61,794 nucleotides of DNA. Source: Halothiobacillus sp. 15-55-196. Lineage in GTDB: Bacteria > Pseudomonadota > Gammaproteobacteria > Halothiobacillales > Halothiobacillaceae. Shown here in pieces: positions 1 to 61,794 of this stretch. The stretch is taken from contig NCKC01000005.1 in assembly GCA_002282715.1 (NCBI GenBank), forward strand, positions 1-61,794, written 5' to 3'. The position numbers and the translations under genes were made by a program. How positions within the stretch are numbered: the stretch's first letter is position 1; each line of letters begins with the position of its first letter. The notes below the pieces were generated by a model. It saw only the letters and a program-made list of their open reading frames with translations. It did no database searches and was not told the DNA's origin.

Positions 1-1022
1 GACCAGTCGAGCCGTGCATTCTCGTCACCAATCGTGTTGGCGGGCGCATTCGCAGTGGTTGCATTCAACGCTGGCTTCTCTGGCATGATTCTGGTTTGAG
101 CACTGGTCGGCGGCGTAGTAATCAAATCGGCACGATAAACCGGTTGCCAGCCCGCATCACTGACGCGGTAGCGCAGATAGACAGAAAGAAATCCTGAATC
201 CATCATCCCGCCCGCCGATTTTTTACGTTCAAGCGGCAGGATCAACATCATTTTTTCCGGCCGTTTGCGAAGTTCGGCCAGTTTGGCCTGTTGTTTGGCC
301 AAAGCGACATCGGCCTGATCCAGGTCATTTCTTGCTTTACGCTCTGCAGAAATCAAATCCGCCAGCAGCTTGTCGAATGACTGCCGGGCGGCCGGCTGAG
401 TAAGAAACGCACCGGCCTGATGCCCTGTCTTGCCCGTCACGGTCGCAGGTGCACTCATCTGTGCCTGAAAAATACTTAAGCGAACCCGTGCGGCCTCGAG
501 TGCATCACGCGCATCCGCCTGTTGACCGCGCAAGGCATGGATTATCGCTTCAATCGCCACATAGTCCGGCGAGGTTTCCACCGCTTGTTTCTGCCATTGC
601 AGCGGCCCTGATTGAAACAGATCAGCGGAAGATATCTGCACGCTTTCCTGATCGATATTTCCCGGCAGATCGAGCACGGTGATTGATGTGCCGACTTGCT
701 CTTTTTTTGAACCAGCGAGGGGCCCGGCAAGCTTTTCGGCGGGCACATCAATTCGGCGCGTAACCCAGGCCCCCTGAGGCAACACAGTCACTTCTGTAAT
801 CCGGCTCGTCAAACCGGTCGGCGCCGGTTCGCCCTGTTCGACAGATGCGGGCTTTATTGCGGAAACGGCTTCGGTCACGGGCATCAGCCATAAAGGCCCG
901 ATCACCAGACAGAGCAAGAGACAACGCAACGCAACGTGGAATTGCCGGGCGACGAATCTATTCAAGTTGCAATAAAACGCGGCGTTTTGCTTTGCATTGC
1001 CTTCAACCATATTCTGGCTCAT
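1..1022 (-). CDS. MuiA-like protein (DUF4140/DUF4139 type), 3' end cut by the window edge
   Basis: The reading frame starts at the ATG ending at 1022 and is still open at base 1, so about 340 N-terminal residues are visible. A hydrophobic stretch around residues 33-48 looks like an uncleaved anchor or a late signal peptide. After it comes ITEVTVLPQGAWVTRRIDVP, the usual opening of the DUF4140 domain of 'mucoidy inhibitor MuiA' proteins. A helical, probably coiled-coil segment (about 150-240) follows, then a YRVSDAGWQPVYRADL stretch that normally begins DUF4139. The family has no settled biochemical role; the name comes from overexpression phenotypes. An in-frame stop lies shortly upstream of this ATG, and the gene sits 57 bp after the DAHP synthase, so it is probably the last or next-to-last gene of the same transcript. 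Family assignment rests on these motifs only. Confidence 0.75.
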   Translation of the reverse strand, partial: MSQNMVEGNAKQNAAFYCNLNRFVARQFHVALRCLLLCLVIGPLWLMPVTEAVSAIKPASVEQGEPAPTGLTSRITEVTVLPQGAWVTRRIDVPAEKLAGPLAGSKKEQVGTSITVLDLPGNIDQESVQISSADLFQSGPLQWQKQAVETSPDYVAIEAIIHALRGQQADARDALEAARVRLSIFQAQMSAPATVTGKTGHQAGAFLTQPAARQSFDKLLADLISAERKARNDLDQADVALAKQQAKLAELRKRPEKMMLILPLERKKSAGGMMDSGFLSVYLRYRVSDAGWQPVYRADLITTPPTSAQTRIMPEKPALNATTANAPANTIGDENARLDW

Positions 1023-1079
1023 CCCTCCGATCCTGCCTTGGTCGAGCGAAATTCATGGCTCACCGTATCCATGTACCAG

Positions 1080-2183
1080 TCAATGCGCTGGTTGTTCATG
1101 ACTCGCACAAGCATCCACCAGTACACCGCCGCCGGCTCGTCGAATCCGCACCGCTTCGGCCAGACGGTGGATAACGCCCACGCTGTCTTCCCAGGCGATA
1201 CAGGCATCCGTGATGCTCTGCCCGTAGACGAGCGGACGATCCGGATGCACATCCTGCCGTCCACCAACCAGATGGCTTTCGATCATCGCACCGATGATGC
1301 CGGCATTGCCGGCGGCGATCTGCGTGGCAACCTCTTCGGCCACCTGAATCTGTCTTGCGTGCTGCTTTTGACTGTTGGCGTGGGAAAAATCGATCATCAA
1401 CCGCTCAGGCAGTTCGGCGCCTCGCAGTTTTTCCAGTGCTTCATTGACACTGTTGGCATCAAAGTTCGGTTTTTTGCCACCACGCAAAATCAGGTGGCAG
1501 TCTTCGTTGCCCGCAGTCGAAAAAATCGCCGAGTGCCCGGCCTTGGTAACCGACAGGAAGTGATGCGGACGGGCCGCGGCCCGAATCGCATCAATGGCCA
1601 CCTGCAAACCGCCATCGGTGCCGTTCTTGAAGCCAACCGGGCAGGAAAGGCCGGATGCCAACTCACGGTGCACCTGGGATTCGGTCGTCCGCGCGCCGAT
1701 TGCACCCCAGGCTACCGCATCCGAAACATATTGCGGGCTGATCAAATCGAGGTATTCGGTCGCCGCAGACACGCCCATATCCGCCAGATCAACCAGCAAA
1801 TGACGCGCCACACCCAGCCCCTTGTTGATTTCGAAGCTGCCGTCGAGGTTCGGATCGTTAATCAGGCCTTTCCAGCCGACGGTCGTCCGTGGCTTTTCGA
1901 AATACACCCGCATCACCAGCAGGATGTCGTTTTTTACATCATCGGCAAGTGTTTTCAGTCGAGATGCATACTCGCGTGCGGCTTTCACATCGTGGATCGA
2001 GCACGGCCCCATGACGACCAGCAGCCGATCATCGTCACGGTTCAAAATGGCCTTGATGGCCTGACGCGTCGCGTACACCGTCTCGCTACCGCGCTCGGTC
2101 AGCGGAAACTGCGCACGAATCTGCTCGGGCGACAGTAAATTATGGATATCGAGAATACGTAAGTCATCGGTACGATGCGTCAT
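1080..2183 (-). CDS. aroG: 3-deoxy-7-phosphoheptulonate (DAHP) synthase, class I
   Basis: Catalyses the first step of the shikimate pathway: phosphoenolpyruvate plus erythrose 4-phosphate gives DAHP, in the cytoplasm. The 367 residues match the 350-370 of the AroF/AroG/AroH class. Visible signatures are VVMGPCSIHD near residue 60 (metal-binding Cys), VYFEKPRTTVGWKGLINDP, the GARTTESQ segment with a PEP-binding Arg, GFKNGTDG, and the C-terminal IESHLVGGRQD with SITDACIAWED. The N-terminal 45 residues, which carry the feedback site in this class, are present. Which aromatic amino acid inhibits it cannot be read reliably, so the symbol is a generic choice among aroF/G/H. It lies downstream of the nitrilase-family gene with a 106-bp gap that could hold its own promoter. 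Confidence 0.95.
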   Translation of the reverse strand: MTHRTDDLRILDIHNLLSPEQIRAQFPLTERGSETVYATRQAIKAILNRDDDRLLVVMGPCSIHDVKAAREYASRLKTLADDVKNDILLVMRVYFEKPRTTVGWKGLINDPNLDGSFEINKGLGVARHLLVDLADMGVSAATEYLDLISPQYVSDAVAWGAIGARTTESQVHRELASGLSCPVGFKNGTDGGLQVAIDAIRAAARPHHFLSVTKAGHSAIFSTAGNEDCHLILRGGKKPNFDANSVNEALEKLRGAELPERLMIDFSHANSQKQHARQIQVAEEVATQIAAGNAGIIGAMIESHLVGGRQDVHPDRPLVYGQSITDACIAWEDSVGVIHRLAEAVRIRRAGGGVLVDACASHEQPAH

Positions 2184-2289
2184 GGTCTGCGGCCTGCTAC
2201 TAAATCGGTAATGGGTGTCTCATTGCAACCCTGAACCGGTAATAGTACTTGGCTTGGCGATGTACGTCATCTTCATACATGCAGCAAAT

Positions 2290-3150
2290 TCACAAAACCA
2301 ACCGCCTCAGATCAAGTACCGGAAATTGCTGGCGGATGTGCGCCTGGGCCTCGGCGTCGATTTCCGCCATGACGAAGCAGTCGGCCAGGGTTTTGGCATT
2401 GGCAAGCACGGTTCCCCAAGGATCGACGACCATGCTGTGACCGAAGGTTTTGCGCCCGCTGGCATGCACACCGACCTGTGCAGCGGCCACCATATATACC
2501 TGATTTTCGATGGCACGGGCACGCAGCAAGGGTTCCCAGTGCGCCCGCCCCGTGGTTTCCGTAAAGGCCGAAGGCAGACAAATCCACTCGGCGCCCTGCT
2601 CGGTCAAACGGCGAAACAACTCGGGAAAACGCAAATCAAAGCAGATGGCCATACCCAAGCGTCCAGCCGGTGTATCGACCAGCACCAACTCGGTGCCGTG
2701 CAGGAATTGATCCGACTCCCGATAGGATTCAGCGGTCGCCGATTGCGCGGACCGACGCGGTGGCACATCGACATCGAACAAGTGAACCTTGTCGTACTTC
2801 GCCCGGATTTCACCCTGTGCATCGATCACATAACTGCGCGACCACAATTTGCCTTCATCCGTACCCTTGCCATCATTTCGAATGGGCAATGTACCGGCCA
2901 CCAACCAGACCCCCTGGGAGCGAGCCTGCGACTGCAACCAGTCCAATGGGGCATTTTCACCCTCTGCGCCAAGTCCCAGAGCGAATAGTTCACGAGGGTC
3001 GGCCGGCATGGCATACAGGTTTTCCGGCAGCACGATCACCTTGGCACCGGCATCCGCTGCATCGCGCACCAGACGGGCGATTACCGGCTGATTTTCGGCC
3101 CAGGTTGCTTTGCCATTGAGCTGTATTGCGGCAATTTTTGATTTTTTCAT
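2290..3150 (-). CDS. Carbon-nitrogen hydrolase, Nit1/Nit2-like amidase
   Basis: A 286-aa nitrilase-superfamily enzyme. The Glu-Lys-Cys triad is recognisable: Glu in VIVLPENLYAMP, Lys in YDKVHLFDVDVP, and Cys in AICFDLRFPELF. The KVHLFD and CFDLRFPE motifs and the length favour the Nit branch, whose members hydrolyse deaminated glutathione or omega-amides such as alpha-ketoglutaramate, rather than true nitrilases. Such enzymes act in cytosolic metabolite repair. In many gammaproteobacteria a Nit gene follows yhdP, and here it starts 24 bp after yhdP ends, so co-transcription is likely. The exact substrate cannot be settled from sequence alone. Confidence 0.88.
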   Translation of the reverse strand: MKKSKIAAIQLNGKATWAENQPVIARLVRDAADAGAKVIVLPENLYAMPADPRELFALGLGAEGENAPLDWLQSQARSQGVWLVAGTLPIRNDGKGTDEGKLWSRSYVIDAQGEIRAKYDKVHLFDVDVPPRRSAQSATAESYRESDQFLHGTELVLVDTPAGRLGMAICFDLRFPELFRRLTEQGAEWICLPSAFTETTGRAHWEPLLRARAIENQVYMVAAAQVGVHASGRKTFGHSMVVDPWGTVLANAKTLADCFVMAEIDAEAQAHIRQQFPVLDLRRLVL

Positions 3151-3174
3151 GCGAATGCCTTGAGAAAAAGTGGA

Positions 3175-6100
3175 TTATGGGGTAGATCGGTCTGCAACGG
3201 CGTCGGTGGTTTTAACGACGGGATCTGCTATGGTTCCGGTGACCCGGTAAACCAGCGTCGGCGCTGGATTTTTATCAATGGTCTTGAGTGCCTGCTGAAT
3301 CGCCAGAACGGCGCCACCGACAATCGGGCCGCCGGCCACAGTGCCGATAATGGGCAAAAGCATTCCGATATCAGCATAAACTTTAACGGTGTAGTCGAGG
3401 CTGTTGTCGCTCAAGTGGGTTTCTCCTGATGCCGATACCCGCAATGAGGCATTTTTGAGTGTCAGAGGATCAATCACCAGCAACCCCTGCTTTAAGGTCC
3501 AGTCGGCGCTGAGCGAATCGAACGGCAGACCCTGATCGACCACATCGCTGAAATCCAGTCGCAATCGACGGGTAATCGCCCCCAAACTGAGTAATCCGGT
3601 CAGTCGCCCTGCGCCGGGATTGACTTCGTTAAGCTGGCCATTCTGCATTGTAAATGCACCGGAACCACTCAGCCGCTCAAGGGCAAATGCCGCCGGTGAA
3701 CCGGGCCAGGATAGCGAGAATGCAGACGGTTTGAGATCCCCATTGCTGATCGGTGAATTATCGCCGCTCACCTGCTTGAAGACCGCACCAAGGTCCGTCC
3801 CCTGTGCCGACAGGTTCAATGTCGTTTGCTGTTGGTCACCCGCTTTGGCTACCGAACCCTGACCGATCAGGCGAAAACTCGCGGTCGGTTGCCAGTCGAT
3901 GGTCGGAATCTCAAGCGTGTCGCGCCCCGGTGTGGCAGCCTCGCTGTTGAGCACGAGTTTGCCCAGTCGATGTTTACCGAAGCGCAAGTCATCGATGATC
4001 ACCTGTGTACCGGGAATCTGTTTCAAATCCCAGGAGCTTATTGGTGTCACGCGATCGGACGATGCCGAATTGGATGAAGACTGATCTTCAACATGGAACC
4101 GTTTGAACTGCATCGCAATCTGCCCGGCCGGATGGGCGGCATCGGGCTGTTGATACGTCAGGTTGCCGTCCAAGTCATCACCACTGGCCTTGATCAGATA
4201 CCGTTCATCCACAAAGCGGACATTCAATCGGGTCGGGCCGAACTGCAAACCGGCCACCTTAAGACGATCGGTCTGAATGTTCAGATCGAAGGGCGCGACG
4301 GGCGTGCTGGAAGATACTTTCCCGGGTCGGGAGAACGCGGTACTGCTCAGAATTGGCTGCCACGCGTCCCAATCCAGCACTGGTGTATTTAGATTGATCG
4401 CCAAATTCGCCGAATTGTTGGAGGAGCGATCGGCACTGTCAGCGCGATTACTGACATCCCCGCCACTGAATACGCCACGATCATTGAACCCAAGAGTGGC
4501 TTGCCACGGTACGCCGCCTTGCGCTTTAAGATCCAGTTGCCGCAAAACGCCACCGGTAAATGTGAGATCGGCACCCAATGGCCAGACCGCATCGGCAGCT
4601 TTGCCGAACGGCGGCGGCAGATGGCTCGATACGCCGACAAGATCGCTGTTTGCCTGGACTGTAAATTGATCGCCGTGATGAGGAATATTCAGCTCAATCG
4701 TAGTGTCCGCCTTGCCATGCACCCGATCAAGCAGGGGCTCAAATGCCGAGACAGGCTTCTCCCGCAATGTGAACAGGGGATCGAGGCGCGTTTGCAGGCT
4801 CACGATGGTCGAATCGTCCGATGTGCTGGGCTTTAATGTCATCGTTGCCGGTTCGTCATTAAAGCGGGCAGAAAGGCTCTTGGCGGAGAAATCCGTATTA
4901 TGGAAATCGATGACTCCGGAAATCCGGCTCAATTTGATCGGTGTTTTGTCGAGCGACAGGCCATTGTTTTTCAATACTAAATGGCCCTTTACATCAGGCT
5001 TATCACCTTGCTTCAATCCCGCGCGAACCGAGACATCTAACCCGGCCTGCCCCGTGACCTTGAGCGCGCTCAAACTGCCGGCACCCAATAGCGGGGTTTG
5101 TCCGACAAACCCGAGCAGTTGGCTCAAAGGCGCTTTGGCTGTTACGGCAATATCGAGCGCTGCCTTGTCCAGATCAAAAATACTCACCCGCGACCCATCC
5201 ACCGGCACATCGGCCAGCGTTCCATGGTCAATCGATGCGTGGAACTGCTGATTGACGAATGCGATATTGCCATCGGCATCCTTGAGCGTCGGCCAATCAG
5301 GCAGAAAAGGCAAATCCAGATGTTTGAAATCAAACACCACGGAGAACCACCCGCCGCCTTTGATAAACGGGAATCGGGCCGGATCACCATTGAATACGAA
5401 ATGGCCGCGATCCACTCGACCGGGTTGCCCGCCCCCTTTCTCGGACAGCTCAAGATTCGTATCCAGCCAGTGCAACACATGCTTGTCCAGCAGGTTCCGC
5501 GGCAAATACGCCGGAACGCGCGCAACGTGGATATCGCCGAATGCACTATCGATGGCAAGTTGAGCCGGATGATCCTTGTCTGCGGCTTGATAACGGAAGC
5601 TTGTATCCGTGAACAGATCGGCATTCTTGATGCGCAAGCCCGGGCTGTAGATCATAAGCCGCCCAGAATCCGCATCGTGCAGATACACATCCCCCTTCAG
5701 GGCATCGATGGTCATCGGTTCGCGGAACATGCCCGGCACGGCGAGCACCAGATTCGATTGATCAAAACGCGCCAGCCAGCCGGCTGGCTGTTTGTAGAGC
5801 TTGAGATTCAGCCCACCGAGCCCATCGGACTGACCGATGACCGGCCACAATCGCCGCCCCGGCACGTTGCCGAAGTGCTGCAATTCGAGATAACCCGCCA
5901 CAAGCGTATTACCGACCAGATGAAGACGGATATCCCGGGCATCGCCCCGCAGCGCATTCTGTCCCAGCAACGCCAGGAATGACTTGGGCAAAGGTGCGGT
6001 CGCCAACCAGACGGCAAGCTGATGCAGGTCGACGTAACTCGATGCATAGTAGGTCTGGTTTCCGGCATGGATCAGGTGGATGGAATGAGCAGGCCACAGG

Positions 6101-7215
6101 GTATCGGACGTGGTCGCTACGCGAACATGATCGGCATCCAAACGCCAGCCGTCTGTCGTTTTCTGCCAGAGCAACCGTCCGCCAATTCGATGCAAGTCCG
6201 CCTGAGACTGAGTCGATGCCAGCACACCGACACCCGCAATCTTCGCCATCCGGGTGACCTTGAGGTTGGAAATATCAAAATCGGCCGAAACCGAGCGCAG
6301 GCTCGTTCCGGCAAAGCGTAACCACAACTCGCCGGTCAGTTGCCCTTGATCGATGAGTGGCATCCCTGCTGAACAATCAAGGTCTTCGACGTGCTCGGCA
6401 CAACCACCGATCTCAGCGCGCACCGATCCATGGGTAAAATCGCGTATGGCCTGCTGCATGGCGGGCAGGTTCCAGTTCCGGGTTCCCAGATACACTTCAG
6501 CGTTTGCTTCATCGCCCAGATGTCCGTCCGCCCGCAAACGAACGGGCGTGGTACCGAATCCGGGCGCAAACAGCTCCCCGGAAAGCGACCAGCCATGCGC
6601 GGCCAAACGTGCCGTCGCATTCAGATTGATGGTCTGACGGGATTCGGGAAGATCGGATGTAGCCGGTCGAATCCAGGAAACCACGGCTTCATGAATGTAA
6701 ACGTCGCCCAAATCAGGCAATCTGGACAACCAGTCCGACCATGAATTTACTGTCTTTTCCGGTTCGTTTTGCGGCGATGTTTGTGGCGCGCCGGAAAGTT
6801 TCCATTTCCCATCGGCCTGCTGAATGAATGCCAGATGCGGCTTGTCGATCACGATCTTCCCGGCGACCCAATGTCGGGCAACCAAACTGCGCCAGGGCGC
6901 GAGCGATACGCCAAGACGCGAGATGGCCGGGCCATTCTCTCCCAGCCGCAAATCGGTTAGCACCAATTGCGGGCGATAATTAACAAACGCCACATCGATC
7001 GAACCGAACTGCACCGGTGCACCCCAGGCCTTGGACAGCACGGTCTGCGCCTCTTCCCGATAATTGGCCATATGCGGCAAGGCAACGCGCAACGCGCTGA
7101 ATGCAAGGGCGAGCAAAACCAGAATCACGGCCAAAGACGCCAGCAAAAACCGCATCAACCGGCGCAGCGGCCGGGAAGAGAGATGGACGACGTGGGGCAG
7201 ATGAATATGCGTCAC
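3175..7215 (-). CDS. yhdP: YhdP family AsmA-like envelope protein
   Basis: A very large (1346 aa) protein with one N-terminal membrane segment (about residues 18-42, after LSSRPLRRLMRF) and a long beta-rich periplasmic body. This is the architecture of the YhdP/TamB/AsmA group. These proteins form hydrophobic grooves between inner and outer membranes, and YhdP, with TamB and YdbH, is needed for phospholipid transport to the outer membrane in E. coli. The C-terminus holds the AsmA-like block (SFSLSWPGSPAAFALERLSG, then NPGAGRLTGLLSLGAITRRL) and a GTVAGGPIVGG segment typical of TIGR02099. The maf-rng-yhdP order is that of enterobacteria. A 260-bp gap with a hairpin repeat separates it from rng, so its expression may be partly uncoupled from upstream genes. 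Confidence 0.92.
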   Translation of the reverse strand: MTHIHLPHVVHLSSRPLRRLMRFLLASLAVILVLLALAFSALRVALPHMANYREEAQTVLSKAWGAPVQFGSIDVAFVNYRPQLVLTDLRLGENGPAISRLGVSLAPWRSLVARHWVAGKIVIDKPHLAFIQQADGKWKLSGAPQTSPQNEPEKTVNSWSDWLSRLPDLGDVYIHEAVVSWIRPATSDLPESRQTINLNATARLAAHGWSLSGELFAPGFGTTPVRLRADGHLGDEANAEVYLGTRNWNLPAMQQAIRDFTHGSVRAEIGGCAEHVEDLDCSAGMPLIDQGQLTGELWLRFAGTSLRSVSADFDISNLKVTRMAKIAGVGVLASTQSQADLHRIGGRLLWQKTTDGWRLDADHVRVATTSDTLWPAHSIHLIHAGNQTYYASSYVDLHQLAVWLATAPLPKSFLALLGQNALRGDARDIRLHLVGNTLVAGYLELQHFGNVPGRRLWPVIGQSDGLGGLNLKLYKQPAGWLARFDQSNLVLAVPGMFREPMTIDALKGDVYLHDADSGRLMIYSPGLRIKNADLFTDTSFRYQAADKDHPAQLAIDSAFGDIHVARVPAYLPRNLLDKHVLHWLDTNLELSEKGGGQPGRVDRGHFVFNGDPARFPFIKGGGWFSVVFDFKHLDLPFLPDWPTLKDADGNIAFVNQQFHASIDHGTLADVPVDGSRVSIFDLDKAALDIAVTAKAPLSQLLGFVGQTPLLGAGSLSALKVTGQAGLDVSVRAGLKQGDKPDVKGHLVLKNNGLSLDKTPIKLSRISGVIDFHNTDFSAKSLSARFNDEPATMTLKPSTSDDSTIVSLQTRLDPLFTLREKPVSAFEPLLDRVHGKADTTIELNIPHHGDQFTVQANSDLVGVSSHLPPPFGKAADAVWPLGADLTFTGGVLRQLDLKAQGGVPWQATLGFNDRGVFSGGDVSNRADSADRSSNNSANLAINLNTPVLDWDAWQPILSSTAFSRPGKVSSSTPVAPFDLNIQTDRLKVAGLQFGPTRLNVRFVDERYLIKASGDDLDGNLTYQQPDAAHPAGQIAMQFKRFHVEDQSSSNSASSDRVTPISSWDLKQIPGTQVIIDDLRFGKHRLGKLVLNSEAATPGRDTLEIPTIDWQPTASFRLIGQGSVAKAGDQQQTTLNLSAQGTDLGAVFKQVSGDNSPISNGDLKPSAFSLSWPGSPAAFALERLSGSGAFTMQNGQLNEVNPGAGRLTGLLSLGAITRRLRLDFSDVVDQGLPFDSLSADWTLKQGLLVIDPLTLKNASLRVSASGETHLSDNSLDYTVKVYADIGMLLPIIGTVAGGPIVGGAVLAIQQALKTIDKNPAPTLVYRVTGTIADPVVKTTDAVADRSTP

Positions 7216-7325
7216 TGCGGCAGATTACCTTAGGTGAAATTACCTTGGGAACAGTATATCAGCGCCACGTACCACTCCTGCGAACTGGCGTCTTGAGGAA
7301 TCTCTGCACGAACACAGATCCCTTC

Positions 7326-7426
7326 CAAATCCCCCTCATTCCCCCTTTTACAAAGGGGGATGCGCGCTCGTTCAAAGAGAAGAGACTGATTCGCCCCCCT
7401 TTGAAAAAGGGGGCCGGAGGGATTTG
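7326..7426. repeat. 101-bp palindromic double-hairpin repeat (MITE/REP-like)
   Basis: The element is bounded by near-inverted ends, CAAATCCCCCTC at 7326 and GGAGGGATTTG ending at 7426. It contains two hairpins of identical design: CCCCCTTT, a 3-nt loop, AAAGGGGG (7341-7359, and 7395-7413). Elements of this look are scattered between genes in many proteobacterial genomes. It lies in the rng-yhdP gap, where transcribed copies would fold strongly. Mobility and copy number cannot be seen from this window; no second copy was noticed. Confidence 0.7.
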
Positions 7427-7475
7427 CCGAATTGTACCTGCCGCCCGAAGGAACGCTGGGTTTTAAACGAAACAA

Positions 7476-8966
7476 TCACATAAGAACGATGTCGTACTGC
7501 TCCGGTAAATAGTGAACATCGGCCTGCAAGCGCAGCGGCACACCGATGAATTCCTGCAACTCCGCCAGCGAGGTCGAATCCTCCTCTCGCAGACGATCGA
7601 TAACCGAGGATGACGCAATCACCAGCATCTGCTTCGCATGGTACTGGCGTGCCTCGCGGGTCACCTCACGGAAAATCTCGTAGCAGACGGTTTCAGCCGT
7701 TTTGACGGTTCCGCGCCCACCGCAGGTCGGGCAGACCGTACAGAGGATATGTTCCAGCGATTCGCGCGTGCGTTTGCGGGTCATTTCGACCAGCCCTAAT
7801 CCGGAAACCTCGCACACCTTGGTGCGCGCGTGATCGGCTTCGAGCGCGCGTTTGAGCGTTTCCTGCACCGCCAGACGATGATCCGGCTCGATCATATCGA
7901 TGAAATCGAGAATGATGATGCCGCCCAAGTTGCGTAGCCGGAGCTGACGCGCAATGGCGCTTGCGGCCTCCAGATTGGTTTTGAAAATGGTTTCCTCGAG
8001 ATTTTTCGAACCGACAAACCCGCCGGTATTCACATCGATCGTGGTCATCGCTTCGGTCTGATCGATGATGATGTACCCACCGGATTTGAGCGGCACGCGG
8101 CGTTCCATCGCATTGGCGATTTCCTGCTCGATGTTGTGCATGTCGAACAGGGGTCGCTCGCCGGGGTAATGTTCCAGTATCGGCAGAATATCCGGCACCA
8201 TTTCCTGGGCGAACTGAATGGCCCGATGATAGGTCTCGCGTGAATCGATACGGATTTTCTCGACATAGCGACCGAGTACATCGCGCAAAGTCCGCAGTGC
8301 AATCGGCAAATCTTCGAAAATCAGACCCACGCCGTTAGTATGACTCTGGCGCTCCTGGACACTGGCCCACAACCGCAGCAGAAAGTCGTAATCCTGCCGC
8401 AGCGCTTCGGGAGTCGCCCCTTCGGCAGCCGTTCTCAGGATGAAACCACCGATCTCGCTGTTGCCCGTCCGCTCGATCGATTCGGCCATGAATTTGCCCA
8501 GAATATCCTTGAGGCGATCACGCTGCTCCGGGTCCTCGATCCGGCTCGATACACCGATATTCCGACCATTGGGCAGATACACGAGATAGCGTGACGGGAT
8601 GGTGATTTCGGTCGTCAGGCGCGCACCCTTGGTGCCCAAGGGGTCCTTGATGACCTGTACCACGAGATTCTGCCCCGTTCGCAGCAGGTCGTAGATCATC
8701 CGCGGGCGCGTCTCGACACCGGTTTCCTTTTCCTCCGGCTTGAGCTCGATATCCGAGACATGCAGAAAGGCGGCGCGCTCCAGCCCGATATCCACGAACG
8801 CCGCTTCCATGCCCGGCAATACCCGGCTGACCCGCCCCTGATAGATATTGCCGACGATGCCACGCGACCGTGAGCGTTCGATATTGATCTCTTGCAGCAC
8901 CCCGTTTTCAACATAGGCGATCCGGGTTTCCTGCGGGGTCACATTGATGAGGATTTCTTCACTCAT
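7476..8966 (-). CDS. rng: Ribonuclease G
   Basis: Single-strand-specific endoribonuclease of the RNase E/G family that matures the 16S rRNA 5' end and degrades mRNAs. The ATG ending at 8966 begins MSEEILINVTPQETRIAYVE, the standard RNase G opening; the frame stays open for 71 more codons upstream, but that part runs inside maf and lacks family similarity. The resulting 496 aa agree with about 490 in E. coli. The S1-like domain includes GNIYQGRVSRVLPGMEAAFVDIG. The catalytic Asp pair lies in TTIDVNTGGFVG and IIILDFIDM, and the Zn-link motif is CPTCGGRG. It overlaps the end of maf by 8 bp, which implies translational coupling. Unlike RNase E in this window it has no C-terminal scaffold. Confidence 0.96.
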   Translation of the reverse strand: MSEEILINVTPQETRIAYVENGVLQEINIERSRSRGIVGNIYQGRVSRVLPGMEAAFVDIGLERAAFLHVSDIELKPEEKETGVETRPRMIYDLLRTGQNLVVQVIKDPLGTKGARLTTEITIPSRYLVYLPNGRNIGVSSRIEDPEQRDRLKDILGKFMAESIERTGNSEIGGFILRTAAEGATPEALRQDYDFLLRLWASVQERQSHTNGVGLIFEDLPIALRTLRDVLGRYVEKIRIDSRETYHRAIQFAQEMVPDILPILEHYPGERPLFDMHNIEQEIANAMERRVPLKSGGYIIIDQTEAMTTIDVNTGGFVGSKNLEETIFKTNLEAASAIARQLRLRNLGGIIILDFIDMIEPDHRLAVQETLKRALEADHARTKVCEVSGLGLVEMTRKRTRESLEHILCTVCPTCGGRGTVKTAETVCYEIFREVTREARQYHAKQMLVIASSSVIDRLREEDSTSLAELQEFIGVPLRLQADVHYLPEQYDIVLM

Positions 8967-9594
8967 GAATCGAATCTCGTTGTGTTTGCAGCCAAACAGG
9001 ATGAATGCCAAATTCTGCCAGCAGTTGCGCCGTTTCACACTGGGGCAGACCGACCACCGCGCCCCAGGAACCGCAGATCCGCTCGACGAACCGGGCGGCC
9101 ATGCCCTGCAAGGCATAGGCACCGGCCTTGCCCAGCGGTTCGCCGGTCGAAAGATAGGCGGCGATCTGTGCCTCGCCAAGGGACATCATCGTGACATCTG
9201 TTTGCACGATCACCGATGCGCAACGCAGGTGATCGGCAACGGTAATGGCAGTTACCACGGCATGTGTCTGTCCGCTCAAGGCTGACAGCATCGCGGCCGC
9301 TTCGCATTCATCGACCGGCTTGCCGAAAATGCGGCCCTGATGGATCACGACGGTATCTCCGGCCAACACGACGCTGCCATCAGGCAAATCGGCCTTGGAC
9401 AATGCCATTGCCGCCTTGCTGCGCGCCAAGCGTTCGACCAGAATCCATGCTGATTCGTTCTCTTGCGGCGTTTCATCGATCGAACAGGCATCAGCCGGCA
9501 AGGTCTGAAAATCGAACCCCATATCTGCCAGCAACTTGGCGCGGCGCGGCGAGCTGGAAGCCAAAAACAGTGGTTTGGAGCGATTCATTTGCAT
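8959..9594 (-). CDS. maf: Maf-type nucleoside triphosphate pyrophosphatase (YhdE-like)
   Basis: Cytoplasmic house-cleaning enzyme that hydrolyses nucleoside triphosphates such as dTTP, UTP or modified forms to monophosphates and pyrophosphate. The 211-aa protein opens with PLFLASSSPRRAKLLADMG, the Maf phosphate-binding motif, then has VVLAGDTVV with the catalytic Asp and the GKAGAYALQG stretch near residue 155. The position next to rng matches yhdE of E. coli (dTTP/UTP specific) rather than the yceF type. It starts 1 bp after rlmH ends; an alternative ATG lies two codons downstream. Confidence 0.93.
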   Translation of the reverse strand: MQMNRSKPLFLASSSPRRAKLLADMGFDFQTLPADACSIDETPQENESAWILVERLARSKAAMALSKADLPDGSVVLAGDTVVIHQGRIFGKPVDECEAAAMLSALSGQTHAVVTAITVADHLRCASVIVQTDVTMMSLGEAQIAAYLSTGEPLGKAGAYALQGMAARFVERICGSWGAVVGLPQCETAQLLAEFGIHPVWLQTQRDSIHE

Positions 9595-10065
9595 CTATTC
9601 ACGGTGATAAGGATGTCCATTCAATAACGACCACGCCCGGTAAAGCTGCTCGGCCAGAAGCACACGAACCAAGGGATGCGGCAGGATAAGATCGGACAGG
9701 CGCCAGAGCCGGTCGGCACCTTGGCGAAATTCGTCCGTCATGCCATCGGCACCGCCAACGACCACGGCAACATCACGCCCGGATTGCATCCAGTCGGCCA
9801 TCTGCGCCGAGAGTTGGGCGGTCGTCCAGGACTTGCCGCGTTCATCGCAGATGATTCTCCAGGCGCCCTTGGGTATTTGCGCCTCGATGCGGGCGCATTC
9901 TTCAGATTTCGCGCGCTCGGTTGCCATGGTCTTGCTGCGCGCCACGGCGGGGACTTCGTGCAACTGAACCGGGCAGGCGGGCGGCATCCGTTTCAGGTAT
10001 TCCGCCGTGCCCGCATTGGCCCAGTCGGGCAAACGCGTCCCGACACTGATCAGATGGATTTTCAA
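9595..10065 (-). CDS. rlmH: 23S rRNA (pseudouridine1915-N3)-methyltransferase
   Basis: SPOUT-class methyltransferase that modifies pseudouridine 1915 in helix 69 of 23S rRNA in assembled 70S ribosomes. The length (156 aa) is standard. The SAM-binding trefoil knot is visible in DVAVVVGGADGMTDEF and LSDLILPHPLVRVLLAEQLYRAW, and the C-terminus NGHPYHRE is almost invariant and contributes to catalysis. It follows rsfS by 20 bp, as in most gammaproteobacteria. Confidence 0.97.
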   Translation of the reverse strand: MKIHLISVGTRLPDWANAGTAEYLKRMPPACPVQLHEVPAVARSKTMATERAKSEECARIEAQIPKGAWRIICDERGKSWTTAQLSAQMADWMQSGRDVAVVVGGADGMTDEFRQGADRLWRLSDLILPHPLVRVLLAEQLYRAWSLLNGHPYHRE

Positions 10066-10085
10066 CGGACGGCTTCAGGGCTTGA

Positions 10086-10619
10086 TTACTTGGGCCTGGA
10101 AGAAGCACGAATCTTGTCGATCGCCGTTGCGTAGGCCGCAGGGGCATCGGCCGCTGTTACAGCTTTGTTCGAAGCCTGGCCGGATACCTGGCCAGATGCT
10201 TGGCTGGATTGGGCCGACCAGAGTTTTTCCAGCTGATAGTGGTCACGCGTTTCCGGCAGCATGATGTGTACCAGTACATCGATCGCATCGACGAGTACCC
10301 ATTCGGTATTGGGCACGTCATCGCCTTCCACGCCCATGGGCCGTATGCCGTGCGCCTTGAGTTGCTCGACCACGCTGTTGGCCTGCGACTTGAGGTGCCG
10401 GTCGGAAGTGCCCGACGAAAACACCATGAAGTAGGCAAAATTGCACAGACCCCGCACATCGAGCACGCGGATGTCGATGCCCTTGAGGTCTTCCAGCGCG
10501 GCGACAGCCCAGCCCGCTATGGTTTCGGCCTCCGGGTACCCCTCTGAATTTCGGTCTGTGCTGTTGGTTTGAGTAGAGGCCGGGTCGTTTGCAGCCGGTG
10601 CAGTGTCTTTTTGGGTCAT
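10086..10619 (-). CDS. rsfS: Ribosome silencing factor RsfS
   Basis: Binds ribosomal protein L14 (uL14) and blocks 30S-50S joining when nutrients are scarce. The conserved core runs from about residue 33 to 140 (AVAALEDLKGIDIRVLDVRG, FMVFSSGTSDRHLKS, GDDVPNTEWVLVDAIDVLVHIM, then HYQLEKLW). Compared with the 105-aa E. coli protein there is a polar N-terminal extension of about 30 residues and a Ser/Ala/Gln-rich C-terminal tail of about 40, both probably disordered. Neighbours nadD and rlmH fit the usual cluster. Confidence 0.95.
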   Translation of the reverse strand: MTQKDTAPAANDPASTQTNSTDRNSEGYPEAETIAGWAVAALEDLKGIDIRVLDVRGLCNFAYFMVFSSGTSDRHLKSQANSVVEQLKAHGIRPMGVEGDDVPNTEWVLVDAIDVLVHIMLPETRDHYQLEKLWSAQSSQASGQVSGQASNKAVTAADAPAAYATAIDKIRASSRPK

Positions 10620-10643
10620 GGTTCAGCTTTCTGGTAGAAAAAA

Positions 10644-11330
10644 TTAATGGGTATTCGACCCAGAATCCGGATCAGAATAATAGGCTTGCAGGGGGTTTAG
10701 CAAACAATCCGGCACAAGGTAACGCACCGAGTGCCCGGCATCGAGTGCTGCGCGAATCGCGGTGGCGGAAATATCCAGCCGGGTGATTTCCAGCGCCACA
10801 ATACCACCCGCCCGCTGCCGGGCGAGTTGCTCCGGCCAGAGTCGCCGCTCGGCCAGCAATGCGGCGGCCTCACCGGTAGCCGCAGCACCCGGGCGGCTGG
10901 CGACGGCGATATGCGCCCAATCGAACAGTTCCTGCCAACGGTGCCACTGCAATAGTCCATTGAAGGCATCCATTCCCAGGATCAGCACCAGATGACGCTC
11001 GGGAAATTCGGCTGCAAAGGACTTGAGTGTATCCACGGTATACGAAACACCGGCGCGTTCAAGCTCACGCCCATCGGCGATAAAACCCGGATGATCGGCA
11101 ATGGCCGCCTGAACCAGCGCCAGCCGTTGTTGCGGCCCGAGTGACGGCTGAGGGCGATGCGGCGGCACGGCGGATGGCACAAAATGCACCACAGCCAGAT
11201 TCAACACCTCCCGCACTTCTTCGGCCAGACGCAAATGCCCCAGATGAATCGGATCGAACGTGCCACCCAGAATCCCGAGCAGCGGCGCATTTGCGCGATC
11301 AACCGGGGTATCAGCCACGGATATGACCAT
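10644..11330 (-). CDS. nadD: Nicotinate-nucleotide adenylyltransferase
   Basis: Joins nicotinate mononucleotide and ATP to make deamido-NAD in the NAD synthesis pathway. The nucleotidyltransferase signature [21 protein letters not shown] lies near the N-terminus, and the second ATP-binding motif is [11 protein letters not shown] near the C-terminus, a variant of the usual ISSTxIR. I chose the ATG ending at 11330 (MVISVADTP) because the 20 codons upstream lie inside proA and lack similarity; this still gives a short 20-bp overlap with proA. About 228 aa, close to the usual 210-220. Confidence 0.95.
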
Positions 11331-12600
11331 CACCCAGCACGATGTATTTCTGCGACGTGAGGCCCAACAGGCCCACCGGCCCACGCGCATGAATCTTGTC
11401 GGTCGAAATGCCGATTTCCGCGCCTAGGCCATACTCGAACCCATCGGCAAAGCGCGTGGAAGCATTCACCATTACCGAAGCCGAGTCCACCTCGCGCAAA
11501 AAGCGGCGGGCGGTCGTGTAGCTTTCCGTCATGATCGAATCGGTGTGATGCGAGCCGTAGGTCTCGATGTGGTCGATGGCCTCATCCAGCGAATCGACCA
11601 CACGCACGGCCAGAACCGGGGCGAGATATTCAGCGTACCAGTCCTCGACTGTAGCCGCGCCGACGGACTCGCCCAGGATTGCCTGTAATATCACTTGCGT
11701 CTTCGGGCATCCGCGCAACTCGACGCCCTTTTCAACGTAATACGGGGCCACCATCGGCAAAAACCGGTCTGCCACCGCCGCATGCACCAGCAAGGTTTCC
11801 ATGGCATTGCACACGCCATAACGATGGGTTTTGGCGTTGACGGCTACCGCCAGCGCTTTATCCAGATCGGCCTGCTCATCCACGAATACATGACACACAC
11901 CGTCGAGATGCTTGATGACCGGCATCCGCGCCTGCTCGGTGACGAGCGCGACCAGACCCTTGCCGCCACGGGGAATCATCACGTCGATGTATTCATGCAT
12001 GCCCAGCAGAATCGACACCGCCGCCCGATCGGTCGTCGGTACGATCTGCACGGCATCTTCCGGCAAATCGCCCGCTTTCAAGCCGCTGCGGATCACATCC
12101 GCCAGTGCCTGATTGGTTGCGGCCACTTCCGAACCGCCGCGCAGAATCGTGGCATTGCCCGACTTGAGGCACAGCGCCGCCGCATCGATGGTCACATTCG
12201 GACGCGATTCGTAAATGATGCCGATGACACCCAACGGCACGCGCATCTGCCCGACCTGAATGCCGGTGGGACGGAACACCATATTGGTGATCTCACCGAC
12301 CGGATCGGGCAGGGCCACAATCTGCCGCACACCTTCGGCCATTTGTGCCACGCCCTTGGATGTCAGGATCAGCCGATCGATCATCGCCGCATCCAGACCA
12401 CGCGCCCGTGCGTTTGCAACGTCCACCGCGTTGGCGGTCAACAACTGCGGTTCGGCCGCGAGCAGCGCATCGGCAATCGCCAAAAGTGCGCGGTTCTTGT
12501 CCGCCGTGGTCACGCCAGCCAGGGCGCGCGAGGCCCGACGGGCCGCCCGGCCCAACTGGGTCATCATCTCGGTCAAATTTTTATCTACATTATTTTGCAT
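11311..12600 (-). CDS. proA: Glutamate-5-semialdehyde dehydrogenase (gamma-glutamyl phosphate reductase)
   Basis: Second enzyme of proline synthesis: NADPH-dependent reduction of gamma-glutamyl phosphate to the semialdehyde. Clear ALDH-fold motifs are visible, including [29 protein letters not shown] split over two motif blocks, the catalytic Cys in [15 protein letters not shown], and [20 protein letters not shown] near the end. Start: ATG ending at 12600 (MQNNVDKN); a GTG at 12612 that overlaps the holA stop is an alternative adding four residues. proA interrupting the holA-nadD pair differs from E. coli, where proA sits with proB. No proB is in this window. Confidence 0.96.
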
Positions 12601-12608
12601 CTGTCCAC

Positions 12609-13619
12609 TCACTCATTTCGGGCGCGGCTGCCACCGCAGGCCGCCAGGGCCACGCGATCAAGCATTTGCCAAGGCTCACCTGCCGCAATCCCCTTGATAG
12701 TCCGGTCAATCTCGGCACAACGCCCCAGCAGCTTGAGCCAGTACGCCGCCGGTGCGCGTCGTGCCGCCCGCGCATATAATGGTCGGCGGCCTTTGGGCAC
12801 CGGCAAACGGTCGATGGCCGCGGGTTCATCCAGTGTAGCCAGTAGGCGCAGTTCCCGACTCAGCACCCACAGAATCAGGATGGCATCGACACCCTCTTCC
12901 CGCAACCGGGCAAGCAGATGTCCCGCACGGGCGCGGTCGCCATCCAACAAAGCATCGCCCAGATCAAACGGGTTGAACCGGGACTGATCGGTAATATTTT
13001 CAAGCAGCGCCTCCGCCGTCAGGGGGTTGGGCAAATTCAGCAAGCTGAACTTGTCGAGCTCCTGTTTGGCGGCGAGCAGGTTGCCCTCAACCCGCTCGGC
13101 AATCAGTTGCGCGGCATCCGGCCGTATCTGCAAACCGAGCTTGGCACCGCGCGACTCGATCCAGCGCGGCAGATCACGCAAACCAATCGGCCAGAACTGG
13201 ATGGTGACGCCCGCCTGACTCAAGGCACTGAACCAGACCGACTTCTGTGCATTCATGTCCAGTTTCGGCAGGCTGATCAACCAGACATCGTCCGTCTCAT
13301 CAGCGTTCGATAATCGGGCAGCCAAGGCTTTGAGCGCTTCACCACCCTCCTTGCCCGGTTTGCCGCCGGGAATGCGCAAATCAACCAGGCGTCGCTCGGC
13401 GAACAGGGACAGATTCGCCCCGACCGATTTGAGACTATTCCAGTCAAAGCGCCCCTCCACCTCGAACCGCAGGCGTTCGGTCACGCCGGCCGTTCGCGCC
13501 TCTCGGGCAATGGATTGACGGGCCTCATCCAGTTGTAACCAGTCGTCGCCCACCAGTACATAAAGGGCGGCCAGTTTTTTGGCCAGCGCCGCATCCAGTT
13601 GTTCCGGACGCAGATTCAC
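12609..13619 (-). CDS. holA: DNA polymerase III subunit delta
   Basis: Clamp-loader subunit that opens the beta sliding clamp. The 336-aa protein has the expected order: [35 protein letters not shown] split over the first 35 residues, [27 protein letters not shown] (the clamp-binding helix region around residues 58-85), and a C-terminal collar domain beginning near [15 protein letters not shown]. It starts with GTG, only 3 bp after lptE ends. The leuS-lptE-holA order is the standard gammaproteobacterial arrangement. Confidence 0.95.
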
Positions 13620-13622
13620 GGA

Positions 13623-14186
13623 TCAGTGCGCCGCCGCTGGCGGTTCCATCTTCACGGGCGCACTCAGGCGGTAAAACAACAACCGGGCCAGTGTTCCGGC
13701 CAGTTCCTGACGAATCTGCGCCTCGTTACTGGTGGAAGCAATGACACCCGTCGGGTCGTAATTGTAGTTACGCGCCTGCCCGATCGTCTGCTCAGGGGAA
13801 CGCCGTCCATCAGCCAGTTCGATATGATAGGTAATCCGCTGGTACAGCTCGTACTGCTGGACGTTTGCCTGCGGTGTAACCACGGCGACACGCTGTTCGA
13901 CCTGATTGCTATCGATCACCAGGGTTGCCGATGCCTTGCTCGGGTCGGTCACGAGGGTACTGTGCGTGTTCCGGAACAGACGTTGCAACTGCTGGTACAC
14001 CGGATCGCTGGTACTCATGCCCTGCACATAAACCGATTTGTATACCGGATCGAGGCTCGTCACGCCACGCAGGTGGTAGCCGCAGCCCCCCAGCGCGAGC
14101 GTTGCGAGAACGGCCAGCGCACCAAAAAAAGCGATGGCGCGCGATGGCAGGAAACGGGCTAAAAACGAAGAATTCTGGTTGGTCAC
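13623..14186 (-). CDS. lptE: LPS-assembly lipoprotein LptE
   Basis: Outer-membrane lipoprotein that plugs the LptD barrel and helps deliver lipopolysaccharide to the cell surface. The N-terminal membrane segment ends in a lipobox (ATLALGGCGYHLRG); the Cys would be lipidated, and CGYHLRG is the hallmark of the family. The rest, 187 aa in total, shows the usual alternating helix/strand pattern and a helix near the C-terminus (IRQELAGTLARLLFYRL). GTG start, 3 bp after leuS. LptD is not in the window. Confidence 0.93.
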   Translation of the reverse strand: MTNQNSSFLARFLPSRAIAFFGALAVLATLALGGCGYHLRGVTSLDPVYKSVYVQGMSTSDPVYQQLQRLFRNTHSTLVTDPSKASATLVIDSNQVEQRVAVVTPQANVQQYELYQRITYHIELADGRRSPEQTIGQARNYNYDPTGVIASTSNEAQIRQELAGTLARLLFYRLSAPVKMEPPAAAH

Positions 14187-14189
14187 AGG

Positions 14190-16664
<2,475 letters not shown>

Positions 16665-16797
16665 TTACGATAAAGGGGGGACGATATAAAAGGGCATCAA
16701 GAATACCCGAAAAACCGGACCACTGCCCCAAAAAACCGTGTCCGGGCATATGAACCTCGGTGTATGCTGAGCGCAGATCTTCAGGAGGAATCGCAAC

Positions 16798-17187
16798 ATG
16801 TCTTACGGCGAACAAACCAAAAATACGGCCCACGAAAGCTTGAGCGACCGTTACTACCACTGGCTGGGCACCATCTACGCCCGCCTGCTGGACGATGAAA
16901 GCCGGGCGATCAAACGGCACAGCGATGAAATCATCGACGAATCCCGTGCCGAGTTGGCCGGGCATGAATACCGTCCGGATATCGTGGACACCCTGCGCAT
17001 CGACATCGCCAAAGCACAGACAACCCTGCGTCAGGATCGTGAAGCCTTTGCGAAGGAATGGCAAAAAATCGAGCAAGATCTTGCCAATAAACTGCTGTCT
17101 ATTGCGGACAAGACCGATGCCGAACTCAATGCGATGCGCGAAGAGGCGAACCTGAAGCGTCCCGACACCAAGCATCAGGACAAGTGA
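16798..17187 (+). CDS. Helical protein resembling the N-terminal part of YbeL (DUF1451), zinc ribbon absent
   Basis: A 129-aa soluble, highly charged, almost entirely helical protein that follows a strong ribosome-binding site (AGGAGG, 8 nt upstream). The segment LANKLLSIADKTDAELN resembles the WQELADITDKTQLEW region of E. coli YbeL, and E. coli ybeL lies beside leuS just as this gene does. YbeL proteins end in a four-Cys zinc ribbon; this protein has no cysteine at all and stops where the ribbon would begin. So it is either a shortened relative or an unrelated helical protein in the same place. No function is known. It is divergent from leuS and followed within 11 bp by a lipoprotein gene. 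Confidence 0.6.
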   Translation: MSYGEQTKNTAHESLSDRYYHWLGTIYARLLDDESRAIKRHSDEIIDESRAELAGHEYRPDIVDTLRIDIAKAQTTLRQDREAFAKEWQKIEQDLANKLLSIADKTDAELNAMREEANLKRPDTKHQDK

Positions 17188-17198
17188 GGAGGCTACCC

Positions 17199-17384
17199 GT
17201 GAAGCGTCGTTTCCTCTGGATTTTGCCCGTACTTGTCGCCATTGCGCTTTCGGGTTGTGCATCCACCGCCTGGCGTTCGGGCGGCTCATCTGGCTACATC
17301 AGCGGATTTTCCTCTGACACGTCCCGAGAAGCACCCCGGGTGTACGGCCAGATCAATTCCTCCTACACCCACCGGATCGATTAA
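17199..17384 (+). CDS. Small lipoprotein of unknown function
   Basis: A 61-aa protein with a textbook lipoprotein signal: KRR at the N-terminus, a hydrophobic core (FLWILPVLVAIAL) and lipobox LSGCAS. The mature part is only about 40 residues, Ser/Gly-rich with a few Tyr and Arg. I chose the GTG at 17199 because AGGAGG lies 6 nt upstream; that site overlaps the stop codon of the preceding gene, so the two are translationally linked. With Ala after the lipid-bearing Cys, export to the outer membrane is expected. No family recognised. Confidence 0.8.
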   Translation: MKRRFLWILPVLVAIALSGCASTAWRSGGSSGYISGFSSDTSREAPRVYGQINSSYTHRID

Positions 17385-17400
17385 CTGGATCGACCTTGGC

Positions 17401-17437
17401 AATAAAAAACCCCGCAACCGTCTCCGGCGCGGGGTTT
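17401..17437 (-). terminator. Rho-independent terminator for sodA (possibly bidirectional)
   Basis: Stem AAACCCCGC (17407-17415) pairs with GCGGGGTTT (17429-17437). Read on the minus strand the hairpin is followed by a T-rich run (TTTTTTATT), which fits termination of sodA, whose stop is 23 bp away. On the plus strand the U-run is weaker but it could also stop the lipoprotein transcript. Confidence 0.8.
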
Positions 17438-17459
17438 CAACTTTAGGGCTACGACTGGA

Positions 17460-18068
17460 TTACTTCGCAGCAGCGTACCGATCGGCAACCGCACCCCAGC
17501 TGATGACGTCCCAGATGGCCTTGAGGTAATCCGGACGGCGATTCTGGTAACGCAGGTAGTAAGCATGTTCCCACACATCAATCCCAAGGATGGGCGTGCC
17601 CTTGATCTCGGCGATGTCCATGGTGGGGTTGTCTTGGTTCGGTGTTGAGCAGACGGCGAGCTTGCCCTGTGCGTCCACGATCAGCCAGGCCCAGCCTGAA
17701 CCGAAGCGCGTGGCCCCCGCGGTACTCATCAGATCTTTCAGCGCACTGAACGAGCCGAACGTGGCGTTGATGTCATCGGCGAGTTTTCCAGCTGGCGCAT
17801 CGCCACCGTTCGGAGAAAGAATCGACCAGAACAGCGCATGATTGTAGTGTCCGCCACCGTTGTTGCGCACGGCCGGCGGGAGTTTGGACACATTCGCCAT
17901 GATCTCTTCGATGGATTTGTCATCCCACTCGGTACCGGCAATGGCGTTGTTGCAGTTGGTCACATACGCGCCGTGGTGCTTGGTGTAGTGAATTTCCATG
18001 GTTTGCGCATCGATGGATTTATCGAGCGCGCCGTAGTCGTAACTGAGTTCCGGAAGTTGAAAAGCCAT
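17460..18068 (-). CDS. sodA: Superoxide dismutase, Fe/Mn family, Mn-type residues
   Basis: Converts superoxide to oxygen and peroxide. Ligands are recognisable: His in [13 protein letters not shown], His in [11 protein letters not shown], and Asp and His in [18 protein letters not shown]. Two positions that discriminate metal type favour Mn: GGGH before the second ligand rather than AAQ, and the outer-sphere Gln in STPNQDNP rather than Ala/Gly in that place. The ATG ending at 18068 ([10 protein letters not shown]) follows AGGAG with good spacing; an 18-codon upstream extension lacks similarity. 202 aa, no signal peptide, so cytoplasmic. Metal use in vivo could still be Fe or cambialistic. Confidence 0.94.
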
Positions 18069-18389
18069 ATCGTGCTCCTGTTCTGGGTTGAAAAAATTAG
18101 CAGGTGAAAACTGCCCGAACAAAAAGTCGATGGGCAGACTGGGTTATTCATGCCCTGTTATTTATAACATAGTAGAAGCAGGCTTATTTGCGCCAACCCC
18201 GAGAAATTGACCGAAGGGCACTTCGAAAAACCCAATGTGCTGATCGAATACAGCGTAACACGAAGCTGATGACAGCGGCCCATCGCGTTCACACAGGCGA
18301 ATACAACACAGGCGGCCGACCGTAACAATTTCGAGGCAACATGAAGATACTGCCTGAAGTGAGCAGCCTGGCTATGGCCAAACGCCCCG
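18069..18389. other. 321-bp gap between the zinc peptidase and sodA
   Basis: Holds the sodA leader and a candidate sigma-70 promoter on the minus strand. An 88-codon open frame (18158-18424) crosses it but has no ribosome-binding site and a Cys/Ser-rich, unconvincing product. No RNA gene or repeat recognised. Confidence 0.5.
18169..18196 (-). promoter_or_regulatory. Candidate sigma-70 promoter for sodA
   Basis: Minus-strand TTGGCG (18191-18196) and TACTAT (18169-18174) separated by 16 bp, four matches to each consensus hexamer, about 100 bp upstream of the sodA ATG. No Fur or SoxS site was identified with any confidence. Confidence 0.4.
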
Positions 18390-19079
18390 CTACATCCGCA
18401 ATCCGCGCAACCATTTGACGACATTCAGCACCGAAGACAGCGCCTGGGCCACGTAGGTGAATGCGGCCGCACGCAGAATCTGCCGCGCCGGTTTTCTTTC
18501 GGCCTTACCGAGCCAGCCGCCCTCTTCGAGCATGGGAAGCGCGCGCTTGAAACTGGCATCCAGCTCGATCGGCAGGTTCGATAACTGCGCCATCAGGGGC
18601 ACCGCCATCGTCAACACGCCAACGACCAGCATCACCAAGGCGGGCGCGGGTTGCTTTTCGATCAGCGTCACCGCCGGAATCGCCACCAGAATCCAACCGG
18701 CAACACGTTGTGCCCAGGCGCTGCGTTCGACCATCTCCTGGCGTCGGGCGAATGCCGGATCGCCCTCAGCGTGTTGCAGGGCATGACCGACCTCATGCGC
18801 TGCCACGGTAATCGCCGTGAGCGACCGGCCACTAAAATGCGCGGGCGACAATCGCACGCTCCGGGTATGAGGGTCGTAGTGGTCACCTTCCTTGGTGGCC
18901 TCGACCGTCACGTCACCCAAGCCACGCCGATCCAGCAGGTAACGCGCCAGATCCGCGCCGGAAAAAGGATAGCGGTCGGCCGGTTGGGCGTGGCGTGCCA
19001 TCACCTGGCCCACCCACCAGTTCGGCCACCAGGATAACAGTGCGAGCAGGCCCATCGCGGCCAGTAACAAAATCGACAT
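18390..19079 (-). CDS. YugP-type zinc metallopeptidase, membrane-anchored
   Basis: A 229-aa protein of the 'neutral zinc metallopeptidase / YugP' family. It has an N-terminal membrane segment (about residues 1-22), the zinc site HEVGHALQH at about residues 94-102, and two further hydrophobic segments (WILVAIPAVTLIE and LVMLVVGVLTMAVPL). The core motif YDPHTRSVRLSPAHF before the zinc site is typical. Substrates are unknown for the family. Its ATG overlaps the tamB stop by one base (TGATG), so it is translated as part of the parE-tamA-tamB unit. Confidence 0.85.
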   Translation of the reverse strand: MSILLLAAMGLLALLSWWPNWWVGQVMARHAQPADRYPFSGADLARYLLDRRGLGDVTVEATKEGDHYDPHTRSVRLSPAHFSGRSLTAITVAAHEVGHALQHAEGDPAFARRQEMVERSAWAQRVAGWILVAIPAVTLIEKQPAPALVMLVVGVLTMAVPLMAQLSNLPIELDASFKRALPMLEEGGWLGKAERKPARQILRAAAFTYVAQALSSVLNVVKWLRGLRM

Positions 19080-22000
19080 CAGTGGATCCGGTAGATCAGA
19101 TCACCGCCGGTCGCATCCGGACTCGTGGTGATTTCGATGGAAAACAGATTGCTTAATTTGTATTGCGTGATGATTTCACTCAAGCCATTGACCACACCCA
19201 CCGCGTAACGCACAAAGAGACGGTCACCGATTTTTTTACCCAAGGAAAGCTGCGTATCGCCAAATCCCCCGGAGGTATCCAGACCAACCGAATCAAAGCC
19301 GAATTTCTGGCCGATATCACGCACGATATCGTTGCCCTGCGCCACACCCAGACCGGCGATGGCATTCATCAGCATGGCCCGATCCCCCGATCCCGCATCG
19401 CTCAAGGGCTTGCCAGTCAGCAGTATCGATAACGCATCGGATTCGGGCAACGAGGGCGATGAAAACACGGTGGTTTTGGGTTGATATAACGTCCCCGTGA
19501 TGTTCAAACCGACCGTAGTGTCACCAACCACCCGTTGCGCGGTGGCCGCAATACCCGGATCGCCCAGCGGGCCGACAAACTGTAACCGCCCCTGTTTGAC
19601 GGCCAGATTTTGCCCGTAGGCTTTGTAGGTGCCGTGGATCAGATCAATTTCGCCGAATGCAGCCAAAGGCGCGTTCGGGCGCAAACGCAGATTCAGTGTA
19701 CCGGTAAGATCAGTCGAAAACCCCATGCCCGCGAGCGAAACCGCTTGGCCCAGAATCAGTTTGATATCCGCCGTGACGGGATAAGCCGCAGTGGGAGTGG
19801 GTTTTTTCTCGCCCACAATCACCAAATCACCGGTTGATTTGACCACCGCATCGGGGAGTTTTTCAATACGCGCGGTCACCGTGGGCAGCGTAATTGAACC
19901 GCCGATTCTTGCCCCCGCCTGGCTGGCGTCCAGCGTCAGATCCGGGCTGGCATCAATCAATAAACTCGGCAGACGCAATACCGGCACGTCTTGCCCTTGA
20001 ATCTGCGCCTGCACCTGCCATTGAGGCAGCTTGGCCAAATCGCCCGTGCCCTGGATATTCAGGCGCCCTACCCCCGTTTGCTGCGTGCTTGCTGCGTTAC
20101 TCGTAGGGTTTTGACCGTTCAAACCACCGGAAAAAACAAGTTGTCCGTTGCCGTCGATCTGCGCATTGAGCGTGCCGTGATCGTAAGCCACGCCGGTATC
20201 TGGCAGGGTGAACGCCAGTTGATCGACCACGAGCCGTCCACTGGGTTTGGGTTGATCGAGCGTGCCGGCAACCGCAAGATCGGCGCGCGCCTGTCCTTTG
20301 AGCCCGTCAACTTGCGGCAGGAAGCCTTGCAACGCCGTAACGCTGGGCAATACAGCCTTGAGGTCGAGCGCCAGCGGTTTTGACCCGGTCAGCCCCACGG
20401 TGCCGCCGCCTTTGATATTGAGCAAATCCGGCACATCGGCGCTGAGCACGGCATTGACGACGCCCGATTGAACGCGGGCGGTCAGATCAACGTTCTTGTA
20501 TTGATAGGCTCGATTACCCAGGGTATCGGGCAGGCGAAATTCGCTGTCGGGCAAGCTCAGTTTCAGCGTGCCCTTCGCCTGATCCGCCGTGATCGCCCCA
20601 TCGGCCATCAACCGCACCCGTCCGGGCAAATCGGCGGCAACCGGCAGCCACGGTGTGATCAGTGCCAGAGGCAGATCGGCATCCAGCCGACCCTTGCTAT
20701 TTTCCTGACGCGCCAAGTTCCTGGCCAGGTCAATGCACAGGTGACCGGACTGGTTTTTTGAACCCGTATCCGTGGCAAGACAGGTTTTGCCCAAGGTTTG
20801 TTGTTGCGTGGTCAGCGTCAGATCGGCGGGTTTCTGAAGATGCCAAGCCGGTATCGATGTACCGTGAAACGGCGCGGGCAATACATCCAACTGTTTGATC
20901 TGCCCACCCCAACGTAATGTGGGTGTACGCCCAATTTGAGCCAGCAAGCCGTCGATCGCCAGACGCACCTGCCCCTGCGGGCTCTGTGCACTCAACCTAA
21001 AACGCTGCGCCGCACTGTATCCGGCACCCACGTTGGCGCTTTGCGCATCGAGGAGAAATTGCGGCCATTGGCCTTGCGCATCCAAAGTAAGGTTATTCAA
21101 ACGTACATCAGCGGTTTTTTTGGCATTCTTTTGGGTCAACCGATCGGCACGCAGGGAAAGATCGTACACCGATGTTTGCTGCTGTTTCACATGCCCGTTC
21201 AGGCTCAAATTGGCCAACTGCCATTGCTTGTAAGCCAGATTACGGGCGAGCAAATCGACGGTGGCTTCAGGATGCTGCACGCTGCCCGTCAACCGGGATT
21301 TAAGATCAAGACTGCCGGTTAAATCAGGCAAATTGACGGCGCGCCAGGGAAGATGCGCCAGTTGGGGAATGTTCGCATTTACGGTCAAATCGACAGGTGT
21401 ATTTTGGGTCAAGTCCGCCATCGTCACACGGCCTTTGGCATCAAGGGACGCATCAGCCAGATTGATTTTCGCCTGCTTCAAGTCAAGCCGCTGATCGGCA
21501 TATCTGCCCTGTAACGCCAGTGACAACGGTACCCGAACCGATTTTTGATTCGCCGCAGATGCGGGCACATGCAACACCGTGTTCGGTATGGTCCAGTCGA
21601 AGTTCATCTTGGCATCTCGCAACGGATCGACACCCAATGAACCGTTCAGATTCAGATGCGTGCTGATCGCCCCCTCAGCCGCCACGCCGTTTGGTGCCAA
21701 CACATCGTGCAGGGCCGCTCGATCCAAATCCAGTGAGAGCGCCACGGGTCGTGCGCCGGTCAAACCCAGCTCACCCTTGGCCTTGAGCGCACCGCCTGCA
21801 AGTGTCCCGTGGGTTATATCCAGCGAGATCTGTTGATTCGCCAACGTGCCATCCACGGTCAAACCCTCAAAGGGCAGCCGGGCAATGTGTCCGCCCAATG
21901 CGGTGAGCTTGAACTGCAACTGCGCGGATGGTGATTTTTGGGCCGTATCCTGAGCTGTTTCGTTACCTTGATCACCCGATTGAGCGTACGAGAGCTGGTA

Positions 22001-23011
22001 ATCAAAGCCCACCTGCCCCGCCGCCGCGGGCGCAAGACGCTCCGGATTCAAACCCGTTGCCTGCCCGTGAATCGCGGCCTTGAGTTGTGGGGCAAAATCG
22101 ACCATGCCGCGCCCACATAACGATCCATCGAGGGTGTCGATGTGCAATCCTTCCAAGGTCATGCGCTGCGGATTGATCTGCGCATCGGCCTGCAGCGTGG
22201 CCGACGGGGTCGCAAAGCCCTCCCATCGCCCGTTGACCTGCGTTTTTGTAGCTGCCAGATTGCCGCCCAGCGTCATTTGCGCCAAAGCCCAACCCTGGGG
22301 CAAGGTCACAATCGTCGCCAATTGGCCTTGGATTTGATGCGGCGTTGCGACCGCGACGTGTACCGCGCCCTGCCCTTCAATGGTCGTGTCATGCGCGGCC
22401 TCATCGGTGTGGCCATCGGCAACACTTTGGCCGGGCAGACTCGCCACAATCTTGTTTATTTTTAATGAAATGATCTCTGCATCCGCCCGGCCTTCGGCTT
22501 GCAGGGTCGTGAGCGTCAGACTGGGTTGCGGGTTTTGATCCGCCCGGGTTGGCTGCACTAACGTGAAATGATCGACCTGCAGATGCGCCACCTGCACACC
22601 CACCGGCAGTTTCAACGGCAAATCATCCAGATTCAATGGCGTGGCTGGCGTGGTTGATTGGACGGGCGGGGGCAGGCGCAGAATCACATCCTCGGCGGTG
22701 AGGTTTTTGATGAGCAAGCTAAAGTGCCAGAACTGCCGCCAATCGAGTGCAACCTCGGCCTTGCCGATATCCAGGGACAGACCATCTTCAGCGTGGAAGG
22801 CAATCTGATCGATACGCAGACCCTGCCAGAGATTACCCTCGACTTTGCCCATCGAAAGCCCGGCCACTTGTTGCTGGGCCTGCCCTGCCAGCCAACGCAC
22901 GCCGGGCGTGGTTGCCGTCAAACCGATAAACGCGACAAATATCAATGCCAGCAACCCGCCGACCAACCAGCCGACGACCTGTAAAAGCGGGGAGAACCAG
23001 CGCAGCATCAA
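19079..23011 (-). CDS. tamB: TamB, translocation and assembly module inner-membrane component
   Basis: A 1310-aa protein with one N-terminal membrane segment (VVGWLVGGLLALIFVAFIGL, residues 12-31), a long repetitive beta body, and the conserved C-terminal DUF490 domain (about residues 950-1310). That domain includes FGEIDLIHGTYKAYGQNL, then RLQFVGPLGDPGI, and ends YKLSNLFSIEITTSPDATGGDLIYRIH over two blocks. TamB bridges the periplasm, works with TamA in outer-membrane protein assembly and, redundantly with YhdP, in phospholipid transport. Its ATG overlaps the tamA stop by 4 bp. Two members of the AsmA-like superfamily (this and yhdP) therefore occur in this window. Confidence 0.95.
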   Translation of the reverse strand: MMLRWFSPLLQVVGWLVGGLLALIFVAFIGLTATTPGVRWLAGQAQQQVAGLSMGKVEGNLWQGLRIDQIAFHAEDGLSLDIGKAEVALDWRQFWHFSLLIKNLTAEDVILRLPPPVQSTTPATPLNLDDLPLKLPVGVQVAHLQVDHFTLVQPTRADQNPQPSLTLTTLQAEGRADAEIISLKINKIVASLPGQSVADGHTDEAAHDTTIEGQGAVHVAVATPHQIQGQLATIVTLPQGWALAQMTLGGNLAATKTQVNGRWEGFATPSATLQADAQINPQRMTLEGLHIDTLDGSLCGRGMVDFAPQLKAAIHGQATGLNPERLAPAAAGQVGFDYQLSYAQSGDQGNETAQDTAQKSPSAQLQFKLTALGGHIARLPFEGLTVDGTLANQQISLDITHGTLAGGALKAKGELGLTGARPVALSLDLDRAALHDVLAPNGVAAEGAISTHLNLNGSLGVDPLRDAKMNFDWTIPNTVLHVPASAANQKSVRVPLSLALQGRYADQRLDLKQAKINLADASLDAKGRVTMADLTQNTPVDLTVNANIPQLAHLPWRAVNLPDLTGSLDLKSRLTGSVQHPEATVDLLARNLAYKQWQLANLSLNGHVKQQQTSVYDLSLRADRLTQKNAKKTADVRLNNLTLDAQGQWPQFLLDAQSANVGAGYSAAQRFRLSAQSPQGQVRLAIDGLLAQIGRTPTLRWGGQIKQLDVLPAPFHGTSIPAWHLQKPADLTLTTQQQTLGKTCLATDTGSKNQSGHLCIDLARNLARQENSKGRLDADLPLALITPWLPVAADLPGRVRLMADGAITADQAKGTLKLSLPDSEFRLPDTLGNRAYQYKNVDLTARVQSGVVNAVLSADVPDLLNIKGGGTVGLTGSKPLALDLKAVLPSVTALQGFLPQVDGLKGQARADLAVAGTLDQPKPSGRLVVDQLAFTLPDTGVAYDHGTLNAQIDGNGQLVFSGGLNGQNPTSNAASTQQTGVGRLNIQGTGDLAKLPQWQVQAQIQGQDVPVLRLPSLLIDASPDLTLDASQAGARIGGSITLPTVTARIEKLPDAVVKSTGDLVIVGEKKPTPTAAYPVTADIKLILGQAVSLAGMGFSTDLTGTLNLRLRPNAPLAAFGEIDLIHGTYKAYGQNLAVKQGRLQFVGPLGDPGIAATAQRVVGDTTVGLNITGTLYQPKTTVFSSPSLPESDALSILLTGKPLSDAGSGDRAMLMNAIAGLGVAQGNDIVRDIGQKFGFDSVGLDTSGGFGDTQLSLGKKIGDRLFVRYAVGVVNGLSEIITQYKLSNLFSIEITTSPDATGGDLIYRIH

Positions 23012-24789
23012 AAAGCCGTCCCGATGCCCAGATGCAATCGCGGCGTGTGTTGATTGCCGTCAAACGGATAGGCCACATCCACGCGCACCATGCCCACCGG
23101 CGAACGCCAACGGATGCCGATACCCGCACCTGTATTCAAATGAATGTTTTTTAACGCATCAAAGGCGTTACCCGTATCGACAAACGCCGCGCCCCACCAG
23201 TCGCGCCCGTACACCGGATGCATCACCTCGGCACTGGCCGTGAACAGGTATTGCCCGCCGATCACCTGGCCGGTCGAATCGATCGGACCCAGCGATTGAT
23301 AGGCATAACCGCGCACGGATTGATCGCCACCGGCAAAAAAACGCAGGCTTTTGGGCAAGGAATTGAAATCGGGTGTCACCACGCCTCCCAACTCGGTGCG
23401 TGTCTTGAACACCCATTTCCCCACAGGATAAAGCCCCCCCAGCATCACGTGGGCGCGCAACAGGGAGGTACTTGAGAGCAACGGCTTTGCCGCCGTGCTG
23501 ATGCCGCTGCTGAACACGAATCCTTTGGTCGGGAACAGCGGATCATTGAGCTCCTGGCGGCCCAAATGGGCACCGAACAACCAAAAACCGGTCGTCTGTG
23601 CCGGATTGCTGCCGAACTGACTGCGGTCAACCAGATATTCACTGTACAAGGAGCTCGTCCACGAATTGAAATTGCGCACCCAACGCAGGCCCGTTGTCGA
23701 CGATAACGTCGTGATGCCGGTGTCCTGCTCCCGATCGAACACCTCGTACAGGTCATAGTGCTGATTCAGGGGATCGGAAATTTTCGGCATACTGTAGGTG
23801 GCGCTGAGCGTTTGTTTGCGCTGTGCCAGGGACAAATCCGCTTTCCACGAATGGCCGGACCGGTTCACATATCGCTGGGTGATTTTGCCACCGAAGCGCG
23901 CGCCCGTATCCGTGCCATAACCGACACGCAGTTCATAACTGCGCGGCTCATTGGGCAGGGTGCGAATCGTGATGGGCACCTCATGCGCCTTGCGCTGATC
24001 CCATTGCGGGCGCACCCGCACGTCGCTGAAATATTGGCTGCTCGACAGATTCTGGTTCATGGCCACCAGCGTTTGCGTGGAGTAGGTATCGCCGGTTTTT
24101 GCACCGACCAGATTCTCGGCCAGCTCCGGCCTGAGAATGGTCTGATCGATCGTGATCTTGCCGATGTGGTAGCGGCTGCCCGCATCCAGATCGAGGTGAA
24201 TCTCGGCCGTGTTGGTTTTCGGATCGACCAACAACTCATGCTTTTGCCACTTGGCATCGAGATACCCCGCCCCACGCACGCGCTCCATGATGCCGTCACG
24301 CAGGGCGACATAAACGCCCTGATTTAAAAGCGCAGCCTTCGCGGGACGCGCGGTTTTGAGGTAGTCACGCAGAAACGGTTGTCGGGTCAGATCGTCCCCT
24401 GCCGCCGTGTTCACGACGACATCAACGGCGGCAATACGCACCCGCGGGCCGGGGGTGATGTCCATCGTCGGCATGGCGCAATCAGGATCTTGTTTCAAAT
24501 GGGTTTGAATCCGTGCATTGAAATAACCCATGGCTTGCAGCGCATCCCGCGCCGCCAGGGTGGCCGATTGCAAATAACGCCGCATCAATACGGGCGAGGC
24601 ATCACACGTGAAGCGAATCGGTGGAACGGACAGCCCCACCTGGAGAATCAGCGCCTTGTTCTGGGCTTGGGTGATCTCGCCGGTCAGTTGCAGTTGCGGT
24701 TTCCCGCTGGCCGCCTGTGCCGCAGACATACTCAGAAACAGCACAAGCAAAAAGACAACCGGTGAAAACCACAACAGACGGCCTAACAT
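23008..24789 (-). CDS. tamA: TamA, Omp85-family outer-membrane component
   Basis: An Omp85-family barrel protein of about 593 aa. The start at the ATG ending at 24789 gives a signal peptide (MLGRLLWFSPVVFLLVLFLS, then MSAAQA, cleavage before ASGK); the 25-codon upstream extension overlaps parE. Three POTRA domains span roughly residues 30-260, and the 16-strand barrel follows, with the conserved GGDQSVRGYAYQSLGP (the VRGY motif of Omp85 loop L6) and a C-terminal strand ending in LHLGIGTAF, a terminal aromatic suited to BAM recognition. Coupled to tamB by ATGA overlap. Confidence 0.95.
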   Translation of the reverse strand: MLGRLLWFSPVVFLLVLFLSMSAAQAASGKPQLQLTGEITQAQNKALILQVGLSVPPIRFTCDASPVLMRRYLQSATLAARDALQAMGYFNARIQTHLKQDPDCAMPTMDITPGPRVRIAAVDVVVNTAAGDDLTRQPFLRDYLKTARPAKAALLNQGVYVALRDGIMERVRGAGYLDAKWQKHELLVDPKTNTAEIHLDLDAGSRYHIGKITIDQTILRPELAENLVGAKTGDTYSTQTLVAMNQNLSSSQYFSDVRVRPQWDQRKAHEVPITIRTLPNEPRSYELRVGYGTDTGARFGGKITQRYVNRSGHSWKADLSLAQRKQTLSATYSMPKISDPLNQHYDLYEVFDREQDTGITTLSSTTGLRWVRNFNSWTSSLYSEYLVDRSQFGSNPAQTTGFWLFGAHLGRQELNDPLFPTKGFVFSSGISTAAKPLLSSTSLLRAHVMLGGLYPVGKWVFKTRTELGGVVTPDFNSLPKSLRFFAGGDQSVRGYAYQSLGPIDSTGQVIGGQYLFTASAEVMHPVYGRDWWGAAFVDTGNAFDALKNIHLNTGAGIGIRWRSPVGMVRVDVAYPFDGNQHTPRLHLGIGTAF

Positions 24790-24793
24790 CAGA

Positions 24794-26710
24794 TCACGCG
24801 ACGATGGCCAGATCACCCTTGGCTTCCAGCCAGCCGCGCCGATCGGCTGCGCGTTTTTTGGCAAGCAGCATATCCATCAACGCATAAGGATCATCGTCCA
24901 TCATGGACAACTGCACCAAGCGGCGGGTTTGCGGGGCGAGTGTGGATTCACGCAGTTGGCCGGGGTTCATTTCGCCAAGGCCCTTGAAGCGGGTAACCTG
25001 GGGCTTGCCGCGCCGATGCTCGGCGGCAAAACGGCCCAGAATACCGTCGCGCTCGGCTTCATCGAGCGCGTAGAACGTCTCCTTGCCCAAATCGATGCGG
25101 TACAAGGGCGGCATGGCGACGAATACATGCCCCGCCCGAACCAGAGCCGTGAAATGCCGCAGAAAGAGCGCGCAAAGCAAGGTGGCAATATGCAGGCCAT
25201 CGGAATCGGCATCGGCAAGGATGCAGATCTTGCCGTACCGCAACTTGGATAGGTCATCACTGCCCGGTTCCAAGCCAATCGCCACGGCAATGTCATGCAC
25301 TTCCTGACTGGCCAGCACCTGATCGACCCCGGTTTCCCAGGTGTTCAGAATCTTGCCGCGCAACGGCATGATGGCCTGAAAATCCCGCTCACGCGCCTGC
25401 TTGGCCGAACCGCCCGCCGAGTCCCCTTCCACAAGAAACAACTCGGTGCGCGAGATATCCGTGGCGGTGCAGTCCGCAAGTTTACCCGGCAGCGCGGGCC
25501 CGGCCGTGACCCGCTTGCGGGCGACTTTCTTGTCGTTCTTGAGCCGCGTTTGCGCCGCATCGATGGCGATACGCGCGATAATTTCGCCCTGTTCGGGATG
25601 CTGGTTGAGCCAGAGCGATAACGAATCCTTGATCACGCCACCGATGAAACTCGCCGACTCGCGCGAAGACAGTCGCTCTTTCATTTGACCTGCGAATTGC
25701 GGATCTGACAGCTTCGCCGAGAGCACGAACGCGACGCGATCGAACACGTCCTCGGGTGTCAACTTGACGCCACGCGGCACCAGATTACGGAAATCGCAGA
25801 ACTCGCGCACCGCCTCGGTCAAACCCTGGCGAAGACCGTTGACGTGGGTGCCGCCCTGTGGCGTCGGGATCAGGTTCACATAGCTTTCGGTCAGCGGTTC
25901 GCCGCCCTCTTCCAGCCAGACCAGTGCCCAATCGACCATTTGTGGCCGCTCGGTCAGCTCGGCACTCATATGGCCGACAAAACCCTGAGCCGGAATGATC
26001 GCCCGGCCTTCGAGGGCTCCGAGCAGGTAATCGCACAGGCCGTTCTCGTAATGCCAGATTTTTTGTGGCTCGTCGCTGGACTCATCGAGAAAGGTCACCG
26101 TGAGACCGGGGCAGAGCACGGCCTTGGCGCGCAACACATGCTGCAGGCGACTGACTAGAAACTTGGGTTGATCGAAATAGCTTGCCCTCGGCCAAAAACG
26201 CAAACGCGTGCCGGTCTGCTTTTTCGGCACGGTACCGACCTCGGTCAGCGCGCCAACCGGGACACCATCCTCGAAGGCCATCTGCCAGATTTTCCCGTCC
26301 CGACGAATCTCGACGGTGAGTTTTTCGGACAAGGCATTGACGACAGATACGCCCACACCGTGTAAACCGCCGGAAAAGCGGTAGGTCTTGTCGGAGAATT
26401 TTCCGCCCGAATGCAGGCGCGTGAGGATGAGTTCAACGCCCGTCACACCGTGCTCAGGATGAATATCGACCGGCATCCCACGCCCGTCGTCGGTAACGGA
26501 CAGCGAGCCATCGGCGTGCAAAACCACATCGATCCGGCTGGCAAAACCGCTGACGGCCTCATCGACGCTGTTATCGATGACTTCCTGTGCCAGATGATTG
26601 GGGCGCGTGGTATCGGTGTACATCCCCGGCCGCTTGCGCACCGGCTCAAGGCCGGTGAGCACCTCGATGGCGCGGGCATCATATAGTTGAGAATTCGTAG
26701 AATCAGCCAT
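24794..26710 (-). CDS. parE: DNA topoisomerase IV subunit B
   Basis: ATPase subunit of topoisomerase IV, which decatenates daughter chromosomes. The GHKL ATP site is visible (VIDNSVDEA, DDGRGMPVDIH, and GLHGVGVSVVNALS), followed by the transducer and the Toprim domain with LFLVEGDSAGGSAKQARERD split at EGDSAGGSA, ILADADSDGLHI and RFKGLGEMNP. 638 aa and the missing GyrB-specific insert support ParE over GyrB. Ends 4 bp before tamA starts, so it heads the parE-tamA-tamB-yugP transcript. parC is not in the window. Confidence 0.95.
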   Translation of the reverse strand: MADSTNSQLYDARAIEVLTGLEPVRKRPGMYTDTTRPNHLAQEVIDNSVDEAVSGFASRIDVVLHADGSLSVTDDGRGMPVDIHPEHGVTGVELILTRLHSGGKFSDKTYRFSGGLHGVGVSVVNALSEKLTVEIRRDGKIWQMAFEDGVPVGALTEVGTVPKKQTGTRLRFWPRASYFDQPKFLVSRLQHVLRAKAVLCPGLTVTFLDESSDEPQKIWHYENGLCDYLLGALEGRAIIPAQGFVGHMSAELTERPQMVDWALVWLEEGGEPLTESYVNLIPTPQGGTHVNGLRQGLTEAVREFCDFRNLVPRGVKLTPEDVFDRVAFVLSAKLSDPQFAGQMKERLSSRESASFIGGVIKDSLSLWLNQHPEQGEIIARIAIDAAQTRLKNDKKVARKRVTAGPALPGKLADCTATDISRTELFLVEGDSAGGSAKQARERDFQAIMPLRGKILNTWETGVDQVLASQEVHDIAVAIGLEPGSDDLSKLRYGKICILADADSDGLHIATLLCALFLRHFTALVRAGHVFVAMPPLYRIDLGKETFYALDEAERDGILGRFAAEHRRGKPQVTRFKGLGEMNPGQLRESTLAPQTRRLVQLSMMDDDPYALMDMLLAKKRAADRRGWLEAKGDLAIVA

Positions 26711-26857
26711 GGAAAATCAATGCTCGGAACTGAAAACAGGGGACAAAACAGGATCAAACAGCATCACGGTACGGTCAGCAATCAACGCGGGGTTTGCCCG
26801 TCGTCGATCCGCTGCCAGGAAAGTGTACACGCAACGCGGCAGTTGATGCCCATTCAG

Positions 26858-27775
26858 TCAATTCCGGCGCGATATGAGCGACAGAAGTAAAGCTGTGAGA
26901 ATCAGGATGATGCCAATCAATTCGAATAATCCGGGCCGCTCGCCCAACTGAATCCATGCACCCAAAACACCGACGCTGGGAATCAGCAATGAGCCGAAAC
27001 CGGCAAATCGGGTGGGCAGATTGTGCAGGGCATAAATCCAGAGCAACCAACCCAGCGCCCCCGCCGGCACGATGTTGTAGAACAGAACCCAAAGCAGATG
27101 CGGTGTCCATTCGGCATGCCAGGGTTCAAGAATCACCGCCGCCAGCAAAATGGCAAAACCACCGAACAGCATCTGCCAGGCGGTGACACTGAGCAGATCG
27201 AGGCGATAACGACGACCGAATTTCTTCTGCCAGATCGAACCACCCGCCCAGGTCAAACCGGACAATACGGCAAACAAAGAGGCACCGATAGCCAGGTGCC
27301 CACGCCACGGCGCGATCATGAAAAACAGCCCCATACCCGCAATGCCTAGCGCCAGCCATTGGCGCCCGGTCAGGCGTTCATGCAATACGACATGCGCCAT
27401 CAGCATCAGCCACAATGGCATGGTGAAAACGATCACAGCCGTTTCACCCGCCGCACCGGTTTGCAACGCCCACATCATGAAGCCGACAAAACCGGCAGTC
27501 TGCAAGAGTCCCAATGGAATGACGTAATGCATGGGCGGCGGTCTGAGCGATCGGCCCGTTGCAGGCAGCAAGAGCAGTAGCAACACGGCGGGAATGATCG
27601 TGCGCAGGGCTCCGAACCACAGCGCGGCAATCTCGCTCAAACCGCCTTTCATCACCACCCAGTTGTAACCCCACAGCAAGCCGAGCAGCAGCAGGGCGAC
27701 CAACGGCCAGAAATAGGGATGATGACGGACTGAACGCGGGGCGATAACTGCAGGAGAATCGGGGATAGAGGACAT
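26858..27775 (-). CDS. EamA-type (DMT superfamily) transporter
   Basis: An integral membrane protein of about 305 aa with ten predicted membrane segments arranged as two EamA repeats. The first begins at FWPLVALLLLGLLWGYNWVV, the second around IGASLFAVLSGLTWAGG. Family members export amino acids or metabolites; the substrate here is unknown. The ATG ending at 27775 (MSSIPDSP) is preferred because a longer frame back to 27919 would run into the region needed for the divergent cnoX promoter and encodes a non-membrane, unconserved stretch. It reads in the same direction as parE, 147 bp upstream. Confidence 0.88.
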   Translation of the reverse strand: MSSIPDSPAVIAPRSVRHHPYFWPLVALLLLGLLWGYNWVVMKGGLSEIAALWFGALRTIIPAVLLLLLLPATGRSLRPPPMHYVIPLGLLQTAGFVGFMMWALQTGAAGETAVIVFTMPLWLMLMAHVVLHERLTGRQWLALGIAGMGLFFMIAPWRGHLAIGASLFAVLSGLTWAGGSIWQKKFGRRYRLDLLSVTAWQMLFGGFAILLAAVILEPWHAEWTPHLLWVLFYNIVPAGALGWLLWIYALHNLPTRFAGFGSLLIPSVGVLGAWIQLGERPGLFELIGIILILTALLLSLISRRN

Positions 27776-27933
27776 GAGTTGACCCAGAGTGTGGCCGTGC
27801 CGAAAAGAAAAAAGGGGCAGAAGCATAGCAGTCAGATTCGGGTTTCGCCGTGCTTCTGCCTTGAAAAGTGTAGGCAGAGCCGCCATACATTCCCCACTTC
27901 GAGTTTTTTTCATTTTCAAACAAGAGGATGCCC

Positions 27934-28797
27934 ATGTCCGATCTGCCCTATATTTTCGACGTTACCGCCGCAGAATTTCAGACCCGCGTCATCGATGCGT
28001 CTTTTCAGACGCCTGTACTTGTGGATTTCTGGGCGGAATGGTGCGGCCCTTGCCGGACGCTCAAGCCCATGCTCGAACAGATCACCGAAAGCTATGGCGG
28101 CAAATTGCAGCTCGCCAAGGTCAACACGGATGTCGAAGCGCAATTGGCCGGCCATTTCGGCATTCGCAGCCTGCCGACCGTGATGTTGGTCATCAATGGC
28201 GCGCCGGTGGATCAATTCATGGGGGCGTTGCCGGAAAGCAAGGTCCGTGAATTTCTGGAGAAACACATCGTTTCCGAGGTGCGGGCCCTGAGAAATCAGG
28301 CGCGCGAGCAAGCCGATGCCGGTGCCATCGAACAGGCAATCGACCTGCTCAAGCAAGCCAACGCCATCGAACCAAATAATGCAGACGTTCTGATCGACCT
28401 GGCCGAAATCATAAGCAAGACGGGCGACCACGACCAGGCCATGCAGATCATCGATGCCCTGCCGATCGATGTCGCCACGCGCAAGGATGTGAAAGAACTC
28501 AAAGCGCGCATTCACCTGGCACAACATGCAGGAGATGGCCCAAGTATCGAGGAACTGCAAGCCCGTATAGCCGTCGACGAAAACGATCTTGACGCACGCG
28601 AGCAGCTCGCCTCTCGTTGTGCCATGACTCAGGACTATGAATGCGCCCTCGCCCAGTTCTTCGCCATCATGCAACGCGATCGTCAATTCAAGGATGACGC
28701 CGGTCGTCGCGGCCTGCTCGATATCTTTGAGCTTCTTGGCTCTGATCACGCCCTCACGAAGATCTGGCGCCGTAAAATGTTCGGCCTGCTGCACTAA
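27934..28797 (+). CDS. cnoX: Thioredoxin-TPR co-chaperone, CnoX/YbbN-like, with an intact CGPC motif
   Basis: 287 aa: an N-terminal thioredoxin domain (about 1-115) followed by a helical TPR region (about 120-287, e.g. ADAGAIEQAIDLLKQANAIE). This is the CnoX architecture; CnoX holds aggregation-prone proteins under bleach stress and hands them to chaperones. The site here is WCGPC (Cys37, Cys40), whereas E. coli CnoX has lost the first Cys, so this protein should be redox active. Start at 27934 is favoured because AAGAGG sits 6 nt upstream; an ATG at 27928 would be too close to it. Confidence 0.9.
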   Translation: MSDLPYIFDVTAAEFQTRVIDASFQTPVLVDFWAEWCGPCRTLKPMLEQITESYGGKLQLAKVNTDVEAQLAGHFGIRSLPTVMLVINGAPVDQFMGALPESKVREFLEKHIVSEVRALRNQAREQADAGAIEQAIDLLKQANAIEPNNADVLIDLAEIISKTGDHDQAMQIIDALPIDVATRKDVKELKARIHLAQHAGDGPSIEELQARIAVDENDLDAREQLASRCAMTQDYECALAQFFAIMQRDRQFKDDAGRRGLLDIFELLGSDHALTKIWRRKMFGLLH

Positions 28798-28885
28798 TTG
28801 CTTTCACAACAATAGGCATATTAAGTTATTGATTCGCCTAAAAAATAGCATAAGAACCATGCCGTGGCCGACCATTACGGCCAAA

Positions 28886-28914
28886 GAAAAAGCCCGGATT
28901 TTCCGGGCTTTTTC
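28886..28914. terminator. Bidirectional rho-independent terminator between cnoX and rne
   Basis: A perfect palindrome: GAAAAAGCCCGGA, loop TTT, TCCGGGCTTTTTC. A-run and T-run flank the GC stem on both sides, so it can terminate cnoX on the plus strand and rne on the minus strand; the two genes converge here. Confidence 0.92.
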
Positions 28915-28939
28915 TATCTTCGGCTAATCGAAACCGATC

Positions 28940-31900
28940 TTATGTATTCGGTTCCTTGCGAACGGTCTTTTCGGCAGAATCTGTCGTTGCAATCGCTTCA
29001 GGCTGAACGTCTTCTTGAGGTGCTGTCTCAACCTGAGTTATCGCTTCAGTAACCGCTTCCGCTGTCGTCGCCTCTGGCTGCTCGGCTTCAATAACCGCTT
29101 CCATAGGCACAGATTCAACGGGTGAAGGTTCGACAGACGTGGATTCAATGATCGCTTCTGCCACAGGCGCTTGCTCGGGATTTATAGCAGGAGAATCATG
29201 GATCGACTCGACCTCGGCGACCGGAGTTTCAACTTCTTCGACTGCTGACGCATTGGATTGTACGTCCATCGGCACCGTCTCAGCGACCGGTTCGTCCGCG
29301 ACTTTGGTCTCTAATGCGGCAGGGGCAGGAACTTCCTCTTGCTTGGCAGCCAGTGTGGCACTGGCTTGCGACCACGGAGAGTCTTTGGTTGCTTCTGGCT
29401 GCGCAGCGATCTGTTCAACTAGTGCTTCAGGGACGGGCGTGGGCACTTCAACTGGCGACTCAGTTGCGGCCACTGACGGCATCTCTTCCTTCGTGTGATC
29501 GAAAAGCTCCGATGCAGGCACCGGTGCTGCAACGACTGGGGCGACTGCCGCAATCGTGGTATACGCCGGTGCTTCGGCCTGCGATTCAACAACAGGATCA
29601 GAGGCGACTGACGGCGCTTTATTCGGTTCATTCGCCACTTTATTCTCGGGCTGAGGAGCAGCAACCTCGGCTTCTGCGTTTGTCGTTATGGCCGCAGCCA
29701 TCAGAGCGGGAACGACCACATCATCCGCGAGCAATCCCAAGGCCGCATTGGGTGCCAAAGCAGCAGCCGGATCGCGTTTGACTGCAACATTGAGAGGCAA
29801 GGCAGAAGGTGATGCCACCGGCGCCTTGAGTTGCTGCTCGATCAGGCTTTGCTCGTGTGCGGCAATCGGACGAACGGCCGGCTCGGATGAGCGGGGCTCG
29901 CGTTGACGGGCCGTGTTTTTTTCAGGTGCTTTCGCTGAGCTCTTGCCCTCTCGAGTGTCCGTGGCGACAGCCGTTACTTCAGCAGGCTGACTCGCCGAAG
30001 CGGCGGTATTAACCTGACCATCTCTTTGGCCTTCCGCTGGTTTTCTGCTGCGTGAACGGCGACGACGGTTGCCCGAACCTTCCGGCTTCGTGCCTTCTGC
30101 CTTGCCATCATCACGGCGTTTATCCTCAGGTCGTGCGTCTGGCTCACTCGTTTGAACCGCAGCACGAGGCAACCGATCCGGTGTAGTCCTATTTTCGTCC
30201 TTCGCACGCGGCGGTCGATTCGATGATGCCTTCTTAGCCGGAGTCCGAGGAACGGCCACTTCCGGCTCGACCCGCTTGTCACCGGCACCGAAAATCTGAC
30301 CGATCACACGCTTGAGCAATCCCAAGGCACTGGTATTGGTCGCGTTCGTGGTGGCCGCCGGAACAGTAGCCGCGACGGGCGCGCTGGCAGCAGCCTTGGG
30401 CTGTGGCGCGGGTTGAGCAGCCGGACGAATCGGTTCGATCGGCGCAATGGGACGTCGCGGCGCACGCTCCAGTTCCGGCAAGGCCACGGCAAGCGGTTCA
30501 ATCAGGGCACGCGAACTGGCCGGTGCTTCGGCAAGATCGGAGCGACGAACGCGTTCGATTTTAAAGTGCGGTGTTTCAAGGTTGATATTGGGAATCACCA
30601 ACACCTCAACCTGATGATTCTGCTCGATCTCGTGGAGCTGAGGACGCTTTTCGTTGAGCAGGTAGGTGCCTACATCGACGGGCACCTGGGCCACAACCCG
30701 ACCGGTCTGATCTTTCATGGACTCATCGATCATCAAGCGCATGATCGAAAGCGCCAAGGATTCTACCGAACGGATATGCCCCTGCCCCATGCAGCGCGGG
30801 CATACATGCTGCGCCGATTCTTCAAGAGATGATGACAACCGCTGGCGTGACATTTCGAGCAAGCCGAAACGGGAAATTCGCCCCAGTTGCACCCGGGCAC
30901 GATCCATCTTGAGGGCATCACGCAGGCGATTTTCGACTTCACGTTGATGCTTGGGCTGCCCCATGTCGATGAAATCGATGACAACCAGACCACCCAAGTC
31001 CCGTAGGCGCAATTGACGGGCGATCTCGTCGGCCGCTTCAAGATTCGTATTGAATGCCGTGTCTTCGATATCCTGACCCTTGGTGCTGCGCCCGGAGTTG
31101 ATATCGACCGCCGTCAGGGCTTCGGCCACATCGAACACCAACTCGCCGCCGGAAGGCAGGGTCACGTTCCGCTCATAGGCCGATTCGATCTGGGATTCGA
31201 TCTGGTAACGCGTGAACAGCGGCGTACGGTCCTGATACAGGTGAATCTTGTCCACGGAATCCGGAGAAACAAGATTCACGAAATCCAGCGCCTGCTGGTA
31301 CATGTTGGGCTCGTCGATCAGCACTTCGCCGATATCGTTACGCATGTAATCGCGCAACGCACGAATGATCAGGTCGCTTTCCTGATAAATCAGGAACGGT
31401 GCCTTGCGGGACTCGGATTTTTTCAGGATGGCAACCCATACCTGTTGCAGGTAATCGAGATCCGATTGCAGCTCGGCGGATTCACGTCCGACACCTGCCG
31501 TACGCACGATCAGCCCCATCCCTTCGGGCACGGTCAACTCGGACAGCGCAGCCTTGATCTCGGCGCGATCATCGCCTTCGATCCGACGGGATACGCCACC
31601 GGCGCGCGGATTGTTCGGCATCAGAACCAGATAACGGCCCGCCAGGCTGACGAACGTGGTGAGCGCTGCCCCTTTGTTGCCGCGCTCTTCCTTTTCGACC
31701 TGAACGATGATTTCCTGGCCTTCTTTCAAGGCCGATTTGATGACCGGGCGGCCCTTGTCATCAACGGCCTCCGAATCAAAATAGCTGCGGGCGATTTCCT
31801 TGAAGGGCAGAAAGCCGTGGCGATCTGCGCCGTAATTAACGAAAACCGCTTCGAGACTCGGCTCGATTCGCGTAATTAACGCTTTGTAAATATTGGATTT

Positions 31901-32011
31901 TTTCTGTTCGTGACCGGGTGTTTCTATATCGATGTCATAGAGCGTCTGTCCATCGACGAGCGCCACCCGAATCTCTTCGGCCTGGGTGGCATTGATTAGC
32001 ATTCTTTTCAT
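28940..32011 (-). CDS. rne: Ribonuclease E
   Basis: Essential endoribonuclease and degradosome scaffold. The N-terminal half (about 1-520) is canonical: [20 protein letters not shown] start, S1 domain with [14 protein letters not shown], catalytic Asp residues in [10 protein letters not shown] and [10 protein letters not shown], and the Zn-link CPRCMGQG that tetramerises the enzyme. The C-terminal half is low complexity: an Arg-rich RNA-binding patch ([12 protein letters not shown]), then about 300 residues dominated by Glu, Ala, Val and Pro. Such tails are disordered and bind partners by short motifs; I cannot tell which partners. Divergent from rluC, as in E. coli, with a long leader that is probably the autoregulatory 5' UTR. 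Confidence 0.97.
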
Positions 32012-32040
32012 GGATTGATTCTCGAATAAAACGCCACCCG

Positions 32041-32059
32041 CGCAGCCATGTGGGCTGCG
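32041..32059 (-). promoter_or_regulatory. Hairpin just upstream of rne
   Basis: CGCAGCC (32041-32047) pairs with GGCTGCG (32053-32059), loop of 5, in the leader about 30 nt upstream of the rne ATG. It is close to the ribosome-binding region without covering it. Confidence 0.5.
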
Positions 32060-32158
32060 GCCAATCGGCCTTGAGCGGGGGCGTCAACATTGGGAGGAGC
32101 GATTGATGCGATTGAGGCTGCAGGTCGATTGGCATGAGATTAGCCGGGCGCGACGAAC

Positions 32159-32190
32159 GATGACGGCGGTTTGAAACCGAAGCCGCCATC
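32159..32190 (-). promoter_or_regulatory. Long hairpin in the rne leader (possible RNase E sensor stem)
   Basis: On the minus strand GATGGCGGC pairs with GCCGTCATC (one G-U), with a further GGTTT/AAACC pairing inside. In E. coli the rne leader hairpins, mainly hp2, mediate feedback control of rne by RNase E. Similarity of role is inferred from position and form only. Confidence 0.45.
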
Positions 32191-32301
32191 CAATCGTGGC
32201 CCGAGCAAGCCGTTGCACCGCGAAAACGCGGCACAACCTCATGGAGCAAAACCAGTGTCACCAGCCAGAATAGGCGCATAAATCCTTCAGGATGATCGTA
32301 A

Positions 32302-32332
32302 TTAATACGGAAACTGTTTGAAGCCGTTTCAA
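32302..32332 (-). promoter_or_regulatory. Candidate sigma-70 promoter for rne
   Basis: Minus-strand TTGAAA (32327-32332, five of six matches) and TATTAA (32302-32307) with a 19-bp spacer, longer than ideal. It would give a leader of about 285 nt, of the same order as the long E. coli rne 5' UTR. Confidence 0.35.
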
Positions 32333-32606
32333 AACAAAAGATTATCAAGGGCTTCGTGAACGAACCGCCGATCCGGCGGTCTGCCCGCTTCAGTCACCTG
32401 CCCCCATTGGTTTAGGGTAAGCAGAAAATCTGAAGTGGCGCGCTTGATTGCTCGAGCCGAACCTACACGCCATTTCGCTGGAAAATTTCCACACCATCAA
32501 AATTGGACGAAAGCGGCCCGAGCCACTCAAAGCCCGAGGAGTGTAACACAACACCCATCACGTGATGCGCATAATAAATGCGATCGAAATACGCCATAAT
32601 GTGCCG

Positions 32607-33647
32607 ATGAAAACACTTCCCATGGCAACTGCCGGTCCGACCATCGAAAAGAAACAATCCGTGCGTCGCGTCACCGTCGATGCGCACTATGCCGGCCAAC
32701 GCATCGACAATTTCCTGCTGCGCGAATTGGGCGCGACACATGGCGAGGTTCCGCGTTCCCTGATTTACCGCATTCTGCGTACCGGAGAAGTCCGCGTGAA
32801 CAGCCAACGCGCCAGGCCGACCACCCGGCTCGCGACGGGTGATGAGGTCCGCATCCCACCACTCAAGCTGCAAAGCGCCGCACCGGAATCGGCGGGCGTG
32901 ATCTCACCGAACTGGCTCGCACGCGCTGCGGATATGATCGTGTACGAAGACGAAGCCCTGCTGGCCGTCAACAAACCCGCCGGCCTTGCCGTCCATGGCG
33001 GTTCGAACATCCCTTTTGGTCTGATCGAACTCATGCGCCAACACACGGGACTGGGCGAAAAACTCGAACTGGCCCATCGCATTGACCGCGATACCAGCGG
33101 CCTGCTGATTCTGGCCAAGACCCGCGCCGCCCTGCATTCGCTGCAAATCCAGTTCCGGCCGGAAGGCCATGCCGAAAAGCAGTATCTGGCCATCGTGCAC
33201 GGTCATTGGCCGGACAAACTCAAACGCGTCGATGCACCGCTGGAAAAGTGGCAGGGCGAAGGTGAATCGCATCGGGTGCAGGTCAGTCCGCAGGGCAAGG
33301 AAGCCGTGACCCATTTCGCCGTGCTGGCCGCCAACAAGAATGCCACCCTGCTGCGGGCACAACTTGAAACCGGACGCACGCACCAGATTCGCGTGCATAC
33401 CGCGCACGAGAACCACCCGATCATCGGCGATGAAAAATACGGTCAACGGGAATGGGACAAACGACTCTTCCCATCCACTGGCGCTTCGGCCCGACGCCGC
33501 CCGCCTCTGCTGCTGCACGCCTATCGCCTGATGCTGACGCATCCGCAAACAGAACAACCACTGCAGTTGACAGCCCCGATCCCGAATAAATGGCGTTCGC
33601 TGGCACAACAACTCAACCTGACGCTGCCGGAACACGACCCGACATGA
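32607..33647 (+). CDS. rluC: 23S rRNA pseudouridine synthase RluC
   Basis: Makes pseudouridines at 955, 2504 and 2580 of 23S rRNA in E. coli. There is an N-terminal S4 RNA-binding domain (AGQRIDNFLLRELGATHGEVPRSLIYRIL region, about 25-90), then the RluA-type catalytic domain with the catalytic Asp in AHRIDRDTSGLLILAKT and the ETGRTHQIRVHTAHENHPI block that closes the site. The start at 32607 (MKTLP) resembles the E. coli start; a frame from 32562 is also open, and neither has a strong ribosome-binding site. Divergent from rne as in enterobacteria. Confidence 0.93.
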   Translation: MKTLPMATAGPTIEKKQSVRRVTVDAHYAGQRIDNFLLRELGATHGEVPRSLIYRILRTGEVRVNSQRARPTTRLATGDEVRIPPLKLQSAAPESAGVISPNWLARAADMIVYEDEALLAVNKPAGLAVHGGSNIPFGLIELMRQHTGLGEKLELAHRIDRDTSGLLILAKTRAALHSLQIQFRPEGHAEKQYLAIVHGHWPDKLKRVDAPLEKWQGEGESHRVQVSPQGKEAVTHFAVLAANKNATLLRAQLETGRTHQIRVHTAHENHPIIGDEKYGQREWDKRLFPSTGASARRRPPLLLHAYRLMLTHPQTEQPLQLTAPIPNKWRSLAQQLNLTLPEHDPT

Positions 33648-34348
33648 AGCACATCCTACCTCCACCCCAACTTATCATTTTTGACTGGGACGGCACACTG
33701 GTTCAGTCCACCGGCCACATTGTGCAGAGTTTCGAGAGGGCCATCGCGCATAGTAACCTGCCGCCGCTGGCGCCCGGGACGATACAAAGCATCATCGGCC
33801 TCGGTCTGGTCGAGGCGTGGCAGGCGCTCTATCCGGACCTTTCGCTTGAGCAGGCGCAGGCGCTGGGAAAAACCTACCAGCAGTTCTATTTCAGCCGAAC
33901 CGATACCCTTGAAACCCATGCCGGGGCGGCAACCCTGCTGAACGATCTGCGCGAATCGGGCTGCTGGTTGGCCATTGCCACCGGAAAATCGAACAGGGGC
34001 CTGCACGAAGCACTTGAAGAAACGGGTTTGGGTCACTATTTTCTGGGTACACGAACAGCCGAGCAAACCGCATCTAAACCATCACCCCTGATGCTGATGG
34101 AACTGCTGGACGAATTCGGGCTGGAACCGGCACAGGCCTGGATGATCGGCGATACTGACTTTGATTTGCTGATGGCACACAATGCGGGCTGCATCCCCAT
34201 CGCCATTACCCACGGCGCACACGAAATCGAGCGTCTGCATGCCGCCAAACCGGCTGCCGTCATCCATGATCTACCCAGCCTGTTGCCGCTGTACCAGTCC
34301 GCCACCACTCAAAAAGCGAGCCAGAACAAAGTGAGTACGAACGAATGA
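33644..34348 (+). CDS. HAD-superfamily phosphatase (Gph/HAD-IA type)
   Basis: A 234-aa phosphohydrolase. HAD motif I is FDWDGTLV (nucleophile and acid Asp), motif II is the Thr in AIATGKSN, motif III the Lys in TASKPSPLML, and motif IV MIGDTDFDLLMAHNAG. The alpha-helical cap between motifs I and II makes it HAD-IA, the group of phosphoglycolate phosphatases and nucleotidases; the true substrate is unknown. Its ATG overlaps the rluC stop (ATGA), which also justifies this start over an earlier in-frame ATG at 33590. Genes of this type follow rluC in many gammaproteobacteria. Confidence 0.9.
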   Translation: MKHILPPPQLIIFDWDGTLVQSTGHIVQSFERAIAHSNLPPLAPGTIQSIIGLGLVEAWQALYPDLSLEQAQALGKTYQQFYFSRTDTLETHAGAATLLNDLRESGCWLAIATGKSNRGLHEALEETGLGHYFLGTRTAEQTASKPSPLMLMELLDEFGLEPAQAWMIGDTDFDLLMAHNAGCIPIAITHGAHEIERLHAAKPAAVIHDLPSLLPLYQSATTQKASQNKVSTNE

Positions 34349-35397
34349 GCACCGCCCAGCCGCCAAATGACGATCTGCGCATTGAACCCAATCTCGGCGC
34401 GGCAACCGCACAACACACGAACGCGTCGAAAAAGACGACAGCAAGCGATGATGCCTGGGCGCGCGAGGCGTTACTCGATCTTGCCCGCCAAGGCCTGAAA
34501 GAACAACGCAGCGCACGCCGTTGGCGGGTATTTTTCCGGCTGATCAGCCTCGCGTTGGTAATCTGGGTCATTGCCTGGATCTTCCTCAGCGGCGATCTGG
34601 ACGATGGCAAGGGTCTTGTCATCAAGGAACCATCGGCAGGCATCATCGATATCAGCGGTGTGATTGCCGCAGGGCAAGAAGCCTCAGCGGAGGAAATCGT
34701 CCCCGTACTGGAAAAGGCATTCAAGAACAAACAGATCAAGGGCATTGTTCTGCGCATGAACACGCCGGGCGGCAGCCCCGTCCAGTCTGGCGAAATCTAT
34801 GACGCCATCATGCGATTGCGCAAGGAGTACCCTACCAAGCCGGTGTATGCGGTCGTCGAGGATGTATGCGCTTCCGGCGGGTATTACATAGCCGCCGCAG
34901 CCGACAAAATCTATGCAAATCAGGCATCACTCGTCGGTTCGATCGGTGTGCGGTTGGACAGCTTCGGATTCGTGGATGCCATGCACAAACTGGGCATTGA
35001 AAGCCGTCTTTTGACTGCGGGTGCAAACAAGGCCATGCTCGATCCGTTCTCTCCGGAGAATCCCGCCCAGGTGCAATACATGCAGAACCTGCTCGATCAG
35101 GTACATCAACAATTCATCGATGCCGTCAAAAAAGGCCGGGGTAATCGACTCGCCAACGACCCCGACCTGTTCTCCGGCCTGATCTACACCGGCGCACAGG
35201 CACAGAAGAACGGACTGATCGACGGCCTGGGCACGGTACGCAGCGTGGTCCGAGATGAGCTGCACCTGAAAAATGAAGTCGACCTTACGCCAAGCAAGAG
35301 CCCATTTGAGGAGCTTCTGGGTAAAACCAGCACGCAAATCAGCCAGTCGCTGACGAGCCTCTGGGCGGCAAGTCTTGGTCCCAAACTTTTACCCTAG
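34345..35397 (+). CDS. sppA: Signal peptide peptidase SppA-type, S49 family
   Basis: Membrane-bound serine protease that degrades cleaved signal peptides. It is the short single-domain form (350 aa against 618 in E. coli SppA): a cytosolic N-terminus of about 55 residues, one membrane segment ([19 protein letters not shown]), and a Clp-like fold. The Ser is in [16 protein letters not shown] and the Lys general base in [14 protein letters not shown], with [14 protein letters not shown] forming the oxyanion region. The start overlaps the HAD gene by 4 bp, so rluC, the phosphatase and sppA form one unit. Confidence 0.92.
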
Positions 35398-35429
35398 TTT
35401 ATTGCCCAAAAGTACACAGAGTCAGAGAT

Positions 35430-35744
35430 ATGGTCGATCAAATCACCACACCAGATACCGAATCCATTCCGGAGGCTATCGTCACCGAGCCGCCGATGTA
35501 TCAGGTGATTCTGCTCAATGACGACTTCACGCCAATGGAATTCGTCATCCGCATTCTGGTTGAGTTGTTTTACCTATCGACCGAACAGGCTGAACGGGTT
35601 ATGTTAGAGGTTCATCACAAAGGTCGAGGCGTCTGCGGCATATTTACGCGGGAAATAGCAGAAACCCGTGTGGCGCAGGTCAATCAGGTTGCACGCCAAA
35701 ATGACCATCCGCTATTGTGCGTGATGGAACCGGCTGCCCAATGA
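35430..35744 (+). CDS. clpS: ATP-dependent Clp protease adaptor ClpS
   Basis: Delivers N-degron substrates to ClpAP. The 104-aa protein has a flexible N-terminal tail and the core with [17 protein letters not shown] (substrate pocket Asn-Asp), [24 protein letters not shown], and CVMEPA at the end. Placed 24 bp upstream of clpA in the universal clpS-clpA pair. Confidence 0.97.
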
Positions 35745-35768
35745 ATGGGACCAGATTAGGAGTTCTCC

Positions 35769-38045
35769 GTGTTAAGCAAATCCCTTGAAACCACCATCAG
35801 CCGCGTATTTGACCGATCCCGACGTCAAAGATACGAGTTTGTCACGCTCGAAGCACTCACCCACGCCCTGCTCGAAGATCCCGATGCGCGCGCGGTGCTG
35901 GAAGGCTGCAACGCCAACATCTCGCAACTGGCTGTCGATCTGGAAAACCATATTCGCCACACCACACCGCGCATTCCCGAAAATGACACCCGTGAAACAC
36001 AGCCCACGCTCGGCTTCCAGCGCGTACTGCAACGTGCCGTCATGCAGGTACAGTCCGCTCAACGAAACGAAGTATCCGGCGCACATGTCTTGGCCGCGCT
36101 GTTCGCTGAGCAGGATTCGCACACAGTGCATTTGTTGCACAAGGCCGGCGTGACACGCCTGGATGTGATCAATTTCATCTCGCATGGCTTGACTCAGGAA
36201 GCTCCTGCTGCAAGCGATGCCCCCTCTGAAAAGGAGCGTGAGAAACCCGAAGTCACCGATGAAAACAGCTTCGAAAACTTCGTCATCAATCTCAATCAGC
36301 TTGCCCGCGACGGCAAAATCGACCCGCTGATCGGCCGCGGTCCTGAAATAGAACGAGTGCAACAGATTCTTTGTCGCCGTCGGAAGAACAATCCTCTGCT
36401 CGTCGGTGAAGCCGGTGTCGGTAAAACTGCCCTTGCCGAGGGTCTCGCACGCAAAATTATTGAAGGCGAAGTACCGGAAACCCTCAAGGATGCCGTGGTA
36501 TATTCGCTCGACCTCGGCTCTCTGGTCGCTGGCACCAAATACCGGGGGGATTTTGAAAAGCGGCTCAAGGTCGTCCTGAAAAGGATCAAATCACTGCCGA
36601 ATGCCATTCTGTTCATCGATGAGATTCACACCCTCATCGGTGCTGGTTCCGCCTCCGGCGGCTCCATGGATGCATCCAACCTGATCAAGCCCGCGCTTGC
36701 CAACGGGGACTTGCGCTGCATCGGCTCCACGACCCATCAGGAATACCGAGCCATCTTCGAGAAGGATGCCGCCCTTACCCGCCGCTTCCAGAAACTGGAT
36801 GTCCCCGAACCGAGCGAGCATGAAGCCATCGCCATTCTGCAAGGTTTGCGCAGCGGCTATGAAAAACACCATGGCGTTTCGTATACCGATGATGCACTGG
36901 AAGCCGCCGTCCGACTTTCCAATCGCCATATATCCGATCGCCATTTGCCGGACAAGGCGATTGATGTCATCGATGAGGCCGGAGCGCAACATCGCCTGAT
37001 TGAACCGGTACCGGAGAGCAATCTGATTACGGCCGCCGAAATTGAGCGCGTCGTCGCCAAGATCGCCCGCATTCCGGAACGCAGCGTGTCCACATCGGAT
37101 CGAGAAGTGCTGCGCCACCTGGATCGCAACCTCAACATGGTGGTGTTCGGCCAGGAAGACGCCATCGAACAGATCACGACATCCATTCGTATGGCGCGCT
37201 CCGGATTGCGCTCGGCAGACAAGCCCATCGGCTCCTACCTTTTTGCCGGCCCGACCGGCGTGGGCAAGACCGAAGTCAGCAAACAGCTTGCTCGCCTGCT
37301 CGGCATCAAGCTCGTGCGTTTTGACATGTCCGAATACATGGAACGGCACAGCGTATCGCGCTTGATCGGCGCGCCGCCGGGCTATGTCGGTTTCGACGAA
37401 GGCGGCCTGCTCACCGAGGCCATCAACAAGACACCCCATGCCGTGTTGCTACTCGATGAAATCGAAAAAGCGCATCCGGATGTGTTCAACGTCCTGCTTC
37501 AGGTGATGGATAACGGCGCGTTGACAGACACGAATGGCCGCAAAGTAGACTTCCGGCACGTCATTCTCATCATGACCTCCAACATGGGTGCCGAAATGCT
37601 GGCACGCAACAGCATGGGTTTCGTCACTCAGGACCACAGCCCGGACGGCATGGACGCAATCAAGCGCGGTTTCACCCCTGAGTTCCGCAACCGGCTGGAC
37701 GCCATCGTCCAGTTCAAGGCATTGGCTCCGCGGCAAATCGCCAACGTGGTCGACAAGTTGCTGCTTGAACTCGAGCAGCAGCTCGAAGAGAAGAAAGTCC
37801 GCTTGGTTGTCGACGATGAAGTTCGCCAATGGCTAGGACGGGAAGGCTATGACGCTGTCCTGGGCGCACGACCGATGGCACGCCTGATTCAGGAAAAAAT
37901 CAAACGTCCGTTAGCAGAAGAGTTGCTGTTTGGCGAACTGGCCGAACGTGGCGGCACCGTCCGGTTCTCACTCGATGAGACCGGTGTCCCCTCACTGACC
38001 ATCCAGCCTGCGGAAGAAGCGATAACCGAGGAATCCCCCAGCTAA
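35769..38045 (+). CDS. clpA: ATP-dependent Clp protease ATP-binding subunit ClpA
   Basis: Hexameric unfoldase of ClpAP. Domain order: N-domain (1-145), acidic linker (about 146-170), first AAA+ module with Walker [16 protein letters not shown] and Walker [20 protein letters not shown] split at the Glu, and second module with [15 protein letters not shown] and [15 protein letters not shown]. The IGL-type loop needed to dock ClpP is not obvious by eye in the stretch after MARNSMGF, so ClpP pairing is assumed from the family. Start is GTG at 35769, preceded by TAGGAG with 6-nt spacing. 758 aa equals the E. coli protein. Confidence 0.97.
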
Positions 38046-38182
38046 AACGGCCACAGCAAGACGAAGGGAGATTGAGAAAAGGGACACACGTCGAATGGAA
38101 ATTCTTACCGCACAAATCCTTCCTCCACCTAAGCGATGGGCGGGCGAGGAACAAAAAGCGCGAACGGGAGTCGAATTCGGGA

Positions 38183-38401
38183 TTAACGCGCGCGGAACGA
38201 GATCCGACCCTTGGTCAGATCATAAGGCGTCAACTGAACCGTGACCTTGTCACCCGTGAGAATACGGATGTAGTTTTTACGCATACGCCCGGAAATATGC
38301 GCCGTAACAATGTGACCATTTTCCAACTCGACGCGGAACATGGTATTGGGCAAGGTGTCCACAACGGTGCCTTGCATTTCGATGTAATCTTCTTTTGCCA
38401 T
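38183..38401 (-). CDS. infA: Translation initiation factor IF-1
   Basis: A 72-aa OB-fold factor that binds the ribosomal A site during initiation. The ATG ending at 38401 gives [20 protein letters not shown], the canonical start; the six extra codons upstream are not conserved. It ends GRISFRAR. Convergent with clpA, the arrangement found in E. coli. Confidence 0.98.
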
Positions 38402-38430
38402 AAATCCAGCATGTTTCAAAGTGGGCGCAA

Positions 38431-38459
38431 ATTATCAAGCAAAAAGCGTTCAGCTCCAA
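38431..38459 (-). promoter_or_regulatory. Candidate sigma-70 promoter for infA
   Basis: Minus-strand GATAAT (38431-38436, five of six matches) preceded by a weak -35, TTGGAG (38454-38459), with a 17-bp spacer. It would give a leader of about 25 nt. Confidence 0.5.
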
Positions 38460-38535
38460 GCCTTTATTTCAAAAAAACCACATTACCCCTCGAAACTTCG
38501 TTCAATAAAATCATCAAAAATACAACAGGCAAAAC

Positions 38536-39108
38536 ATGAATCTCATTGAGTTTCTTATTCAGAGACAATCCACGCCCGCCAAATACCTGATCGAACCGGC
38601 CCCATCCCATGAAGAATTGCAACAACTCGTGGCCGCGGCACAAAGCGCACCAGATCACGGTGCCCTCAAGCCCTGGCGGTTTCTGGTTATTTCAGGATCG
38701 GCCCGGTACGCGCTTGGTGAACTGTTTGTGCGGGCACTGCTGCAAAGAGCGCCACATACAGAACCCGATCTGCTGGAACGTGAACGCGAGCGGGCCCTGC
38801 GTGCGCCCATGCTGGTCGCGGCCATTGCCCGACTGGATCATGCACACCCCAAGGTACCGGCTACCGAGCAACTGATTGCCGCTGCGATCGCGACGCATCA
38901 GCTGATGCTTGCCGCCAACCATCTGGGCTATGGCACCATCTGGCTCACCGGCAGCCGGGTCTATGATCGGCAGGTGATGTCTGGATTGGGCCTCGCGTCC
39001 GAAGAGGAACTCATCGGCCTGATCAATATCGGCACCGTCGCACCCTCAGCATCATCAAAACAACCTCAGAGAAGGAAATCAGACGTGACGTACTGGACGG
39101 GCGATTAA
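38536..39108 (+). CDS. Nitroreductase family protein (YdjA-like)
   Basis: A 190-aa FMN-dependent oxidoreductase of the minimal nitroreductase group. The N-terminal motif IEFLIQRQSTPAKYLIEPAP followed by AAQSAPDHGALKPWRFLVI (flavin-binding Arg/Ser region) and the late GYGTIWLTGS with LGLASEEELIGLINIGT match YdjA/TdsD-type proteins. Physiological substrates are unknown; YdjA reduces nitro compounds poorly. It ends only one base from the stop of the 399-aa gene on the opposite strand, so the two transcripts converge without a visible terminator. Confidence 0.88.
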   Translation: MNLIEFLIQRQSTPAKYLIEPAPSHEELQQLVAAAQSAPDHGALKPWRFLVISGSARYALGELFVRALLQRAPHTEPDLLERERERALRAPMLVAAIARLDHAHPKVPATEQLIAAAIATHQLMLAANHLGYGTIWLTGSRVYDRQVMSGLGLASEEELIGLINIGTVAPSASSKQPQRRKSDVTYWTGD

Positions 39109-40308
39109 TTATGGTGCGCGGGTGACGATGCGGTCGTATCCATCACCTGCGGCAATGGCGTGTGTTTGTTCCACCGACCAATAGCCTTTTGGATTATTGA
39201 ACGTCTGCATGTACAGCTGCTCATTGAGCCCCGGCCGTTCGCGGATATCGATTTTCCACAGCAGATGAGCAATCCCCCGAACAGCCCCCATGGCCAAAAA
39301 GGACAACTGCTTCTCACCGGCCTCTGGTGGATAAAGCCGACGGAAACCAACGCCTTCGTAGGAGTTGTAAATCCGGATAACCAGCTCTTTGCCCGGCTCG
39401 ATCTTCTCCACGCGCCATACGCCCCATCCCAGCGCATTAACGACCGCAACGATGCCATGCACCCAGTCGCTCACATTCTGGCACATGGGTTTGATCATTT
39501 GATCCCAGGCATCGCTTTCCATGATGCCACCTAAGGTATTGAACGCGCACACATGCCCCGCCAAAACAAAAGACTCGCGCGCCATATCCGATGGCACACC
39601 AATCGCCACCATGCGCCGATATACTTCGTAACTGATGAAGTTGTAGTAGTCGGCAAAGTGAATGGTCAAGGCCACGCCGAAAGCGAGAATCAGCCCATTA
39701 CCCCCCTCGGACACAGGCTTGCCGATCAGGGGCATACCGCCGACCGCCTCGATAATCGCCTGCTCATCCACGCCCGTACTCATGGGCGCGCATTCGGGGA
39801 AATCGAACCGGGCCGGGGCATCTGTCATCGTTTCCGAATTCTTGATGAATGGTGGCAGTGGCTCGATGGCCGCACCAAGCTCGAACCGATCCATACCACC
39901 GCCAGCGTGCCGACAACCGACCTCTCGCGTCGCGCGCCCGGTCATGCCACTGATAAAGCCCGCATCGAAGAAGCAACTGGGTTCCGGACGACCGTGGATA
40001 TAGGTTTTCTCGCCGTAGTGAGAATGCTCTGCAACCCAGTGATCGGCATCTTCCTGTCTCAGCACACCAAACCCGCAGGCGGTATATTCCGCCAGCAGGT
40101 CCGACTCTGAATATCCCTTTTCTCTCAAGTATTCGACGACCATTCGAGCACCGCGGGAAAGCAGTTCCCGGGGGTCAAAGCCCTCTTCGATTCCCTCACC
40201 CAACAAGACAGCCATTTGCAAATGGGCATTGTAGTGATTGCAATGGAACACATGGCTCAAACCACCGATTCGAATCAAACCACGATCAGCCTCAATGTTC
40301 ATACTCAT
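39109..40308 (-). CDS. Unknown 399-aa protein: internal duplication, each half ending in a V4R-like pattern
   Basis: I do not recognise this protein. No signal peptide or membrane segment is evident. It appears to be a tandem duplication: GLIRIGG..H..HYN (residues 10-27) corresponds to GLILAFG..IHFADYYN (205-223). Likewise ACGFGVLR (77-84) matches ALGWGVWR (292-299), and CFFDAGFISGMTGR...CRHAGGGMDRFEL (112-144) matches SFLAMGAVRGIAH...EQTHAIAAGDGYDRIV (336-395). The last pattern, F..G...G followed by an acidic residue and GG/GD before an aromatic or hydrophobic strand, resembles the end of 4-vinyl reductase (V4R) ligand-binding domains; that link is tentative. The N-half is rich in His/Cys (H19, H22, C23, H25, H95, H97, H134, C112, C132), largely lost from the C-half. 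A ribosome-binding site (AAGGAA) precedes the ATG. It follows the repeat protein by 49 bp and is almost certainly co-transcribed with it. Confidence 0.75.
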   Translation of the reverse strand: MSMNIEADRGLIRIGGLSHVFHCNHYNAHLQMAVLLGEGIEEGFDPRELLSRGARMVVEYLREKGYSESDLLAEYTACGFGVLRQEDADHWVAEHSHYGEKTYIHGRPEPSCFFDAGFISGMTGRATREVGCRHAGGGMDRFELGAAIEPLPPFIKNSETMTDAPARFDFPECAPMSTGVDEQAIIEAVGGMPLIGKPVSEGGNGLILAFGVALTIHFADYYNFISYEVYRRMVAIGVPSDMARESFVLAGHVCAFNTLGGIMESDAWDQMIKPMCQNVSDWVHGIVAVVNALGWGVWRVEKIEPGKELVIRIYNSYEGVGFRRLYPPEAGEKQLSFLAMGAVRGIAHLLWKIDIRERPGLNEQLYMQTFNNPKGYWSVEQTHAIAAGDGYDRIVTRAP

Positions 40309-40357
40309 GAAATTTTCCTTTTATATAAATTCGGTGTACCTACTCAGTGAACGGCCA

Positions 40358-41338
40358 TTATTTTTCCGGATCAATAAATGCTTCTAAATCTTCAAAATAA
40401 AGCCCGTATTCATTGCGTAAAAACTCAGCAAGCTGATCCATTTGCAAGTCGTTAAGAATCAACTCTGACATACCGGGCTGGAACTGAATCCCGAGCTTGC
40501 CCAGCGTCTCCTGGCATCCGGCGGTAATCAGGGCCGGAGAAAGCGGCTTGTAACCCAGACTTGCTCTTTGGCGCATGACAGCCATGATGAGCGCGGGCAC
40601 GCTAATGCGATGTACCCGCTTGTGAAACACACGCTCAAGCCAAGAAAGCTTACGGGGCTTTTCGCGTTGACGCCGCAAACCTGCAACGACCAGTTCGTGA
40701 GTCCCTCCCGGAAGATTGACATCAAACTGCTCAATCAGAATGCTTTGCAACGCATCCAGATCAAGGGGAGACATCTCCAAAGAGGCTTGACCGAAATCCA
40801 GTCTCCTTCGTCTCAAGATACTGAAGCGGACTCCCAGTCGAACAGAAATTACCGCCGGCTCTATCGGCGGCAATTGAGCCTGACGCCGACTTTGGTTGAT
40901 GGCAATGTACAAATCGACCAGGTAAATCTGCTTGAGCGATTCATTGGTCTCTGCACGAGCAGGTTCAACAGGAGCAATAGGTTTTGTCGCCGCCTCGGGT
41001 TGATCGGAATGAATTTTCTGAACTTGCGAGGGTGCGCTGTCTGGAGCAGATTCAACTGGCGCCTGATTACTGGACAATTCTTGCAGTTGTTGCGCATTGA
41101 AGCTGGTCTGGAACAGTTCATTGAGTACGCGAGCCAATTCATCCGTGGCATTCGATGAGAGAACGACGGGCAACTTACCTTCAATTCGATCCTGGCCCTT
41201 GATCGCCAGACGGATATTCATGCGAACGCGCATCACAGCGTGTTCAATCTGGGGCAATCCCGCCACCTTTCGCTCTGCATTGATCGCTGCAAAGATTCGC
41301 TCCAGATCAATAACGACGGATTGGTGTGCGGGCGACAT
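40358..41338 (-). CDS. Unknown 326-aa protein built of three diverged copies of a ~70-aa module
   Basis: Not a family I know. Three segments, about residues 8-80, 136-209 and 243-315, follow one plan: a helix opening with a hydrophobic pair and A-[IV]-x(2-3)-R (AAINAER, IAINQSRR, MAVMRQR), a turn [GQ]-L/Y-x-P-[IL] (GLPQIEHAV, QLPPIEPAV, GYKPLSPAL), a basic second helix (VRMNIRLAI, VRLGVRFSI, less basic in copy 3), and an acidic third helix with L..L/[IL]L..x-F/Y (ELARVLNELF, ALQSILIEQF, QLAEFLRNEY). Copies 1 and 2 are joined by a Pro/Ala/Glu/Ser-rich linker (81-135), copies 2 and 3 by a basic one (LRRQREKPRKLSWLERVFHK). No membrane segments. The ATG ending at 41338 follows AAGGAG with 8-nt spacing and is preferred to one ten codons earlier. 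Confidence 0.8.
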   Translation of the reverse strand: MSPAHQSVVIDLERIFAAINAERKVAGLPQIEHAVMRVRMNIRLAIKGQDRIEGKLPVVLSSNATDELARVLNELFQTSFNAQQLQELSSNQAPVESAPDSAPSQVQKIHSDQPEAATKPIAPVEPARAETNESLKQIYLVDLYIAINQSRRQAQLPPIEPAVISVRLGVRFSILRRRRLDFGQASLEMSPLDLDALQSILIEQFDVNLPGGTHELVVAGLRRQREKPRKLSWLERVFHKRVHRISVPALIMAVMRQRASLGYKPLSPALITAGCQETLGKLGIQFQPGMSELILNDLQMDQLAEFLRNEYGLYFEDLEAFIDPEK

Positions 41339-41391
41339 AAGCCAAACTCCTTGCATGAAATACATCAATTTCCGACATTGGAGGTCATCTA

Positions 41392-41405
41392 TTGATCAAA
41401 GTCAA
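41392..41405 (-). promoter_or_regulatory. Near-consensus FNR/ANR-type binding site upstream of the repeat-protein gene
   Basis: Minus-strand TTGACTTTGATCAA against the FNR consensus TTGAT-N4-ATCAA: one mismatch. It lies 54 bp upstream of the ATG of the 326-aa gene, a distance that would suit activation with a promoter about 40 bp downstream of its centre. No good -10 hexamer was found at that spacing, so activation is uncertain. Confidence 0.5.
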
Positions 41406-41513
41406 TGCAGGCACCTCGACAAGAGCACCTTAACCAAACGGGGAGAATTCAGGTATTAGAGACAATTTTCTACCCACTCAGCCGAACCGAAAGTGGGAAA
41501 AATGAGTTTCAAA

Positions 41514-42434
41514 TCAACGGATATAGTTGAACAGGGACAGGCTTTGAATTTTAACCATGCTCTGCTGGGTCGCCTGCAGGTTGAGGTAACTCTGGTTCAG
41601 TTTGGTAATGGCGCTGGCGACATCGGTATCGCGCAAACCGGAGAGCGTTTGCTGGGTAAGCACATTTTGTGCTGCGTTATCGTTTTTGGCCGTGCTCAGC
41701 GTATTGAGCGCATTACCCATGCTGCCGCGCGCGTCCGTCACCTGGTTCATAACGGCGTCAATGTCCTTTTGGGCATTTTCATAAACGGTTTGCAAATTGG
41801 CAGGTTGCGTCGTAATCGCCGATTTCAGTTGGTCGATAACTTGCAGAATGCTGGCATTGCCGCCTGTCGTTGCGCTGGATGAAAGCTGGAAAATCTGCCC
41901 GGCTGGCTGATTAATGCCCACGGACTGCTGATCGGAAATGGCCAGCTTGACCGTCCCCGCCGAACCCACGGCTGGATTGAGTACGCCGCTGGCGTCATAG
42001 GGTTTTTCACGTGCGGCCGTCCCCGAAAACAGATACTCCCCGCGCTCATCCGTGGCATTCATTTGACCAGCCAAAGCCTTTTGCAACTGATCCAGCTGAT
42101 CTGAAAGCGCGGCCAAGGACGTGCCGTTTTGCGCGGCATTATTCGCCTGAATGGCGACATCACGCACGCTTTGCAGCATCGTGGTAATCGAACCCAAGGT
42201 CGATTCCTGCACTTGGAGCTTACCGGTCGCATTGTCGATATTCTTGCTGTACTGACTCTGCTTGCTACTAAGCACGGACAGATCGCTAGCCGTCGAAAAG
42301 GCGACCGGATCTTGCGCCGGATTGGTCAGTTTCACGCCGGTTGCAATTTCTTGCTGAGATTGCAACATCGCGGACTGCTGCTGTTGCAGATTACTCAGGC
42401 CTTGTGCAAAAACCATGGAAGTTGAAACACGCAT
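41514..42434 (-). CDS. flgL: Flagellar hook-associated protein 3 (FlgL)
   Basis: Hook-filament junction protein, exported through the flagellar secretion apparatus. The 306-aa protein has the conserved N-terminal helix MRVSTSMVFAQGLSNLQQQQ with QQEIATGVKLTNPAQDPVAF, and a C-terminal helix (ITKLNQSYLNLQATQQSMVKIQ start at SAITKL) resembling flagellin D0/D1 ends. It lies 12 bp downstream of flgK and is the last flagellar gene; only a weak stem (CCCACT/AGTGGG, about 41473-41498) follows it. Confidence 0.95.
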   Translation of the reverse strand: MRVSTSMVFAQGLSNLQQQQSAMLQSQQEIATGVKLTNPAQDPVAFSTASDLSVLSSKQSQYSKNIDNATGKLQVQESTLGSITTMLQSVRDVAIQANNAAQNGTSLAALSDQLDQLQKALAGQMNATDERGEYLFSGTAAREKPYDASGVLNPAVGSAGTVKLAISDQQSVGINQPAGQIFQLSSSATTGGNASILQVIDQLKSAITTQPANLQTVYENAQKDIDAVMNQVTDARGSMGNALNTLSTAKNDNAAQNVLTQQTLSGLRDTDVASAITKLNQSYLNLQATQQSMVKIQSLSLFNYIR

Positions 42435-42446
42435 ATCCGAATCCTC

Positions 42447-44096
42447 TTAACGAAAGGCAGAGAGCAGCGATTGGAAAACCGTATTGGCCGAGCTGATCGA
42501 CTGCGATAGCGCCTGATATTGTTGTTGATACTTCAACAGATTTGCGGCTTCTTCATCGAGATTAACCCCCGAAACCGACTGCTGCTGCGCCGTCAGATTC
42601 GTCAGAGTGGCACTGGCTGCCTTGGCTGCAAGTTGAACCTGTCCTGCAAAAGCACCGGCTTGGCTAACCGCCGAACTCACACTCTCGGACAAACTTGAAC
42701 CATTACCCGCTCCAGAGGCCGTTTGCCCGACGATGGTGGCCGAGCTCAAATCGAATAGCTTCTGGATTTGCGTATTGTCGCGCGAGTAAGCAGGTTGCCC
42801 CGCGGCAGCGGCGGCAATCCCGGAAGGGCTTTGCTGAACCACGCCAATCTTCCCGGCGGCCCCGACCGTTGGCAGGATATTAAGCACGTCGCCCGATTGC
42901 GGTGCGCCCGCAAAGGTCACATCCAGCCCGGGCAGGTTCAGCGTACCGCCGGGAGCGACCGTCAGCGGTGCCGCGCCATTGCCGGGAACGGTACTCACCT
43001 GCCAGTTGCTGCCGTCATAACGCGCAAGGTAGGTTTGCCCCGTCAGCAAGGTGGGATCGGTGTAAGCCCCTGTCGCAGAACCGGTCCCTTTATTTGTTGG
43101 CTGTGCCGTGGTCTGCGGCGCAAATGCGGAAACGTCCGTGAACAAATTCGTTCCTGTGTTCCCGTTCAAATCAACACCGGCGGTCTGATTCTGGTTGACC
43201 TGATCGGCCAGCACCAGCGCGGCCCTGCCCAATTGATTACGCAAAGGGGTGATCAATTGGCTTTGAGCCTCAAGCATTCCGCCCAAGGTGCCGCCGTTCA
43301 CGCGGGATGTGATGTCGGTTCTACCCAAGGTGATATTCAGGCCGGAAGGCAAATTCCCCACGCTCAGGTTGGTCGCAGTCGAGTTCAGAACCAGCGACTC
43401 GCCACTGGCTAGAGTGAGATTGATATTTCCTTGATTGTCCGGATTGGCCTTCACGTCGATCAGAGATGAAATCTGTGTAATCAACTGATCCCGTTGATCG
43501 AGCAGATCATTGGGCAGGGCATTGGGGTTGGTTGCCTGTGCCTTGCTGATCTCACCGTTCAATGAGGCCACCTGCTTGGCGTAGGTGTTGATTTGCCGAC
43601 CGATATCCGATGCCTGCTGACCAATCTGGTTATCGAGACTTTGCAACTGGCTGTCGATTCGATTGAAACTGTCGGTCAGCGCTTGCGCCGACCCGAGGAA
43701 TGTCGAACGCGCCGTGGCGTCCGTCGGGTTGGCAGCGATTGCCTGTGTCGCATTGAAGAACGCCTGGGTTTGCTGCGAGATGCCCGATGAGGTATCCCCC
43801 AGCAACTGGGTCACCTGAGTGGTGAAATCATTCTGGAAAGTCAGGCTGCTATTGGTTGTGGTTGCGGCATTGAGTTGACTGGTAATGAACTGATCGTAGA
43901 CCCGGGTAACCGAAGCCACCTGCACGCCTGAACCGATATAGCTTCCGTTTTGATACTGGGCCTGCATGGAAGCTAGGTTGACCCGTTCACGCGAGTAACC
44001 CGGCGTATTGGCGTTGGCGATATTATTGCCCGTCGTGGCGAGTGCCTGCTGCATGGCCAACAGGCCGGTAACGGAATTGCTCATCAAGTCTGGCAT
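42447..44096 (-). CDS. flgK: Flagellar hook-associated protein 1 (FlgK)
   Basis: First hook-filament junction protein. 549 aa beginning MPDLMSNSVTGLLAMQQALA and TTGNNIANANTPGYSRERVN, the standard N-terminal signature, and ending with the LLKYQQQYQALSQSISSANTV-type helix shared by rod/hook proteins (NLDEEAANLLKYQQQ onward). The ATG ending at 44096 is preferred to a TTG two codons earlier because AGAGG then lies 8 nt upstream. A near-perfect sigma-28 promoter precedes it, so flgKL may be expressed later than the rod genes. Confidence 0.95.
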   Translation of the reverse strand: MPDLMSNSVTGLLAMQQALATTGNNIANANTPGYSRERVNLASMQAQYQNGSYIGSGVQVASVTRVYDQFITSQLNAATTTNSSLTFQNDFTTQVTQLLGDTSSGISQQTQAFFNATQAIAANPTDATARSTFLGSAQALTDSFNRIDSQLQSLDNQIGQQASDIGRQINTYAKQVASLNGEISKAQATNPNALPNDLLDQRDQLITQISSLIDVKANPDNQGNINLTLASGESLVLNSTATNLSVGNLPSGLNITLGRTDITSRVNGGTLGGMLEAQSQLITPLRNQLGRAALVLADQVNQNQTAGVDLNGNTGTNLFTDVSAFAPQTTAQPTNKGTGSATGAYTDPTLLTGQTYLARYDGSNWQVSTVPGNGAAPLTVAPGGTLNLPGLDVTFAGAPQSGDVLNILPTVGAAGKIGVVQQSPSGIAAAAAGQPAYSRDNTQIQKLFDLSSATIVGQTASGAGNGSSLSESVSSAVSQAGAFAGQVQLAAKAASATLTNLTAQQQSVSGVNLDEEAANLLKYQQQYQALSQSISSANTVFQSLLSAFR

Positions 44097-44126
44097 GGCC
44101 AAAACCTCTTTTACGGTATGCGGTCG

Positions 44127-44153
44127 TTATCGACCAAGCTTTTGGAAACTTGA
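44127..44153 (-). promoter_or_regulatory. Sigma-28 (FliA) promoter upstream of flgK
   Basis: Minus strand TCAAGTTT-N11-GTCGATAA, against consensus TAAAGTTT-N11-GCCGATAA: seven of eight matches in each half and exact spacing (44146-44153 and 44127-44134). It lies in the flgJ-flgK gap, about 30 bp from the flgK ATG. In many motile gammaproteobacteria flgKL is FliA dependent. Confidence 0.85.
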
Positions 44154-44183
44154 GCCTTTTGTACGAGAAAATCAATAAAAAGC

Positions 44184-45245
44184 TCAGGACGTACCCAAGC
44201 CATCGGACGAATCGGGAATCCGCCCGGATCGCATGATCGCAATGAGCTTGTCGGCATATTGTGGATCGGTTGCATAGCCCGCCTTCTGTAGCGCACGCGC
44301 AAAACGCTCGGGATCGCTCTTGTCTTTCAATGCCTGGCTGTACCTTGGGTTTTCCTGCAGGAACTGAACGAAATCATTGAACGAAGCGCTCACCGAATCA
44401 TAGGCCCGGAACGACGCCTTGCGTTGCACCATCGCGCCACCTTCAAATTCCAGCGTGTTGACGGATTGCTTCGCACCTTGCCAGGAAGAATCGGCCTTGA
44501 TGCCGAAGAAGTTGTAGTTGGCCTGCCCACTCGCATTCACGGGCAAATGCTTGCCCCAGCCTGTTTCCAGCGCCGATTGCGCCACCAGCACCTTGGCGGG
44601 GATGCCGAGTTTTTTCGCAGCCGCTTCAGCGTGGGGAAGAATCGCAGTGACAAAAGCCTCGGGGGAATCCCAATACTTGGGCTTATTTTGAGGGCTTATC
44701 GATGTGGTTTGGCTTGCCAGCGCAGAAACAGATGGCACCGCATCGGACGCTTTCGCCTCAGAAGTGTTTTGCGTCTGCTTCCCCAGCGCGAAGGCCTTGA
44801 GCATCGGGTTGCGCTCCGGCAGTTTGAACGCGCGCGGGGTCGAATCGATGGCCTGCTCCGTTGCGGGATTGACCGGGTGCAACGCAAAGGCATGAGGTTT
44901 GACTTCATCAAGCGCCTTGTTCTGGGCCGTGCCGGGCGTGTCCTGACTGAGCTGCCGCTCGATCATACCCGCCAGACCGATCCCGCCATGCGCGGCAATT
45001 TTCTGCGCGACCTCCTGATCCATCATGCTCTGGAATGTCTTGCTCTGCTGGCTATCGAGCAAGCCGTCTTGCGGTGTGGCATCACGCATGGATTTCATCA
45101 ACATGCCGATGAACTGGGTCTCGAACTGATGCGCGACGGTTTTCAGGGCCTCGCGCGGATCATTCTGAGCCGTCGCTTTCAGGCGCGCCAAGCCCTGAAA
45201 GTCGGCGTAGCTGCTGACATCGGTACTTTGATTGATGATGCTCAT
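44184..45245 (-). CDS. flgJ: Flagellar rod-capping protein and peptidoglycan hydrolase FlgJ
   Basis: Bifunctional protein of 353 aa. The N-terminal rod-cap domain (about 15-115) has QFETQFIGMLMKSMRDATP and HGGIGLAGMIERQL. A variable linker follows, then a glucosaminidase (GH73) domain from about 185 with FVTAILPHAEAAAKKLGIPA, the catalytic Glu in AQSALETGWGKH, and NFFGIKADSSW. It clears a path for the rod through peptidoglycan. It ends before an 87-bp gap that contains the flgK promoter. Confidence 0.95.
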   Translation of the reverse strand: MSIINQSTDVSSYADFQGLARLKATAQNDPREALKTVAHQFETQFIGMLMKSMRDATPQDGLLDSQQSKTFQSMMDQEVAQKIAAHGGIGLAGMIERQLSQDTPGTAQNKALDEVKPHAFALHPVNPATEQAIDSTPRAFKLPERNPMLKAFALGKQTQNTSEAKASDAVPSVSALASQTTSISPQNKPKYWDSPEAFVTAILPHAEAAAKKLGIPAKVLVAQSALETGWGKHLPVNASGQANYNFFGIKADSSWQGAKQSVNTLEFEGGAMVQRKASFRAYDSVSASFNDFVQFLQENPRYSQALKDKSDPERFARALQKAGYATDPQYADKLIAIMRSGRIPDSSDGLGTS

Positions 45246-45264
45246 ACCACGCCCTCCTCGCTCA

Positions 45265-46383
45265 TCAGATCACAATCAGTTGCGCCTTCAACGCGCCAGC
45301 GCTTTTGAGTGCTTCGAGAATGGCAACCAGATCGGAAGGCGATGCGCCCACCGCGTTCACGGCCTTGACGATATCGTTCAGCGTCACGCCCGGATTGAAC
45401 AGGAAGGCACGCTTCTTGTCTTCTTTCGCGCTCACCTGGGAATTCGGCGTAACCACGGTTTGCCCTTGCGAGAATGGTGCCGGTTGCGACACCTGGGCGT
45501 TTTCCTTGACCGTGACGGTCAGATCACCATGGGACACGGCAGCGGCCTCGATCCGCACATTCTGACCGATCACCACTGTGCCGGTACGCGCGTTGACAAC
45601 TACTTTGGCCGCCCCCTCACCCGGAGACACTTCAATGCCTTCGAGCACCGACATGAATCCTACGCGGGCATTGGCATCCTGCGGCGCACGCACGCGGATC
45701 GTGCCACCATCCACCGCTTCAGCCACGCCACCGCCCAGCATTTGGTTGATGGCTTTTTCCATGTTCTTGGCCGTTGTGAAATCGGGAGTGTTCAGGTCGA
45801 GATAAACCGAATTCGCGCCGCCCATCGTGCTCGCAACCGAACGCTCGACCAACGCACCGTTCGGAATGCGCCCTGCCGTCGGAATATTGACGGTCACACG
45901 GGAACCATCCTTGCCGCTCACATCCAGCCCGCCGACGAGGAGACTCCCTTGCGCCACCGCATAGATTTGTCCGTCCACGCCCTTGAGCGGCGTCATCAGG
46001 AGTTCACCACCGCGCAGGCTTTTCGCATTGCCGATGGAAGAAACCGTCACGTCAATTTGTTGACCCGGCTTGGCAAACGGCGGCAAGCTCGCCGTGACCA
46101 TCACCGCGGCCACGTTCTTGAGCTGCACGTTGCCGGCCGATGGCGACAAACCCTGACGCGACAACATGTTCTGGATGCTCTGCAAGGTGAACGGCACCTG
46201 AGTGGTTTGATCCCCTGTCCCCGGCAACCCCACGACCAGACCGTAACCGATGATCTGATTGTTACGCACGCCGGCAAAGGTGGCCAAATCCTTGATGCGC
46301 TGCGCAGGTTCTTGCGTAGCAGCCTGTGCCACCGTCACCGGCAGCAGCAAACCCAACAGCATAATCAGCATGAAATGGCGCAT
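45265..46383 (-). CDS. flgI: Flagellar P-ring protein FlgI
   Basis: Periplasmic peptidoglycan-layer ring around the rod. A cleavable signal peptide ([21 protein letters not shown]) precedes the mature part, which opens with [20 protein letters not shown] and [11 protein letters not shown], the classic FlgI start. It ends [19 protein letters not shown] chose the ATG ending at 46383, which has a GAGG site 6 nt upstream, over a GTG four codons earlier. Lies between flgH and flgJ as usual. Confidence 0.97.
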
Positions 46384-46400
46384 GATTGGCCTCACTCAAA

Positions 46401-47087
46401 TCAGAAAGGAAAAATTGGGCTGTTGAAGAATCGTGCCAGCCAGCCCATGTTGTTGGCGTCATTCACGGCACCCGTTCCGCCGTAGGAAATATGCGCATCG
46501 GCAATCCGGGTCGAGAGCACGGTGTTATCCGTCGCAATGTCCTGCGGGCGGACCAATCCGGATAAGCGCACGTATTCCGTACCCTGATTGATTCCGATGT
46601 ATTTCTGGCCCTGCACAAACAGACTGCCGTTGGCATAGACCCGCGCGACCGTCACGGAAATCTGCCCCCTCAAGCTGTTGGTTTGCGCACTGGTTCCGTC
46701 ACCCTTGAACTGGTTGGCCGTGGAAAGCGTGGCGCCGAAGCGATTCATGAGGTTGGCAGACAACCCACCGATCGCCGGTGGCGTGATCGCGACCGAATCG
46801 GCCTTGCTGGTCCCAGTCGTAGCGCTCTTGCTGCCATTCATGCTTTCTTGCAGCACCACCGTCAAAATGTCGCCCACTCGATAGGGCCGGGAATCGACAA
46901 ACATGTTATCCATCTGACCGGACTGGTAGATCGAGCCGTTATTCTGCATGGGATTGTTGGTAGACGCCTCCGGCGGCATGACGACCGCAAAAGACGGATC
47001 GGGCTTCATCGGCGGTTGGCTTGCACAGCCACTCAAGCCGAAGACGAGGCCGATCACACTCAACGCTAACAATGGATATCGGTTCAT
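46401..47087 (-). CDS. flgH: Flagellar L-ring protein FlgH
   Basis: Outer-membrane lipoprotein ring. Signal ending in lipobox GLSGCASQP (Cys about residue 21), then the conserved SIYQSGQMDNMFVDSRPYRVGDILTVVL region (two motifs, residues 53-80) and LSGLVRPQDIATDNTVLSTRIADA toward the C-terminus, including the AHISYGGTGAV motif. 228 aa. Precedes flgI by 17 bp. Confidence 0.97.
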   Translation of the reverse strand: MNRYPLLALSVIGLVFGLSGCASQPPMKPDPSFAVVMPPEASTNNPMQNNGSIYQSGQMDNMFVDSRPYRVGDILTVVLQESMNGSKSATTGTSKADSVAITPPAIGGLSANLMNRFGATLSTANQFKGDGTSAQTNSLRGQISVTVARVYANGSLFVQGQKYIGINQGTEYVRLSGLVRPQDIATDNTVLSTRIADAHISYGGTGAVNDANNMGWLARFFNSPIFPF

Positions 47088-47110
47088 ATCCCAACCCTTC
47101 CTAATTGATC

Positions 47111-47899
47111 TCAGGTGTTCTGATTCAAGGTCTGCAACATGCTGGATGTCGCGGAAATGGCCTTGGAATTCATTTCGTAGGCACGTTGCGTTTCAATCAT
47201 GCTGACCAGCTCTTCGACCACGTTCACATTGGAGCTTTCGAGCATGCCTTGCTGCATATTGCCCACGCCGTTCAAACCGGGCGTGCTGGTTTGTGGCGCG
47301 CCGCTGGAACCGGATTCCAAAAACAAGTTATCGCCGATGGGCTGCAAACCCGCCGGATTGACGAAATCCGCCAGATCGATCGTACCGACCTGACTCGGTT
47401 GCGCCTGCCCTGCCAACTGAACGCTGACCGTGCCATCTTTACCCACAGTGATCGATTGCGCACCCTGCGGCACGGTAATCGCCGGTTGCAAGGGATAACC
47501 GTTCGCCGTGACGACCTGGCCGTTGCTATCGAGGCTGAAGCTGCCGTCACGGGTGTAGGCCACGGTGCCATCGGGTTGAAGCACTTGGAAAAAACCACGG
47601 CCATTGATCGCCAAATCCAGTGCGTTATTGGTTGTCACCAAATTGCCCTGGGTATGATTTTTTTCCGTCGCCACCACCTTCACCCCGGTGCCGATATTCA
47701 AGCCGGTTGGTACTTCATTCTGTTGCGTGTTGGCCGCACCGACCTGACGGTAGTTCTGATAAATCAGATCTTCGAATACCGCCCGATCCTGTTTGAAACC
47801 CGTGGTGTTGACGTTCGCCAGGTTGTTCGAAATCACGGACATGCGGGTTTGCTGGGCATCGAGGCCGGTTTTGGCAATCCATAAAGCAGGTGTCGTCAT
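47111..47899 (-). CDS. flgG: Flagellar distal rod protein FlgG
   Basis: 262 aa, the usual length. N-terminus [20 protein letters not shown] and [20 protein letters not shown], middle [16 protein letters not shown], and C-terminus [20 protein letters not shown] followed by AYEMNSKAI. These are the rod/hook family signatures, with the specific FlgG length and TTPALW start. Follows flgF by 10 bp. Confidence 0.98.
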
Positions 47900-47909
47900 G
47901 GTTCAATCC

Positions 47910-48653
47910 TCAACTGAATTTCAATAATTGATCGGCCGCAGAACTATTGGCATCGGCCGTTTTGATCATCTTGGTCTGCATTTCGAACAGACGGCCGTAT
48001 TCGATCATCTTCACCATCGAGTCGACCGGATTCACATTGCTGCCCTCGAGCACGCCGCTGGCAACCTGCACGGCTGCGTCCGGTTGTGGGACAGGCGTGT
48101 TCGGCTTGAGCGCGAACAAACCATCCCCGCGTTTTTGCAGATCGGCCAATGGCGGATTGACCAGACGAATCCGATCGATCTGCGCCGGTGCATTGACATC
48201 GCCCCCAAGCGGGATGATCGAGATCGTGCCATCGCCCAAAATATCGATCTTGCTTGCCGGCGGAATGGCAATCGGCCCCTGGTTGCCCAGCACGGGAGCG
48301 CCGGTACCGGTTTGCAGTTGTCCATTCGGTGAGATATGCAAATCGCCGCGGCGGGTGTAAGCCGTCGAACCGTCCGGCGCCTGAACAGCCATGAACCCCT
48401 GCCCCTTGAGGGCAATATCGAGGCTGCGTCCCGTGGTCATCAGTGGGCCCTGGGCAAAATCGGTGCCGCTGCGCTCATCCTGGGCATACACCCGACTTGC
48501 ATAACCGGGTCCATAAACCGGCATGGATTGAAAAGCATCCAGATCGGCTTTGAACCCCTGGGTGCTCACGTTGGCCAGATTGTTGGCATTGGTTGATTGG
48601 GCCAGCAGCGTTTGCTTGGCGCCACTCATGGCAATGTAGGCGAGACGATCCAT
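47910..48653 (-). CDS. flgF: Flagellar proximal rod protein FlgF
   Basis: 247 aa starting MDRLAYIAMSGAKQTLLAQS at the ATG ending at 48653, which has GAGGAG upstream at good spacing; a ten-codon extension lacks similarity. The Asn-rich NANNLANVSTQGFKADLDAF motif, LDIALKGQGFMAV and the C-terminal LEGSNVNPVDSMVKMIEYGR identify it. First gene of the second flagellar transcript, preceded by a sigma-54 site. Confidence 0.96.
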   Translation of the reverse strand: MDRLAYIAMSGAKQTLLAQSTNANNLANVSTQGFKADLDAFQSMPVYGPGYASRVYAQDERSGTDFAQGPLMTTGRSLDIALKGQGFMAVQAPDGSTAYTRRGDLHISPNGQLQTGTGAPVLGNQGPIAIPPASKIDILGDGTISIIPLGGDVNAPAQIDRIRLVNPPLADLQKRGDGLFALKPNTPVPQPDAAVQVASGVLEGSNVNPVDSMVKMIEYGRLFEMQTKMIKTADANSSAADQLLKFS

Positions 48654-48692
48654 AACCGGCTCCTCACTGAATAATGAATACAATTACTTCAA

Positions 48693-48708
48693 AGCACAGG
48701 ACGTGCCA
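48693..48708 (-). promoter_or_regulatory. Sigma-54 (RpoN) promoter of flgF
   Basis: Minus-strand TGGCACGTCCTGTGCT against consensus TGGCACGN4TTGCW: exact GG-N10-GC spacing and one mismatch in the conserved positions. It sits 40 bp upstream of the flgF ATG. An activator such as FleQ/FlrC would be required; its binding site was not identified. Confidence 0.85.
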
Positions 48709-48828
48709 ATTATTGAAAATCAGCTCCAAACCTTAGCCTGATGCGGTATAGCGCCATGGCTTGTGATCACAGAGACGCGATAGCCAATTTTATGACACCA
48801 TCCTGACATCCCGTTCACACTTGATTTA

Positions 48829-48974
48829 GGGAAGCGCTGATTTATTCAGTGCTTCCCGTTTGGGGCAGGATGGCCCAACACGAACAAAGACGTAAGTCTT
48901 TGATTCGTGAGAGCCATCGCGGGCGTGTACCGCGATGAGCGAGCTGATTTATTCCAAGGATGGAATAAATCAGC
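48829..48974. repeat. Structured intergenic repeat with three copies of GCTGATTTATTC (MITE-like)
   Basis: GCTGATTTATTC occurs at 48836-48847 and 48943-48954 and inverted at 48963-48974. The left end also folds by itself (GGGAAGC 48829-48835 with GCTTCCC 48851-48857). Two internal perfect stems lie at 48885-48902 (CAAAGAC/GTCTTTG) and 48915-48937 (CATCGCGG/CCGCGATG). The right-hand pair 48943-48974 is a 12-bp stem with an 8-nt loop. No coding capacity. The shape suggests a non-autonomous mobile element or its remnant; its origin is unproven. Confidence 0.6.
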
Positions 48975-48987
48975 ATTTACTTAGGGC

Positions 48988-49012
48988 AAAAAAAGACGGC
49001 ACATTGTCCGTC
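48988..49012 (-). terminator. Rho-independent terminator after flgE
   Basis: On the minus strand GACGG (rc of 49008-49012) and CCGTC (rc of 48995-48999) form a stem with an 8-nt loop, followed by seven T residues. It lies about 50 bp past the flgE stop and marks the end of the flgBCDE transcript. Confidence 0.75.
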
Positions 49013-49061
49013 CTTTTCATCACGCTTTGTCTGATTTAACGGCCAGATTTACCGACCAGAT

Positions 49062-50318
49062 TTACCGAATGTTGATCACCGAGTCAGTCGCTGTTTTATC
49101 CGTCTGAATGGCCTGAGCATTCGCCTGGAAGTTGCGCTGCGCCGTAATCAGATTCACCAGTTGCTGAGTCAGATCGACATTCGACTGCTCCAGCGCGCCG
49201 CCCTGAATCAGACCGAAGGTACCCGTTCCCGGTTGACCGGCCGTGGGCGCGCCCGAATCGACCGATTCCGCCCATGAATTATTGCCAACCTGTTTCAGGC
49301 CCTGCGGATTACTGAAATTGGCGAGCGCCACCATGCCCAGAGGAATGTTCTGGCCGTTGGAGTAGCTCGCCTGAATCAGGCCATTGCTACCAACTGACAC
49401 ACCCGTCAATTGCCCGGTGGTATTCCCGTCCTGAGATTGCGCCGCCATATTGAACGGCGCGTTGTACTGGGTTGAATCGCCCTGAGTCTGAACATTGATA
49501 TTCAAGGGCGCGGCACCTGTTCCCAGACTGGCGGCCGTTGCAGTCACGGGAAATGGCGCGGGCGTGGTCGGCAGTTGCCCGTTGGCATCAAAGGTCAGCG
49601 TTGATGGTCCTTGGATGGGTGTTTGCGTATCTATCTGGTAATACACGTTCCATTCATTAGGGTTGGCCGTCTTGACATAATAGCTGGTCAAGGTATGGGT
49701 ATTACCCAAAGAATCATAAACCTGCTGCGAATTCGCCTGGGTATAGGAAGCAGGATCGGGGGTCGCCTGCGTCGTATCAAAGGGCGTCACCGCGGGTACT
49801 GTTGCACTGGCAGGCAGGTTGAACGATTGTGTCACGTTGACGGTTGCCTTGGGTGCGCCCGCCGCCACCGGCAATTGGATCGGCTTGGCACTGGCCAGTG
49901 AAGTGGATTGCAAGGTGCCGTTGGCACTCACCGGTAACGCTTTGAGGTACTGGCCGTTGGTATTCACGATAAAGCCGTCTTTATTTGCGCCCAGCGCACC
50001 GGCGCGGGAATACACCGATTGCTGGCTATCCAGTGTCGGCTGGAAGGTAAAGAAGCCCTGCCCGGAAATCGCCAAATCTAGCGAATTATTGGTGAACTGC
50101 AGGCTGCCCTGCGTGAACTGCTGTTGCACGGCCTCGGTTAAAACGCCCTGCCCTGTGGCGGTTTTACTGTTGCCATAAGCGCTCACGGCGTAAATATCAC
50201 CAAACTGTGCACGCGAGCTCTTAAACCCGGTCGAATTGGCGTTGGCAATATTGTTACTGGTTACATCCAGATCTTTCTGGGCTGCATTCAGCCCCGTAAT
50301 CGAGGTATTAAATGACAT
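49062..50318 (-). CDS. flgE: Flagellar hook protein FlgE
   Basis: 418-aa hook subunit. N-terminus MSFNTSITGLNAAQKDLDVT and SNNIANANSTGFKSSRAQFG, the mid-region NNSLDLAISGQGFFTFQP, and C-terminus LEQSNVDLTQQLVNLITAQR with NFQANAQAIQTDKTATDSVI. The central Thr/Ala/Pro-rich part is the variable surface domain. Last gene of flgBCDE. Confidence 0.97.
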   Translation of the reverse strand: MSFNTSITGLNAAQKDLDVTSNNIANANSTGFKSSRAQFGDIYAVSAYGNSKTATGQGVLTEAVQQQFTQGSLQFTNNSLDLAISGQGFFTFQPTLDSQQSVYSRAGALGANKDGFIVNTNGQYLKALPVSANGTLQSTSLASAKPIQLPVAAGAPKATVNVTQSFNLPASATVPAVTPFDTTQATPDPASYTQANSQQVYDSLGNTHTLTSYYVKTANPNEWNVYYQIDTQTPIQGPSTLTFDANGQLPTTPAPFPVTATAASLGTGAAPLNINVQTQGDSTQYNAPFNMAAQSQDGNTTGQLTGVSVGSNGLIQASYSNGQNIPLGMVALANFSNPQGLKQVGNNSWAESVDSGAPTAGQPGTGTFGLIQGGALEQSNVDLTQQLVNLITAQRNFQANAQAIQTDKTATDSVINIR

Positions 50319-50371
50319 GGGAGTTTCTCCTTAACACGAGTACAAACATTACTGCCGGATCAATCCCGGCA

Positions 50372-51109
50372 TCAACTGATAATTTCAACGACATCGGATA
50401 ACTTCGCAGGCGGCAGGCCACCATCCAGATTCAGTTGCGGGCCGCTGCTCGTCACACCGACACTACTGATCACCGCACCCACGTAGGTTTGAGCCGCCTG
50501 TCCCTGGCCATTTACCGTCGCGTTGGCCGTCACGGTATAAGCCCCAGCCGGTGCAACGCTGCCATCAGGCATGGTCCCATCCCAGGAAAATGTCGGCCGC
50601 GCACTCCCTGAAACCGGTACGCTCTGCGTATCCACCACCTGTCCGCTGGCATTGGTAATCGATACCGAAACACTCGTGGCCCCCGTGGGAATATCCACCG
50701 CACCCAGAATCCCGGATGCCTTCGTCGTGCCGTCGGCAGCAGTCGAGTTATACATATGGGCGGTATCACCTTTCACGATGGCCGCCTTGCCGACCAGGGC
50801 CGCTGCCTGCATGATCTGGCTCGACTGCAACGTGGACTGGAACCCGTTCACCGTCGTATTGAGCTGATTAATCCCTTGCAGCGAGCTGAACTGCGCTAGT
50901 TGCGCGATCATCTGGCTGTTGTCGGTCGGATTTGTCGGATCCTGATTTTGAAGCTGCGTCGTCAAAAGCTTCATGAAACTGTTCATATCAAGGGATTCTG
51001 CACCATTGCCCGACGTAGCACTGGTGCTGGTCGCGCCACTACCCGTCGCAGAGGAAACGGCCAAGCCCAAACTGGCGTACGGGTTGGTTGCTGTCGTACT
51101 GGTTGTCAT
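50372..51109 (-). CDS. flgD: Flagellar hook-capping protein FlgD
   Basis: Scaffold that caps the growing hook. 245 aa with the N-terminal motif NSFMKLLTTQLQNQDPTNPT and MIAQLAQFSSLQGINQLN, then the FlgD Ig-like/tudor domain with FSWDGTMPDGSVAPAGAYTV. Lies between flgC and flgE. Confidence 0.97.
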   Translation of the reverse strand: MTTSTTATNPYASLGLAVSSATGSGATSTSATSGNGAESLDMNSFMKLLTTQLQNQDPTNPTDNSQMIAQLAQFSSLQGINQLNTTVNGFQSTLQSSQIMQAAALVGKAAIVKGDTAHMYNSTAADGTTKASGILGAVDIPTGATSVSVSITNASGQVVDTQSVPVSGSARPTFSWDGTMPDGSVAPAGAYTVTANATVNGQGQAAQTYVGAVISSVGVTSSGPQLNLDGGLPPAKLSDVVEIIS

Positions 51110-51121
51110 AGCTCAGGACTC

Positions 51122-51523
51122 CTATTGGCCGAGTTGCAAGGTTCTTAGCGCCAAATTCTTGGCGGTGTCCATCATCTGCACGTTGGTCTGATAGGAGCGT
51201 GAGGCCGACAACATATTGACCATCTCCTCAACCGGATTTACGTTCGACGAATACACATAGCCCTCTTTATTGGCCAGTGGATTTCCGGGTTCATACAAAG
51301 CAGGATTCGGTGCGGTGCTCCGGGTGATACCCGATACGCGCACACCCACCCCGCCGTTTTGCTCCATCACCTGCTGGAACACCGGTTCGCGTGCCTTGTA
51401 GGCATCTTCGGGTTTGGTGGCAACCGCGTCGGCATTGGCCATATTCGACGCTGTGGCATTCAGCCGCAACGACTGCGCCGCCATCGCCGAACTGGATACA
51501 TTGAAAATCGAAAACAAGCTCAT
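51122..51523 (-). CDS. flgC: Flagellar proximal rod protein FlgC
   Basis: 133 aa with FNVSSSAMAAQSLRLNATAS and NMANADAVATKPEDAYKARE at the N-terminus and NVNPVEEMVNMLSASRSYQT near the end, the FlgC pattern. 12 bp upstream of flgD. Confidence 0.97.
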   Translation of the reverse strand: MSLFSIFNVSSSAMAAQSLRLNATASNMANADAVATKPEDAYKAREPVFQQVMEQNGGVGVRVSGITRSTAPNPALYEPGNPLANKEGYVYSSNVNPVEEMVNMLSASRSYQTNVQMMDTAKNLALRTLQLGQ

Positions 51524-51537
51524 GATTGATTACCTCT

Positions 51538-51936
51538 CTACTGACCGGTCAGTGCCGAGTTGATGCCCTTGATCCGGCTATTGAGAAAACTCAGCGTGGT
51601 TTGATAGGACACCGCATTTTCGGTGAACCGTACCCGCTCACGATCCGTATCCACTGTGTTGCCATCCAGAGCGGGTTGATCGGGAATGCGGTACAACTCC
51701 TGCGCCAAGCCGTTTGCTGCCGTGCCGGACAACTGCCCTGGTTGATTGCGCGCCAGCGCCAGCGCCTGCCCCACCGATCCCTGGCCGGCTGCCGCCCGCA
51801 AGGCATCGTGGAACGACAGATCCCGCGCCTTGAAATTGGGCGTATCGGCATTGGCGATATTCGAAGCCAGAATCCCCATGCGCTGCGATTGGAACACCAA
51901 TGCCTGCCCATGGATTCCGAAGATTGAATCACTCAT
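51538..51936 (-). CDS. flgB: Flagellar proximal rod protein FlgB
   Basis: 132 aa, first gene of the flgBCDE transcript. Shows FGIHGQALVFQSQRMGILAS and NIANADTPNFKARDLSFHDA, and the C-terminal TENAVSYQTTLSFLNSRIKG typical of FlgB. The ATG ending at 51936 has GGAGGG 8 nt upstream; a GTG one codon earlier is also possible. flgA and flgM, often next to flgB, are not here; an unrelated membrane-protein gene diverges instead. Confidence 0.96.
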   Translation of the reverse strand: MSDSIFGIHGQALVFQSQRMGILASNIANADTPNFKARDLSFHDALRAAAGQGSVGQALALARNQPGQLSGTAANGLAQELYRIPDQPALDGNTVDTDRERVRFTENAVSYQTTLSFLNSRIKGINSALTGQ

Positions 51937-51972
51937 CACGGTTACCCTCCCGCTAACTAGTCAACAATGCAA

Positions 51973-51988
51973 AGCGATATCCGTGCCA
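51973..51988 (-). promoter_or_regulatory. Sigma-54 (RpoN) promoter of flgB
   Basis: Minus-strand TGGCACGGATATCGCT, with exact GG-N10-GC spacing and a perfect TGGCACG half, 37 bp upstream of the flgB ATG. It is the partner of the flgF site and implies common control of rod and hook genes. Confidence 0.85.
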
Positions 51989-52078
51989 ACTCAAATAACC
52001 AACCTTGACGATGAATTCCCACCAGCCCGCGTTTTTTTCGTACACTAGGGCCCTGTTTGGCCACACACAGATCCTTCA

Positions 52079-53353
52079 TTGAACGACATACATCTTGGTG
52101 TGCTGATATCGGCACTCGTTATTCTCATTTTGTTATCGGCGTTTTTCTCCAGTTCAGAGACTGCGCTCATTTCGCTGAACCGCTACCGACTGCGCCACCT
52201 GGCCAAGCGTGGGCACGGCGGCGCGGTGCGCGCGCAAAAACTGCTTGAAAAGCCCGACCGATTGCTCGGGCTGATTCTTTTGGGCAATAACTTCGTCAAT
52301 ATTCTGGCTTCGTCCATTGCCACGGTCATCGGCTTACGCCTGTTTGGCGACAGTGGCCTTGCCATTGCCACCGGCGTGATGACCTTCGCCCTGCTGATTT
52401 TCGGTGAAGTCGCCCCGAAGACAGCGGCCGCAGTGTCACCCGAACGGTTCGCTTGGCCCGCAGCCTATATCTATAACCTCGTCATGAAGCCGATACTACC
52501 GTTGATCCAGCTCATCAACTTGCTGGCGAATGGTCTGCTGCATCTAATGGGTTTCAACACCAAGACAAAACAAGCCCAAGGCTTATCCGCTGCCGAACTG
52601 CAAACGATCGTGCGTGAATCCAGTCATCACCTACCCGAACAACATCAGGAATTACTGCTTTCCGTACTGAATCTGGAGCAGGGGCAGGTCGAGGACATCA
52701 TGATTCCCCGTGCCGATATCATCGGTATCGACATCAGTGTGCCCTGGGAAGAGGTACTCGAACAAATCAAGCACCTGTCCTACAGTCGGGTACCGGTTTA
52801 CAAGGGTTCTGTCGAGAACACCATCGGTGTGATCACGGTGCGCCGATTATTCGGGCCACTGATGGACGGCTCGCTCACCCTGAGCCGGCTAAAACGGCTG
52901 CTGCGCGAACCCTACTATGTACCCGAAGGCACGGCCCTGACCACCCAACTGCTCAATTTTCAAAAGGAAAAACGCCGCTCGGCACTGGTGGTCGATGAAT
53001 ACGGCGATGTTCAAGGTCTCGTTACCCTCGAGGATATCCTCGAGGAAATCGTTGGCGACTTCACCACATCACCGGTCACAGATAACGACGAAATCAACGC
53101 GGAGGCAGATGGCAGTTACCTGCTCAAAGGGACCATGCCCATCCGGGAGATCAACCGGGAACTGGCCATCGAACTGCCCACGCAGGAAGCCAGCACGCTC
53201 AATGGCCTGATCATCGAGCAGCTGGAAACGCTGCCAACCGTTGGTGCCGAAGTCGATCTGGGCGACATCCTGATTACCGTAGAGTCCGTCCGGAATCGAG
53301 CTGTCGACATCGCTCGACTCACCATCACGCACGAACCGGCGAGCGATCATTAA
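52079..53353 (+). CDS. HlyC/CorC (CNNM/CorB-like) membrane protein with CBS domains
   Basis: 424 aa: an N-terminal CNNM transmembrane domain (about 1-185; four hydrophobic segments, with SAFFSSSETALISLN and GNNFVNILASSIAT), a CBS pair (about 200-330, with VEDIMIPRADIIGID and VVDEYGDVQGLVTLEDILEE), and the C-terminal CorC/HlyC domain (about 340-424, GSYLLKGTMPIREINREL). Homologues include CorB/YfjD; they are linked to Mg2+/Co2+ efflux or resistance. The first codon is TTG at 52079 in the longest frame, with no strong ribosome-binding site, so a GTG at 52100 is an alternative. Divergent from flgB. Confidence 0.9.
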   Translation: MNDIHLGVLISALVILILLSAFFSSSETALISLNRYRLRHLAKRGHGGAVRAQKLLEKPDRLLGLILLGNNFVNILASSIATVIGLRLFGDSGLAIATGVMTFALLIFGEVAPKTAAAVSPERFAWPAAYIYNLVMKPILPLIQLINLLANGLLHLMGFNTKTKQAQGLSAAELQTIVRESSHHLPEQHQELLLSVLNLEQGQVEDIMIPRADIIGIDISVPWEEVLEQIKHLSYSRVPVYKGSVENTIGVITVRRLFGPLMDGSLTLSRLKRLLREPYYVPEGTALTTQLLNFQKEKRRSALVVDEYGDVQGLVTLEDILEEIVGDFTTSPVTDNDEINAEADGSYLLKGTMPIREINRELAIELPTQEASTLNGLIIEQLETLPTVGAEVDLGDILITVESVRNRAVDIARLTITHEPASDH

Positions 53354-54735
53354 TGGCGCGCGCTAGGGAGAAATCGGCCTTCGTCTGCCAGGAATGTGGT
53401 GCCGATTTCCCCAAGTGGGCAGGCCGCTGCAGCGAGTGCGGGGCATGGAACAGCCTCACCGAAATCCGCCTGCCCGGTAACGCATCGACTGCCAGTTCAC
53501 CGGGTGTCAGCGGCTATGCCGGGGGCAACCCGCAAACCACTCTGATATCCGAAGTTCGCATCAGCGAAACGCCCCGGGTATCCACCGGGCTGGATGAACT
53601 CGATCGCGTTCTGGGCGGCGGATTGGTTGAAGGCTCGGTCATCCTTATCGGCGGCGACCCGGGGATCGGCAAATCAACGTTGTTACTGCAAACCCTGCTC
53701 ACACTCCAGGCGCGTATGCCCTGCCTCTACGTGACCGGCGAGGAATCCCTGCAACAGGTCGCGCTGCGCGCCCAGCGGCTTGAGGCCGATCTGTCGGGGA
53801 AACAAGGCCAACTTACCTTGATGAGTGAAACGTCGGTCGAAGCGATTCTGGCGCACTGTGCCCGCCAATTGCCGCGTCTACTGGTGGTCGATTCCATCCA
53901 GACGCTGCATACCGAAGGACTGACCGCAGCCCCCGGTTCCGTATCGCAGTTGCGCGAAGGCACGGCCCAGCTTGTACGCTTTGCCAAACGGCATGAAGTC
54001 ACTATCTTCATTGTCGGCCATGTCACCAAGGAAGGCGCGCTGGCCGGGCCGCGCGTGCTCGAACACATGGTCGATACCGTACTTTATTTCGAAGGGGATC
54101 CCGGTGCGCGATTTCGGGTGATTCGTGCGGTCAAGAACCGTTTTGGCGCCGCCAACGAAATTGGCGTGTTTGCCATGACCGATCGCGGTTTGAAACCGGT
54201 CACCAACCCATCCGCCATTTTTTTGTCGCGCCATGAACAACCGGTTCCCGGCAGCGTCATTACCGTCACCCGTGAAGGCACCCGCCCTCTGCTGGTCGAA
54301 GTTCAGGCGCTCGTTGCCGAGCACCCCGGCGGCAATCCCAAGCGGTTGACCGTCGGCCTCGACCAGAACCGGCTGGCCATGCTTCTGGCCGTGCTGCACC
54401 GGCACGGCCAGATTGCCCTATATGATCAGGATGTTTTTTTGAATGTGGTCGGCGGCGTGCGCGTCGCGGAAACGGCGGCCGACCTGCCCAGCCTGCTGGC
54501 GATCTTGTCGAGTTTCCGTGCCAGGCCCCTGCCGGAAGGATTGATTGTTTTTGGTGAAGTGGGGCTCGCCGGCGAAATCCGCCCGGTCAGCGGCGGGCCA
54601 GAGCGCCTAGCCGAAGCGGCCAAGCATGGCTTCACCCATGCCATCGTACCCAAAGCCAATTTGCCCGCACGACCAATCGAAGGCCTTAAAATTACGGCCG
54701 TCAGCCACCTTAATCAGGCGCTGGAGTTGTTGTAA
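53353..54735 (+). CDS. radA: DNA repair protein RadA
   Basis: Branch-migration helicase related to RecA and Lon. Zinc finger Cys12/Cys15...Cys26/Cys29 (CQECGADF, CSECG), Walker A GGDPGIGKST at residues 100-109, the RadA-specific KNRFG motif (VKNRFGAANEIGVF), and a Lon-like C-terminal domain (GLAGEIRPVSGGPERLAEA). 460 aa equals the E. coli protein. Its ATG overlaps the stop of the CorB-like gene by one base (TAATG), so the two are co-translated. Confidence 0.97.
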   Translation: MARAREKSAFVCQECGADFPKWAGRCSECGAWNSLTEIRLPGNASTASSPGVSGYAGGNPQTTLISEVRISETPRVSTGLDELDRVLGGGLVEGSVILIGGDPGIGKSTLLLQTLLTLQARMPCLYVTGEESLQQVALRAQRLEADLSGKQGQLTLMSETSVEAILAHCARQLPRLLVVDSIQTLHTEGLTAAPGSVSQLREGTAQLVRFAKRHEVTIFIVGHVTKEGALAGPRVLEHMVDTVLYFEGDPGARFRVIRAVKNRFGAANEIGVFAMTDRGLKPVTNPSAIFLSRHEQPVPGSVITVTREGTRPLLVEVQALVAEHPGGNPKRLTVGLDQNRLAMLLAVLHRHGQIALYDQDVFLNVVGGVRVAETAADLPSLLAILSSFRARPLPEGLIVFGEVGLAGEIRPVSGGPERLAEAAKHGFTHAIVPKANLPARPIEGLKITAVSHLNQALELL

Positions 54736-54785
54736 TGCCGAGCGTCTTCTAAAACCCCGCAATATAGGGGCTATAAATAGCGAAC

Positions 54786-54917
54786 TTAGTGCTGCTGCTT
54801 CTTCTTGAGCGCCTCACCCGATTTCTTCCAAAAAAACCAGAACACGTACACAGGCACACCGACGATGCCGATCATGGCCAGAATAGACAGCAGGACAATT
54901 TGGAATTCAACGTGCAT
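54786..54917 (-). CDS. 43-aa single-span membrane protein, unknown function
   Basis: A very short gene: start ATG ending at 54917, stop TAA at 54786-54788. A good ribosome-binding site (AAGGAG, about 9 nt upstream) precedes it. The product is MHVEFQIVLLSILAMIGIVG and then VPVYVFWFFWKK, one membrane helix (about residues 6-30) followed by a strongly basic tail (KK-SGEALKKKQQH). That layout puts the tail in the cytoplasm. Small proteins like this often tune a larger membrane complex, but no partner can be named. It faces radA on the opposite strand. Confidence 0.7.
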   Translation of the reverse strand: MHVEFQIVLLSILAMIGIVGVPVYVFWFFWKKSGEALKKKQQH

Positions 54918-55032
54918 GATCCATATCTCCTTGTGAACAACCAAGCCCAAGCAATAGGGCAATAATCACACCTTATCGACAAATTATGACAATTCAACCA
55001 AGTGAAACGCTTATATATTTCACTTCGCAAAG

Positions 55033-55428
55033 TTATCCTTCCAGGAGCCTGGATAAAGCCCGTTCTGCGACACGTCGGATAACAACTGAAGGGTGGGTTT
55101 TTGAAATGTTATCGATTCCCTGCCTGGCTTCCATGGTATTGATTTGCATGAGGGCATCGATCGCTTGGGTTCCCTGAACCACATCACTTGGCCATTGGGC
55201 AATCAGATCAAGCAGCGGCTTGACTGCCTCCGGCGCGGCCAATCCGGCCAAGGCAATCGTTGCCGACATACGTGCCTCCGACTCAGGATGGGCCAAGGCG
55301 TGAATCAGACGCGTCAAATAGGGCACGTGATTAAGATACTGCTTGATGTCGGTGTGGCAATGCGGGCAGATTTCAGTGGACTCAGCCACTTTGGTAAAAC
55401 ACTGTGGACAAAAGAATGTCGCGGCCAT
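55033..55428 (-). CDS. Zinc-ribbon plus HEAT-repeat protein
   Basis: About 131 aa. The N-terminus has two Cys pairs (FFCPQCF and EICPHCH) that should bind one zinc, followed by three or so helical HEAT-like repeats (LTRLIHALAHPESEARMSAT, EAVKPLLDLIAQWPSDVVQG, GIDNISKTHPSVVIRRVAER). HEAT scaffolds usually mediate protein contacts. The start is uncertain: ATGs end at 55428 and 55431 with AAGGTG just upstream, and another at 55458. I favour 55428. The 43-aa gene lies 115 bp upstream of its end in the same orientation. No named family. Confidence 0.65.
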   Translation of the reverse strand: MAATFFCPQCFTKVAESTEICPHCHTDIKQYLNHVPYLTRLIHALAHPESEARMSATIALAGLAAPEAVKPLLDLIAQWPSDVVQGTQAIDALMQINTMEARQGIDNISKTHPSVVIRRVAERALSRLLEG

Positions 55429-55749
55429 CATCAACACCTTATCGATCGAGCGATTCATGAGGAGGCACCCGACCCCACAAACGATTGAAACAGGATGTTT
55501 TTAGTGCGAGCCACCTACAATAAGCGCCTGGAAAATTCCCGTGGAAGGGGTTTTTCGGGTACCGGTATTGAGTCACCGGGCGGTGCAAAAAACTCATGCC
55601 AAGGCTATCATTTAAGATATTCCACCCCAAATAGAAGCGAGATGGTGCTCATTGAGCATTGTCATTCAGCACGCAGCCAATGCTGGTTGATAACGCGCAT
55701 GTTCAACCTGACGCTTGTATCGTCAGCCAACCCATACAAGGAACCCACA
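55429..55749. other. 321-bp gap upstream of the unknown acidic protein
   Basis: The plus-strand frame of the next gene stays open back to 55495, but that part is basic, aromatic and unlike coding sequence, so I treat it as untranslated. A weak inverted repeat AGCATTG/CAATGCT lies at 55655-55684. No convincing promoter or RNA gene seen. Confidence 0.4.
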
Positions 55750-56181
55750 ATGTACGAATTTACCTTCCTGACCTCAGACCGCGGCGAAAATTTCATCAAC
55801 CATCTGAAAACTCTTGGCATTACAGCTACTTCACGCGTCGATCCGATTAATGAATCCGTGACGAATGTAGCCATTCCGGACGATATCGACGATAACCTGC
55901 TCGATCAGATCGAAGCATGGTATGAAGAGGAAACCTCCCGAAACGAAGCCGCTGCCCGTGCACTGGAAGATGATGGCGATATCGTCTCTGCGGGTATCTG
56001 GGTGCAGTTGGAAGATGGTGGGTCAAGTCTTGCACGGGTTGATCCGAGTATCATGAACCGCATTCTGACTGTGCTGACACCGGACGAACTCGGTCACTTT
56101 GTCAGCGTGATTGCCGATGCCGTCGAGCATCCGGACGTAACGCCCATCTGCCACAACAAGAGCACCAGCAGCTGCGGTTGA
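55750..56181 (+). CDS. Unknown acidic 143-aa protein with a Cys-containing tail
   Basis: Starts MYEFTFLTSDRGENFINHLK after AAGGAA at 6-7 nt. The first ~55 residues look like a small alpha/beta fold (YEFTFL..., TSRVDPINESVTNVAIP), then an acidic helix (IEAWYEEETSRNEAAARALE), another short strand region (IVSAGIWVQLEDGGS) and a helical end (IMNRILTVLTPDELGHFVSV). The tail PICHNKSTSSCG has two Cys nine residues apart. The product is strongly acidic, with no signal or membrane segment. Not a family I recognise. Converges with rnfE, 66 bp away. Confidence 0.7.
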   Translation: MYEFTFLTSDRGENFINHLKTLGITATSRVDPINESVTNVAIPDDIDDNLLDQIEAWYEEETSRNEAAARALEDDGDIVSAGIWVQLEDGGSSLARVDPSIMNRILTVLTPDELGHFVSVIADAVEHPDVTPICHNKSTSSCG

Positions 56182-56247
56182 TCTGGCTGTAAATATTACT
56201 CCTCGACACTGGCCTTTTGATAACGAGTGGGCGTGTGCCGATGTCTG

Positions 56248-56943
56248 CTACCGAGCAGTCGCCGCGTTGGGCAACTCCATTGCAACAGGCTGGGTGAGAC
56301 GGGTTGCTCTGCGCTGCTCGATCGCCTGTTTGATGGCAATCAGGATAGCAAGCGCCATGAACGCGCCGGGTGGCAGAATCGCCAACAGGAAGTGGGCTTG
56401 TTCCGGCAGAACATGAATCGTCCAATTGGCCGCCATCGGGCCGAAGAGTTGTTGTGCATTCGCCAGCAATGTGCCGAAACCCAGCAATTCGCGAATGACC
56501 CCCAGTGCCACGAGCACGAGACCGAAGCCCAGCCCCATCATCAACCCGTCATACAGGGACGGCAAAACGGGATTACGCGCCGCGAAGCCCTCTACCCGGG
56601 CAATCACGATGCAGTTGGTCACGATGAGCGGCAGGAAGATGCCCAGCACATGGTAGAGCGTATTCAGATAAGCGTTCATCCAGAGTTCGATCACGGTCAC
56701 GACCGAAGCGACGACCATCACGAACACCGGCAGCCGCACTTCAGGGCGCACCCAATGGCGAATCGCCGAAGCCAGGCCGTTGGAAACCACCATCGTCAAG
56801 ATGGTCGCCATCGCCAATCCCAATGAATTGACCACGGTATTGGAGATCGCCATCATCGGACACATGCCGAGAATCTGGACCAGCCCGGGATTGTTTTTCC
56901 AGAGCCCTTGTACCGCAAGATCTCGATAGGAAACATCACTCAT
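56248..56943 (-). CDS. rnfE: Electron transport complex subunit RnfE
   Basis: Inner-membrane subunit of the Rnf ferredoxin:NAD+ oxidoreductase, homologous to NqrD. 231 aa with six membrane segments; GLWKNNPGLVQILGMCPMMA carries the conserved Cys, and LPLIVTNCIVIARVEGFAAR the second, the pair that holds a membrane [2Fe-2S] cluster with RnfA. Last gene of the rnf operon; overlaps rnfG by 8 bp. In other species nth often follows; here it does not. Confidence 0.95.
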   Translation of the reverse strand: MSDVSYRDLAVQGLWKNNPGLVQILGMCPMMAISNTVVNSLGLAMATILTMVVSNGLASAIRHWVRPEVRLPVFVMVVASVVTVIELWMNAYLNTLYHVLGIFLPLIVTNCIVIARVEGFAARNPVLPSLYDGLMMGLGFGLVLVALGVIRELLGFGTLLANAQQLFGPMAANWTIHVLPEQAHFLLAILPPGAFMALAILIAIKQAIEQRRATRLTQPVAMELPNAATAR

Positions 56944-57706
56944 GATTCACCTCTACTGATATCTGTGCCTCTTTTGGCTTGTCTTTTGAATCGTCATCAT
57001 GTTCATGTCTGGATGAGTGCGGCGCGTCAAACAATTCGTCATGATGCAAACGCACATACTCCAGCACCTGATGAATGGCCCCGACGACGGCACGGGGGGT
57101 GATGGTGGCACCGCTGAACTGATCGAACACACCGCCGTCCTTCTTCACGGCCCAGCCCTTTTCCCCCGGGTTTTCCAGACTTTTACCATTGAAGCCAAAT
57201 ATCCAATTCGACTTGGCCGCTTCGATCTTGTCGCCGAGGCCCGGGGTTTCGTTTTGCTTGGTCACGCGCACACCGGTGACTTTGCCTTCGCGATCGACGC
57301 CGACGATGAGCTTGATATCACCGCTATAGCCGTAATGCGTGATGACCGGCAGCACCACAGCCGTGACAGTACCATCCTTGATAGCCCTAAAACCCACAAT
57401 ACCGGCACGAATCGATTCTGACAGCCGTGTAGCCGGGTCGCCGGGTTCCGGTTTCAGTGGCGGCAAATTCAACGCTTCGGGGTCAGGCGGCAAAAATGCG
57501 GCGTTTGCCGGATTATTATTGAAAATGCCGGGACGCAGAACCGCCGTGACCTGCCCGCGCAACACCGCCAATTCGCCTTGGGCGATGCGTTCACGCGTGG
57601 CTTGCTGGGTCATCGATACCACACCAACGCCCACGACGGAAAAACCACCCAGCAACAGCGCCGTGATGACGATCCGGCTCTTATCCAATGTGAGCAGGCG
57701 CTTCAT
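56936..57706 (-). CDS. rnfG: Electron transport complex subunit RnfG (FMN-binding)
   Basis: 256 aa with an N-terminal membrane anchor (IVITALLLGGFSVVGVGVVS) and a periplasmic FMN domain. The FMN is attached covalently to Thr in SGATITPRAVV, the standard [ST]GAT motif. Also shows GYSGDIKLIVGVDREGKVTG. The tail is rich in His and Asp (SSRHEHDDDSKDKPKE), an unusual extension that might bind metal. Confidence 0.94.
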   Translation of the reverse strand: MKRLLTLDKSRIVITALLLGGFSVVGVGVVSMTQQATRERIAQGELAVLRGQVTAVLRPGIFNNNPANAAFLPPDPEALNLPPLKPEPGDPATRLSESIRAGIVGFRAIKDGTVTAVVLPVITHYGYSGDIKLIVGVDREGKVTGVRVTKQNETPGLGDKIEAAKSNWIFGFNGKSLENPGEKGWAVKKDGGVFDQFSGATITPRAVVGAIHQVLEYVRLHHDELFDAPHSSRHEHDDDSKDKPKEAQISVEVNHE

Positions 57707-57716
57707 ACCATCGGCC

Positions 57717-58766
57717 TCATTTGATGGGTTCCGACTTCTTATGGCCGAAAACCTTGGGCTGGCTGTAATAGTCGATCAGCGGTACGCACAGGTTCATCAG
57801 CAAAACGGCAAAGGCAACGCCATCGGGGTAACTGCCGAAGCTGCGAATCAGCACCGTCAGCACGCCGATACCGAAGCCGAAAATCAGGCGACCGCGTGGT
57901 GTGGTCGAAGCCGTCACCGGATCGGTTGCCACAAAGAAGGCACCGAACACGGTTGCCCCTGTGATGAGATGAAACAGCGGGCTGGCGTGATGCGCCGAAT
58001 CCAGCAGCCACAAGAACCCGGACATGACAAGAACGCCGGCGATCATCGCTACCGGAATATGCCAGCGAATGACCCCGCGCCACAAAAGAAAGGCACCGCC
58101 GGCCAGGAACGCCAGGCTCAGCCACAGATTCCACGACTGAGCGAGCGAACCGCCGCTGAACAGGCTTTGCGTCGCATGATGGATGGAGGCGCCGGTCGTG
58201 ATTTGTTCACGCACGTGATCCAGCGGCGTCGCCGTGCTCAAGCCATCGTAACCCACGCCACTGGGCAACACCCCAGAAAAGGACCAGGCGACCGACTGCA
58301 TGAAATTGAGCGCCGAACCGGAGCTGTCGATGGCCGGCCCCCAGCGCGTCATGGGCTCCGGGAACGAGATCAGCAATACGACATAACCCACCATGGCCGG
58401 GTTGAAGAGGTTGAACCCCAGGCCGCCATACAATTGCTTGGCAACCACCACGGCAAAAACAGTGCCGAATACCGGCAGCCACCACGGCCCCAGGTTGGGC
58501 AGGCACAGCGCCAGAATCCAAGCCAGCACGATGACCGAACCATCGCCAATGGCCGGCCGCATGGGACGGGCACGCAGGCTCAGCATCGCCGCTTCCGCCA
58601 CCAAACCGGCGCTCACCGCCAGCAGAATATTGATCAACACCCCCCATCCCAACAGGGCAATCGCGACGGCGGTACCCGGCAACATTGCCAGCAACACCGT
58701 CAGCATGACGCGGCGAACGCTATTGGAAGCCTCGGGCAAGGGCGCGGTTTGCGGGGAAAATCTCAT
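57717..58766 (-). CDS. rnfD: Electron transport complex subunit RnfD
   Basis: NqrB-like membrane subunit, 349 aa with about nine membrane segments. The covalent FMN site is in DGLSTATPLDHV; the usual form is SGATPL, so Ser-Thr-Ala-Thr here is a variant of the middle Gly-Ala with the FMN-bearing Thr retained. GLGFNLFNPAMVGYVVLLIS and the C-terminal CVPLIDYYSQPKVFG are conserved. Overlaps rnfC by 4 bp. Confidence 0.94.
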   Translation of the reverse strand: MRFSPQTAPLPEASNSVRRVMLTVLLAMLPGTAVAIALLGWGVLINILLAVSAGLVAEAAMLSLRARPMRPAIGDGSVIVLAWILALCLPNLGPWWLPVFGTVFAVVVAKQLYGGLGFNLFNPAMVGYVVLLISFPEPMTRWGPAIDSSGSALNFMQSVAWSFSGVLPSGVGYDGLSTATPLDHVREQITTGASIHHATQSLFSGGSLAQSWNLWLSLAFLAGGAFLLWRGVIRWHIPVAMIAGVLVMSGFLWLLDSAHHASPLFHLITGATVFGAFFVATDPVTASTTPRGRLIFGFGIGVLTVLIRSFGSYPDGVAFAVLLMNLCVPLIDYYSQPKVFGHKKSEPIK

Positions 58767-60466
58767 GGCGGATCGCTCTTGGAAATCTGTTCTTGTTGTG
58801 CCTGAACCGGTGTTTGTTCGTTCGCTGCGGCACGCTCAACGTCCAGGGCTTCTCGTCGTGCCTTGGCGCGCGCCCGTGCGGCTTCGACAGCGGCATCCAT
58901 ACTGGCGGGCGCTTCGGCGCCGTTTGACGCGGGCTTATGCGTACCAAACGCATCCGAAGAAGCTGGTGCCGCGCTGGCATCATCGGAAGCAGATACGGTC
59001 TTGGCCGCAAGAGCCTGCCGCTTCTTGTTCAAAGCAGCTTCACGCTCCGCCTTGATTCGCTCCAGTCGTTCGTTGCGGAATTCAAAACGCTCGCGTGCCT
59101 GATTTGCCTTGGATTTTTCACGTTCCTGCGCCCAGACTTCGGTTTTAGCAAAGCGATAATAATCGACCAGTGGCAGGTGAGATGGGCAAACCGCACTGCA
59201 CACGCCGCATTCGATGCAGTCGAACAGGTTGTACTCCACCACGCGATCGAACTGCTTGGCGCGGGCGTACCAATACAACTGCTGTGGTAAGAGATCGGCA
59301 GGGCAGGCTTCCGCACAGAGACTGCAACGTATGCAGGGCTGCGGCGCGGGTTCGGCAGGGCGATCTTGTGGGCGCAAGGCCAGCAGACAGTTGGTGGCCT
59401 TGACCACCGGCACCTCATCAGTGTGCAAGGCAAAGCCCATCATCGGGCCGCCCATGATCAGCCGATCGACCCCGGATCGATATCCGCCCGCCTCTGCCAC
59501 CACATCGCTCATCAGCGTGCCGATGCGGACTTGCAGGTTTTCCGGTTGCGTGATGCCCTCCCCCGTGACCGTCACGATCCGGTCGATCATCGGTTCGCCA
59601 AAGGTAACGGCCCGGTGGACCGCCACCACGGTGGCTACGTTCAAGCAGAGCAATCCGAACTCGCTGGCCCGACGACCGCGCGGCACTTCGATATTCGTCA
59701 ACACCTTGATGAGTTGCTTTTCGCCCCCCGCTGGATAACGGGTGGGGACGGAAAATACCGCAAAACGCGGATCCGATCGGCTCGCTTCCAGCAGGGCTGC
59801 GAGAGCCTCTGGCTTGTTGTCCTCGATGCCGATCAGACAGCGTTCCGCACCGATCATGTACATCGCGATGGCAGCGCCGCGCAGGATATCCTCCGGTTGC
59901 TCACGCATGAGGCGATCGTCGCAGGTGATATACGGCTCACACTCCGCACCATTCAGGATGAGCGTCGGTACTCTGCTCTGTCCGGTAGCCATTTTCGCGG
60001 CAGTCGGAAAGACAGCACCACCCAGCCCGACGATACCCGCCTCACGCAGTCGCCCGCGCAATTGGGCGGGCGAGATGTCCTGATAATCGACCCAAGGGAC
60101 CATCCGCTCAGCCCAGACATCGTCGCCATCAGCTTCCAACAGGATGGATGGTGCGGACAATCCTCCCGGGTGCGCGATGGGCTGCGGGGAAATATCCACG
60201 ATGGTTCCGGATGTCGGCGCATGAACAGATGCCGATACAAAGTCTGTAGCATGGGCCAGCACCTGTCCCTTTCCGACACGATCCCCGACCTTGACCACCG
60301 CCCGCGCTGCTGCGCCGATGTGCATATGTAAAGGCAGAACATAACACGATTGCAAGGGCATGATCCTGATTGGACGATCACGGGTCAGCGCCTTGTTTTC
60401 TGGCGGATGAATGCCGCCATGAAACGAAAAGGGGGCAGCGATCGGCTGCAAAGGCTGATCAGACAT
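58763..60466 (-). CDS. rnfC: Electron transport complex subunit RnfC
   Basis: Peripheral subunit that takes electrons from or gives them to NAD(H). 567 aa from the ATG ending at 60466 ([20 protein letters not shown]). An 82-codon upstream extension of the frame runs antisense-like through rnfB and is not real. Domains: N-terminal sandwich, NADH/FMN-binding ([37 protein letters not shown]), SLBB, and two [4Fe-4S] motifs ([24 protein letters not shown]). The C-terminal ~110 residues are Ala/Lys/Glu-rich, with [17 protein letters not shown] like the repeats of the E. coli RnfC tail. Confidence 0.96.
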
Positions 60467-61037
60467 GCTGGACTTCCGGCACACCGGCTGATTGCGGCGC
60501 GATCCATTTAGGCTCCGGGAAACGGAAACCCGCCAAACCGACATCCAGGGGCACCATGTCGATGCAATCGACCGGGCAAGGCGCCACACACAACGCACAA
60601 CCCGTGCATTCGGCGGCAATAACCGTGTGCATCTGCTTGGCCGCGCCCAGAATCGCATCGACCGGACAGGCCTGAATGCATTTGGTACAACCAATACAAA
60701 CCGACTCATCAATCACCGCCAGGAACGGGACGGCTTTAGCTTCGCCATTTTCGGCATTGAGGGGCTTGGACTCCACGCCCAACAGATCGGCCAAGCTTTT
60801 GATGGTCGTCTCACCACCGGGCGGGCACTGGTTGATATCCGCCTCCCCTTTGGCAATGGCTTCAGCGTAGGGCTTGCACCCGGTAAATCCGCATTGACCG
60901 CACTGGGTCTGCGGCAAAATGGCGTCGATTTTCTCCGCCAGCGGGTTTCCTTCCACATGAAACCACTGGGCAGCAACGCCCAGCACAATACCGAAGGCCA
61001 ATGTCAAACCAGCGGCCACAAGAATGGCCGTCAACAT
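60459..61037 (-). CDS. rnfB: Electron transport complex subunit RnfB (Fe-S)
   Basis: 192 aa. One N-terminal membrane helix ([20 protein letters not shown]), the Fe-S motif CGQCGFTGC...C (residues about 45-70), and two ferredoxin-type clusters ([12 protein letters not shown] and [12 protein letters not shown]). It passes electrons between RnfC and the membrane subunits. Start overlaps the rnfA stop by one base, and its end overlaps rnfC by 8 bp. Confidence 0.97.
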
Positions 61038-61618
61038 CAGACTTTCACCATGCCGGCAAAGCCCATGAACCCCAGCGCCATCAAACCGGCGGTGATCAAG
61101 GCAATCGGTACGCCTTCAAACGCCATCGGCACATCGGCCACATTGATGCGCTCACGCAGGGCAGAGAACAAGATCAACACCATCGAAAAACCGACCGAGG
61201 CGCCAAAGCCATACAACGCGGATTCAACGAAATTATGCGCCTGCTGAACATTGAGCAAGGCCACACCCAGAACGGCACAATTGGTGGTAATCAGAGGTAA
61301 ATAGATCCCGAGCACGTTATGCAGTAACGGGCTGGTTTTACGCACCACCATCTCGGTGAAATTCACCACCACCGCGATCACCACGATAAACATGATCGTG
61401 CGTAGGTAAGTGAGCCCCAGCGGTTCGAGGATGAAGGCTTCGGTGAGATAACTGGCAATCGCCGAGAGCGTCAGCACGAACGTGGTCGCCAGCGACATGC
61501 CGATGGCTGTTTCGATTTTTTTGGATACCCCGAAAAACGGGCATAGCCCCAGAAACTTAACCAGCACAAAATTATTAACCAAAACGGTGCTGACAAGAAT
61601 CAAAACATATTCAGTCAT
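61037..61618 (-). CDS. rnfA: Electron transport complex subunit RnfA
   Basis: NqrE-like membrane subunit, 193 aa, six membrane segments. [20 protein letters not shown] and [20 protein letters not shown] are near invariant, and [17 protein letters not shown] holds the partner Cys. GGAGG lies 4 nt upstream of the ATG ending at 61618; an ORF extension of 13 codons would start upstream of the promoter-proximal leader and is rejected. First gene of rnfABCDGE. Confidence 0.97.
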
Positions 61619-61655
61619 GTCGCCTCCACCGGTCGGTTTATCAATTGATACGCTC

Positions 61656-61684
61656 ATTATAGTGGAGTTGGCGCTCAGATTCGA
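61656..61684 (-). promoter_or_regulatory. Candidate promoter of the rnf operon
   Basis: Minus-strand perfect -10 TATAAT (61656-61661), 17-bp spacer and a poor -35 TCGAAT (61679-61684), giving a leader of about 30 nt before rnfA. The weak -35 suggests dependence on an activator. The insertion-sequence end begins about 14 bp further upstream. Confidence 0.65.
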
Positions 61685-61697
61685 GCCGAGCCATTCT

Positions 61698-61794
61698 AAG
61701 GAACCTCTGATTGAATCCCCCCAAATCAGATAAACTAGCGTGAAACCATCGTGTTAGGTGCCGGATCGATGAAACAGACAAGTTTTGCCTCGCT
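61698..61794 (+). mobile_element. Left end of an IS5-like insertion sequence (runs off the window)
   Basis: From about 61698 the sequence AAGGAACCTCTGATTGAATC looks like an IS terminal repeat followed by a short leader and a transposase start. The visible part is 97 bp. The true end and any target duplication cannot be fixed without the other side of the element. Confidence 0.6.
61769..61794 (+). CDS. Transposase start, IS5-family type (partial)
   Basis: The ATG at 61769 opens MKQTSFASL, which is how a common group of IS5-family DDE transposases begins. Only eight codons are visible, so the assignment rests on that start and on the repeat-like end just upstream. It reads away from rnfA. Confidence 0.55.

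Follow-up and report, generated by a model that had tools for sequence, protein, structure and literature searches.

Two adjacent genes are encoded on the minus strand of the window, by which we mean the whole 61,794-nucleotide stretch of DNA analysed here, in the gene order flgL-like gene, M3, V and nitroreductase-like open reading frame. The first gene, M3 (40358..41338, minus strand), encodes a protein of 326 amino acids with three modules of an unnamed family, and the second, V (39109..40308, minus strand), encodes a protein of 399 amino acids predicted to hold two V4R-fold halves in one chain. Both genes start with ATG, are spaced by 49 bp and have their own ribosome-binding sites, AAGGAG (41347..41352, minus strand) 8 nt before the ATG of M3 and AAGGA (40316..40320, minus strand) 7 nt before the ATG of V. 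The longest frame of M3 opens at an upstream TTG; the ATG at position 41338 was preferred because it has the better ribosome-binding site and is the start of most full-length aligned relatives. A preliminary description had reported two such minus-strand genes, each with a ribosome-binding site, between a nitroreductase and a flagellar cluster, and our ORF calls and the gene order agree with it. It had also reported a near-consensus FNR site before the first gene, and an FNR-like palindrome, TTGACTTTGATCAA, with 9 of the 10 consensus bases was indeed found ahead of M3 at 41392..41405.

The modular build of M3, also proposed in the preliminary description, is borne out by profile comparisons. 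Module 1 (residues 4-88; 41075..41329), module 2 (residues 134-216; 40691..40939) and module 3 (residues 243-326; 40361..40612), all on the minus strand, gave profile matches of 98.1%, 99.5% (E 3.8e-22) and 96.1%, respectively, to the single-module M proteins, and of the three, module 2 is nearest to the form with one module found in other sulfur bacteria. When the modules were compared with each other, modules 1 and 2 matched at 97.6% probability, and the matches of modules 1 and 3 (59%) and of modules 2 and 3 (48%) were weaker. The structural model of M3 (pLDDT 75, pTM 0.35) has a strand-helix-helix-strand-helix order in every module. The single-module M proteins carry a short basic, hydrophobic C-terminal tail (pattern in 25 of 30), and a basic segment after module 2 of M3 (residues 217-242; 40613..40690, minus strand; computed pI 12) resembles this tail, the correspondence being drawn by eye and position. 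The ancestral M would thus have consisted of module 2 and the tail, with modules 1 and 3 added later. The basic segment may have a membrane role, a guess based on its appearance; the hydrophobic (helical) moment of the M tails exceeded that of shuffled sequences (p under 0.05) in 0 of the 30.

The structural model of V is of high quality (pLDDT 93, pTM 0.92). In the fold search, the nearest matches were the phenol-sensor domains of PoxR, MopR and DmpR, and the model falls within the V4R/Bet3 fold. The two halves of V (residues 5-147, 39868..40296, and residues 182-397, 39118..39765, both on the minus strand) agree in the order of their helices and strands in the model, each with a conserved G-x3-G pair, and the second is the half closer to the PoxR sensor. 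The profile comparison of the two halves gave only 0.3%, so the internal duplication claimed in the preliminary description stands at the level of the fold but not at that of the profile. V4R domains have, as one feature, a pair of glycines in helix 5 at a spacing of three (PMC2253512). In V, where helix 5 was assigned by order in the model, the pair corresponds to G117/G121, conserved in 27 and 25 of the 27 alignment rows, and to G341/G345, conserved in 27 and 27 of the 27. As for the glycine pair of helix 2, G251 and G260 in the second half are invariant with a different spacing, and no such pair was seen in the alignment in the helix at residues 46-63 of the first half. Pfam family PF02830 matches V residues 108-142 weakly (15.3 bits versus a gathering score of 31, E 0.021) and, at E up to 1, matches 14 of the 27 rows (best E 0.0024). 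No solved structure was matched by the sequence of V or by its profile. The first half also holds a conserved metal-site-like set, C112, E129, C132 and D140, in which Asp takes the place of the third Cys of the Cys-Glu-Cys-Cys zinc site of DmpR, MopR and PoxR; the second half has no Cys set of this type. Neither V nor M3 has an AAA+ or DNA-binding domain (Pfam, E up to 1). Because V scores below the Pfam threshold and has none of the effector domains found in regulators of the DmpR and MsvR types, we have filed it as a V4R-fold protein and not as a member of either of these families.

The fold search with the V model also returned TRAPP and BcsD. These matches, the repeated modules in M and the high conservation of V (mean column identity of 64% over 27 rows) would speak for V as a structural or scaffold protein that assembles with the M modules into a membrane-associated complex, comparable to the TRAPP subunits or BcsD. 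We consider such a role decidedly unlikely.

The query genome is Halothiobacillus-like. To describe the distribution of the pair, 57 genomes including the query were searched. Full-length V was found in 5 of them (G000, G001, G008, G009 and G024) and M3 in the same 5; G002, G005 and G010 have only a looser relative of V and no M. The V and M3 proteins of G009, which we take as H. neapolitanus, are 97% (over 395 columns) and 90% identical to those of the window, respectively. V is present in 5 of the 27 Halothiobacillaceae genomes searched. A class-wide draw of 369 genomes contained 8 with a match, namely 7 with full-length V and one with a weak, looser relative (G304), and the query genome was the sole holder of V in a phylum-wide draw of 398 genomes. 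Scanning genome contigs with the V alignment produced 48 loci in Halothiobacillaceae, Hydrogenophilales, Sedimenticola, Chromatiales, Thiotrichaceae (e.g. Thiomargarita, Thioploca, Marithrix and Beggiatoa-like bacteria) and bins with broader labels.

Profiles of M, C and V were built from the 48 loci. In 44 of these, the gene immediately upstream of V is an M in the same orientation. Among the four exceptions, V is cut by the contig end in L024 and L063, the latter with M downstream, and no M was found within 3.1 and 1.3 kb of upstream sequence in L053 and L060, respectively. For the 30 of the 44 pairs with an automatically set V start, 29 of the gaps between M and V are at most 60 bp and 15 of the pairs overlap, the gap lengths being approximate. 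A further gene, C, stands ahead of M in 23 of the 48 loci. Its product of about 100 amino acids has a Cys and a Tyr that do not vary among 22 aligned rows, and C and M share a single open frame in L036. In Halothiobacillaceae, no C was found beside the pair, and none in the 57 relatives (a search run without a positive control). In other lineages, where gene C precedes the pair, the unit exceeds the two genes of the preliminary description. The pairing itself, checked by this neighbourhood survey, upholds the notion of an uncharacterised unit, and the pair is not confined to the one strain. Neighbours other than C, M and V vary between loci, the next largest cluster among the genes listed by a simple ORF caller occurring in 7 of the 48. 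Since there is no other constant neighbour, C-M-V behaves as an autonomous unit, and for the same reason no pathway can be named from the context.

Several loci show variations. L048 and L061 have divergent M-V copies in which M is without the tail pattern, the genome holding another copy in each case; two M genes are found in L056 and in L057, and V is flanked by an M on either side in L043. A gene resembling a polyhydroxyalkanoate granule protein, by eye, occurs in 6 of the 48 loci, and in the two inspected, L046 (11263-11682) and L064 (4677-5063), it is located just downstream of V.

The preliminary description could name no family for either product. Indeed, neither protein passed a Pfam or NCBIfam cut-off, and the two did not fall into known, unrelated families. 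M3 had no match in Pfam and NCBIfam, only one stray match among solved structures by sequence (E 0.024) and no convincing match in a fold search with its model. None of M3, C and single-module M reached the Pfam cut-off; M3, the one protein of the M and C families queried against NCBIfam, did not reach the cut-off there. PADLOC and PHROGs gave no family over cut-off for M3, one M and one C, and the PDB sequences gave no convincing match to the M or C families. When M3, V, one C and one single M were compared with the anti-phage defence models of PADLOC, no model was matched. M and C appear to be undescribed families.

At the site of the pair, the congeners G006 and G004, which do not have it, carry flgL-like and nitroreductase-like genes that end about 60 bp apart, which bears on whether the two genes are gained or lost together; the stretch examined after flgL showed no nitroreductase-like gene in G002, G003, G005, G007 and G014. 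The V tree places Halothiobacillaceae, Hydrogenophilales and G382 in one clade of 12 rows (98/99 support). Two or three module hits were found in the 10 rows of this clade with a whole M (of the other two, L018 has a stretch of N and L024 is cut), and the M genes of other lineages have one module hit each. C appears to have been dropped by Halothiobacillaceae. L049, a contig of the bin G800 labelled Bacteroidales, has an M-V pair; the V tree places its V within Thiotrichaceae, and L049 is likely a misplaced contig resulting from a binning error.

To relate the unit to sulfur metabolism, we used 44 V genomes, which cover 47 of the 48 loci (several loci share a genome, and L039 was left out). 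DsrA was over cut-off in 35 of these genomes, SoxB in 31 and either in 42, counts that are not independent as the V genomes are related to one another. The two with neither are G771, in which SoxB is split over two contigs, and the Bacteroidales-labelled bin G800. Of the 369 genomes in the class sample, 148 passed the cut-off for SoxB and 111 for DsrA, both being common in V-less genomes too; SoxB or DsrA was found in 6 of the 7 full-length V genomes, the complete genome G382 having neither over cut-off, and this sample alone is not decisive for a sulfur link. DsrA also occurs in sulfate reducers, so DsrA alone is no proof of sulfur oxidation. In G382 (L080, 6818-12171, a single contig), genes for DsrE, TusA, a Pyr_redox_2 protein (pyridine-nucleotide-disulphide oxidoreductase family; SQR-like by eye) and a DUF1641 protein precede C-M3-V on the same strand.

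The presence of SoxB or DsrA in 42 of the 44 V genomes would also fit a carrier or chaperone of hydrophobic or sulfur-bearing cargo (e.g. sulfane sulfur, quinone or lipid), which M docks at the membrane without any signalling. C23 and H22 of V, invariant at a strand-helix joint, are consistent with such a role, as is the binding of palmitate by TRAPP Bet3 in the same fold and the presence of cavities in archaeal TRAPPC3 (PMC10933270). However, the nearest fold matches of V are sensor domains and its looser relatives adjoin signalling genes, and we regard a carrier as possible but somewhat unlikely.

In G002 (L077, 3290-8176), profiles showed that the looser relative of V shares a gene run with a Ras-like GTPase, a Roadblock protein, a PAS protein and a phosphonate-binding-like protein. 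In G005 (L090, 3401-12763), where the gene order is the same by eye, profiles confirmed the Roadblock gene, which scored over cut-off, as well as a response regulator and a CHASE2 kinase. The V relatives of both loci have 446-458 amino acids, and the run is a candidate bacterial V4R/Roadblock/GTPase operon of relevance to the prokaryotic origin proposed for TRAPP (PMC2253512). In G010 (L078, 3282-8814), only 2 bp separate the gene of a relative of 409 amino acids from the hybrid histidine kinase gene (PAS, HisKA, two REC and Hpt) downstream of it, and a REC-GGDEF response regulator is nearby. In L079 (4362-5472), L083 (6017-7150) and L084 (5403-6528), V relatives occur as two adjacent genes, which we read as separate halves of V; in L079, of G265, a REC-Roadblock protein (1471-2529) is about 2 kb from the split pair. 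The context of the looser relatives supports signalling as the business of the V family.

The runs in G002 and G005 and the REC-Roadblock protein near the split pair of G265 raise the question of whether M3-V controls a small GTPase, in the manner of TRAPP and the Rab proteins. Roadblock, however, had no match in the query genome or in G001, G008, G009 and G024, and the profiles of C and M compared with Roadblock gave an unconvincing 3.7% and under 1%, respectively. As the query genome is without a Roadblock match, we have not extended the GTPase link to M3-V, for which it is very improbable.

The preliminary description had further suggested an oxygen- or redox-linked module. The pattern TTGAY-N4-RTCAA occurs twice in the window, where 0.33 occurrences would be expected, and a count of two was reached in 6 of 100 shuffles; the second FNR-like palindrome, TTGATTGCCGTCAA, is at 23050-23063. 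The box ahead of M3 agrees with the consensus at 9 of 10 bases both in the window and in G001 (L013, upstream of 1501), where an insertion of about 150 bp separates it from the M3 ribosome-binding site. H. neapolitanus has lost the right half of the box and retains the left half only. Among the upstream regions of 40 relatives, 4 have an FNR match of at least 9/10, a number reached by 1.5% of letter shuffles (mean 0.88) but by 17.5% of the draws when windows were taken at random from the same loci (mean 2.16). The matches thus do not clearly exceed chance, and the site is not conserved in the orthologous promoters, whether in H. neapolitanus or across the 40 upstream regions. An FNR-controlled oxygen-response module, for which the 9/10 boxes and the shuffle control would speak, has only a slim chance of being correct, and the oxygen link is not sustained. 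The redox link survives only through the cysteine and metal-site residues of the V4R fold, not through the FNR box.

The reading that we prefer, tentatively and at a probability of roughly 0.42, is that M3-V forms one cytoplasmic sensing unit in which V is a two-domain V4R-type sensor and M3 an adaptor at the membrane. V, with its two predicted V4R-type sensor domains, would bind a small ligand or read the redox or reduced-sulfur state, and so would sense rather than carry something. M would bind V, and M3, as its adaptor, would likely hold V at the membrane, where the basic segment may make contact, and pass the signal on. As no enzymatic or DNA-binding domain was detected in V by Pfam, its output would have to go through partners, and C would be an additional subunit, to judge by the C-M-V order of other lineages. 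The input of V would be tied to sulfur metabolism, with sulfur or redox state as the likeliest input. An extended form of this proposal, in which C-M-V is a dedicated sulfur-status sensing complex from Halothiobacillus to Thiomargarita/Beggiatoa, is unlikely. There, a tandem V4R pseudo-dimer would bind polysulfide, elemental sulfur or persulfide at the cysteine/metal site and signal via a membrane-tethered adaptor, a kind of reduced-sulfur sensor that would be undescribed before. This conserved two- to three-gene unit with unnamed partner families occurs mostly in genomes with sulfur-oxidation genes and spans the cultured Halothiobacillus neapolitanus and uncultured giant sulfur bacteria. If the unit senses sulfur or redox state, it would offer a direct way into the tuning of sulfur oxidation in these organisms.

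Among known systems, V is, as modelled, a tandem V4R-fold protein without an attached effector. It resembles PF02830 in the weak match at residues 108-142 and in the G-x3-G pairs of both halves. Unlike DmpR, MopR and PoxR, which it matches at 8 to 13% identity in structural alignments, V has no AAA+ or DNA-binding domain, combines two halves in one chain and has an invariant Asp in place of the third zinc-site Cys; a His and a Trp that anchor phenol are a further feature of these regulators. In TRAPP, a complex of Bet3-family and longin subunits acting on a GTPase, the subunit to compare is Bet3/TRAPPC3, but V is nearer to the bacterial sensors and the query genome is without a Roadblock match. 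MsvR, the redox regulator of methanogens, carries a helix-turn-helix DNA-binding domain together with its V4R domain, whereas no DNA-binding domain was found in V (Pfam, NCBIfam). The likeness between the two lies in the conserved V4R cysteines, and the last two positions are spaced by 8 in both, C232-C240 in MsvR and C132-D140 in V.
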